Origin: a virus
DNA length: 38,742 nt
Strand: one strand, 5' to 3'
IMG/VR virus record: IMGVR_UViG_3300039002_000121
Location: 1-38,742 of that record
The notes beneath the pieces are model-generated. The model worked only from the letters and a program-made list of their open reading frames with translations, was not told the origin of the DNA and searched no databases. Made by a program: the position numbers and the translations under genes. Below are positions 1 to 38,742 of the stretch, one piece after another. The stretch's first letter is position 1. Each line of letters begins with the position of its first letter.

Positions 1-815
1 CCGCCAGCCGGGACCAGCACGGCGCTCTGGAGCGCGGTGAGCACGAGGTCGAGCAGCTCGTCGAGCGAGGGCGCCGTCCGAGTAACGGTGAACTCGAAGC
101 GGTAGTCGCGCGAGTTCGGCTTCCGTGCGTTCTCCTCGAACTCGAGGACCTGGTTGTAGAAGCCGTCGAACTGGATGGCCTGCGGGAACATCTGCGAGAG
201 GTAGGTGATGCTGAAAATATTCTCCGTGTTATCGGAGAGAAGCATCGGCTCCCGCGTAAGAAGCATCAGGTTGTGCCAGGCCGCCATCTTGACGATGGCG
301 CCGTTGTCGTTCGGCGGCGAGTCGAGCGCGATGCCGTTCTGCGCAGCCGCGTCCTTTTCCTGCTGTGTGAGCTGACTTCCCCGCACGTCGATGTTCCCGG
401 TGTTGCCGGCGAACTCCATCGTGAGGATGTCGTTGTTCTGCCCGCGTGAGTTCGTGAAGTGAAAGAACACCGAACCCTCGCGCGTGTCTTTCTTGGTGAA
501 GCGCTTCGGCTGCTTGAAGCGAATGGTGTTCGGGTTGATGCCCATGATGACCTCCGGCTGGAGGCCAGTCCGCGCACCCTGGAAGAAGTCGCCGGCGACA
601 ACGTTCGCAAGTTGAGCCGCATTGAAGAACGCGTTCACCGCCGGACCGACGAGCGCTTGGAGCGGCCCCGGAGCCGGCCGGAAGCTCGTCGCCGCCTTCC
701 GTAGGCGGCTGGTGAAGACCATCGCGTTCCGGACGCCAGAGCTGTAGCTCACGGGGCGCGCCGCTTGCGCGAGCGCGTTGTTCAAGAGGACGTCGAGGTT
801 TGGTAGGGTGGCCAT
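1..815 (-). CDS. Putative baseplate/tail protein following the tape measure (3' end outside window)
   Basis: The frame opens with ATG at 815 and stays open to the left edge, giving about 271 residues of a truncated protein. The start overlaps the tape measure stop by one base (TAATG), so translation is probably coupled. Recognisable stretches include MATLPNLDVLLNNAL at the start, a beta-rich middle (EVIMGINPNTIRFKQ, then FFHFTNSRGQ), and FSITYLSQMFPQAIQFDG followed by FEFTVTRTAPSLDELLD. In contractile phages the gene after the tape measure usually encodes a baseplate hub or tail-completion protein, often with a LysM-like domain. That role is inferred from position and from the mixed beta composition. 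I do not recognise a precise family, and the C-terminus is not visible. Confidence 0.7.
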   Translation of the reverse strand, partial: MATLPNLDVLLNNALAQAARPVSYSSGVRNAMVFTSRLRKAATSFRPAPGPLQALVGPAVNAFFNAAQLANVVAGDFFQGARTGLQPEVIMGINPNTIRFKQPKRFTKKDTREGSVFFHFTNSRGQNNDILTMEFAGNTGNIDVRGSQLTQQEKDAAAQNGIALDSPPNDNGAIVKMAAWHNLMLLTREPMLLSDNTENIFSITYLSQMFPQAIQFDGFYNQVLEFEENARKPNSRDYRFEFTVTRTAPSLDELLDLVLTALQSAVLVPAG

Positions 816-2881
816 TAGTGCGGTGCCTCCCCGCGCGTGCTTTGCGGTTGCTTGAGCTCAAGCTTGAGGTCAAGGCCAAGAAAGCCCATGTCGACGTGAA
901 CGAGGCCGGTCTGCTGCTCAAGCATTTCGAGAGCTGCTCTCGGATTGAACCCGCCGCCACCGCTCAGCTGACCGCTGATTGTAGACGCAAGATTTGAACG
1001 GGCGACGTTGCGCTCGCTCGGCGAGAGGCCGCCGAAGGTTTTTTTGTAGTCCGCCATGATGCTGTCAGCATCCCGGAGTGCCGCCTTCCAAGCGCGGTCG
1101 CCTGCTTCGAGCACTTTCGCGCTCTCCCTATTGGCTGCGGCGACCGCTACCGGGTCTGCATTCGGTACTGCGGGCCCGTGTCCGCGGTGCCGGCCGTGAA
1201 AGACACCGCCACCCATGCCAGCCGCCTCGACGGCGCGCTCGATATTCTTGAACGCTTCCTTCGCGACGGGCATGAGCTCTCCGAAGGCTGCGTCGGATGC
1301 TTCATACGCCTCCTTGGCCGCTTTTTGCTTCTTCAGGCTGGTCGGGTCGCCGATAGCTGCGAGACCCTTCACCGTTGCATCGAAGCCCGTCAGGACGGCG
1401 GTAAGCATTGACGAGCCGATCTTTGCGAGCTCGACAAGGATCTTGCGCTGCACCTTCTCCCAAGCCGATTCTTCAGCACTCCGATGCTCGAAAGCTTCCT
1501 TGAGCTTGGTAGTTGGGTCCTTGATGCTGTCCGCAATGCTCGAGAAGTCCTTACCGCCGAACATCTGGTTGACGACCGCGCGCGCGCCTTCGAAACCGAG
1601 TGAAGGCGCAATCTTCTCGAGCGCAAAGATCTGCTCCTCGCGCGTCCCGCCACCGGTAACCTCCTGCGCAAGCCGTCCGAGCTCTTCGAACACACGGCCC
1701 GCCCCCTTGCCAGAGAGGCCTTCCTGCATCGCGACGATGCCTCCGACGCCTTCTGGCCCGCCCATTCGACGCGAGATCTCGGCCATGAGCCCTTCGCTGA
1801 GCCCGGTGATACCAGACGCTGCCGCCTGGACGCCGCGCATCGCTGCCGCGCCGACCGCTTCCGGGGCGGCGCCCTTCATCGCGCCGCCGGCGAGTGCGCC
1901 GTAGAGCTTCATGTACGCGCTTGAGAGGTCGCCCACACCCTGCCGCTGGACGCGGAGCGAGACCGCGCCCTGAGTCATCGAGTTCATGAGCCGTTCAATC
2001 GAAACGTGCGTTTGCTGTGCGACCCTGTCGAGGCTCATGAAGTCTCCGAGGAGCGCCTTTCGGTCAGTACCGCCCGCTTCGAAGACCTCGCCCATCATCT
2101 TAGCGATGGAGCCGGGAGCCATCTTGTTGAAGGTCTCGAGCGCGGTCGTTGCGCCCACGAGGTGCTTTCCAAAGCCAGTAACCTTATGGTCGATCTCGTC
2201 GAATACCTCAGCGCCGAGGCCGACCTCTCGGAAATGCTGCGCGACTGCAGCCAGCTCTTCGCCGGACGAGTTGAATCCTTCAACTAACCCGTCGATAGTA
2301 CCGCGGACCCCCTCGAACGCTCGCTGGCCTTGGCCGACCTGGTCGAAGATTCGCGCAATCCGGGTTGCGGCGGCATCAAACTCTTCAGACCGCTTCTTCC
2401 CGTACATCATGAGGCCAATGAGGCCACCTGCGCCGAAGGGCAGGTTGTTCATGATGCCTTGACCCATGCGCGACATCAGACCGGCCGGTTGCCCGCCGCC
2501 AGAGCCGGGCGTCCGGAATTCTTCAACCGTTTGCGCGCTCGCCGCGCGTTTTGCCTCCTCAGCTGCTTTACGCACCTCATCACGGTACTTCCGCCAGCCG
2601 TCGACCATCTTGTCGATGTTCTTGAGTGCAGTAGACGCGATGCCTTCCATCGTGAGCCCATGCAGCATTGACTGAAATTTCGAGAAATCAGCCGCGAGCT
2701 TCGATGTCTTACGCTCGACCTCCTCCATACCGCGCTTCGCCGTATCGACTGCTTTCTTCGTCGCGTCTGCCGCGCCAGTAACGTGTCTCGTCAGACGTTC
2801 GACGTTCCGCGACATCGCGTCGATCTGCCGGACGACCTCTTCCATACGGTAGGGGTCGAGGAGGTCGGTGATGTCAGCCAT
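815..2881 (-). CDS. Tail tape measure protein
   Basis: About 688 residues from ATG at 2881 (MADITDLLDP); an in-frame GTG lies three codons upstream. The first ~120 residues are charged and helical, suggesting coiled coil. They are followed by a Gly/Ala-rich central region with hydrophobic patches (for example FGAGGLIGLMMYG), then long helical segments. The gene directly follows the frameshifted tail chaperone pair, the diagnostic place for a tape measure protein, and overlaps it by eight bases. These proteins set tail length at roughly 1.5 angstroms per residue in known phages, so a tail near 100 nm would be expected; that is inference. Length and composition fit the family, and no enzymatic domain is visible. 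Confidence 0.85.
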   Translation of the reverse strand: MADITDLLDPYRMEEVVRQIDAMSRNVERLTRHVTGAADATKKAVDTAKRGMEEVERKTSKLAADFSKFQSMLHGLTMEGIASTALKNIDKMVDGWRKYRDEVRKAAEEAKRAASAQTVEEFRTPGSGGGQPAGLMSRMGQGIMNNLPFGAGGLIGLMMYGKKRSEEFDAAATRIARIFDQVGQGQRAFEGVRGTIDGLVEGFNSSGEELAAVAQHFREVGLGAEVFDEIDHKVTGFGKHLVGATTALETFNKMAPGSIAKMMGEVFEAGGTDRKALLGDFMSLDRVAQQTHVSIERLMNSMTQGAVSLRVQRQGVGDLSSAYMKLYGALAGGAMKGAAPEAVGAAAMRGVQAAASGITGLSEGLMAEISRRMGGPEGVGGIVAMQEGLSGKGAGRVFEELGRLAQEVTGGGTREEQIFALEKIAPSLGFEGARAVVNQMFGGKDFSSIADSIKDPTTKLKEAFEHRSAEESAWEKVQRKILVELAKIGSSMLTAVLTGFDATVKGLAAIGDPTSLKKQKAAKEAYEASDAAFGELMPVAKEAFKNIERAVEAAGMGGGVFHGRHRGHGPAVPNADPVAVAAANRESAKVLEAGDRAWKAALRDADSIMADYKKTFGGLSPSERNVARSNLASTISGQLSGGGGFNPRAALEMLEQQTGLVHVDMGFLGLDLKLELKQPQSTRGEAPH

Positions 2882-3659
2882 TACCGTCACTCTTCAGCGC
2901 GCGGCGGAACTTCTCGAGCTCCGCCTCGCCCGGCATCGGCATGTCGAGGTCGATGCGCTTGCGCTTGCCCTTGGGGAGCTCGCCGGCCTTCGTCGGGTCG
3001 ACCTCGGCGAGCTGTTCGCGCTCCTTCTGCTTCTCCTTCTCCTGGTCTTCGAGGAACTTCGGCTTCGACGTGACGTGCGCGACCGCCTTCGATTCGCCGC
3101 GCGGCTTCACACCGAGCGCCGCGAGCTGCTGCTGGACCTCTTCCGACTTCCAGTAGCTGTTCCGCTCGAGGTCCTTCAGGTCGCCCGTGAGGAGCGGGAC
3201 CATGTCCCCCGGCAGGTCCGACGCTTTGCCAGTCTTCAAGTACTGATGCAGTGCGCTCGAGAACGCGTCGAAGGTCTGGTCCTCGCTGGCTGCTTTGTCG
3301 CGCGCGTCGCGCTGCATCCGTTCGATGTAGTGCCGGATGACGTCCGGCTGCCCGGTCAGCATCGAGAGCGGAACGAACTTCGGGATGTCCGGGTCGTAAC
3401 CTTGCTGACGGTCCTCCTCTCGCTCCTTGTCCGTCTTCTTCCCGGCTACGTTCAGGCCGAGGAGCGCAATTAGGAGGTTCCGGAGCGTGTCGAGACGTGC
3501 CGACTCGATCTTCGCCTCGTCGGTCTCCCGGTCGCGAATGACTTTGAAATGGAAGAGCCATTGCTCCCAGTTCAGCTCGCGGACGCGGGGGTCGGTGAGC
3601 TGCCAGCCGGTTCTGGCAACGACGTATCCGACGACGCGCCAGTAGGGATCTTCTTCGAT
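2874..3659 (-). CDS. Tail assembly chaperone, -1 frameshift extension
   Basis: This frame has no convincing start of its own at its 5' end, yet it is protein-like throughout its overlap with the upstream gene. It begins with IEEDPYWRVVGYVVARTGWQ and continues with LNWEQWLFHFKVIRD. It would be reached by a -1 slip at CCCTTTA (3665-3659), giving a 439-residue fusion of 178 upstream codons plus 261 residues from here. The C-terminal half is highly charged (EKEKQKEREQL), typical of the extended chaperone form that binds the tape measure protein. An internal ATG at 3362 would give only 162 residues and would drop the conserved-looking overlap. This is the gpGT-type arrangement known from lambda and most long-tailed phages. 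Confidence 0.85.
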   Translation of the reverse strand: MEEDPYWRVVGYVVARTGWQLTDPRVRELNWEQWLFHFKVIRDRETDEAKIESARLDTLRNLLIALLGLNVAGKKTDKEREEDRQQGYDPDIPKFVPLSMLTGQPDVIRHYIERMQRDARDKAASEDQTFDAFSSALHQYLKTGKASDLPGDMVPLLTGDLKDLERNSYWKSEEVQQQLAALGVKPRGESKAVAHVTSKPKFLEDQEKEKQKEREQLAEVDPTKAGELPKGKRKRIDLDMPMPGEAELEKFRRALKSDGNG

Positions 3660-4192
3660 AAAGGGTCGAGCGCACCCAACGCTTCGTTCCGCTCGCGCTC
3701 GAGCCCGAGGTAGCAGTTGTAGAGGTACGCGATGACCGTCTCGTGGTTCTCAGGCTCCATCAGGTAGCGGAGCACTTCAGTCCGCCGCCAGTCTCGCTCG
3801 AAGAATTCGCTTCGCGTGATGAGGTGCTTGCTCACCTCTGGCAGGTCAGGTGGGATCTGGAAGAGCTCCTCGACCGGCTTCATCGACTTCTCGTCGCGTC
3901 CCATCGCTACGATGGCCGCGGCGACGGTTGGGGGCCGACGCGACTTCCCGAGCGCGTAGTAGTCCTCGCCTTGGATGAACTGGAGCGTCCAGGTCTCGTC
4001 TGCAGGGTCGAGCGTACGAAGCGTGTAGAACATACCAAACGCCGAGAAGGTACCTTGCTTGTGGCAACCCTTCAGCGCTTGGCTGTAGTCAGTGAGCATC
4101 GCGTCGCGCTTCGCGCGCGGGAGCTTCGCCCAGTTCACCCGCCCGGTTTCGTCAAGCTCGATTGCTGGTTCTGGTTTCTTGCTGTCGACCAT
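3572..4192 (-). CDS. Tail assembly chaperone, zero-frame short form
   Basis: 206 residues from ATG at 4192 (MVDSKKPEPAIELD). The core is an acidic alpha-helical protein. The last ~28 residues after the slip site are low-complexity Ser/Pro/Ala (ending SSPTPASAS), as expected of the part bypassed when ribosomes shift frame. The gene sits between the tube genes and the tape measure, where chaperones that coat the tape measure during tail assembly are found. Most ribosomes should make this short form and a minority the fused form. Only four bases separate it from the upstream tube-like gene. Sequence identity to any named family is not obvious by eye, so the assignment rests on gene order, the overlapping frame and the slippery site. 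Confidence 0.83.
   Translation of the reverse strand: MVDSKKPEPAIELDETGRVNWAKLPRAKRDAMLTDYSQALKGCHKQGTFSAFGMFYTLRTLDPADETWTLQFIQGEDYYALGKSRRPPTVAAAIVAMGRDEKSMKPVEELFQIPPDLPEVSKHLITRSEFFERDWRRTEVLRYLMEPENHETVIAYLYNCYLGLERERNEALGALDPLSKKIPTGASSDTSLPEPAGSSPTPASAS
3659..3665 (-). promoter_or_regulatory. Programmed -1 ribosomal frameshift site CCCTTTA
   Basis: On the minus strand the zero-frame codons read C CCT TTA, a perfect X_XXY_YYZ heptamer (X=C, Y=T, Z=A). After slippage the frame reads CCC TTT ATC and continues for 261 codons to the stop at 2874. The placement near the end of the first tail chaperone ORF is the expected one. A 6-bp stem (TGCCAG/CTGGCA, 3601-3618) lies about 40 nt downstream, further than typical stimulatory structures, so its role is uncertain. 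Confidence 0.85.
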
Positions 4193-4195
4193 GGT

Positions 4196-4783
4196 TCACC
4201 CCTGGACCTTGATGCGGTCGAGCCACACCAGCTGCGCGTTGACCCGGACGACGCGGTCGCTCTCCGTACTGACTTCGCGGCCGAGCGATTCGAAGAAGAC
4301 CGGCTTGTAGTTGTAGCGCTTCCCGCGACTGTTCAAGACACTGGTCGGCGCACGCCAAATCTCACGGAGCTGAAAGCCGGCGCGCTGGTCGGTGAGCTTC
4401 ACCAGCTCGAAGTCGGTGAACGCCTCTTCCATCAGGTCGGTGTAGAGGTCGAAGCGTGCGACGGAGAAGCTCTGCTCCGTCATCTCCTGCGGGACGAGGT
4501 CGGCGATCTCGCCGTGCGCGTCCTTGTCGACCTCGTACTCTTTCTCGACGTTGCGTGCTTGCCGGACCTCGGTCCGGAAGACCGCCCCGACGACGGAGCC
4601 GCGCGCCGTCCGAAGGGTGTAGGCGTGCGACAGCCGCGCGCGCGTCGATGGAAGGCCGTCCGGCCCGATGAGCGAGCCCGCGAGCAGGCTCACCGGCAGG
4701 CCGGTTCGGACGGCGATTTGGCCGAGCTGGTTGTTGAGGTCCCCGCGGATGTCGGGGATGCCTAGATTCGGTACGTTGACCAC
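4196..4783 (-). CDS. Second tail-tube-like protein (paralogue of the tube gene)
   Basis: 195 residues from GTG at 4783, chosen because GGAGG lies five bases upstream; the longer TTG start at 4795 would begin inside this ribosome site. The C-terminal half aligns by eye with the preceding tube protein: RFDLYTDLMEEAF versus RWDLYTDQIETIF, LREIWRAP versus LREVWTTP, and VNAQLVWLDRIKV versus VNAGGTLRYTRRDKI. In contractile phages, extra tube-fold proteins act as tube initiators or terminators at the baseplate or neck, or as a second tube component. Which of these applies here cannot be read from sequence. It lies between the tube gene and the tail chaperone. Confidence 0.72.
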   Translation of the reverse strand: MVNVPNLGIPDIRGDLNNQLGQIAVRTGLPVSLLAGSLIGPDGLPSTRARLSHAYTLRTARGSVVGAVFRTEVRQARNVEKEYEVDKDAHGEIADLVPQEMTEQSFSVARFDLYTDLMEEAFTDFELVKLTDQRAGFQLREIWRAPTSVLNSRGKRYNYKPVFFESLGREVSTESDRVVRVNAQLVWLDRIKVQG

Positions 4784-4805
4784 GGAAGCCTCCAAGGGCT
4801 CTCGC

Positions 4806-4839
4806 AGCCCGCTTCGGCGCTTCGCGCCTTCGCCGGGCT
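4806..4839. other. Compound hairpin in the gap between the two tube genes
   Basis: AGCCCG at 4806-4811 pairs with CGGGCT at 4834-4839. Inside it, GGCGC and GCGCC (4816-4820, 4824-4828) pair around a 3-base loop. No T-tract follows on either strand, so it looks more like an mRNA structure or attenuator than a classical terminator. Confidence 0.5.
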
Positions 4840-4848
4840 ACGGTAAGT

Positions 4849-4862
4849 CCCGCTTGCGCGGG
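4849..4862. other. Short GC-rich hairpin
   Basis: CCCGC at 4849-4853 and GCGGG at 4858-4862 form a 5-bp stem around TTGC. It is the second of three inverted repeats in the non-coding gap between the two tube genes. It could be part of a larger mRNA fold. Confidence 0.35.
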
Positions 4863-4915
4863 TGGTGCGGTCGCCTGTGTCGGTTCGGTTACTCGGTCGT
4901 CGTTCACCTCCTAGG

Positions 4916-4946
4916 CGAGCGCAGCGCGCGGAGCGCGCGAAGCTCG
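4916..4946. terminator. Long GC-rich hairpin immediately after the tube gene stop
   Basis: CGAGC (4916-4920) pairs with GCTCG (4942-4946), and GCGCGC (4924-4929) pairs with GCGCGC (4933-4938) around a 3-base loop. It begins two bases past the tube stop codon on the minus strand. There is no U-tract, so it may act as an mRNA 3'-end stabiliser or partial terminator rather than a rho-independent terminator. Confidence 0.45.
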
Positions 4947-4948
4947 TC

Positions 4949-5428
4949 CTAGACGGAGATCTTGTCGCGGCGCGTGTAGCGGAGGGTACCGCCCGCGTTG
5001 ACGGTGCGGTCGCCCTTCGCGTCGATGGTTCGGCTCGTGTCCTGCCACCATACGCCGCTGTAGATGCGGACGAAGTTGTTGAGCGCCCCCGGTGTGGTCC
5101 ACACCTCGCGGAGGCCGAAGCTGTCGAACTGGTTCGAGAGCATCGTGATGTCCTGCGCGACGCCGGTGAAAATGGTCTCGATCTGGTCGGTGTAGAGGTC
5201 CCACCGCCGGACGTCGATCTGCATGCCGGATACGTTGCCAGGCACGACCTCGAACGGCTCGCCGGGGTTGTGCGCGAACGGTCCGGTGACGGGGCCGAAC
5301 TCGTAGAGGTCGGTCAGCGTTCGGTTGATGCGCGGGTTCCACTCGTTCAGCGCGCCGGTAGTGAGCCCGTTCGAACGGATCACCATCGCATGGCTGAGAA
5401 GCGAGATAGTATTCGGAGGGGCGACCAT
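4949..5428 (-). CDS. Tail tube protein
   Basis: 159 residues from ATG at 5428 (MVAPPNTISLLSHAM). The size and beta-rich pattern fit the gp19/tube family of contractile tails, which forms the hexameric rings of the inner tube. It follows the sheath gene, with an HNH endonuclease gene between them, and precedes a paralogue and the chaperones, which is the canonical order. The C-terminal half (RRWDLYTDQIETIF, FGLREVWTTPG, GGTLRYTRRDKISV) is shared with the next gene. The stop is followed by a strong hairpin. As the main tube subunit it should be needed in many copies; the hairpin could raise its message level relative to the next gene, which is inference. Confidence 0.8.
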   Translation of the reverse strand: MVAPPNTISLLSHAMVIRSNGLTTGALNEWNPRINRTLTDLYEFGPVTGPFAHNPGEPFEVVPGNVSGMQIDVRRWDLYTDQIETIFTGVAQDITMLSNQFDSFGLREVWTTPGALNNFVRIYSGVWWQDTSRTIDAKGDRTVNAGGTLRYTRRDKISV

Positions 5429-5459
5429 CAGGAGCCTCCACGGCGGGAGGCTCGCCGGT

Positions 5460-6257
5460 TCAGCGCGCTCCCTTCTTCAGGTTGTCCGGCCCCCAGAGCG
5501 GCTGGAGGTTGGTGAAGCGACAGGCCTCGCGGCACTGGTCGGCGTTCGTAAGGTCGAACCACGCAAGCGGCGTAACGTGGTCGACGTGCCAGGCGCTCCC
5601 GTAGTTGTCCCAGCTCATCCCCGGCTGGAACCGCGCCTCGAGGTGCCTCGTCAGCTCTTCGAGCGTACAACCAAGGTCGCGGACGGCTGACGCGCCACGA
5701 CCGCGGTCTTCGCGTCCATCGAGCTGCGCACGAATCGCGTTCGCCAAGCGGCTGCGGAGCTGCAAGCCAATTCGGAACTGCGGGTCCGCCGCCCGTCTCT
5801 CGCTGCGCTGGCGATTGATGCGCGGCCGGCAGCGCTTGTCGGATTCCTTCTTGTTGGCGTAGTACCGCTCCGGATTGGCCTGGTTCCAAGAGGCGGCATT
5901 CGCGATGCGCTTGTCCTGATTCCGGTTGTAGTATCCAGCCGCGGCGACTGAGTCGCAGGTCTTGCAGCGCGAGCGGAAGCCCGACGGCGTGTTGGCATCG
6001 CGCGCGAAGAATTCGTCGGTGGCCGGCTTCGGCTCCTTGCAGGTTCCGCAAGTCAGCTTGCCATCGATGACGAGCTTCGGCGGACGGCCGGGCTTGTCGT
6101 GCGTCTTCCGGAGTTGTCCGCGCTCCCGGTCGTAGGCCTTGCGGCAGTCGCGACACCAGGAGTCGAGGCCGTCGCGCATCGCCTTGGCAGGCTTGAACAC
6201 CTCGGTCGTCGCGGGCTTCGGGAGTTTGCAACGCGCACAGAGCTTTTCGTTGGGCAT
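5460..6257 (-). CDS. HNH homing endonuclease with two zinc-finger repeats
   Basis: 265 residues from ATG at 6257. Two tandem Cys4 modules form the N-terminus: C7/C10 with C35/C38, and C70/C73 with C98/C101, each containing a CxxCxxPKP start. A basic linker follows, then a C-terminal HNH nuclease (SAWHVDHVTPL around residues 222-230, then FTNLQPLWGPDNLKKG near the end). Such phage HNH enzymes cut DNA site-specifically and spread themselves by homing. It is inserted between the sheath and tube genes, which would otherwise be adjacent. The GGAG before the ATG touches the start codon, so initiation may be weak. It is a free-standing gene, with no intron or intein evident. Confidence 0.88.
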   Translation of the reverse strand: MPNEKLCARCKLPKPATTEVFKPAKAMRDGLDSWCRDCRKAYDRERGQLRKTHDKPGRPPKLVIDGKLTCGTCKEPKPATDEFFARDANTPSGFRSRCKTCDSVAAAGYYNRNQDKRIANAASWNQANPERYYANKKESDKRCRPRINRQRSERRAADPQFRIGLQLRSRLANAIRAQLDGREDRGRGASAVRDLGCTLEELTRHLEARFQPGMSWDNYGSAWHVDHVTPLAWFDLTNADQCREACRFTNLQPLWGPDNLKKGAR

Positions 6258-6329
6258 CTCCGATGCTCAACATGGCCGGCTCTGTCTTGCAAGTCATTTC
6301 CACTGTTTTTGCTCCGAACGTCGAAAAGT

Positions 6330-9134
6330 CTAGGCAGCCTGCGCAGTTGTCACGAACGGGTTGTCTACGCTGAACTCGCCGAACAGGCGCAGCGCTGGGT
6401 ACCGCAGGTTGAAGAAATACTTGAAAAAGAACTTCGTCGGGTCGGTCGTGTCCTGCTCGACCTCGATGTCCTGCGACAGGTCGATTCGACGCGGCGTCTT
6501 GTCGGTCTCGCTGACCGTGAACGGTCCGATGGCCTTGTTCCCGATCTCGCCGGTGAGCACCTCGCCGATGAAGACCTTGATGTCGACGATGAAGTCGGCC
6601 AAGTCCGTCGGCACGACCCCGACGATGTTCGCGGTGAGCGCCTTGTCGACCTTACGCGAGACGTTGTCCTTCTGGGCCGACGTCGAGGGATAGCTGAACG
6701 CCGCGAGACCGCCGTTCCCTTGCTCCGTCGTACAGGGGTCGAGGATCTTGAAGTTTCCTGCGTCGAAGGTGACCACCATGGTCCCTTGCTGCGCCATCGC
6801 CCAGCGCTGTGGCGGAGCCCAGACCGACGACAGCGAGATGTCGTCGATGTTGAAGCCGCCGAGCGTCTGCGAAGCGAGGCTGAGCGCCGGGTTGGTGAAG
6901 CTGGTCTGCTTCGCCGCGACGGCGACCGCGAGGAACGTGCTGTCGAGGTGGACGCGTTCGACCGAGCCGTCGGACTGCGTGAGGTCAATGCTCACGCTCT
7001 GCGGCTGCGGCGGCGCGACCAAGATCATCCGGCCGCGGCCCGGGCTGTCCGGCGCGACCTGGAGGGTCCGGCTCGCCATGTAGACGAACGAATTCGGCGT
7101 GTCCATGTCGCCCGGAGGCGTATTGATGGGCATGCCCCAGTAGCCGCGCCGGTAGTGCTTGTTCACCGGCGAGCTCTGCGACTCGATGTGGTCCTTGAGG
7201 TCGAGCTGCGTGCCGAGGTCCGTCGACAAGATGGCGACCTCGGTGATGAGGTCCGAGTTCACCGTCGCGTTCAGCGCGTCGTCGAACTCCTGCCGGTTCG
7301 GCGAGCCCGGGAGCGCGGAGTCGTTCACCTGGACGACGACCAGCGAGCTCACCTGCTGCCGGAACCCGATGCGAACGCCGATCATCAGCGGGTTGTTCGC
7401 GTTGGCGATGCCGAGGTCGGCCTGGGCCTGCGACTCGCTGAAATAGCGCTTCTGAATGTTGTAGTCGGTCGCCGGCCGGTTGATGTCGTAGGTAACGAAG
7501 TAGATGGCGCCCGGCACTGGGTGCTTGCCGGTCCCGACGATGGTGAGCGGGAGCTGCGTCGACTGGAGCCCGAAGATGATGAGCGTCGCGTCGTCCGCAG
7601 GCGCGGTCGACGGCGTTGCGATGGTGATGGCCGAGCTCGAGTCGGTCCGGATGCTCTGGAGCCGGACGTAGGTCGCGGCGCCGATGGTGATGGTGGACGC
7701 GACGACCTTGTAGCGCGAACCGTAGTTCGCATTGCCGGCGAGGACCGCGTTGATGTTGTTCGCGATCTCAGCCGGCGTCGCCGCTGCCGGCGCAATCGGG
7801 TTCGCGTAGCCGGTAGGCGGCGAGACCAATCCGTTCAGCTTGATGTCGATGGGCGTATTGCCGTCGAGACCGATGCGGATGGTGTCGTTGACCGACACGT
7901 TATACGTGCCGGGAACCGTCGTCTGGAACGCTGCTGCCGAGCCAAGCGACCAGTCGATGTGGTCCGAAGCGAGCGCGAAGTCGATGGATTCCTGGAACGT
8001 GCCGATGCCTGGCGCGGTGCCGATGCGGACGACGTCGAGGATGCCGGTGTTCGCGAGTCCGTCCTGCGTCAGGTTGATGTTGATGAAGTTCAGCGTGTAG
8101 ACGCTGAGCGCGTTGAAGGCCACGCGCTGGAGGTCGATGACCGACGGCGAGTCGCGGTTGATGGCGCCGGCCGCGCCGAAGAGCAGCGTGACAGCCGAGT
8201 GGACGTAGGGGTCCGAGACGCGCACGTCGCCGGCCGGGCCAACGACCGGGCTCGTGAGCCGGAAGCCGGTGCCGGTGATGATGTGTGCGGCGCCAGCATA
8301 GGCGGCGCCGTATCCGAGCGCGGTGACGGCTGCGTTGGCAGTGCCATCGGCAGGGTTCAAGCCTTCGTTGATGGCGGCGACGATCTCGGCCAGCGCCGTG
8401 GTCGGGAGGTTCGCGATGGTGCTGTTTCGAACGGTGACCTGGGTGCCGTTGACCGTCGTCGCGCCGGCGGCCTGTGTGAAGATGAGCGTGAGCGGGACGT
8501 GCCCGTCCATCTCGATGGAAATGGAGTCAGTGACGCCGGCCGCGAGCGCGAAGGGTCCAGCCAGGTCGGACTCGACGTAGGCGTTCTTGTAGCTGAAGAA
8601 CGACTCGCTGAGCGCTTTGCCGTCGCGGAAGAGCGTGGTGGTCTGGATGGCGCGGTTCGTTCGGATGGGAGAGGCGAGGCCTCCGACGACTGCTGACGGC
8701 GTGACCGCGTAGGTGCGCGCAGGGACCGCGCCCGAAGCTCCGCCGGCTGGGTTCACGTAGGTGATCTGGGTCGGGCCTGGCCTGTCGACGATGAGGAAAA
8801 CGCCGTTGTTGCCGGGCACGGGGTCGTTTCGGATGGTGACGGAGTCGAAGAGCAGCTGCGTCGTGAAGGTGGCTGCCGGGTCGGTCAGCGTCTGGAGGCC
8901 GCCCACCGGGCCGGTGATGCTGCCACCGGTGCCCGTTCCGGAGGCGGCGTAGAAGGTCAGCCCGAGACCTGCGACCTCGCCGCGCTGGACCGCCTCGTTG
9001 GTGATGGTCTTGGTCCTGCTGCCAGCGCCGATGATGCCGAGCAGGAACGGGTTGGTCGCCACGTTGACGGCGCCAGGGACGATGACCTCGCCGATGTACG
9101 TACCCGGATCGGTATAACTGTCGATTTGGAGCAT
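6330..9134 (-). CDS. Contractile tail sheath protein
   Basis: 934 residues from ATG at 9134, preceded by a good CGGAGG site. The N-terminus (MLQIDSYTDPGTYIGEVIVPG) is the typical sheath opening. The C-terminal ~350 residues, including NKHYRRGYWGMPINTPPG and ending in a beta strand-rich domain, fit the sheath core that contracts around the tube. The protein is larger than T4 gp18 (about 659 residues). The excess lies in a middle region holding two copies of one domain, about residues 203-320 and 416-523. Shared landmarks are DSISIEMDG/DTIRIGLDG, ALAEIVAAIN/TPAEIANNIN and AVTLLFG/ATLIIFG. These probably decorate the outside of the sheath. The gene is flanked on both sides by homing endonuclease genes. 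Confidence 0.88.
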   Translation of the reverse strand: MLQIDSYTDPGTYIGEVIVPGAVNVATNPFLLGIIGAGSRTKTITNEAVQRGEVAGLGLTFYAASGTGTGGSITGPVGGLQTLTDPAATFTTQLLFDSVTIRNDPVPGNNGVFLIVDRPGPTQITYVNPAGGASGAVPARTYAVTPSAVVGGLASPIRTNRAIQTTTLFRDGKALSESFFSYKNAYVESDLAGPFALAAGVTDSISIEMDGHVPLTLIFTQAAGATTVNGTQVTVRNSTIANLPTTALAEIVAAINEGLNPADGTANAAVTALGYGAAYAGAAHIITGTGFRLTSPVVGPAGDVRVSDPYVHSAVTLLFGAAGAINRDSPSVIDLQRVAFNALSVYTLNFININLTQDGLANTGILDVVRIGTAPGIGTFQESIDFALASDHIDWSLGSAAAFQTTVPGTYNVSVNDTIRIGLDGNTPIDIKLNGLVSPPTGYANPIAPAAATPAEIANNINAVLAGNANYGSRYKVVASTITIGAATYVRLQSIRTDSSSAITIATPSTAPADDATLIIFGLQSTQLPLTIVGTGKHPVPGAIYFVTYDINRPATDYNIQKRYFSESQAQADLGIANANNPLMIGVRIGFRQQVSSLVVVQVNDSALPGSPNRQEFDDALNATVNSDLITEVAILSTDLGTQLDLKDHIESQSSPVNKHYRRGYWGMPINTPPGDMDTPNSFVYMASRTLQVAPDSPGRGRMILVAPPQPQSVSIDLTQSDGSVERVHLDSTFLAVAVAAKQTSFTNPALSLASQTLGGFNIDDISLSSVWAPPQRWAMAQQGTMVVTFDAGNFKILDPCTTEQGNGGLAAFSYPSTSAQKDNVSRKVDKALTANIVGVVPTDLADFIVDIKVFIGEVLTGEIGNKAIGPFTVSETDKTPRRIDLSQDIEVEQDTTDPTKFFFKYFFNLRYPALRLFGEFSVDNPFVTTAQAA

Positions 9135-9148
9135 GCTTAGCCTCCGTT

Positions 9149-9172
9149 CTTCAAGTTCAACTTGAAGTTTTT
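9149..9172 (+). terminator. AT-rich palindrome followed by a T-run upstream of the sheath gene
   Basis: CTTCAAGTTCAACTTGAAG (9149-9167) is a perfect palindrome around one central base and is followed on the plus strand by a short T-run. As RNA it can fold as a 7-bp stem with a 5-base loop, resembling a rho-independent terminator for plus-strand transcripts. On the minus strand it lies just upstream of the sheath ribosome site and could instead be an operator or part of the sheath leader. It is clearly more AT-rich than its surroundings. Confidence 0.5.
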
Positions 9173-9265
9173 AGACCGGCAGTTAGCGCGCCGTCGCAGG
9201 TACAAAGTCCGCTCAGAGTCGCGTGGCCCGAGACGAAGTTACGCTGACTGAGGTATCGTTGTTGT

Positions 9266-10279
9266 GTGGCTCGCCCTGCTCATCGTTTCACCCCAACACC
9301 ACACTTCATGGAGCTCTTCGACGGCCTCATGCTCGGTGATGGAGGCCTCCGCCTTCGCGGCCATCTCAAGACGCCCACCTTCATGCTCTCGCAGAGCGAG
9401 CGGCACCTCGACTGGATCGACCAGGTCGAGCGCGAGCTCTGGATTGTCGGGCTTACCTGTGCGCGCCAAGCGCTACAGGCAGGACCAGGCGGCCGCGGCC
9501 CGGCTGTCGAACTGCGCACGCTCGCCTACGAAGAATTCCTCGAGCAGCACGCGCGCTGGTACGTCCCGCGCGAGGGTCGTGGCCCCGGGCGTTGGCGGAA
9601 GATCGTCCCGCCCGACGTGCGCCTCACACCGCTCGCGCTCGCGCAGTGGTACTACGGCGACGGTTCACTCGGAAATGGAGGTTACTCCATCCGCTTCGCG
9701 ACGCACGGCTTCAAGAAGGAAGAGAGCGAGTTCCTCCTCGCGCGGCTGCGCGAGCTCTACGGCTGGCAGGGCGTCGTCTACCGCGACGCGCAGCGTGGAC
9801 GCGAATACTGGGCCATCCGCTTCTCACGCTCCGAGGACCGGAACGCGCTCGTCGAGCTGGTGCGTCCGTGGACCCCGAACTGCTTCCTCTACAAGCTCCG
9901 CGTGAAGGTCAGCGCGCCCTGCAGCTCCGAAGAGGAAGCGCGACGCCGAAAGCCGCTGCGGCACACCGAAGCGCAGGCAGCCGAGGTCCGCCGGCGTGCG
10001 CTCGCAGGCGAGCCCTACGAGGCCGTCGCGAAGGACCTAGGCATGACCGCGCTCTACGTCGGGCGCATCGCGCGGGGCGAGCGCTGGAAGAGCGGCGAAC
10101 CCATTCTGCGCAGGGCGCCAGCGCGGAAGCTGACGCGAGCCGAGTTCGAGGACGTCCTGACGAGCCTCCTCAAGGGCGAGTCCCAGAACAGCATCGGGCG
10201 CCGGCACGGCATCGCGCAACCGCGCATCGCCTGGATCAAGAAGCGCTACCTGAGCGCGCTCATCCCGACGGGTTCGTAG
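9266..10279 (+). CDS. LAGLIDADG homing endonuclease with C-terminal HTH repeats
   Basis: 337 residues from GTG at 9266; an ATG at 9308 is an alternative, since the upstream GAGGT is somewhat distant. Two LAGLIDADG motifs are visible: ELFDGLMLGDGGL (residues 16-28) and PLALAQWYYGDGSL (122-135), so a single chain carries both active-site helices. Two helix-turn-helix-like segments follow, at about 233-275 (HTEAQAAEVRRRALAGE onwards) and about 289-328. Both have the pattern of helices that recognise DNA in homing enzymes. It is the only plus-strand gene in the window, and its 3' end overlaps the 3' end of the neighbouring virion gene by 20 bases. It is free-standing, inserted between that gene and the sheath. 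Its promoter was not identified. Confidence 0.88.
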   Translation: MARPAHRFTPTPHFMELFDGLMLGDGGLRLRGHLKTPTFMLSQSERHLDWIDQVERELWIVGLTCARQALQAGPGGRGPAVELRTLAYEEFLEQHARWYVPREGRGPGRWRKIVPPDVRLTPLALAQWYYGDGSLGNGGYSIRFATHGFKKEESEFLLARLRELYGWQGVVYRDAQRGREYWAIRFSRSEDRNALVELVRPWTPNCFLYKLRVKVSAPCSSEEEARRRKPLRHTEAQAAEVRRRALAGEPYEAVAKDLGMTALYVGRIARGERWKSGEPILRRAPARKLTRAEFEDVLTSLLKGESQNSIGRRHGIAQPRIAWIKKRYLSALIPTGS

Positions 10280-12008
10280 AGAAGTCGTTGGTGACGACGC
10301 CCGGGATGTCTCGCGGGATGACGTCCTCGGCGGTGACCACGTAGCTCTGGCCTGCTTTCGGCCCGTACGGGACCAGCACACTTCGATCTTGGTACATGAA
10401 GAGCGTCAGCGGCAGCGAGATGCGCGCCTCGTAGATGTAGTTTTTCACGTCGCCACCGGCGCGCTGGATCTGCGCCGTGCCGGCCGGCGCGATATCCTGT
10501 CCGATGCCGATTTGGTAGTGCTCGTTGGGGAAGTTGTCCGGGTCAAGCACGCCGCGTCCGAGGATCTGGAAGTGCTTGATCTCGAGATAGTAAGCGAACT
10601 GGTTGAGCACGAGGTCGTGGAGCTCGTCGCGGTCGTTCGGGTCCTCAGCGAGCACCGACAGCGTCACCGTCATCTGGAACTTGACGTGTCGTCGATTCAT
10701 CATCGGGCGTGCTGGATTGGTCCAGCTGTCACGTTTGCCGACGAACCACGTACCGCCGTTGAAGCTTTCCGGTGTCCCGGCTGGGTTATCGTAAGTGATG
10801 GTGTTCGGGCCGACCACCGAGAGTACTTTGAAGCGTCCCGTATTCGACAGCGCGAGCGGACCGCCGAGCGTTACGTATGCGTCAACGCCGGTTGCAACAG
10901 ATGCGGCGACTGCGGTGCCGATGCCTGGCGTCGCGAGCGTCATCGGCGTGTCCGGCGGCGAGCCGCTGATGGCGTCGACGCCGCTTCCGGTTCCGCTCGT
11001 CCCGAGGCCGAACGCGGCGAGCGCGTTCGCTGACGTGTCGGGCGAGACCTCGATCAGGTTCGGCGTTCGCTGGCCGCCGGCGCGGCCGCCAGTGAAAAAC
11101 CGGACGCCGTTCTTGCCGCCGCCCATCGGGATGACCTTCGCCATCGCGAAGCGTGCTTGCTCATTGAAGACGCGAGCGACGTCGACCGCGAGAGCCGCCG
11201 TCACTGGGTTCGCCGGCGGGAAACGGTCCGCTCGGAAGACGACCGTCTCCTCGACCAGGTCGTCCGGTTGCTGGTCGGGCGTGGTCGAGAACGCGAGCTG
11301 GTCGGTCGTCGCCGTGCCGGCCGCTTGGACCTGCGCCGCGGTGAGCCCAGCAGTTACGGCCGGCGTGAAGGGCGTGTTCAAAATCTGATAGGTGATGGTG
11401 ATGGTCGAACCGCTCCTCGCGAACGTGAACAGCGGCTCGGCTCCACGAAGCGCGTCGCGTAGCCCCTTCGCTACGGACTGTGTCGTGTCCCCGACCTGGA
11501 TGATGTAGGCGTAATCGGTGCCGAGGAGGTCGACCGCGACGCGGTCGCCAGGCGTCGAATCGGTGACGAATACGGTCCAGACCTCGGCCTGCGAGGCGCC
11601 GAGCGCGTACGGCTCTGGATTTCCGGTTTCGACGCGCGGCGGGAGCTGGACGTGCCCGATGAACGGCTGGCCGGCGGTCATTCGGTCGTTCTTGCCCTGG
11701 ACCGCGGTCACGGCGACGTGCGGAAGCTTCTCCGGCGTGTCGGCGAAGTCGTTCAGGATCTGTTGGATGGTCTCGTACGGGTCGGTGCCTGGGCCGAAGC
11801 CGACAGCGTACTTCCGTACGGTCGGGATCTCGCGACGGCGCTCAGGTTCGCCTGTGTTGAGGTTCGGCTGGTTGAACCAGTGCCGAAGCTCGAGCACGAC
11901 GGCGTCCTTTACGGTCTCCGAGATCTGACCGAACTGCGCCGGGTCGTTCAGGTCGTCCGGTACGGTCGCCTGGTACTGGCGGCGCTCGAGAGGGTCGCGC
12001 TCAACCAT
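10260..12008 (-). CDS. Large virion protein preceding the sheath (neck, connector or baseplate candidate)
   Basis: 582 residues from ATG at 12008, overlapping the small upstream gene by eight bases. The N-terminus is charged (MVERDPLERRQYQATVPDDL). The middle is a Thr/Val/Gly-rich beta region containing the element TITYDNPAG, which resembles TQITYVNPAG in the sheath protein. The C-terminal part, with MMNRRHVKFQMTVTLSVLAED and ISLPLTLFMYQDRSVLV, looks like a structural beta domain. Genes at this place in myoviruses often encode neck or tail-terminator proteins or tail-associated fibres. I do not recognise the family. Its last 20 bases are shared with the convergent homing endonuclease gene. 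Confidence 0.75.
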   Translation of the reverse strand: MVERDPLERRQYQATVPDDLNDPAQFGQISETVKDAVVLELRHWFNQPNLNTGEPERRREIPTVRKYAVGFGPGTDPYETIQQILNDFADTPEKLPHVAVTAVQGKNDRMTAGQPFIGHVQLPPRVETGNPEPYALGASQAEVWTVFVTDSTPGDRVAVDLLGTDYAYIIQVGDTTQSVAKGLRDALRGAEPLFTFARSGSTITITYQILNTPFTPAVTAGLTAAQVQAAGTATTDQLAFSTTPDQQPDDLVEETVVFRADRFPPANPVTAALAVDVARVFNEQARFAMAKVIPMGGGKNGVRFFTGGRAGGQRTPNLIEVSPDTSANALAAFGLGTSGTGSGVDAISGSPPDTPMTLATPGIGTAVAASVATGVDAYVTLGGPLALSNTGRFKVLSVVGPNTITYDNPAGTPESFNGGTWFVGKRDSWTNPARPMMNRRHVKFQMTVTLSVLAEDPNDRDELHDLVLNQFAYYLEIKHFQILGRGVLDPDNFPNEHYQIGIGQDIAPAGTAQIQRAGGDVKNYIYEARISLPLTLFMYQDRSVLVPYGPKAGQSYVVTAEDVIPRDIPGVVTNDFSTNPSG

Positions 12009-12204
12009 GCGGGTCCTCCGGAATCGCGGAGTGCCGCAGATTCTCTGGCGACATCACCATCGCGTGCCCCGGGCCGCTCGTTACCGGGTCAGCGTCGACG
12101 AGCGTGACCTGGCCCTGTGAAATCCGCGCGACTCTCATGCGGCGCGTCTCCCCGTCGAAGACGAAGACCCAGACTTGGTCGACTTTGATCTCCACCGACG
12201 GCAC
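12001..12204 (-). CDS. Small beta-rich protein, 67 residues, unknown
   Basis: Starts at GTG 12204 (MPSVEIKVDQVWVFVFDG), with AGGA about seven bases upstream and the previous stop ten bases away. The alternating hydrophobic pattern (VWVFVFDGETRRMRVARIS then QVTLVDADP) suggests a small SH3-like barrel. It is wedged between two virion genes and overlaps the next by eight bases, so it is very probably translated. No specific function can be assigned; a small tail-completion or regulatory role would be a guess. Confidence 0.6.
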   Translation of the reverse strand: MPSVEIKVDQVWVFVFDGETRRMRVARISQGQVTLVDADPVTSGPGHAMVMSPENLRHSAIPEDPHG

Positions 12205-12213
12205 AGCATGGTC

Positions 12214-13269
12214 CTAGAAGACGACTCCGTAGAGCTCGCCGTTTTGCGCCTTCCGCTCGGCGAAGGCCTGGTGCGTGAAGGTCCCGAGCTGCTCGTTGTA
12301 GCTCATCTGGTAGATGGGGAAGCGCGTTCCCTGGTCGATACCTGTCGCATGTTCGTAGAAGGGATGCGGCCCCGCGTCGCGGTCGTCGATCTTCGCAGGT
12401 GGTGTATCCACGACGACACGGTTGTCGTAGAAGTCGAGTGGCGCGGTCCAGCTCTTGTCGTTTTGGAATTCGGTCTGCCGCGCGACACCAACCTGCCGAA
12501 GCGTCTGCTCGACGACCCACGTCCGAAGGATCCAGATCTGGCCGGCGATGAGCTGGTCCGAGGTCCGCGTCTGCGACGCGTCGGTCATGAACTCCGGCAG
12601 ACGCCGACGGATGCGAAGGACCTCGAAGTCCGGCGAGTCCGTCGTGAGCGCGACGCGTGTGAGCGTGACGCGAAAGCGGATGAGCCCTGTTCCGGTCGGC
12701 TGCTTCGGCCCGTTCAGGAGCGAGATGTCCGTATAGGTTACGCCTCCATCGGTCGAGAATTCGACGACGATGGTGTCGGTAGCTGTCTTTCGAAACACAG
12801 CGACTTGCTGGTCCCACGTCTCCTTCACTGCGTTGTCGAATGGCTTGTCGGTCGTGACGACGGTTCCTGTGACGGCGGTGCTCGTGAGCCGGATGCGGTT
12901 CGGCTTGATGGAAGTGTCGACTTCGCAGTTCGTCAGCGTGAAGCTTCCAGCTTCAGCGCTCGAAAAGAAGATCGTCTCGTGCAGGAAGCGAAGGTACCCC
13001 GGCACGAAGCGCATCCCGTAGCAGGAGAGGCACTTGTAGTCCGAGCCCGGACGCGTGTTCTTGTCGCATGTGCAGGCGACCACGCCCGGTGTCGCAGCGG
13101 TGACCGGGAGCCAGAGCTCGACCGGCCGTCCCATCGCGATGAGCTTGTCCTGGAGGAGCGCCTTGATCTTCGCCGCCGTCTCCTCTTGCAGGATGCGGCA
13201 GTGCGGATCGTTGCCCCAGTACCCAACCGCGAGCGGATTGCCGCGGACCTTCTGACGCTGCTTGGCCAC
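12214..13269 (-). CDS. Virion protein with a four-cysteine cluster (neck/connector candidate)
   Basis: 351 residues from GTG at 13269, with AGGAGG four bases upstream spanning the previous stop. The N-terminal ~90 residues carry C66, C68, C80 and C83 in a CxC-x11-CxxC arrangement likely to bind zinc. The rest is beta-rich with Thr-rich strands (FTLTNCEVDTSIKPN, DTIVVEFSTDGGVTY) and a tyrosine-rich tail (FPIYQMSYNEQLGTF). It lies in the block between the capsid and sheath genes, where head-completion and neck proteins are encoded. The function is inferred only from position; no enzymatic motif is seen. Confidence 0.7.
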   Translation of the reverse strand: MAKQRQKVRGNPLAVGYWGNDPHCRILQEETAAKIKALLQDKLIAMGRPVELWLPVTAATPGVVACTCDKNTRPGSDYKCLSCYGMRFVPGYLRFLHETIFFSSAEAGSFTLTNCEVDTSIKPNRIRLTSTAVTGTVVTTDKPFDNAVKETWDQQVAVFRKTATDTIVVEFSTDGGVTYTDISLLNGPKQPTGTGLIRFRVTLTRVALTTDSPDFEVLRIRRRLPEFMTDASQTRTSDQLIAGQIWILRTWVVEQTLRQVGVARQTEFQNDKSWTAPLDFYDNRVVVDTPPAKIDDRDAGPHPFYEHATGIDQGTRFPIYQMSYNEQLGTFTHQAFAERKAQNGELYGVVF

Positions 13270-13551
13270 CTAGCCTCCTGTGTCTTGGAGCTCGCATGGA
13301 CGCCAGTGTCCGTCCGCGCCGCGCGCCCAGGGCGGCGAGCCCTTCGGCAACGCGGACAGCGCCGGGTCTCCGGCCAGACTTCGGGCACAAAGCTCGCGAT
13401 AGACCGTCCCGATGGGCGTACCCGTTTTGAGCTGCTCGGTGACGCCGGCGACGGTGGCTTGGTCATACGCGACGAAGAACCGCTCGTAGCCTTCGACGTG
13501 GAAGACGAGAACCGGCTCGCGCTCAGCGTAGTAGCGGTCGAAGGCGGTCAT
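13270..13551 (-). CDS. Small virion-operon protein, 93 residues, unknown
   Basis: Begins at ATG 13551 (MTAFDRYYAEREPVLVFHVEG) with GGAG seven bases upstream, and ends directly against the next gene's start. The N-terminal half is aromatic and mixed alpha/beta (VEGYERFFVAYDQATVAGV). The C-terminus is Pro/Gly/Trp-rich (KGSPPWARGADGHWRP). No family was recognised. The tight spacing with both neighbours supports it as a real gene, perhaps a small head-tail completion protein. Confidence 0.62.
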   Translation of the reverse strand: MTAFDRYYAEREPVLVFHVEGYERFFVAYDQATVAGVTEQLKTGTPIGTVYRELCARSLAGDPALSALPKGSPPWARGADGHWRPCELQDTGG

Positions 13552-13592
13552 CGTACGACTCCAGGTTGATTCGATGCATCCATGAAACCCTC

Positions 13593-14486
13593 CTACTGCG
13601 GCGTTGCCAGGAACACGTTCCTGAAGAGTGCTCCTTCAGGCGCCATCTGCACGAGCTGGTTGATGCGGAAGTTCGAGCCCGCTTCGATCTTGACCGAGCC
13701 GCTTCGGACGAAGTGGAGCTTCATCTGCGGAATGATCTTGTCGAGGCGCTGGGCGAGCGTCTGTGAGAACGCGGCGAGCTTCGGCTGGTGGTTGATGACG
13801 AAAGCGTTGCCCTGGTCGCTCCACTGCTCGACGTCCGAGGCGATGGCGAAGAGCGTCTGCGCGTTCACTGCGACGACCAGCGCCGCGTCGAACAGCGTCT
13901 GGAGGAACGTGTCCGAGAAGTCCTCGACCGACAGCCACGTCGGATAGGGCTGGTAGCTGTTGATGAGGGTCATGCCGCCGCGTAGGTACTGAAGCAGCCA
14001 GCCTTCGGTGTAGCCGAGCGGGCAGAAGTCCTTCGGGTCGACCGATACCTGCATCCGCGCCTTGTCGAGCTGGTCTTGGAACTCGCGGATGCGGTCCATC
14101 ATGTGCGCGGTGACGATCTCGAGCGACTGAGTAACCTGCTCTTCTTCGGTACCGTTCGGCCCGACGACCGACCACACGAAGAGAAACTTGCCGCGCCCGT
14201 CGGTCTCGGTGTTCGCCGGCGTGTTCTGCGACGCTTTCGGGTCGCCCCAGACGATGTTGTACTGCCCGACGCCGGTCTTCTTGATGCGCGTCCCGCCCGG
14301 CGGTGGGTCGATGAAGTCGTCGTTGTAGACGACGGAGCCGCTGTTTCCTGTGAAGCCGACGCGCTGGACCTGAAGGACGAGCTCGGTCGCGTCGACAGGA
14401 TTCTCGTCGTCGTCGAAGACCTCGAGGCTGACCCTCTTCTTGAAGTTCTGGAGGCAGATGACGAGCGGGTTGGTGTCGACGATCAT
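13593..14486 (-). CDS. Virion protein with N-terminal Ig-like region, unknown
   Basis: 297 residues from ATG at 14486 (MIVDTNPLVICLQNFKKRV), which has GAGGT four bases upstream; a longer frame to 14603 would overlap the preceding gene with low-complexity sequence. Residues ~10-130 look like a beta-sandwich (VSLEVFDDDENPVDATELVLQVQR, with GTRIKKTGVGQYNIVWGDP). The second half is helical then beta (YLRGGMTLINSYQPYPTWLS, ending SGSVKIEAGSNFRINQ). It sits between the LamG-like protein and the 93-residue protein in the head-to-tail block. No named family was recognised. A structural role is likely from context. Confidence 0.68.
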   Translation of the reverse strand: MIVDTNPLVICLQNFKKRVSLEVFDDDENPVDATELVLQVQRVGFTGNSGSVVYNDDFIDPPPGGTRIKKTGVGQYNIVWGDPKASQNTPANTETDGRGKFLFVWSVVGPNGTEEEQVTQSLEIVTAHMMDRIREFQDQLDKARMQVSVDPKDFCPLGYTEGWLLQYLRGGMTLINSYQPYPTWLSVEDFSDTFLQTLFDAALVVAVNAQTLFAIASDVEQWSDQGNAFVINHQPKLAAFSQTLAQRLDKIIPQMKLHFVRSGSVKIEAGSNFRINQLVQMAPEGALFRNVFLATPQ

Positions 14487-14493
14487 GCTGACC

Positions 14494-15957
14494 TCATGGA
14501 TGCACCCCGAGCGCGAGCGAATCGAGGACGTGCCGGAGCGTCGACATGTCGCTGCCGATGGTGAGCCCGACGAAGACGATCTCGGAGAAGGTCGCCGCGC
14601 CAACGTGCGCCTTCGAATCGAAGAACGTGATGGCCGCGCCTGCTGGGATATCGCTCACGAGCGAGCCGAAGGGCGGCGCCGCGATGCTGGCGCCGTCGAG
14701 CCAGACCATGATCTGCGCGACGCCGCCGCTGTTTCGAACCAGCGTCACGTCGAGGAGATGCCAGAAATCGAGCGACACTGCAGCGAGCAGCGTGACCGAG
14801 TACCCGGATGGCGCGGTCACCGTGAGGTCGCCTGAAGCGTTCACGCTGACGCTGAACAAGATTCCCGGCGTCGGGTCCTCGACAAAGAGGAGGCTCTGGA
14901 CCGCTGCCACGCCGGAGGCGACCTTGAAGATGAGGCGCGCCGAGAGGTCCGAGCTCACGGCCGGGAAGCCGGACGGACTTCCACGCCCGACGCTGTCGGT
15001 GACGAGCGTCGGACCAAAGGCCTGGTCGATGCGTGTCCGGCGCAAGCCCTCCGGGCGAAGAGGCCCAGTCGGAAGACCGAAGACGACGTTTCCCTGGATG
15101 AAGAGCCGCGCCTGGATGTCACCCCACGCCGGCTCGCCGGGAAGGCTGACCATCGGTGGCGTCGTTCGGTCTACGCGGTTCGGCGCCCACGCCCAGGTGA
15201 AGCCGTCGAAGCCTTCGATGGAGACACCGTCGGCGCGCACTGCGAGCGCGTCAGCATCGCTTCGGTGCTGGTCGATCGTGATACTTCCGCCGGTCTGGAT
15301 GCCCGCGAACACGAGCTCCGTAATGATGGCTGGATTCGTCCCTGCGATATTGTTCAAGAGCGCGAGCGTTGCGTTCCCTGCGAAGGCTGTGAGCGGACCG
15401 CCTTCTCCGGCGAAGCTCGGAGTGAAGTCGACGCCGTTCATGAACGCGTGGAACTTGCCACCGGCGAAGTCGACCAGGACGTCGAGGAGGACGTAGTCTC
15501 CGAGGAACGCTCCGATGTCGATGGTCTCGTTGTAGAGACCGAGCTGCGCGGTGAGCTGAAGCAGCGTCATCGAGCGGTGAATGGTAATCCGCTGCGCGGC
15601 TTGACCAAGCTCGAAGTAGGTTTCGGTTCCAACAGTACGAGGCGCGCGCAGGATGAGTCGGATGTAGAGCTGCGTGTTCGTCGGGTTTGGATAGTTCGGG
15701 CCCGAGAGCAGGTTCCCACCGAGTCCGACGACGGCGTTGTTCACGCGGGCTGATCCAGCCCCACGTGCGTCGAGTCCTGGTGTCTCCTGCTCAAAAGCGA
15801 GTCGGCCGCTCGGCGTGAGTGCGGCCGCTACGCCGCCAAGGAGCGCCGGCCAGCTGGTCGGTGTCGCTTGGTCCGAGGCGAAGGCCCAGGTCCACGACCC
15901 GCCATCGACGGCTTGTCCGCTCAGAGCGGAATCGACGCTGATGGTCGTCGCCGTCAC
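14494..15957 (-). CDS. Tandem LamG/concanavalin-like virion protein
   Basis: 487 residues from GTG at 15957, overlapping the previous stop as GTGA. Two halves repeat the same plan. The first runs from about 18 (DGGSWTWAF) to about 223 (TELVFAGIQTG); the second from about 251 (DGFTWAWAP) to about 470 (SEIVFVGLTIG). Each contains a jelly-roll signature, KFHAFMNGVDF and AQIMVWLDGASI, typical of laminin-G/concanavalin A-like lectin folds that often bind glycans. It could be a head or tail decoration or an adhesin. There is no signal peptide, so it is probably a virion component. The duplication is visible by eye; the fold name is inference. Confidence 0.7.
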   Translation of the reverse strand: MTATTISVDSALSGQAVDGGSWTWAFASDQATPTSWPALLGGVAAALTPSGRLAFEQETPGLDARGAGSARVNNAVVGLGGNLLSGPNYPNPTNTQLYIRLILRAPRTVGTETYFELGQAAQRITIHRSMTLLQLTAQLGLYNETIDIGAFLGDYVLLDVLVDFAGGKFHAFMNGVDFTPSFAGEGGPLTAFAGNATLALLNNIAGTNPAIITELVFAGIQTGGSITIDQHRSDADALAVRADGVSIEGFDGFTWAWAPNRVDRTTPPMVSLPGEPAWGDIQARLFIQGNVVFGLPTGPLRPEGLRRTRIDQAFGPTLVTDSVGRGSPSGFPAVSSDLSARLIFKVASGVAAVQSLLFVEDPTPGILFSVSVNASGDLTVTAPSGYSVTLLAAVSLDFWHLLDVTLVRNSGGVAQIMVWLDGASIAAPPFGSLVSDIPAGAAITFFDSKAHVGAATFSEIVFVGLTIGSDMSTLRHVLDSLALGVHP

Positions 15958-16283
15958 TTCTTCTCCGTGGCCGAGACGAGCTGTGCGGCCGAGCTGAGCG
16001 CGCCGGAGACAGCAGCTCCAGCGCGCTTGAACTGGTCATCGATGTGGCCGTACGGGTCGAGCGAGATGCGCTCCGCCTCGACCTTGACCGCTTGCTCGTG
16101 CGTGATTAGGCCTGCGTCGACGAGAAGGTCTTCGGTCGCGATGTCGGCCTCGTTGTGCGCGCGGAGGATCTCGGTCGCCTGCGCGGCCTGTTCCTCGTTC
16201 ATGAACCCGAGCTTCCTGGCGATGGCGACGAAACTTGCTCGGAGGTTGATCGGCTCCTTCTTAGCGACTGCCCTTTTCGCCAC
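15954..16283 (-). CDS. Small helical protein, 109 residues, unknown
   Basis: Starts at GTG 16283 (MAKRAVAKKEPINLRASF), with AGGAGG about six bases upstream inside the preceding gene, which it overlaps by 23 bases. The sequence is basic at the N-terminus, then helical with a repeated element (NEEQAAQATEIL, THEQAVKVEAER), and ends in a small Ala/Ser-rich amphipathic helix. No transmembrane segment is evident. It joins the membrane cassette to the LamG-like gene by coupled overlaps on both sides. Function unknown. Confidence 0.65.
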   Translation of the reverse strand: MAKRAVAKKEPINLRASFVAIARKLGFMNEEQAAQATEILRAHNEADIATEDLLVDAGLITHEQAVKVEAERISLDPYGHIDDQFKRAGAAVSGALSSAAQLVSATEKK

Positions 16284-16638
16284 GGCGAACCTCCTGAAGG
16301 TCCTCGCGCAGCGCGCGCTGCTCTTGGAGGACCTCCTTCAGCTTCTCGACGACCTGCTCCGTACCAAGCTTGTTGGTAGTGAACGCCTCGATGGCGCGTT
16401 CGAGCAAGCTCGAGGTCTGCTTGGTGAGATTCTGGACCAGCTCGACCTTGCTCCGTTCGGCTTCGACTTCGCGGTCGCGCGCTTTCTTGTAGAGGCCACC
16501 AAGCGTGCCGACGGTACCAGCGAGGGTGGTCACGATGGTGATCCACCCCCAGAGCGGAACGGGGGGTTCAGACGCTTGCTGCGCAGCAGCCGACGTGGAA
16601 GCTGTCTGCGCAAGGAGAAGAACGAACCAAGCCCCCAT
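16261..16638 (-). CDS. Membrane protein with C-terminal coiled coil (holin/spanin-like candidate)
   Basis: 125 residues from ATG at 16638. The N-terminus (MGAWFVLLLAQTASTSAAAQ) looks like a short signal or membrane segment. A clear transmembrane stretch follows at about 30-50 (PLWGWITIVTTLAGTVGTLGG), then KKARDRE and about 70 residues of charged coiled coil (KVELVQNLTKQTSSLLERAI onwards). This layout is found in some phage holins and inner-membrane spanins. It lies next to another membrane protein and an exported protein, which supports a lysis cassette, but no endolysin was found nearby. The exact role is undecided. Confidence 0.62.
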   Translation of the reverse strand: MGAWFVLLLAQTASTSAAAQQASEPPVPLWGWITIVTTLAGTVGTLGGLYKKARDREVEAERSKVELVQNLTKQTSSLLERAIEAFTTNKLGTEQVVEKLKEVLQEQRALREDLQEVRRGEKGSR

Positions 16639-16653
16639 GCGTCACCGTGTCTC

Positions 16654-17187
16654 CTACTGCGGCGCCGCCTGCCCCGCGGGGTTGGACAGCCCGTAGCCGA
16701 CGAATGCGAAGAGCGTCGTCTTCGATGGCGCGACAAGCGCGGATTGCGTCGAGTCGTAGAACGTGTACCCAAGGCCCAGGCCGAAGCCCTTGTACAGCAC
16801 TCCGTGAATCAGGAACGCGAAGCTTCCGGCGGCCGACTTGCTGTCGACGGTCAGCTCGGGCGCAACGTATGCGCCGAGCTCGATGGGGAACCGCGAAGTC
16901 GCATTCCCCCACTTGTAGCTCGCACCGATGCCGATGCCGGTCGACAGCGCATGGAGCGTACCGTCGAAGCGGAGCACCGTCGTCGAAAGCACCGCGCTCA
17001 TTCCGAAGCCCGCGTCCTTGAACAGACCGATGATCTCGCCGATGGACGACTCCACGGTCGAGGTGGTCACCGCCGGGATCGAGCCCGAGCTCGTCTTGAC
17101 GAGGCACTTCGAAGGGACGACAGCCGCGGCCGGCGTCGCGAGCAACGCCGAGAACAAGAGGGCGATGAGGAGCAGACCACGCTTCAC
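16654..17187 (-). CDS. Exported protein with beta-barrel-like pattern
   Basis: 177 residues from GTG at 17187, overlapping the previous stop as GTGA; a longer frame to 17442 is rejected because it overlaps the upstream membrane gene. The N-terminus is a classical signal peptide: KRG, a hydrophobic run LLLIALLFSALLA, and an AxA-type site in TPAAAV. The mature part alternates hydrophobic and polar residues with aromatic girdle-like positions (IGASYKWGNA, FPIELGAYVAPELTV, GLGLGYTFYDSTQ, FAFVGYGLSNP), resembling an outer-membrane barrel of about eight strands. Such a protein is unusual in a virion operon. It might act on the host envelope, in lysis or in exclusion; this is inference. Confidence 0.62.
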   Translation of the reverse strand: MKRGLLLIALLFSALLATPAAAVVPSKCLVKTSSGSIPAVTTSTVESSIGEIIGLFKDAGFGMSAVLSTTVLRFDGTLHALSTGIGIGASYKWGNATSRFPIELGAYVAPELTVDSKSAAGSFAFLIHGVLYKGFGLGLGYTFYDSTQSALVAPSKTTLFAFVGYGLSNPAGQAAPQ

Positions 17188-17717
17188 TTTGCACCTCCTG
17201 CGGCCGCAGCAGGCGGCGCCGTTACAGGTGCCGTCGCAGTTGGTGGTGACGGTGCGGGCGGTGTCGAGTTCCGGCGCGGACCCTTCAGAAACTTGTCGCG
17301 CGCGGGCTGGAGCACGAGCTCCCAGCTCGCGATGGCCATGCCGCCGACGTTCAGCGCAGCGTGCAGAATGTCGAGCGCGCTCTTGTGGCGCTGAAGACCG
17401 ATGCTCACCGAGACAAGCATCGAGATGCCCATCGCGACCCACTTGTCGTAAGCGTCCGGGATCTTGATCTTGTCGAACAAGCCCAAGTATCGGGAGGCGC
17501 CGATGACGAACGCGAGGACGAGACCCGCTCCGTTGGCGTAGTCCTTCCGTTCGAAGGCAGCGGTGATGAGCTTGACCACGCCGAGCGCGTCATCGACGGA
17601 CTTGATGCCATCCGGGCTGACGGTAGTGGTCACGGTCGCTGTTCCTGCGAGGGCGGCGAGCGACATCATGATCAGAGCAAGGACGGCCAGCGCGGCGAGC
17701 AAGCGGTTAGTCTTCAT
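17184..17717 (-). CDS. Multi-spanning membrane protein (holin-like)
   Basis: 177 residues from ATG at 17717, chosen because GGAGGG lies seven bases upstream. The first ~25 residues form a signal anchor or cleavable signal (RLLAALAVLALIMMSLAALAG). Further hydrophobic segments follow at about 62-82 (GAGLVLAFVIGASRYLGLF) and 94-110 (WVAMGISMLVSVSIGLQ), with a weaker one near AALNVGGMAIASWELVL, and a Pro/Ala-rich tail. The size, number of membrane segments and neighbours suggest a holin, but no family signature was recognised. It overlaps the zinc-ribbon gene by 11 bases and is coupled to the exported protein by GTGA. Confidence 0.6.
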   Translation of the reverse strand: MKTNRLLAALAVLALIMMSLAALAGTATVTTTVSPDGIKSVDDALGVVKLITAAFERKDYANGAGLVLAFVIGASRYLGLFDKIKIPDAYDKWVAMGISMLVSVSIGLQRHKSALDILHAALNVGGMAIASWELVLQPARDKFLKGPRRNSTPPAPSPPTATAPVTAPPAAAAGGAK

Positions 17718-18099
17718 CGTCGTTCCCTCCCTCGTCTTCATCAACCGTGGCCGCGTGAATCGGCGGCGGTGGATGCGACGAGAAGTGCGGCGCGCCCGAC
17801 TCCGGGACGAAGTGGAGCGTCGCTTTGCCCCAGCTCCAGTCGGTGACGTCGCCGCAGTGCAGACAGTTCATGTTGCCGAGATTAGAGGTCGCGTAGACGA
17901 CGTTGTTGCACTTCCGGCAGCGTCCCTCGAGCAGGTGGACGGGCCTGAAGAGCTCGACGGTGCCGTTCCGGTCTTCGAGTTCGAGAAAGCGGTTTGCCAC
18001 GTAGTTCCTCACTCGGAGTCCGACCGGCAGGCACGCTCGTAGTGTACTCGATCCGGATCGGAATTCCTGGATTTCGTGGAGTCCATGTACCGCGCTCAA
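17707..18099 (-). CDS. Zinc-ribbon protein, unknown
   Basis: 130 residues from TTG at 18099, preferred because GAGGAGG lies four bases upstream; an ATG at 18120 adds seven residues but follows a strong hairpin and has no ribosome site. A Cys4 zinc ribbon is formed by C61/C64 (CRKC) and C79/C82 (CLHC). The C-terminus is acidic (DEDEGGNDDED). Many structural genes of large phages contain such ribbons. No enzymatic motif was seen. It comes directly after the hairpin that closes the capsid block and overlaps the membrane gene downstream, so it might be the first gene of the next translational unit. Confidence 0.65.
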   Translation of the reverse strand: MSAVHGLHEIQEFRSGSSTLRACLPVGLRVRNYVANRFLELEDRNGTVELFRPVHLLEGRCRKCNNVVYATSNLGNMNCLHCGDVTDWSWGKATLHFVPESGAPHFSSHPPPPIHAATVDEDEGGNDDED

Positions 18100-18123
18100 G
18101 CGACCTCCTCTTGCGACCATAAG

Positions 18124-18153
18124 GGTGGACGGCGCCCGAAGGCGCCGCCCACC
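18124..18153 (-). terminator. Stable hairpin with C(UUCG)G loop after the capsid block
   Basis: On the minus strand CGGCGCC and GGCGCCG (18147-18141, 18136-18130) pair around TTCG, giving the extra-stable C(UUCG)G loop. A further five pairs extend the stem after one mismatch. It begins eight bases past the preceding stop. Only a poor U-tract (CTTAT) follows, so it may be a weak terminator or a 3'-end protecting structure for the capsid-region message. Confidence 0.6.
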
Positions 18154-18160
18154 GCGGGGG

Positions 18161-19465
18161 TCACCCGATGGGTTGACCGTTCGGGCCGACCATCTCGGTG
18201 ACCATCGACTCCGCGACGTGCCCGCGCGCTTCCTGGAAGCCCGCGTTCACGAAGCCCTGCGGGCCCTGATACGTCATGCCCTGCGCCGCGAGCGTCGCCG
18301 GGCCTTGTGGACCGAAGCCTTGCGGAACTCCGATGGGGACGATGGCACCCTGACGCTCCGCCTTGCCGACGAGCGCTTGACCGCCGACGGACAGGTTGTC
18401 CGGAATGCCTTCGTCTCCCGACGCGATCTCGCTCATGCACTGACGCGCCCAGCGCTTCACGCCGCGGTACATGCCGTACGCCTCGATGTGCTGGTAGTCG
18501 TCGAGGCTCTTGTTCGGGATGGACTGGAGCGCCGCGAGCAGGTCCTCAGCGCGCATCCGCATGTTCTCCGGGACCTGCGGGGAGACCTGTTGACAGAGGA
18601 ACAGGATCTTCGGCTTCACGACCTCGGTCATCGCGACCGAGCCTGGGACCTGGCCCGGCATCGCCACGCCGGCTTGCATGCGCGTCGACTGGAGCTGCCC
18701 CTCGCCCGAGAAGATACCGCGCGTGGCGAGGTCCATCGAGATGAGCTCCTGCGCGCTCTTCGGCGGGGCGAAGTTGTGCGAGTTCGACGGCGAGACTTCC
18801 TGACCGTCGACCGCGCGCGTGGTGAGAAACTTTCGTTGCTCCTCAGCCGCCATCATCGCGGCCTCGACGTTCGGCGAGCCGTCTGGGTGGTACGCGTTCA
18901 GCTGCTTCGCGCGTGCCTGGTAGTAGGTCTCGACCTGCTCCGCGTCGAGCAGGATCATGTCCGGACGCCCGGCCCGCCGCTTCGCGAGCGCGCGGCGGAA
19001 GTTCGTCGACTTCTTCAGGATGGCGAAGTCGAAGTCCTCGGTGAGGTTCACCGGGTCCGGCGACGGGGGAACGAGCTTGCCTTGCGTCTGACCAGGCGCG
19101 ACCTCGATGTCGAGCGAGATCTGCATGTCGGTGAGGTTCTGAATCCAGACGTCACCGTCGGTCTTCTGCATGAAGTAATCGTTCCAGGAGTAACCCAGCT
19201 TGCGCTGAGTGATGCGCTTGGATGCGTCTTGTGACGAGGCGGGGGTAAGGTTCGGGGTCTGCGTCTCCATGGTCTGTCTCCTCACAGCTTCCCAAGTCGG
19301 AACTTCACGAACGCCAGGGGCCAACTTGATGACGAACGGCGCCTTATGAAGCACCGTCGCCATCTTGCTTCGAAGCAGCGTCCTCGCTTGAACCGGCGGA
19401 ACGTAACCTACGAACTGCCGGTCTTCGTCGACGACTACCACCTCGCCGTGGCGTCCTCTTCCCAC
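18161..19465 (-). CDS. Virion-type protein with N-terminal PLMP/RRXRR-like domain and nested start
   Basis: 434 residues from GTG at 19465. Residues 8-50 follow the pattern of the N-terminal PLMP domain of IscB-type proteins: VVVVDEDRQ, then 13 residues from the Asp to ARTLLR, then ATVLHKAPFVIKL, with the same spacing as the ARxLL...PFxI pattern I know from IscB. The literal RRxRR is absent. An ATG at 19270 (METQTPNLTP), with GAGGAG eight bases before it, opens the remaining 369 residues in the same frame; either this is a second product or the true start. The main part has a beta region (DVWIQNLTDMQISLDIEVAPG), helical segments and a Gly/Pro/Gln tail. It follows the major capsid and HNH genes, suggesting a head protein. 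No RuvC or HNH domain is fused. Confidence 0.7.
   Translation of the reverse strand: MGRGRHGEVVVVDEDRQFVGYVPPVQARTLLRSKMATVLHKAPFVIKLAPGVREVPTWEAVRRQTMETQTPNLTPASSQDASKRITQRKLGYSWNDYFMQKTDGDVWIQNLTDMQISLDIEVAPGQTQGKLVPPSPDPVNLTEDFDFAILKKSTNFRRALAKRRAGRPDMILLDAEQVETYYQARAKQLNAYHPDGSPNVEAAMMAAEEQRKFLTTRAVDGQEVSPSNSHNFAPPKSAQELISMDLATRGIFSGEGQLQSTRMQAGVAMPGQVPGSVAMTEVVKPKILFLCQQVSPQVPENMRMRAEDLLAALQSIPNKSLDDYQHIEAYGMYRGVKRWARQCMSEIASGDEGIPDNLSVGGQALVGKAERQGAIVPIGVPQGFGPQGPATLAAQGMTYQGPQGFVNAGFQEARGHVAESMVTEMVGPNGQPIG
19255..19272 (-). promoter_or_regulatory. Internal ribosome binding site and in-frame ATG
   Basis: GAGGAG lies about eight bases upstream of ATG 19270 inside an open frame that already encodes a recognisable domain upstream. 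It is stronger than the site before the outer GTG at 19465, where only GAGG is seen. This supports a nested second product lacking the PLMP-like domain. Confidence 0.6.
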
Positions 19466-19507
19466 TCAGGTTGCCTCGGCTCACGAGCCGGTTTCCGCGG
19501 CGCCAAC

Positions 19508-20110
19508 TCACCCGACAGCGGCGGCGCCGACGCCGATGCCGTTCGTCGCGTGCAGGAATAGGAGCAGGTTCTTGCTGCCCTTGCTCGAGTTACATCGCTT
19601 GCACGCGGGCACGATGTTCTCGATGGAATTGGATGACCCGTGCGGCCATGACAGCGGCGTCATGTGCTCAGCCGCAAGGCTTTCGTACGGCCTGAGGCAG
19701 TACGCGCAGCGCCCTCCAAACTCCGCAACTCGGGTTGCGAACTCCGCCGCCGTAAACGCACCCGGAGCCTTTGCTGTGAGCGCACGGTACCGAGCTGTAC
19801 GCGCAACAGTTTGTTCGGGGTGGGCCTGCTGTCGCGCGAGTACCTTTGCGAGGCGAATCTCTCGATGCCGCGCGTAGGACTCGCGGTTGCGCTGCCGCTT
19901 TCTCTCGCGTGAAGCAGCGTCCGAATTGAGCCGAGCCCGCTCGGTTTCTCGCGCACGGTCCTTGTTCGAGTGGTACCAGGTTAGTGCCTGCGCGCGCCCG
20001 CGGGCAGCACGCGCAGGAACCGCCTGGTAGCAACGGTTGCACAGACCCCGGCGTGAGGGGGCCGCTGAGCCCCCGCACGCCGTACAAGTCCGTGTAATCG
20101 TTGAGGTCAT
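19508..20110 (-). CDS. HNH homing endonuclease
   Basis: 200 residues from ATG at 20110. An N-terminal zinc ribbon (CTACG at residue 9, CNRCY at 24) is followed by a long Arg/Glu-rich helix (about 45-115) and a C-terminal HNH nuclease: CAYC (135-138), AEHMTPLSW (147-155), ENIVPACKRCN (164-174), so the metal and zinc ligands are present. It begins 18 bases after the major capsid stop, the usual place for a free-standing homing gene next to a conserved essential gene. It separates the capsid gene from the PLMP-like protein. Its HNH core is of a different type from the one beside the sheath gene. Confidence 0.88.
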   Translation of the reverse strand: MTSTITRTCTACGGSAAPSRRGLCNRCYQAVPARAARGRAQALTWYHSNKDRARETERARLNSDAASRERKRQRNRESYARHREIRLAKVLARQQAHPEQTVARTARYRALTAKAPGAFTAAEFATRVAEFGGRCAYCLRPYESLAAEHMTPLSWPHGSSNSIENIVPACKRCNSSKGSKNLLLFLHATNGIGVGAAAVG

Positions 20111-20128
20111 GAAACTAGGGGGTAATCC

Positions 20129-21838
20129 CTACTTCATGCCCTTTGCGCACGCGCGCGGGTTGCTGATGACGAAGCCGATGATCTCGCCGAACGCCCAGCC
20201 CTTTACGAACCGGAACTGCGAGAACATGTTGAACGGCTCGGAGAAGAGCTCCACGCGGATGCCCATCTCGCCCATGTACTCGGGTCCGGTGACCGCGTAG
20301 AACGTGCCGGCCGGGACGACTTCCTCGACCTGCGTGCCTGCGCTCGTGATGATCACCGCGTTCAGGAACGAACCGATGTAACCGGCGAGGATCAACTCGC
20401 GCTCGGTCACCGGGTCGACCTGCGAGGACATCGTCTTGACGATGTCGGAGAGTTCCGCACGGTTGATGAGGAACTTCTCGACCACCAGACGGTGCCGCTC
20501 GACCTGGTAGCGGACGTCTTCGAACGCCGCCACGCCGAGGCTCGTGAAGGAGGTGACCGCGTTCACGGTCTGGGCGGCGACGTCGATAAGTGCTCGACCT
20601 CGCTTGTCTTCCTCCAACTCGATTTCTTGACGCGCTGTGTCTTGAGCGCGGTCAAGGACATCGTAGTTCATCTGGTAGATGTCCTCGATGTCGACCGTCG
20701 GGAAGCTTCCGATCTTGAACTCGGACGGCGTCACGTACCGACCGAACAGGCGCGCCTCGAGGCCCTGGCCGTCCTGGCCGATGACCCACGCGGTGGACCG
20801 AACGTCCTTCGCGATACGGAACAGCTCGCCTTGGGCGAGCGGCCGCACGCGATACACCTTCCGAGCCCAGCCTTCGTAGTCGACCAGGTCCTTGATCGGC
20901 AGGAGTAACTCCTGCCCCATGATGGCGAAGCCTTCCGGGTCCTGCGTCGCGGCGGCCAGGATCTGACGGCGTTCCTCCGTCATCATCTGCTGCGCCTGAC
21001 GGTTGAACCGCGCGAAGCGGGCCTCGCGCCCGGCCGTCGTCAGCACGTGCTTGATCTGGACGAGAGCGTCCCTCGAGTTGTCCGCGTTCAGCTGGTTGTT
21101 CGCGCCGAACATCCGCTGACGAGGATCCGGAACCGCGCCCTGAAGCGCACCACGCCAGCCGCCGAACGCGACCGGGTTGAAGTTCCCGCCCGGCTCGAAC
21201 AGCTGCTCATCGGCGCGCGAGGCGAAGTGCTGGATCGGCTGCGCGTAACTCGGGAGGCTGGGCATCCCACCCTGCACCGCCTGCTGAAGCGCGGGCGCCT
21301 GGTACTGCGGGACCTGCGGCTGCTGCCACTGACCCTGCTGCACGAAGCCCTGCTGCATCGGCATCGGCGGGGCGAACTGCGGCTGTCCGTACTGTGCCTG
21401 CGGCATCCCGTACTGCGGCTGCTGCGGCTGCCCGGGACCCATGCCGCCCTGTTGCCACTGGTTGTACCAGTTCTGGGCGGAGGCCTGTTGCTGCTGCATC
21501 TGCGCCTGCGCGCGCATCGCCGACTGGGCGTACTGCGCGCGATACATCTGCCGCTGCTCGTGCGGCGTCAGCGGGCGCTGCTGCGCCTGCTGCGCCATCT
21601 GCGCCTGCTGATAGGCCAGCTGCTGTTGCTGCGCGTACGCCTGCTGGGCGTACTGCTGCGGCGCGTACTGGGCCTGCATCTGCATCGGCTGCTGCTGCGG
21701 GACGAACTGACCCGGCTGTCCTCCCGGGACGACCTGCAAGGCAGCTTGCCGCTGCTGCACGGTCTGGTTGGCCGCCACGTTCGCGGGCGTGCGCTGCCCG
21801 TTGACGACTTGGCGGTAGACATTGAGTGCTGCTACCAC
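20129..21838 (-). CDS. Major capsid protein with Gln-rich N-terminal extension
   Basis: 569 residues from GTG at 21838, preceded by GAAGGAG. From about residue 205 onward it looks like an HK97-fold capsid protein: helix and E-loop region (REARFARFNRQAQQMM), P-domain (FPTVDIEDIYQMNYDVLDRAQDTARQE), and C-terminal A-domain ending FGEIIGFVISNPRACAKG. The order after portal, protease/scaffold and a small beta protein confirms it. Residues ~26-202 are almost pure Gln/Ala/Pro/Met/Tyr (QQQ, YAQQ, GQPQ repeats), a prion-like composition. The extension could be a delta-domain scaffold removed by the protease, or stay as an internal or surface tether. The start is unambiguous because no other start with a ribosome site lies nearer the core. 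Confidence 0.88.
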   Translation of the reverse strand: MVAALNVYRQVVNGQRTPANVAANQTVQQRQAALQVVPGGQPGQFVPQQQPMQMQAQYAPQQYAQQAYAQQQQLAYQQAQMAQQAQQRPLTPHEQRQMYRAQYAQSAMRAQAQMQQQQASAQNWYNQWQQGGMGPGQPQQPQYGMPQAQYGQPQFAPPMPMQQGFVQQGQWQQPQVPQYQAPALQQAVQGGMPSLPSYAQPIQHFASRADEQLFEPGGNFNPVAFGGWRGALQGAVPDPRQRMFGANNQLNADNSRDALVQIKHVLTTAGREARFARFNRQAQQMMTEERRQILAAATQDPEGFAIMGQELLLPIKDLVDYEGWARKVYRVRPLAQGELFRIAKDVRSTAWVIGQDGQGLEARLFGRYVTPSEFKIGSFPTVDIEDIYQMNYDVLDRAQDTARQEIELEEDKRGRALIDVAAQTVNAVTSFTSLGVAAFEDVRYQVERHRLVVEKFLINRAELSDIVKTMSSQVDPVTERELILAGYIGSFLNAVIITSAGTQVEEVVPAGTFYAVTGPEYMGEMGIRVELFSEPFNMFSQFRFVKGWAFGEIIGFVISNPRACAKGMK

Positions 21839-21881
21839 TTTCGTTTCTCCTTCTTTGGTGTCGTCTTCGGAGGGAGCCCGG

Positions 21882-21899
21882 CCGCCGCGCTCGCGGCGG
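21882..21899. other. GC-rich hairpin upstream of the capsid gene
   Basis: CCGCCGC (21882-21888) and GCGGCGG (21893-21899) form a 7-bp stem around GCTC, about 45 bases upstream of the capsid start and 18 bases past the preceding stop. No U-tract follows on the minus strand. It could stabilise or attenuate the capsid message. Confidence 0.45.
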
Positions 21900-21917
21900 A
21901 CGAGCGTCCCTAGCCCG

Positions 21918-22676
21918 CTAGACGGGGTTCCCGTGGATGGTCATCCCCAGATAGGGGTCGTCGCTGGTCGGGAGCTGATGCACCCGTCCGACGAAGTCGT
22001 TCGCCGCCACGGACGTCGCCTGGCCGTTCGCGTTGCAGAACAGGCGGAAGTTCGAGGTCGCCGTCTGATACTGCTGCGAGGTGTCGTACTCCATGGTGAA
22101 GAGCCGCGACCAATCCGTGATGATCGCGATCCGGTCTTCCTGACCGGTCACCATGTCGTTGTTCTGGTTTCGGAACGTGTTGCCGTCGAACTGGAAGTCG
22201 GTGGCGGTGAGCTGGTACGTATACGTGACGAACACGGTCGAGCCATCCGGGATGGCGCCCAGCGCGACGCGCGTGATCTGGCCGGCGCCAGCGGTCACGG
22301 TGTAATCGACGCCGCCGCCCGTGTAGAGCGTGCCGCCGAAGTTCGCGGCGCTTCGCACGGCGACGTTGCTCACGTTCGGCCGCTTCAAGTTCGTCGGCGT
22401 GGTACCGTTCAGGACGATGGCCTCGTCCACGTTCACGGAGACGCCGAACTGCTGCTTGTCCCACTTGAAGACGCCGATGACTCCCGACCCGGTCGAGGGG
22501 ATCACGAAGCCGTTGACGTCGTACGTCGCGAACTGCCCGGCCCGGATGGTCGTGGCGTCCGTGGTGATGTACGTCCCGAGGTCGTCGCCGATCTTCGACC
22601 GGCGAAGGTCGAGTCCCTTCTGGAAGACCTGGTTTTGGAAGGCCCCCATCCTGGACGTGGTTCCGATGCTGCCCAT
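21918..22676 (-). CDS. Probable capsid decoration or head-stabilising protein
   Basis: 252 residues from ATG at 22676 (MGSIGTTSRMGAFQNQVFQKGLD). It is beta-rich with Gly/Thr turns (RAGQFATYDVNGFVIP, GGGVDYTVTAGAGQITRV, STVFVTYTYQLTATDF). This fits trimeric decoration proteins that sit between protease/scaffold and major capsid genes in many phages. The position is the main argument. No enzymatic motif was seen. It ends 79 bases before the capsid start, with a hairpin in between. Confidence 0.68.
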   Translation of the reverse strand: MGSIGTTSRMGAFQNQVFQKGLDLRRSKIGDDLGTYITTDATTIRAGQFATYDVNGFVIPSTGSGVIGVFKWDKQQFGVSVNVDEAIVLNGTTPTNLKRPNVSNVAVRSAANFGGTLYTGGGVDYTVTAGAGQITRVALGAIPDGSTVFVTYTYQLTATDFQFDGNTFRNQNNDMVTGQEDRIAIITDWSRLFTMEYDTSQQYQTATSNFRLFCNANGQATSVAANDFVGRVHQLPTSDDPYLGMTIHGNPV

Positions 22677-22709
22677 GCTGTTCTCTCCTTCGAGTGATGT
22701 TCGCGGTGG

Positions 22710-25700
22710 TTAGTTCATGGCCCGAAGTCGGCCCAGGGTGGAGCTCACCAGCGTTCCCTGGACTGCGCCGCGAATGGCCGTGCGCTTGTCGAAACCGCCC
22801 GGACCCGGGGCACCAGGTCCTGGCTCATCCGACGGTTGAGGACTGACTGCGAAATTGCCCTGGAGCGCCGCCGTTCTCATCTGCTGCGCGTAGAGCGCGG
22901 TCGTGTCGACCGGCTGCACGTGCGACGCAGTGATGGGCGGGAGGGCCATCTGGAAGTTCGCGGCGTCGGCCTCGGCGTCGAGGAGATACTGGTCTCCCTT
23001 CGCCATCAGGTCGGCGGCGCGATTCATGAGGTGCTCGAGATGCGGTGCGTGTCCGCTTTGATAGATCTCGGCGACGAGGAAGCGGACCAGCTCGGGGTCC
23101 ATGCCGTTGAACTGGATGGGTGCTCCGCTCGCCGGGTCGACGCCGATGTTCCTGGTCGTACCGAGGAGCTGTTCAGCCGCCTGGCGAAGCGGCGACGCTT
23201 CGAGGTTCGAGGCCTGACGCTTTGCTGCGATGCGGAGCGCGCGGCAGAACGCCCCGATGGTCGCGAGCTTCACCTGCTCGAGCTCCTCTTCGTGCGCCTG
23301 CTTGAGCTTTGCCTCCTTGGCGGCCCAGGCCTGCTTCATCCGCTTCTCAGCGGTCGCGATGGCCTGCCGCGCGTTCGGCTCCTGCCGCGCGTTCGGCTCC
23401 TGCGGAGCCGGAATGGCGGCTGCGCGCGGAGTGGGCGTCGCTGAAGGCGCGCGCGGCGCCGTCGGCGCCTGCGGCTTCGCGGGGACGGTCGTCCGCGCGG
23501 CGACCGCGGTCGGCTTCGGCGGCTCGATGCCGGCCGAGCGGAGCTGCGCGTCGGTCGCGGTCGTGACCAGGAGGTTGTTCTCGACCTCGGCCTTGATGCC
23601 CGCATTCCGAAGCGCCTGGATCTGGACGTGCGATGCGGTGACCGAGACTCGTCGGACGGCCGGGTCGCCCGGCTTCCGCGGCATTGCGAGCGGCTTGTCG
23701 AGCGAGCGCCAGAACTCGAGCAGGTCCTTCTGCCCGATCTTGCGCGGCGGCTGCCCGTCGGCGATGACCGAGACCTCGACGCTGCCGTCGGTGGCCTGCG
23801 CGGCCAGCCGAACGGTCCAGGCGAGCTCGGGCTTCGCGGTATGCGCGATCTTGGCGCCGATGCGAGCGAGCTTGGCCAGCTTCTCCTGGTGGTCGTGGAT
23901 CTCGTCGTCGAGCGCCGAATCGCCCATGTTGAACTTCTCCCGCTTCTCGCGCATGTCGCTGTTGTCGTCCGTGGCCACGCCATCGACTCCTTCGGGCTTG
24001 CCGTCTTGATGGTCGACGATGCCGTCGTCCTGCGTGGAGCCGTACGGCTCGCCGCGAACGTCGCCGTTCATGTCGTCGGTGTTCTCGTCGGGGACGTGAT
24101 CCGGCGGCTCGGCGCGCTCGGGCTGCATGTCGTCGCGCGCGTCTTCGAGGACGGAGTCGTGGGTGTACTTGTCCGCGAACTCCTTCATGTCATCGATGGC
24201 GCCGTCGACGACCTGCGCCACGACCGGAGTGAAGATGCCCTTCATCTTCATTGCGGTCGCGACGAGGCCTTCGGACAGGATCGAAGTCATCACGGCGCGC
24301 CCGAAAGCGTGCCGCTTCTGCGGGTCGTTCGAGGGCTCGCCGCGAACGACAAGGACCGGCTCCTTGTTCGCGGTGAACACGCGGACGTTGCCCTGCGGCG
24401 AGACTTCGACCGCGTAGCCGCGATAGGTGTTGGCAAAGCGCATCAGCTTGCTCCTTGCGCTGCGCCCCGGAGCGGCGGCGCCGGGCGGCAGCATCCCCAT
24501 CTCGGCGGGGGACATCTGTTGCTGCGGACCCTGCGGCGTCGGCTGCGGGCCGGGCGCGGTCTCTTGGTTTTGGAGGTCGTCGATGGAAGTTGGTGGCTGC
24601 TGTCCGGGCGCGCCGGGCGCGCCGGGCTGACCTGGCGTGTTCCCTGGCGGCTGGACGACGATCGGCTCGTTCGGGGGCGCTTGAACGACGACGTCGGCAT
24701 CGCGCTCGTTCACGGGCTTGGCCTGCGCCGGGTCGAACTTCGAGAGCGCCTCTTCCGCGCTCGTCGCGTCGACGTCGCAGTAGTCGACCTTCGCCTCGTC
24801 CGGCGACTCGAGTCCTGCCGCCGCGAGCGCCTCGTCGATGGTCGCGCCCGCGTGGAGGTCGCGGTCATCGCCATCGACGCGGATGACGACGAACTTGCCG
24901 GCTGCCATCTGGCGCATGGCCTGTCGCCGCATCGCGGTCGAGCGGATGAGGTCTTCGGTCTCGGACCGGAGCTCGTCCTGCGACGGGATCCGCGGACCGG
25001 TAAAGCTTGCGGTCCGAAGGATCTCGCGCTGGCGCGCCTTCGGGTCCGCCGGCTGGTCGACCCTCGAGTACTCGTCGAAGATGACCCACTGGCAGTACTC
25101 GAAGGCCTTCCGCACCTCGAAGCCGTCAGCGGTGAGGAAGCAGAAATCGGTCGAGTCCCAGCGAAGACCGCGCTTCTCTGCTTCGCGCTGCACCTCGAAG
25201 GGAGAAGTCTTGGCCCAGACGCTGCCCTGACGCTTCCAGAGGGAGCCCTTGTTGCCGGCGCGGATGTGCTCGCAGAACTCCGGCCTGCTGTACGCGATGT
25301 GATGGCAGACGTTGCACTCGGTCGAAAGGCAGTTACAGCCCATCGAACCGGCATCGAGCTGTCCGGTACGCACGCCTTCGGCGAACGCGCGGTCCTTCCG
25401 ACCGTCGATGCCGAGCAAGATCTCGACGAACTCGTCCTTCACCAGATGACCGCAGCGGCGGCAGTGCAGACCGTCGCTGCCTCGGTTCTGCCGGAGCGCG
25501 GTGTGAAGCGAGCAGCGCGGGCAGTTGTCGAGCGGCGGAGCTTCGTCGTTGTAGTGCGAGTCGATGATGACGCCGCGAGCGGCCTTCGGGTTGTCGGTCT
25601 TGTGGTTGACGTGGTGAGCCTTGCCTACGTAGGTCCTGAAGACCGGAAGCCCGAGCTTCACGTCGAAGCGGAGGAGCTCCTTCTGCTGGAAGCCGTCGTT

Positions 25701-25952
25701 GTTCTCGTTCGGGCAGTTCGTCGTGTTCGCCCGGATGGCTTCGAATAGGTAGTCCTTCGGGTCCGAGCTGAGCGCGTAGGTCGCTGCCACCTTCTGAAGG
25801 AGCTTGCTGACCGGGATGACGCGAGCGCCGTCGAGGTAGTAACTCTTCGCGCGCGGTGTCTCGACCGATTGCGCGATGCGCTGAAGTCGGTCGCGCGCCG
25901 CCTCAGCGAAGCCGACAGTGCGGACGTCCGCTTGCTTGTAGAAGCCCATCAC
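22710..25952 (-). CDS. Prohead protease fused to scaffold
   Basis: 1080 residues from GTG 25952 (the second codon, ATG 25949, is equally possible). Residues ~70-235 resemble prohead proteases of large phages: NTTNCPNENNDGFQ, KAHHVNHKTDNPKAARG (candidate catalytic His near 113-117), VEILLGIDGRKDRAFAEGVRTG and SMGCNC (candidate Ser 203). Cysteine pairs CPRC (144), CRRC (164) and others (C206, C208, C213, C216, C227) suggest zinc sites. A Pro/Gln/Gly linker (about 440-500) leads to an acidic, then Pro/Ala-rich region and a C-terminal coiled coil (AEKRMKQAWAAKEAKLKQAH onwards), as in internal scaffolds. It would cut scaffold and capsid proteins during head maturation. It comes after portal and before decoration and capsid genes, the classic order. 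Confidence 0.8.
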   Translation of the reverse strand: MMGFYKQADVRTVGFAEAARDRLQRIAQSVETPRAKSYYLDGARVIPVSKLLQKVAATYALSSDPKDYLFEAIRANTTNCPNENNDGFQQKELLRFDVKLGLPVFRTYVGKAHHVNHKTDNPKAARGVIIDSHYNDEAPPLDNCPRCSLHTALRQNRGSDGLHCRRCGHLVKDEFVEILLGIDGRKDRAFAEGVRTGQLDAGSMGCNCLSTECNVCHHIAYSRPEFCEHIRAGNKGSLWKRQGSVWAKTSPFEVQREAEKRGLRWDSTDFCFLTADGFEVRKAFEYCQWVIFDEYSRVDQPADPKARQREILRTASFTGPRIPSQDELRSETEDLIRSTAMRRQAMRQMAAGKFVVIRVDGDDRDLHAGATIDEALAAAGLESPDEAKVDYCDVDATSAEEALSKFDPAQAKPVNERDADVVVQAPPNEPIVVQPPGNTPGQPGAPGAPGQQPPTSIDDLQNQETAPGPQPTPQGPQQQMSPAEMGMLPPGAAAPGRSARSKLMRFANTYRGYAVEVSPQGNVRVFTANKEPVLVVRGEPSNDPQKRHAFGRAVMTSILSEGLVATAMKMKGIFTPVVAQVVDGAIDDMKEFADKYTHDSVLEDARDDMQPERAEPPDHVPDENTDDMNGDVRGEPYGSTQDDGIVDHQDGKPEGVDGVATDDNSDMREKREKFNMGDSALDDEIHDHQEKLAKLARIGAKIAHTAKPELAWTVRLAAQATDGSVEVSVIADGQPPRKIGQKDLLEFWRSLDKPLAMPRKPGDPAVRRVSVTASHVQIQALRNAGIKAEVENNLLVTTATDAQLRSAGIEPPKPTAVAARTTVPAKPQAPTAPRAPSATPTPRAAAIPAPQEPNARQEPNARQAIATAEKRMKQAWAAKEAKLKQAHEEELEQVKLATIGAFCRALRIAAKRQASNLEASPLRQAAEQLLGTTRNIGVDPASGAPIQFNGMDPELVRFLVAEIYQSGHAPHLEHLMNRAADLMAKGDQYLLDAEADAANFQMALPPITASHVQPVDTTALYAQQMRTAALQGNFAVSPQPSDEPGPGAPGPGGFDKRTAIRGAVQGTLVSSTLGRLRAMN
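23363..23398. repeat. 18-bp tandem duplication within the scaffold region
   Basis: The unit CCTGCCGCGCGTTCGGCT occurs twice in direct succession and begins a third time. It encodes repeated QEPNAR on the minus strand. A recent slippage event is the simplest explanation. Confidence 0.8.
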
Positions 25953-25955
25953 GGC

Positions 25956-26111
25956 TCAGCGTCCCTGCTGGCGCCGGCGCTGCTCGTCCGGAGTCGGCTG
26001 GGGCGCTGGCTGCGCCGGTTGCGGAGGCGGCGGTTGCGGCTGCCCCGTCTGAGTCCCGACCCCGAGGCGCTGCCCCTGGCCGGTCTTCCGAAAGCCGTTC
26101 TGCTCCGCCAT
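25956..26111 (-). CDS. Tiny Pro/Gln-rich ORF, 51 residues
   Basis: ATG at 26111 opens MAEQNGFRKTGQGQRLGVGT, then a QPQPPPPQPAQPAPQPTP stretch, and ends in RRRQQGR. It fills the gap between portal and protease genes, and its stop is three bases before the protease GTG. Its composition matches the Gln/Pro-rich parts of the capsid and scaffold. No clean ribosome site is seen because a hairpin lies just before the start. It could be a real small head protein or a leader; length and bias keep confidence low. Confidence 0.4.
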   Translation of the reverse strand: MAEQNGFRKTGQGQRLGVGTQTGQPQPPPPQPAQPAPQPTPDEQRRRQQGR

Positions 26112-26112
26112 C

Positions 26113-26133
26113 GACGAGGACAGAGGCCTCGTC
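26113..26133. other. 7-bp inverted repeat just before the small ORF
   Basis: GACGAGG (26113-26119) and CCTCGTC (26127-26133) are perfect inverted copies around a 7-base loop. It ends at the ATG of the 51-residue ORF and may mask its ribosome site, or act as a weak terminator after the portal gene (no T-tract is present). Confidence 0.45.
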
Positions 26134-26161
26134 TTGGCGCGTGGTTAGGACAGCCTTTCGG

Positions 26162-28531
26162 CTACGGCGCTCCTACGAGCAAGCGCGCGTCGTCCTCTTT
26201 GTCCAAGGAATCCAGCTCCTTGTCCAAGTTGAAGGCCTTCTTGCCTTTCGGCGTGCCGCCAAGCACGCGTTCCAATTTTAGGATGTCCTCCAACGTCATG
26301 ATGTCTTCGGCAGGGTATCCTTCGATTTCAAGCCACTCTTCGACGGCGTCCCAGAAGCCTTCGCCGTCGCCATGCCGCGCGAACTCGGCGATGCCGGGGC
26401 GCTCGGTGACCATGCGGTCCCAGGCCTCTTCCTCGGGAGCCTCGCCCTCAAAGAGCCCGAGCAGGTCCGCGACGGTGCCCTCTTCCCAGTTGCCGCAGCG
26501 CCCGTTCTGCCAGATGGCCGGCTTCTTCCATTGCCGTCCCCCAGGGCCGCCGCTCTCGCCAGGGCCTGCATGGACGCCGGCCTCGGGCGGGCCTGGCGGA
26601 GCTCCGCCGCCCTCGCCTGGAGCACCGGGCGCGCCAGGCTCGCCGCCGGGGAAGCCCATCGACTCGGGCGCGAGGCCCGGCATCATCCCACCGCCGCCAC
26701 CGCCGCCTTCGCCGCCGGCGGGCTGCATGAGCGCCATCTGGAGCGCCGGGTTCTTCTGGATGAGCTTCTGCTCGATCTCAGCCTCACGCGCGCGTTGCGT
26801 GAGCTCCTCTTCCCAGTCGCGGCCGCTGAGCGAGGCCAGATACTGCTTGCTGAAGACGACGCCCATCTGCGTGAGCGCCTGGACCGCTTGGATCTGCGCC
26901 TGCTCGACGGATGGGTCGAGCTGTCGTGCCCACTCGAGCGTCGGGATGATCCACCTGTTGTCTTCGAGGAGGTCCTGCTTCGAGCGGCGTGTTCGCACAC
27001 CGTGTGCGAGCTCGGCGTCGGTCGGCTTGACCCAGGCGTTCATGACCGCGAGCGGCTTGAAGAACTTCGGGACGATCCAGGCCGCCTCGAAGTACTCACG
27101 GAGGGCCTTGAGCCGCTGCAGGAAGACCGTCAGGCCGGATGCCGCGCTCGCGTAAGTAACCTCGCCGTGGAGGAAGGCCTTCGAGATGCCGAGCGCGATG
27201 AGCTTGATGCGCTCGATCAGGTCCCAGTGCTTGTCGATGGTCATGACCCGGTCGGTGGTGCCGACAAGGTCGAACTCGATGCCGTAGTGGTAGACGATCC
27301 AGGCGTGCGGGTCGAGCTCCGCCTGGGCGAGCAGCTCGAGGAGCCGCTGCTCGTGCGACGGGTCCGGAATCCAGCCGGTCGCGCGGTCGCCGAGCTTCGC
27401 GACCTTGATGGGGCCGGCGTGCCGGCGCGCGGTCGCGATGGACGCGTTGAAGATCGCGTCCTCGTACATGAGCGCCCGCCACATCCGCGAAAGGATCGAA
27501 GTGCCCCGGACATCGTACGGGTGCATCTTGCGCGGCAGGAACGTGAAGTTCAGCGGGTGGAGCTCGATGGGCTGTCCGCTCATCAGTGCCGACAGGAGCT
27601 CGGGCGGCATCGACTCGCGGACGTGCCGTACCATGTCCGAGCCCGAAGCCAGGACCTGCTGGAGCCGGTTGTCCGGCTTGAACCGGACGATGGGGTCCAT
27701 CTTGATGAACGGGGTGTGGATGACCTCGAGCTGGTCGGGGTTGTGCATCCCGACGTAGGTCCAGATGCCCTGGCTCTTGTCGTAGAAGCACTGCGGACAC
27801 GCCTCGCCGGTCACGAGGTACTCGCGGACGAAGTAAGGTAGCAGCGCGCGGATGTTGCAGACCTCCCACGCACGCTCGAAGGTGTCCTTCACCTCGCCGT
27901 CGACGCCTTCGCCGGTGAACTCGACGTCGCCGAATGGGAGCTCGGAGTACATGTCGACGCCGTTTCCGATGATGGCGTCGAGCTTGTAGAAGAGCCGCCA
28001 GTAGATGTTCGCGAGGTTTCTGTGGATCGGGTAGTTCTGCCGGTCCGGCGATTCGAACTCGGGCTGGTACGGACGCTGCGTCTGTTGGAAGACGTTCCCG
28101 CCCGCGAGCTGACCGCCGCCCGGGAGCGAGATAGAGCCGCCCGTTCGGCGCATGTCGTAGTGGTTCTGCATCGCCTGGCGGTAGCCAGCGCCGGCGTTCG
28201 GCGCGAGCTGCGCACCGGCAGGGAGCAGGTCCGAGAAGAAGTCTTGCGCGCGCCCGGGTCCGCCTGCGGTCGCCATCCGCGGGACGAAGCTTTCGAAGCG
28301 GTCCTGCATGCGCCGCTGCTCCATCGGAGAACGGCCGCCCATCCAATCGGCGCCGTACCAGCCAGCCTGCATCGGGCGCCCGGGGTGCCATGGGACAGCT
28401 GAATCCGCGAGCGGATTTGCAGCGGCCGCCCCGCGCTGCTGCGCGGCCGCGTGCGCAGTAGCGAGCATGTTCGCGCGAGCTGCCTGCGTGCGCGGGTCGC
28501 CGTACTTCCCGTAGACTTCGATGTTAGCCAT
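26162..28531 (-). CDS. Portal protein
   Basis: 789 residues from ATG at 28531 (MANIEVYGKYGDP), with GAGGAAG eight bases upstream. Key stretches are YPIHRNLANIYWRLFYKLDAI (about 167), the wing/stem-like IRALLPYFVREYLVTGEACPQC (228-248), FIKMDPIVRFKPDN, and RGTSILSRMWRALMYEDAIF. These match the dodecameric portal of T4-like and jumbo phages, which forms the DNA entry vertex and docks the terminase. The C-terminus has a Gly/Pro-rich linker (about 600-670) followed by acidic helices (WEEGTVADLLGLFEG, ending KELDSLDKEDDARLL), an addition not typical of small portals. Order after terminase and before protease agrees. It overlaps the HAD gene by eight bases. Confidence 0.85.
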   Translation of the reverse strand: MANIEVYGKYGDPRTQAARANMLATAHAAAQQRGAAAANPLADSAVPWHPGRPMQAGWYGADWMGGRSPMEQRRMQDRFESFVPRMATAGGPGRAQDFFSDLLPAGAQLAPNAGAGYRQAMQNHYDMRRTGGSISLPGGGQLAGGNVFQQTQRPYQPEFESPDRQNYPIHRNLANIYWRLFYKLDAIIGNGVDMYSELPFGDVEFTGEGVDGEVKDTFERAWEVCNIRALLPYFVREYLVTGEACPQCFYDKSQGIWTYVGMHNPDQLEVIHTPFIKMDPIVRFKPDNRLQQVLASGSDMVRHVRESMPPELLSALMSGQPIELHPLNFTFLPRKMHPYDVRGTSILSRMWRALMYEDAIFNASIATARRHAGPIKVAKLGDRATGWIPDPSHEQRLLELLAQAELDPHAWIVYHYGIEFDLVGTTDRVMTIDKHWDLIERIKLIALGISKAFLHGEVTYASAASGLTVFLQRLKALREYFEAAWIVPKFFKPLAVMNAWVKPTDAELAHGVRTRRSKQDLLEDNRWIIPTLEWARQLDPSVEQAQIQAVQALTQMGVVFSKQYLASLSGRDWEEELTQRAREAEIEQKLIQKNPALQMALMQPAGGEGGGGGGGMMPGLAPESMGFPGGEPGAPGAPGEGGGAPPGPPEAGVHAGPGESGGPGGRQWKKPAIWQNGRCGNWEEGTVADLLGLFEGEAPEEEAWDRMVTERPGIAEFARHGDGEGFWDAVEEWLEIEGYPAEDIMTLEDILKLERVLGGTPKGKKAFNLDKELDSLDKEDDARLLVGAP

Positions 28532-29837
28532 AGAGCGCTTCCTCGAGCTCGGGCGGGCGCGGAATGCCGCGCGACCCGCGGTCGCCCATCGGGTCATCAA
28601 AGTCGTTATCGCTCTCTTGGAAGTCGAGCGGGCCGCCGTCACCAGTCCCAGCGCCCTGCGCGCCGAGCGACGCCTCCTCGGTCGAGGGCCCGCGCGGCGG
28701 CGCGTCGACGAGCGTGAGCTGCTCGAGCACCGAGGGCCAGTCGCCGTCGAAGCGGATGGCCTTGTTGTCGACGAAATAGTCCGCGCGCGGCTTCCGCCCG
28801 ACCCAGATGTCCGAGAACGGAATCTGCTGCGAGGTCAGATGCTGCGCGATCTCGTTCGCCCACTGCGCGACCGTCGCGTCATTGAGCTTGTCGTCGCCAA
28901 AGCGCGCCGAGAACACCGAGATGCGCCAACCGAGCCGAGCGAGCTCCGACAGCGCATCCCGCGCGCCGGGGAGCGGCGGTCCGAGCGGAAGCTGGCCCGA
29001 CGGCCCGGTCGGAGGGTACGGCTTTGGTACGTCGGCGAGGATGGTGCCGTCGAGGTCGACTGCCACCCACGGTTTCCGTTGCGCGCTCACTTCGCTCCTT
29101 TGGAGCTCCATTGAGCGCGCTGCATAGTACCGGAAGCCGCGAAAGCCGCTCATCGGGATCGGCGTGACGTGATGGATCTCGGGGCGCATTAGGATGCGGC
29201 CGCTCGAGTGGTCCATCCCGGTGACGTCGTGATAGGCACGCACGGCGTCGTCCCAGACGAAGTAGATGCGACGCGGCTGCTCGCGCGGGAGGCGTCCCAT
29301 TTCCCAGTAGTAACCAAGCCCCTGCTTGTTTGCTTGCTCTTCGGCCTCGACCTCGCGCAGCCGGAGCTTCGGGATGGTGACGACGATGTCGCGCCCTCCG
29401 GTCGGCTCGTTCACGGCGCCCATATGGAGCTCGGTGCCGCCGCCATCATCGAACTGATTCTGGGAAGAGTAACTCTGGTCCCAGAGCGTAGCCTGGCCGT
29501 ACGGGACGTGCTGCCGGTTCTGCGACTCGGTCAGGTCCTTCAGGTCGCGGCCCTTCTCGCCTTCGACGTGCTCGTCCACGCCGCCTTCGTGGTACGGCAT
29601 CTTTTGGTTCAAGTCGAACTCGAGGTTGTCGGGCGTGTCGTAGTCGGCGTTCGACGGGAAGAGTACCGGCTGCGAGACCGGCATCCGGCCAGAATCGACC
29701 GGGTCGTCCGGCATCACCTGGTCATGGCTGTCGGTGTTGACGATGTCCTTCGTGCCGCCGCCACCGCTCCCGTAGGCGCGCCGCTGATGCGCTGCGAGCC
29801 GTGCGAAGAACCGGTCATTTCGCCAAGCGCCTCTCAC
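28524..29837 (-). CDS. Two-part protein with C-terminal HAD-family phosphatase domain
   Basis: 437 residues from GTG at 29837, which overlaps the terminase stop as GTGA and has AAAGGA eight bases upstream; a TTG at 29858 is less likely. The C-terminal ~130 residues carry HAD motifs: VAVDLDGTIL with D261 and D263, SVFSAR with S310, K349 in GRKPRADYFVDNKAI, and acidic residues D353/D357. The PPLPGARDALSELARLGW segment is typical of small phage HAD phosphatases. The first ~255 residues (acidic, then GRDIVVTIPKLRLREVEAEE and YYWEMGRLPREQPRRIYFVW) match nothing I know. Substrate unknown: nucleotides, DNA 3'-phosphate and phosphoprotein are all possible. Its place between terminase and portal is odd for an enzyme. 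Confidence 0.78.
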   Translation of the reverse strand: MRGAWRNDRFFARLAAHQRRAYGSGGGGTKDIVNTDSHDQVMPDDPVDSGRMPVSQPVLFPSNADYDTPDNLEFDLNQKMPYHEGGVDEHVEGEKGRDLKDLTESQNRQHVPYGQATLWDQSYSSQNQFDDGGGTELHMGAVNEPTGGRDIVVTIPKLRLREVEAEEQANKQGLGYYWEMGRLPREQPRRIYFVWDDAVRAYHDVTGMDHSSGRILMRPEIHHVTPIPMSGFRGFRYYAARSMELQRSEVSAQRKPWVAVDLDGTILADVPKPYPPTGPSGQLPLGPPLPGARDALSELARLGWRISVFSARFGDDKLNDATVAQWANEIAQHLTSQQIPFSDIWVGRKPRADYFVDNKAIRFDGDWPSVLEQLTLVDAPPRGPSTEEASLGAQGAGTGDGGPLDFQESDNDFDDPMGDRGSRGIPRPPELEEALYG

Positions 29838-31927
29838 CAGCCACGTCCTTTCGACCAATTTCGTGGGCTGCCGCCGCTCACGCGCACGAGCTGCCCGCGG
29901 CCGTTCCCCCAGGTCGAGCCACCGTGCTCGGCGCGACGACGCGCCGAGCGTACGGAACGGTCGTCGAACTTGTCGGTGTAGCCGGCGCGCTGAATGTTCC
30001 GGTGGAGATGGACAACGATCCGCGCGAGGTCGTCCGAGTGCTGACCACGTACCTCACCCTTGTGCGGGTTGTGGACCTTCTTCGTGTCCGGGTCGCACTG
30101 GAGCTCGACGAGCTCGGAGATGATCGCCGACTCGGGCTGGAGGAGGTTCTGCGCCTTCGTCCACTCGAACGGGACGCGCCAGCTGCCATCGGCATCGGTC
30201 TTCACGTCCTCCGCTGCGGGCGGAAGCATCTTCATCCGCCCTTCGAAGCAGTTCACGTTCCAGTCGAGGAAGTCCTGGTTCGAGAGCGCCTCCTGCTCGG
30301 CTGGGATACCGAGGTCGCGGATCTTCTGGATGAGCTGCACCGAGTTCCAATGGTCAAACCACGCGAACGAGGTGAACTGGAACTTCTTGAGCTCGACCAT
30401 CAAGTCGAAGACCGAGTCGAACCACACCTCAAGTCCCTGCTCGGGCACGATGCGGAAGACCCAGTCGATGACCGTAGCGAGGCGCTCTTCACGCTCTTCG
30501 GTGAGCCGCCACTCTCCGTGTCCGCAGATGCCGGTGAAGCAGTCGAAGTTCTTGCCGGCGTCGAAGACGACTTGGCGGCCAACGCGCCGGTCGAACATGC
30601 GGTCGGCGTTCTTGAGCCGGACGCCGATGTAGCGCTGTCCAAGCGGGTCGTTCCGGTAGAAGTACTCGAAGCGCGCCCGTGGCCGAAGCGCCTTGTCGAT
30701 GGTGATCGCCGTCCAGCGTGCCTCGTCGTGGACGAGTGGGAACTCGGCTCCGGGCGGGTCCGCACCGAAGTCGCGCGCGGCGCCGATGGGGTCCTTCTTG
30801 AAGTCGAGCTCGAAGTTCTCGCGCGGCTCGCGCGGGTTGAAGTCCCACGTCGCATAGTGGCGCGCGTACATCCCAGGGATCTCGTCCGACTGCCGGTAGA
30901 GCTCGAGCGTCTTGCCGGTCCGCGAGCGCGGCGAGGAGAGCGAGATCATCGAGCCGAACCACGGCATGCACCCGTTCAGCTTCGCGCTCGAACGGATGGT
31001 GTGGAGCTGACCTTCGATGGTTCGGTAGACCTCCGTCGCCGAGATGCGGCTCTCGCCCTCCATCAGGTAGTCGAGCTCATCGACGATGCCGTGGACACGC
31101 GTACGACCGACCTGACCCGAGCTGTTCGACGTCAGGTTCGCGATGACGAGCCGGATGTTCGGGTGCTCGTTGGTGATGCGCTTCGACTCCTCGGAGTAGC
31201 GCCAGGGCTTCATCTTCCGCGCCGGCGGGAGCTGGTTCTTCTCTTCGTCGCCGACCCACGAGACGTACTGGTGGAACCAGGGCGCGTTCCGCCGGTAGCC
31301 AGTATACTTCGCCCAGACGGTGTCTTGACCCGCGACTTCGGTCGAGGCGAGGAACGTCATCTCGAACTGCTCGGCCGGTGTGATCCCGAAGTAGCCGTGG
31401 ATGCCGCCCGGGTACGTGTGTCCGAGGACGAGCCAGACGTGCTCGAAGTAGGTCGCGATGAGCGCCGCCGTGATCGACTTGCCGCTGCGCTTTCCGGCGG
31501 CGACGTGGAGTTGGTTGTTTCCTTCGAAGAAGCCGTCTTCGATCAGCTCGGAGCGTGTAATGCCGCACTTCGGGCAGGTGTCTTCGAGGTTGTCCTGGTC
31601 CCAGACCAGCAGGACTTCGGACTCGAGGTATGTTCGGCTCCGGCCCCAGCAGTCGCCGGGTTGTCCAGGTTCGATGCCGCCTGGGTTACACACCGGACAA
31701 CGGAGCTCGAAGTAATTCCGGATGATCTCGTAGCTTCGCTGAAACTGGTAGAGGTCCGGCGCGTTCACGTACTCGTAACTCACGCACCACTCGATGGCGT
31801 TCGGCGCCATTTTCATGATGCGCTGCGCAGCTTCATTCAGGCGGACGGGGGCCTTTCCGGCATCACGGTTCGCGAAGTTGGCCTCGAGGATAGGGCCAAG
31901 ATTCAGCTCGAGTCCGGCAGCCGTCAT
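29834..31927 (-). CDS. terL: Terminase large subunit
   Basis: 697 residues from ATG at 31927 (ATGA overlap with the upstream stop). The ATPase domain has Walker A GKRSGKS (145-151), Walker B IVDEL (281-285) and a coupling motif around ISLSSPRS (329-336). The nuclease domain has acidic residues D456 (VVFDAG), D504 (VWFDSVFD) and SDDLAR (631-636), the usual RNase H-like trio. It packages DNA into the prohead at the portal and cuts the concatemer. An insertion between the N-terminus and Walker A holds CPVC (77-80) and CPKC (118-121), a likely zinc ribbon. The C-terminal ~50 residues are Arg/Gly-rich. No obvious small terminase is adjacent. Confidence 0.93.
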   Translation of the reverse strand: MTAAGLELNLGPILEANFANRDAGKAPVRLNEAAQRIMKMAPNAIEWCVSYEYVNAPDLYQFQRSYEIIRNYFELRCPVCNPGGIEPGQPGDCWGRSRTYLESEVLLVWDQDNLEDTCPKCGITRSELIEDGFFEGNNQLHVAAGKRSGKSITAALIATYFEHVWLVLGHTYPGGIHGYFGITPAEQFEMTFLASTEVAGQDTVWAKYTGYRRNAPWFHQYVSWVGDEEKNQLPPARKMKPWRYSEESKRITNEHPNIRLVIANLTSNSSGQVGRTRVHGIVDELDYLMEGESRISATEVYRTIEGQLHTIRSSAKLNGCMPWFGSMISLSSPRSRTGKTLELYRQSDEIPGMYARHYATWDFNPREPRENFELDFKKDPIGAARDFGADPPGAEFPLVHDEARWTAITIDKALRPRARFEYFYRNDPLGQRYIGVRLKNADRMFDRRVGRQVVFDAGKNFDCFTGICGHGEWRLTEEREERLATVIDWVFRIVPEQGLEVWFDSVFDLMVELKKFQFTSFAWFDHWNSVQLIQKIRDLGIPAEQEALSNQDFLDWNVNCFEGRMKMLPPAAEDVKTDADGSWRVPFEWTKAQNLLQPESAIISELVELQCDPDTKKVHNPHKGEVRGQHSDDLARIVVHLHRNIQRAGYTDKFDDRSVRSARRRAEHGGSTWGNGRGQLVRVSGGSPRNWSKGRGW

Positions 31928-32871
31928 GCTTTCGAGATCAGGTCTCCTCTCACGCGAGCGGTGAAGCTCACCTCTGGGAAGTACACGTAGTAGTACCGAC
32001 CGTCGCCCTCCATGTCGCGCTGGACTTGGCCCTTCGTACCCTTTGTGAGGTGCCAGCGGAAGCCGTCGCGCCCAGGGATGTCGACCCCCTTCTTGAGCTT
32101 CACGTTGTCGCCGGCCTGGATCTTCTCTGGCGGCATCTCCGCGCGGTCGAGGTGGTCGGGTGCTTCATCGCGCATCGCCTGAACGAGCGGACGCAGCGGC
32201 TCGACATAGTTGTTCTGAATTGCCGAGCGGATGAGCTGCCCCTTGATCTGCTTGTTGATGGGCGACAGGCCGAACATGCCCGGCCGAACGATGGGAACGG
32301 TCTTCGGCGCTTGCCGTTGGTCGGGCGGGGGCGAGTACATCGTCTCGCGCTGTGGGATCTCGGCGTTGAAGGTACCCATCTTGATCAGGTCGTCGAAGGT
32401 CGACTGGCACATGACCCGCTGAACGCCGCGGTCGATGAGGAACGCCGGCTCGAGGACGTGGCCGTTGATGACCCGAACCGGCACGTAGAGGAAGCGGTCG
32501 ACACCTGAGAGCGTACGGAAGGACATCTCGACCACGACCTCGCCATCATCCATCTGGTGCGGGCCGCGGCCCGAGTAGCGCTGCATCCCGATGAAGCGTG
32601 TCCTCACTTCGACTGGGATGGAGTACTCGGCGATGGCATTCCGCACGGCGAGGATGGCCGCCTGGCCAGGATGCTGGAGGCCGACCGGAAAGCCACCTTC
32701 CTCTTGCGGGTCGTGCGGCTCGAGCGCCCACGACAGCTGAGCTGCCCGGGACCCGGCGAGCGCCTCGCCGATGCGCGAGAACGCAGCGAGTCGCTGTGCG
32801 CGATGCGCCTGCCGCTGCGCGATGCGCGCGGGGCTCTGGTTGATCGCGTTGACCCAGCTCATGAAGTCCAT
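31924..32871 (-). CDS. Protein upstream of the terminase, 315 residues, unknown
   Basis: Starts at ATG 32871 (MDFMSWVNAINQSPARIAQRQ), with GGAGGT four bases upstream. A much longer upstream extension of the same frame is rejected because it lies inside the DUF192 gene. The first 60 residues are helical and basic. The middle is beta (EYSIPVEVRTRFIGMQRY, EVVVEMSFRTLSGVDRFLYVPVRV). The C-terminus has a KOW/SH3-like look (AGDNVKLKKGVDIPG, KGTKGQVQRDMEGD, YYYVYFPEVSFTARVRGDL). Coupled to terL by ATGA. It might assist packaging, but no family was recognised. Confidence 0.72.
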   Translation of the reverse strand: MDFMSWVNAINQSPARIAQRQAHRAQRLAAFSRIGEALAGSRAAQLSWALEPHDPQEEGGFPVGLQHPGQAAILAVRNAIAEYSIPVEVRTRFIGMQRYSGRGPHQMDDGEVVVEMSFRTLSGVDRFLYVPVRVINGHVLEPAFLIDRGVQRVMCQSTFDDLIKMGTFNAEIPQRETMYSPPPDQRQAPKTVPIVRPGMFGLSPINKQIKGQLIRSAIQNNYVEPLRPLVQAMRDEAPDHLDRAEMPPEKIQAGDNVKLKKGVDIPGRDGFRWHLTKGTKGQVQRDMEGDGRYYYVYFPEVSFTARVRGDLISKA

Positions 32872-32873
32872 GA

Positions 32874-33884
32874 CTACCTCCACGCGGCCGCGACGCCGCG
32901 ACCTCGGAACAGAATGATCGAGTGGCCCATCACGCGACCGACGTCGGCGAGCCCGGCCAGAACGAGGCCGTCGGCGAGCGATTGGAGCCCGTCGACCGAC
33001 CCGACCTCGCGCACGGCAGCCTGTCGCGTCTCGGCGTCGAGACCGAGCGTCTGAAGCCACCTGCTGACGTCGGCCTGTGTGACGACTGCGCTCTCGGTAG
33101 CACCTGCGTTCAGGAGGTCGGGCTGCCACTCGAGCGCCCAGCTGCCGGTCGCTTGCGCGCGAGCCATCGCCTCGACGATGCCAGCGACGTAGCGCCCCAT
33201 GTCCCGTACTTGCGCACGCACTACGCGACTCCGTCGCTCCGTCGCGCGCGCCATCATGCGGACGTTCGGGCCGACGATGTCCTCGAGGCCTTCGCTTGGT
33301 TGGTAGCCGAACTGCTCGGCGTAGCCGTCCGAAGGCTGGTCCATCGCCTCCGGAAAGGCTTCGTCCGGGAGCCGGTGCTCGCGGAAGCGCTCTTCTGGCG
33401 GGATGTCCTCGTGCGGGACTTCGGTTCCCGGCATCGGCTCCTTCGAGTAGTAACTGTCGATGAGCGGCGCGTCCGCTTCGGTAATATTCCGGAGCAGGTT
33501 GTAGGTCTGCGCCGAGAGGCGCCGACCCGCGACGCTCACGTGCTGCCCGATGTCGACGCTGTTTCGGACGCAGAAGCCGCCCGGGACTTCGATGACGGCC
33601 GCTGTCGCAGCGTGCGACCATCGCGCTTGGCCACCCGGCAGCGCCGCGTGGACGATCTTTCTGATAACGCCGTCGGCGCCTGCGAACAGGAGGTCGATGG
33701 GGAAGTCGACTTGCCCCATGTGGAACGTGGCCGCACGCGCAGGTGAGAACGGAAAGAGCATGCCCTCTCCGTCGTAGAGAGGGGCATGCTCCTGGAGGCC
33801 GCGCGCCTGCTCGGCGGCGGTACGCGCCACTTCACAGACGAGGCGCGTCCGCCCGCCGAGGTTCACCAGCACGCGCGGCAGCAT
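32874..33884 (-). CDS. DUF192-domain protein
   Basis: 336 residues from ATG at 33884. Residues ~15-120 match the DUF192 pattern: CEVARTAAEQARGLQ, EGMLFPFSPARAATFHMGQVDFPIDLLFAGADGVIRKI, and VIEVPGGF. DUF192 is a small, widespread beta fold of unknown biochemical role that is sometimes exported; here there is no signal peptide. The remaining ~210 residues are unrelated: an acidic stretch (VPHEDIPPEERFREHRLPDE) and a helical C-terminus (TQADVSRWLQTLGLDAETRQ onwards). The fusion in a phage packaging operon suggests a virion or assembly role. The ribosome site is weak, so a nearby alternative start remains possible. Confidence 0.72.
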   Translation of the reverse strand: MLPRVLVNLGGRTRLVCEVARTAAEQARGLQEHAPLYDGEGMLFPFSPARAATFHMGQVDFPIDLLFAGADGVIRKIVHAALPGGQARWSHAATAAVIEVPGGFCVRNSVDIGQHVSVAGRRLSAQTYNLLRNITEADAPLIDSYYSKEPMPGTEVPHEDIPPEERFREHRLPDEAFPEAMDQPSDGYAEQFGYQPSEGLEDIVGPNVRMMARATERRSRVVRAQVRDMGRYVAGIVEAMARAQATGSWALEWQPDLLNAGATESAVVTQADVSRWLQTLGLDAETRQAAVREVGSVDGLQSLADGLVLAGLADVGRVMGHSIILFRGRGVAAAWR

Positions 33885-33899
33885 CCACTACCGTCCGTC

Positions 33900-34580
33900 C
33901 TAGCTGACGCGGGCGAACTCGATGATCATCCAGAGCTCGGCCGTGCCTGCGGTGAGGTGCGCGTAGAGCGAGCTGTTCTTCGCGAGCGCCGGCACAACAC
34001 CGTTGCCGGCGGTCTGACCGGTACCGGCATCGCGTACGCGCGCAGCAGCCGCTGTCGACATCGCCGTGGTCAGCTGGTTGCCGGCTCCTGCAGCCTGGTC
34101 GAACAGCGCGACGGTACCTGCAGCGGCGGTCTTCACCATGATCTGGGCGTCGGTCAGGTCCGCCGCGAACGGGAAGTTCGCAAGGTAGAGCGGGACGTCG
34201 CGAGCGCCGGCTCCGCCGGCCGGGATGTGGACGAACAGCCGCGGCGAGGACGAATCCATGCCGGTCGCATCGATGACCGCTCCGACGTCGGCGCCTGGAA
34301 TGTCGGCCGTGCCGCGAACGACCTGGATGGTGATCTTCGGCGACAAGAGCTTCGACGTCGGGTCGACCCAGTTCAGGAGCTGCTGGACCTGCGGGTTGGT
34401 CTGGAGCTGGCTCAGCGATACGATAGCGCCGACGTCGATCTGGTCGGCCGGAAGCCCGTTCGACTTGAACGTCCCTTGCGGTCCGAGCAGCGCACGGATC
34501 GGCCGGTTCGGCTGGAACACGACATCGATGGAGAGCGGGTTCGGGGTGATGTTCTTGATCAGGATGCTTGCGTTGCTCAC
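33900..34580 (-). CDS. Beta-rich protein, 226 residues, unknown
   Basis: GTG at 34580 overlaps the preceding stop as GTGA, with AGAGGAG seven bases upstream. The N-terminus SNASILIKNITPNPLSIDVVFQPN and later strands (KITIQVVRGT, RLFVHIPAGGAGARDVPLYLANFPF) suggest a beta-sandwich. The C-terminal third is Ala/Gly/Thr-rich and ends AELWMIIEFARVS. It resembles head decoration or tail structural proteins in style, but no family was recognised. It is likely a virion component because the whole block is structural. Confidence 0.66.
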   Translation of the reverse strand: MSNASILIKNITPNPLSIDVVFQPNRPIRALLGPQGTFKSNGLPADQIDVGAIVSLSQLQTNPQVQQLLNWVDPTSKLLSPKITIQVVRGTADIPGADVGAVIDATGMDSSSPRLFVHIPAGGAGARDVPLYLANFPFAADLTDAQIMVKTAAAGTVALFDQAAGAGNQLTTAMSTAAAARVRDAGTGQTAGNGVVPALAKNSSLYAHLTAGTAELWMIIEFARVS

Positions 34581-34888
34581 GTTGGCTCCTCTTGCTTGGA
34601 TTGCGCGCCGATGAAGGCGCCGAGTTCAGGGTTATAGAAGTAACGTCCACCCTTTTCGGTGATGTACTTCTTGCTGAGCCCGGTCATGAGCGTCTGATAC
34701 TCCCGACGCGCTTCTCCGAGCTTCATGAGGATCTCGGTCCTCGTCCGGTGATGTCGCTCTTCTTCCTCACCGAGGAGTTGCTGCCACGACCCGACCTCGC
34801 GGGCCTTCTCCCCGGCGACCTTCGCGTCACCCTCGTCGACCTGGATGACCTTTTGGTTCGGATTCTGGATCGGCAGGACGTTAGTCAT
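34577..34888 (-). CDS. Small helical protein, 103 residues, unknown
   Basis: ATG at 34888 (MTNVLPIQNPNQKVIQVDEGD) has a perfect GGAGG five bases upstream. The centre (GSWQQLLGEEEERHHRTRTE then ILMKLGEARREYQTLMTGL) is a charged helix likely to form a coiled coil. It ends YFYNPELGAFIGAQ and an acidic tail. It is coupled to the next gene by GTGA. Function unknown. Confidence 0.66.
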   Translation of the reverse strand: MTNVLPIQNPNQKVIQVDEGDAKVAGEKAREVGSWQQLLGEEEERHHRTRTEILMKLGEARREYQTLMTGLSKKYITEKGGRYFYNPELGAFIGAQSKQEEPT

Positions 34889-34897
34889 CTCTTCCTC

Positions 34898-35629
34898 CTA
34901 GTTCAGCTTGTACTGGTTGCGAGACCGTTCGATGGCCTGCTTCGCAGCGTTTTCGAACAAGGGGAAGAGTTCGCCGCCGAGTAACTTGTCGACTCGCTCG
35001 GCGACGACGGTGGGGTCCTCCCCTCGAGCAAGACGGTCGCGAATGTCGCGAAGCGTATAACCGAGGGGCTCAGAAAGGAAGGCGACAAACTGTTCGGTGT
35101 GGCGGACCAACACGACCGAGAACAGCTTCTCGCTGTTCCGCATGTCGGCCAGGGTCTTGAGCATGTTCCGAAGCTCGGAAGCGAGCTTGAGGAGCATGAC
35201 CAGCGAGTAAGCTGAGGTCTTCTCGTCGTTCTCCTCGCGGTCGGCAAACTCATGCTTGACCTGAGTGAAGATCTTCCGGAAGTCGGCGTACAAGCCGCGG
35301 AGCTCGATGTAGTCGCTCTCGTAGTCGTCGCCGGCTTTGGCGAGCGCTTCTTCCTGCTTTCGCTCCTTCTCGGCGCGTCCCGCCGCGCAGTGCGCGCTGT
35401 AGTGCCGAACGACAGCCTGCCGCGTCGGCTCATCCTCACGAGCTTCCTTGAAGAGCGGGGCGAGCTTCGCTTGAAGCGGACGCCCGGACAGCCCCTGTTT
35501 GTGGAGCTGGTCGATGACCCAGAGGAGCTTCGGGTTCACGCGCGCGAGCTGGCACAGCTTGCACTGGCTGTTTGGGTGCGTGAGCTCGGGGAAGGTGAAC
35601 TTCTCCGGGATCTGGATCGGCGCGTTCAG
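34898..35629 (-). CDS. Helical protein with Cys/His cluster, CTG start proposed (small-terminase-like candidate)
   Basis: I place the start at CTG 35629, which overlaps the preceding stop as CTGA and has AAAGGGG eight bases upstream, giving 243 residues. The nearest GTG (35539) would cut off IPEKFTFPELTHPNSQCKLC, which looks like genuine protein with C23 and C26. The next part (NPKLLWVIDQLHKQGLSGRPLQ and RQAVVRHYSAHCAAG) has the helix-turn-helix-like layout, ending in a HxxHC motif, that I associate with phage DNA-binding regulators and small-terminase-type proteins. The rest is long helices. A packaging role would suit its position upstream of terL but is inference. CTG starts are rare, so this needs experimental support. 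Confidence 0.62.
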   Translation of the reverse strand: MNAPIQIPEKFTFPELTHPNSQCKLCQLARVNPKLLWVIDQLHKQGLSGRPLQAKLAPLFKEAREDEPTRQAVVRHYSAHCAAGRAEKERKQEEALAKAGDDYESDYIELRGLYADFRKIFTQVKHEFADREENDEKTSAYSLVMLLKLASELRNMLKTLADMRNSEKLFSVVLVRHTEQFVAFLSEPLGYTLRDIRDRLARGEDPTVVAERVDKLLGGELFPLFENAAKQAIERSRNQYKLN

Positions 35630-36300
35630 GTGCTCATCCCCTTTCGGATCTTCTTGAGGACGGCCGTCTTCGACGGCGCGCCACTCACGTCGATGTTGCG
35701 TTCGGCGGCGAAGGCCTGGAGGTCATCGAGCGACCAGTCCATCGACGGTTCCTTCGAACGCGCAGGAGCAGCCTCGGCTGCCTTGGGCGCTTCGACAGGC
35801 TCCGGCTCGGCCGGCTCTTCGGCGCGCGACATCGTCGCCGCCTTCACAGGCGCGTCGAGCGGCGAGAACGTCCGCTTGGGCGTGTCCGGTGGCAGACCGA
35901 CCGCAACGGGGTCGATGCCGGCTGGGATCGCGCCTGGCGGGTCGGGCGGATTCAGCGCGGCAGTCTTTGCCTTCGCATCGGCGAATTCCGCAGCGCGCCG
36001 TTCGTCGGCGGCCTTCTCGGCGTCGCCTGGCGGGAACTCGCGGATGAGGACGCGGTTGGCGCGCTTGTGGTGCGAGACCTCGTGCGACGCCTCGATGATG
36101 CCCTTCGCTTCCGCGAGGTCGACGCCGAGCTCTTTGCACACGTCGTAGTACCGCCCGGCCGGGATGACGACCGGGAGGAGCGATACGCCGCGGCGAAGGC
36201 GCGGCGCCGTCTTCGGCGCGGAGACTGCCAGGTGGAGCGAGATCTGGCTCCCGCCTGGGTCGACGTTGTGAATGCGGACGGTCTTAGGAGAGTGGGTCAT
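35626..36300 (-). CDS. Protein with C-terminal HeH/SAP-like motif
   Basis: 224 residues from ATG at 36300 (MTHSPKTVRIHNVDPGGSQIS); a longer frame to 36411 is low-complexity and rejected. The N-terminal ~95 residues look folded (VVIPAGRYYDVCKELGVDLAE). A Pro/Ala/Glu-rich linker spans about 95-186. The last ~35 residues (MDWSLDDLQAFAAERNIDVS then KTAVLKKIRKGM) form a helix-extended-loop-helix or SAP-like motif, a small nucleic-acid- or protein-binding element common in phage structural proteins. It overlaps the upstream gene by 17 bases and the downstream one by CTGA. Confidence 0.7.
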   Translation of the reverse strand: MTHSPKTVRIHNVDPGGSQISLHLAVSAPKTAPRLRRGVSLLPVVIPAGRYYDVCKELGVDLAEAKGIIEASHEVSHHKRANRVLIREFPPGDAEKAADERRAAEFADAKAKTAALNPPDPPGAIPAGIDPVAVGLPPDTPKRTFSPLDAPVKAATMSRAEEPAEPEPVEAPKAAEAAPARSKEPSMDWSLDDLQAFAAERNIDVSGAPSKTAVLKKIRKGMST

Positions 36301-38742
36301 GATGTACAACTCCCTCGTCGACGATGATCTGCTCGGGCGGGAAGACTCGGCCCTCGCTTGAACGGAAGATGACCTCCGCGACGCCGGCGTGGACGTCGAG
36401 CTTCCGAACACGGACGCGCCCGATGTTTCCCATGTCGAAGGGGTCCTTCATCGTCGAGCGGCCCTTCACGTACGAGATGATGTTGTGCTCGACGTTCTTC
36501 GAGCTCATCGCCTTCGTACGCTCGGCATCCCAAACAACGTCGCCGACGACGTAGTCGCCGCTCCGGCGTAGGTTTTCGAGCTTGAAGCCGAGAGCCGCGC
36601 TCGCGGGCGGGTTCCGGCCGGCGTAGTTATCGGTCGCCGACTGGTCGTGATAGGAGCCCGGCGTCGGGTTGTCGGCGTCGTACTGCTCGGAGAGCGGTTT
36701 GTACGCCTCCCGTTCGAGCCCAGCCCCTCGGAGCCGCTCGAGGAGCGACTTCGGCTTCGCCGGCGGCGCAGCTGGCGGCGGACCGGCCCGACCGGCCGGC
36801 GTTTCGGCGCCGGGCGGATAGGCGGTGTAGCGCTGGCCGTCGTGGCCCTTGTAGCGTACGGCGCCCGACGGGAACTTGGTCAGGACGACGCCCTCGGGCG
36901 CGCCTGAGACTGGCTGTCCGCGGTCATCGAAGACCTGCATTCCCGGCTCTGGAGCGTAGGGCTCGCGCGGCTTCCGCCGACGCTCACGCGCGGGTGTACC
37001 GGCCTCCGGCGGTGCGGCCGGCTTCCCGGGCTCGAAGCCAAACTCTCCGAGGTCGAGCGGCTCGCCGCCGCCTCCGGGAGGCTTCGGCCGGAACGGACTC
37101 GGCTCGGCCGGAGCGGCCGGAGCTGGACGCGGAGCACCTGGCGGCCCGACAGGCTGCTGGAACGGCTGTTCGCGTGCGAGCTCGAGCTCGGGTTCGGTCG
37201 GCATTGGACCGTGTGCGCCGGTCTCGACCTCGCGCTGAAGGCGCCGGCTTGGGTCCATCCGCTCGAGGAGGCGCGTTCCGAGTCCCGGCCCGCCTGCAGT
37301 CTCGACCGGCGTCTCGCCCGGAGCGTAGCGCTGGCGTAGGCGCTCGAGGCGCTTTGGCTGCATCGCCTCCCAGTAGCGGACCGCACCGTTCAGCGCCTGG
37401 TCATAGACGCCGAGGCGGTCGAGCTCCTCTGGATTCCGCGCGAGGAAATCGGCGACCAGCTTGTCGACCTGAGCGGCCGCGCTCGGGTCGCTCGTCCGCG
37501 CGTATGAGAGCGCGCCGGCGAGGTCGTCGCTCACCTGCGCCTGCTTCGATTCGCCGGTGAGGATCCGCATCGCTTGGAGGAGCTCTGCGGCGGTGATCCG
37601 GCGGCCGGCTGCTTTCCAGGCCTCGACCACCATCGCCTTGGTCTGCTTCTTCCGTTCGACGTCACGCGTGAGCGCTTCGCCATAGCCTTCGGTGGTCGGC
37701 GACTCGTCGAAGTAGCCCTGCCAGTACTCCTCGGTAGCCTTGTCGGCGGCGGCGCGCTCGGCGACCGCGAGGCCGGGACCACCGAGGTGCTCGCCGACCT
37801 GTTCGTGGAGAGGCTTGGTTTCGAGCCAGGGTGCGGTACCGGCCGGAGGCGCCGGCATCGGACCGCGCGGCGGCTGCATCAAGCGCCGTTGCCGGTTCCG
37901 CTCCTCTTCGAAGAGGCGCGCCTGTTCCATATCGCGGTAGCGCGCCATCTCGCGGTCCCACTGCCCCTTGGTTGGAGCGGGCGGAGCGCCTTCGGCCGCA
38001 ACGTCGCCGGTGGCCGGCATCGCGTCGGCCTTGGTGACCCAAGAACCGTGCTCGTAGGCGCCTGGCTCGTCCTCGTGCGGGAGCGATTCAGGCGAGAACA
38101 TGTCGTCACGCGCCCGGAGGAGCCGCCGCACCTTGTGGATAGCAACTTCGCCCTTCGGACCGTGAAGCGCAGCGCGCACGGTTCCGTCGAACGACGCCAC
38201 GATGTAGCCGACCGCCGGCGCGGCGCCGGGCGACAGGACCTGCGTGATCTCGACGCCCCCGTTCGCCTCGCGCAGGAAGGCCGGAACGCCGCCCTGGTAG
38301 ATCGCAAAGTGCGACGTCACCGAGTTCGCGTCAGTCTCGATGGCGGTCTCGAACAGGTCGATCTTCGGGTTCTCGGACGCGATGGCGATGAGGACGCGGC
38401 CGTTCCGCTCGAGAGCCTCCGCCTGCTGCGCCTGAAACTTGTCGTCGACGAACTCCTTGTAGAGGCCGGCTCCTTCGGGACGGTCCTCGATGGGCGTCTC
38501 CGGAGAGTGGATCGGGATCATGTTCTGCGCCGTCGGCTGAAAGCCGCCAGCGAGATGGATGACGACCGAGATCTTGTTCCCTGGGTACGAAGTATCCGCA
38601 TCGAGCACGCGCGCGCCGGGGTAGCGCTGCGCGACGTAGGCGAGGACGTCTTGCTCGGACGGCTTCTGCGCGGCGTGCCCCTGAAGCGTGATGGCGTAGT
38701 CGCCGGTCGCGTTCACCGGAATGGGAGCGCGGGTCTCGCTCA
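36284..38742 (-). CDS. Large Pro/Ala-rich protein of unknown function (start one base outside window)
   Basis: The frame is open to the right edge, whose last two bases read TG in frame before SETRAPIPVNATGDY. The start is therefore probably an ATG with its A at base 38743, giving 819 residues; an internal GTG at 38716 is less likely. Residues ~10-200 look folded (YAITLQGHAAQKPSEQDVLA, ISVVIHLAGGFQP, RVLIAIASENPKIDLFETAI). The middle (about 235-480) is helical and charged. About 490-660 is Pro/Ala/Gly-rich linker containing GMQVFDDRGQPVSGAPEG. The C-terminus (GDYVVGDVVWDAERTKAM, GRVRVRKLDVHAGVAEVIF) is beta-rich. No enzymatic motif was found. It may be a large virion or head-associated protein. 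Confidence 0.72.
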   Translation of the reverse strand, partial: SETRAPIPVNATGDYAITLQGHAAQKPSEQDVLAYVAQRYPGARVLDADTSYPGNKISVVIHLAGGFQPTAQNMIPIHSPETPIEDRPEGAGLYKEFVDDKFQAQQAEALERNGRVLIAIASENPKIDLFETAIETDANSVTSHFAIYQGGVPAFLREANGGVEITQVLSPGAAPAVGYIVASFDGTVRAALHGPKGEVAIHKVRRLLRARDDMFSPESLPHEDEPGAYEHGSWVTKADAMPATGDVAAEGAPPAPTKGQWDREMARYRDMEQARLFEEERNRQRRLMQPPRGPMPAPPAGTAPWLETKPLHEQVGEHLGGPGLAVAERAAADKATEEYWQGYFDESPTTEGYGEALTRDVERKKQTKAMVVEAWKAAGRRITAAELLQAMRILTGESKQAQVSDDLAGALSYARTSDPSAAAQVDKLVADFLARNPEELDRLGVYDQALNGAVRYWEAMQPKRLERLRQRYAPGETPVETAGGPGLGTRLLERMDPSRRLQREVETGAHGPMPTEPELELAREQPFQQPVGPPGAPRPAPAAPAEPSPFRPKPPGGGGEPLDLGEFGFEPGKPAAPPEAGTPARERRRKPREPYAPEPGMQVFDDRGQPVSGAPEGVVLTKFPSGAVRYKGHDGQRYTAYPPGAETPAGRAGPPPAAPPAKPKSLLERLRGAGLEREAYKPLSEQYDADNPTPGSYHDQSATDNYAGRNPPASAALGFKLENLRRSGDYVVGDVVWDAERTKAMSSKNVEHNIISYVKGRSTMKDPFDMGNIGRVRVRKLDVHAGVAEVIFRSSEGRVFPPEQIIVDEGVVHHDPLS

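Follow-up and report, generated by a model that had tools for sequence, protein, structure and literature searches.

Results

The window, that is, the whole stretch of viral DNA analysed here (38,742 nucleotides), carries head genes on its minus strand in the order terminase, portal, 1080-aa ORF, 252-aa structural protein and major capsid protein (MCP). The terminase large subunit (29834..31927, minus strand) matches phrog_17415 with an E-value of 5.1e-43, and the portal protein (26162..28642, minus strand) matches phrog_16240 with an E-value of 7.7e-85. The MCP gene (20129-21838, minus strand) encodes 569 residues from a GTG start at 21838 to a stop at 20129, and residues 26-202 of its product are 36% Gln. 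Thus, the original prediction was right in its coordinates and in calling the product a major capsid protein whose N-terminal region is long and Gln-rich.

The Shine-Dalgarno (SD) sequence AAGGAG (21847..21852, minus strand) lies 8 nt 5' of the GTG, and its strength of -8.8 kcal/mol tops that of every in-frame start candidate. The sole other notable candidate is ATG192, which has the SD-like GGTGGG (-7.1 kcal/mol, near the 5th percentile of the values at random positions). An N-terminal motif, residues 1-22 (MVAALNVYRQ...; 21773..21838, minus strand), is common to the relatives: N-[PV]-[YF] stands at the MCP N-terminus in 64 of 66 sequences, as read from their listing, and N6 and Y8 are invariant in a 17-sequence MCP alignment. 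Because nearly all relatives share this motif, the start codon is confirmed, and the GTG start with its strong SD sequence is well supported. A start near residue 205, which would have refuted the original prediction, is contradicted by the same two features. On the other head genes of the window and of the related loci the NPY motif was not found, apart from two marginal ORFs in loci L090 and L119, and its role as a general capsid-targeting signal was rejected for this reason.

Residues 282-569 (20132..20995, minus strand) form the HK97-fold core, as indicated by profile, PDB and Foldseek matches. The profile phrog_2522 (PHROG 2522) matches residues 247-568 with an E-value of 4.3e-58, the NCBIfam profile NF042927, which covers the shell core, scores 159 bits (cut-off 80), and the sequence of phage G gp27 (PDB 6wkk) matches residues 284-566 with an E-value of 1.2e-35; Pfam gave nothing for the MCP. 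AlphaFold2 with 76 window and locus sequences predicted the core from residue 321 on with pLDDT 75-97, while an earlier run with 16 sequences gave a core pLDDT of 45, too low to use for the core. The best Foldseek matches of the MCP model were HK97 proheads (E-value 2.5e-10). The gene product is the precursor of an HK97-fold MCP and belongs to the phage G / PaBG / Bxz1-group family.

The 1080-aa ORF contains a head maturation protease domain in residues 1-320 (24993..25952, minus strand; phrog_18299, E-value 1.2e-22). Among 51 sequences, at least 90% keep H117 and S203-M-G of this domain. The C-terminal domain of the ORF, at about residues 860-1080 (22710..23375, minus strand), is putatively scaffold-like. 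Seven relatives have a protease gene of about 300 aa followed by a separate gene of 607-724 aa with a net charge of -4 to -48, and the C-terminal part of the latter matches that of the window ORF with E-values of 1e-7 to 1e-17. We infer that the separate gene and the C-terminus of the ORF correspond to the scaffold, so that the window ORF would be a protease-scaffold fusion. Taken as a whole, the fusion protein is just mildly acidic; it contains acidic blocks. A scaffold-like part thus lies in the protease ORF, which argues against a scaffold fused to the MCP. The protease and scaffold-like regions (22710-25952, minus strand) are fused in the window and near relatives and split in at least seven others, constituting a natural fusion/fission series. 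The genes at the scaffold position in PaBG and Yoloswag carry net charges of -103 and -143; these extremely acidic genes (L026:1347-3278 and L027:1035-3077) are annotated as '60S ribosomal-like protein L2-A' and 'putative ATPase', which look wrong. The gene directly upstream of the MCP gene (21918..22676, minus strand) encodes a 252-aa virion structural protein at the position of the phage G capsid decoration gene gp26, and by synteny it may have the same function. The original prediction also pointed out Gln/Pro/Gly-rich stretches in the portal and protease proteins. They are real, although they resemble linkers between domains.

Scanning viral contigs yielded some 90 related loci, and the relatives include one MAG contig labelled Actinomycetes and, among named phages, Virus Rctr197k. 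Arm length, counted from the start codon up to residue 204, ranged from 16 to 203 residues in 66 non-redundant sequences. In a tree of the 66 cores, the window MCP and those of L019, L039, Rctr197k and L038 form one clade (support 99/92) with arms of 203, 168, 127, 84 and 64 aa, respectively, containing 22-33% Gln. Elsewhere in the tree the arms have 16-74 residues (mostly 16-60) and at most 20% Gln, and another clade has Arg/Ser-rich arms. L040, whose incomplete core kept it out of the tree, has an arm of 100 residues with 17% Gln and resembles the Gln-rich group. A net positive charge was found in 65 of the 66 arms, and the median number of acidic residues was one. In L092 (5842-7140) and L100 (1124-2410), which belong to another clade, the arm is Arg/Lys/Ser-rich without Gln, with a net charge of up to +0.40 per residue. 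The long Gln-rich arm is an expansion in a single clade. Virus Rctr197k (KX853510, APU88875) and the uncultured viruses L019, L038 and L039 share with the window the N-terminal motif, the delta-like domain and the gene order; their arms are also Gln-rich (22-32%) but only 64-168 aa long versus 203.

A delta-like pre-core domain of about 78 residues, partly helical, sits between the arm and the HK97 core (residues 204-281; 20996..21229, minus strand). It is common to the short-arm relatives and partly to the PaBG-group phages. Residues 205-281 were found in the aligned relatives with G218, N221, P222, F244, A252 and Q261 invariant, AlphaFold2 predicted a helix at 255-299, and the part GE[IL]NA...KDAxxQI is common to the PaBG, Yoloswag and HRDY3 group. 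By alignment, residues 205-281 are a delta-like element of the usual kind, preceded by the Gln-rich arm as an insertion. The original prediction held that the Gln-rich part is fused straight onto the HK97 core in place of a delta domain, and it stated beforehand that a conventional domain at this place in close relatives would count against it. Such a domain is present both in the short-arm relatives and in this MCP, so the arm adds to the delta domain and does not replace it.

Inside the clade, identity to the window MCP is 41-64% in the arm, 46-54% in residues 204-281 and 89-92% in residues 282-569. With the closest relative, L019, rough Nei-Gojobori estimates of dN/dS were 0.29/0.85 (about 0.34) in the arm, where the alignment is uncertain, 0.40/1.06 (about 0.38) in residues 204-281 and 0.08/0.96 in residues 282-569.

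The arm itself (residues 23-203; 21230..21772, minus strand) reaches such a length only in this lineage. Residues 26-202 contain 36% Q (63/177), 14% A, 12% P, 7% G, 6% M and 6% Y, with a single acidic residue; given 5.4% Gln in the neighbouring proteins, the binomial probability of this Gln content is about 2e-34. The Gln residues are interspersed, with a longest run of four, and do not form polyQ. An origin by CAG slippage was rejected because the CAG runs are too short, the longest having three codons. GC3 is close in the arm (0.91) and the core (0.87), which together with dN/dS fits a translated and selected protein. A patch in the arm, TP...QR...QSAMRAQ...QNWY.QWQQ, is kept in L019 and in part in L039. 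The original prediction proposed a homologue search with the arm alone. In our scan of viral contigs, which reaches close relatives only, the arm-type relatives it brought up were all MCPs and none lay outside them. A literature search over open-access titles and abstracts gave nothing relevant on Gln-rich phage capsid proteins. The Gln-rich composition and the approximately 280 residues before the core are unusual, and within this limited search no description of them was found in open-access papers.

Sequence rich in Gln and Ala can lead AlphaFold2 to predict too many helices. In both runs it placed arm helices at residues 61-84/87 and 92-130; their pLDDT, averaged by block, was about 70-88, except that one block of the first run had 52. 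Outside them the pLDDT of the arm was mostly low. The first predicted helix (residues 61-87; 21578..21658, minus strand) is Gln/Ala-rich, and the second (residues 92-130; 21449..21565, minus strand) is the site of the patch best kept in L019 (QSAMRAQ...QNWYxQWQQ), with which it is partly shared. Coiled-coil or amphipathic helices were rejected, since the hydrophobic moment did not exceed that of shuffled sequences (84 and 328 of 1000 shuffles). We speak of possible helices because of this result and the overcalling. The disorder claimed in the original prediction therefore holds for most of the arm and not for the two predicted helical stretches. The arm is Q/N-rich, as prion-like domains are (63/177 Q; up to 35 Q+N per 80 residues). 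However, its PAPA maximum in disordered windows was -0.007, under the threshold of 0.05, which disagrees with the prion-like nature claimed originally. The low score is probably due to Pro and Ala. The arm is best called, on the models, low-complexity with possible helices, neither simply disordered nor demonstrated prion-like.

Maturation reportedly lowers the mass of the PaBG MCP by about 20% (PMC7412058). This value is an estimate from a gel and a tryptic map, and PaBG is a distant homologue (about 27% identity); 20% corresponds to about 74 of its 368 residues, by alignment about its whole pre-core region. The MCPs of PaBG, Yoloswag and HRDY3 have the core and the GE(I/L)NA...KDAxxQI element as here, but only about 25-35 aa before that element, without a Gln-rich arm or NPY motif. 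Bxz1-type MCPs (333 aa) have a region of about 50 residues at the pre-core position. Bacillus phage G gp27 has a homologous core and a decoration gene directly upstream, as here, but at 282 aa it is without any pre-core region, and its start aligns with window residue 282 or so. A conserved cleavage motif was not found near MCP residues 272-289, a stretch among the less conserved, and there is no fixed A-X-E there. If the pre-core regions were retained, they would amount to about 50 MDa in a head of assumed T=27, whereas 197 kb of DNA weighs about 128 MDa, and this favours their removal. By homology with the processed PaBG MCP and the core-only phage G MCP, the whole pre-core region of about 280 residues is probably removed in this phage. 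Cleavage by the adjacent protease, as suggested originally, is thus in keeping with a nearby maturation protease that probably removes the arm.

Long N-terminal MCP segments cut by the prohead protease at known sites have been described for SPN3US gp75 and T4 gp23, with 130 and 65 residues removed, respectively; 254 residues are removed from the SPN3US portal protein and 111-254 from head proteins other than the MCP, as given in excerpts of two reports (PMC5694885, PMC10052503). These excerpts do not mention a Gln-rich arm like the one here. The values for SPN3US do not bear out the original view that known segments of this kind are shorter, and the approximately 280 residues here would extend the known range.

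Discussion

The fold, family and maturation scheme of this MCP are already known, and the arm is an unusual elaboration, not a new system. We consider it somewhat likely, at roughly 55%, that the pre-core region is a removable pro-region that acts inside the prohead together with the scaffold-like protein and is cut by the protease. The MCP N-terminus would then have three parts, namely a short conserved motif, a freely varying tether and the conserved delta-like domain (residues 205-281), and in this lineage the tether would have grown from tens of residues to about 180 by Gln-rich expansion. Most likely the whole pre-core region faces the prohead interior during assembly, where the acid-poor, net-positive tether and the terminal motif may make contact with the scaffold-like portion of the protease-scaffold fusion. 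Before DNA packaging, the protease domain would cut the region off, presumably near residue 282.

The main rival, which overlaps with the removable pro-region, is tolerated drift: the arm would have no function of its own, indels would accumulate in a discarded pre-core region, and the Gln bias would come from GC-rich CAG codons. Arm length indeed shifts freely among close relatives (168 aa in L019 vs 203 aa in the window, with 55 gap columns), wider relatives manage with 16-60 aa, and arm composition depends on the clade. On the other hand, dN/dS in the arm is near that of the delta-like domain, the patch is kept in L019 and partly in L039, Q-richness is held across the clade, and nearly all arms are net positive. 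Drift is possible, though we think it rather improbable.

The original prediction suggested that coat protein is concentrated by the arm, acting as a scaffold that is intrinsically disordered or forms condensates. The strongly biased composition, with Gln accompanied by Y, M and P, the low pLDDT outside the two predicted helices and the G/P/Q-rich stretches of the protease and portal are consistent with this idea. However, relatives of the same clade with 89-92% identical cores do with arms of 64-84 aa, a dedicated scaffold-like protein is present, the PAPA maximum is low, and two arm stretches are predicted to be helical. A need for the arm as an assembly scaffold is therefore not supported, and this explanation is unlikely.

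Low-complexity extensions occur on some capsids, and this general fact is all that speaks for an arm kept and exposed on the mature capsid for surface display or adhesion. In HK97-type proheads the delta-like domain lies inside. Since the arm is N-terminal to that domain, the PaBG homologue is processed, and a separate decoration-like gene adjoins the MCP gene, display is very improbable. Translation from a downstream start such as ATG192, leaving the Gln-rich part unmade or giving two forms, has a noticeable SD-like sequence in its favour but hardly deserves credence in view of the stronger SD sequence of the GTG, the shared N-terminal motif, dN/dS below 1 along the arm and the absence of M192 from L019.

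Returning to the removable pro-region, a more daring version of it is that the Gln-rich, partly helical arm concentrates or spaces coat subunits on the scaffold and is then destroyed by the protease, serving a single lineage as a one-time condensate-like aid; we hold this to be a long shot. The MCPs form a natural series in which near-identical shells carry arms of 16 to 203 residues, and it could be used to test what long propeptides do in large phages. The role of long capsid propeptides is called open in the excerpts of the SPN3US papers (PMC5694885, PMC10052503).

Some further observations concern the MCP gene and its 3' side. In L019, the MCP gene is split by a 278-nt group I intron (L019:5853-6130; Rfam RF00028, 75.6 bits), which falls after the codon for D317 in window numbering; read across it, the gene encodes a 536-aa MCP. 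Directly 3' of the window MCP gene lies an HNH endonuclease gene (19508-20110, minus strand) with a match in only one relative locus, and in mycobacteriophage LinStu an HNH gene also directly follows the MCP gene. The first 50 or so residues of the ORF at 18161-19465 (minus strand) match RRXRR (PF14239) below the cut-off, and a similar stretch precedes its L019 counterpart. This stretch may be a homing-endonuclease remnant or the product of an over-extended start.
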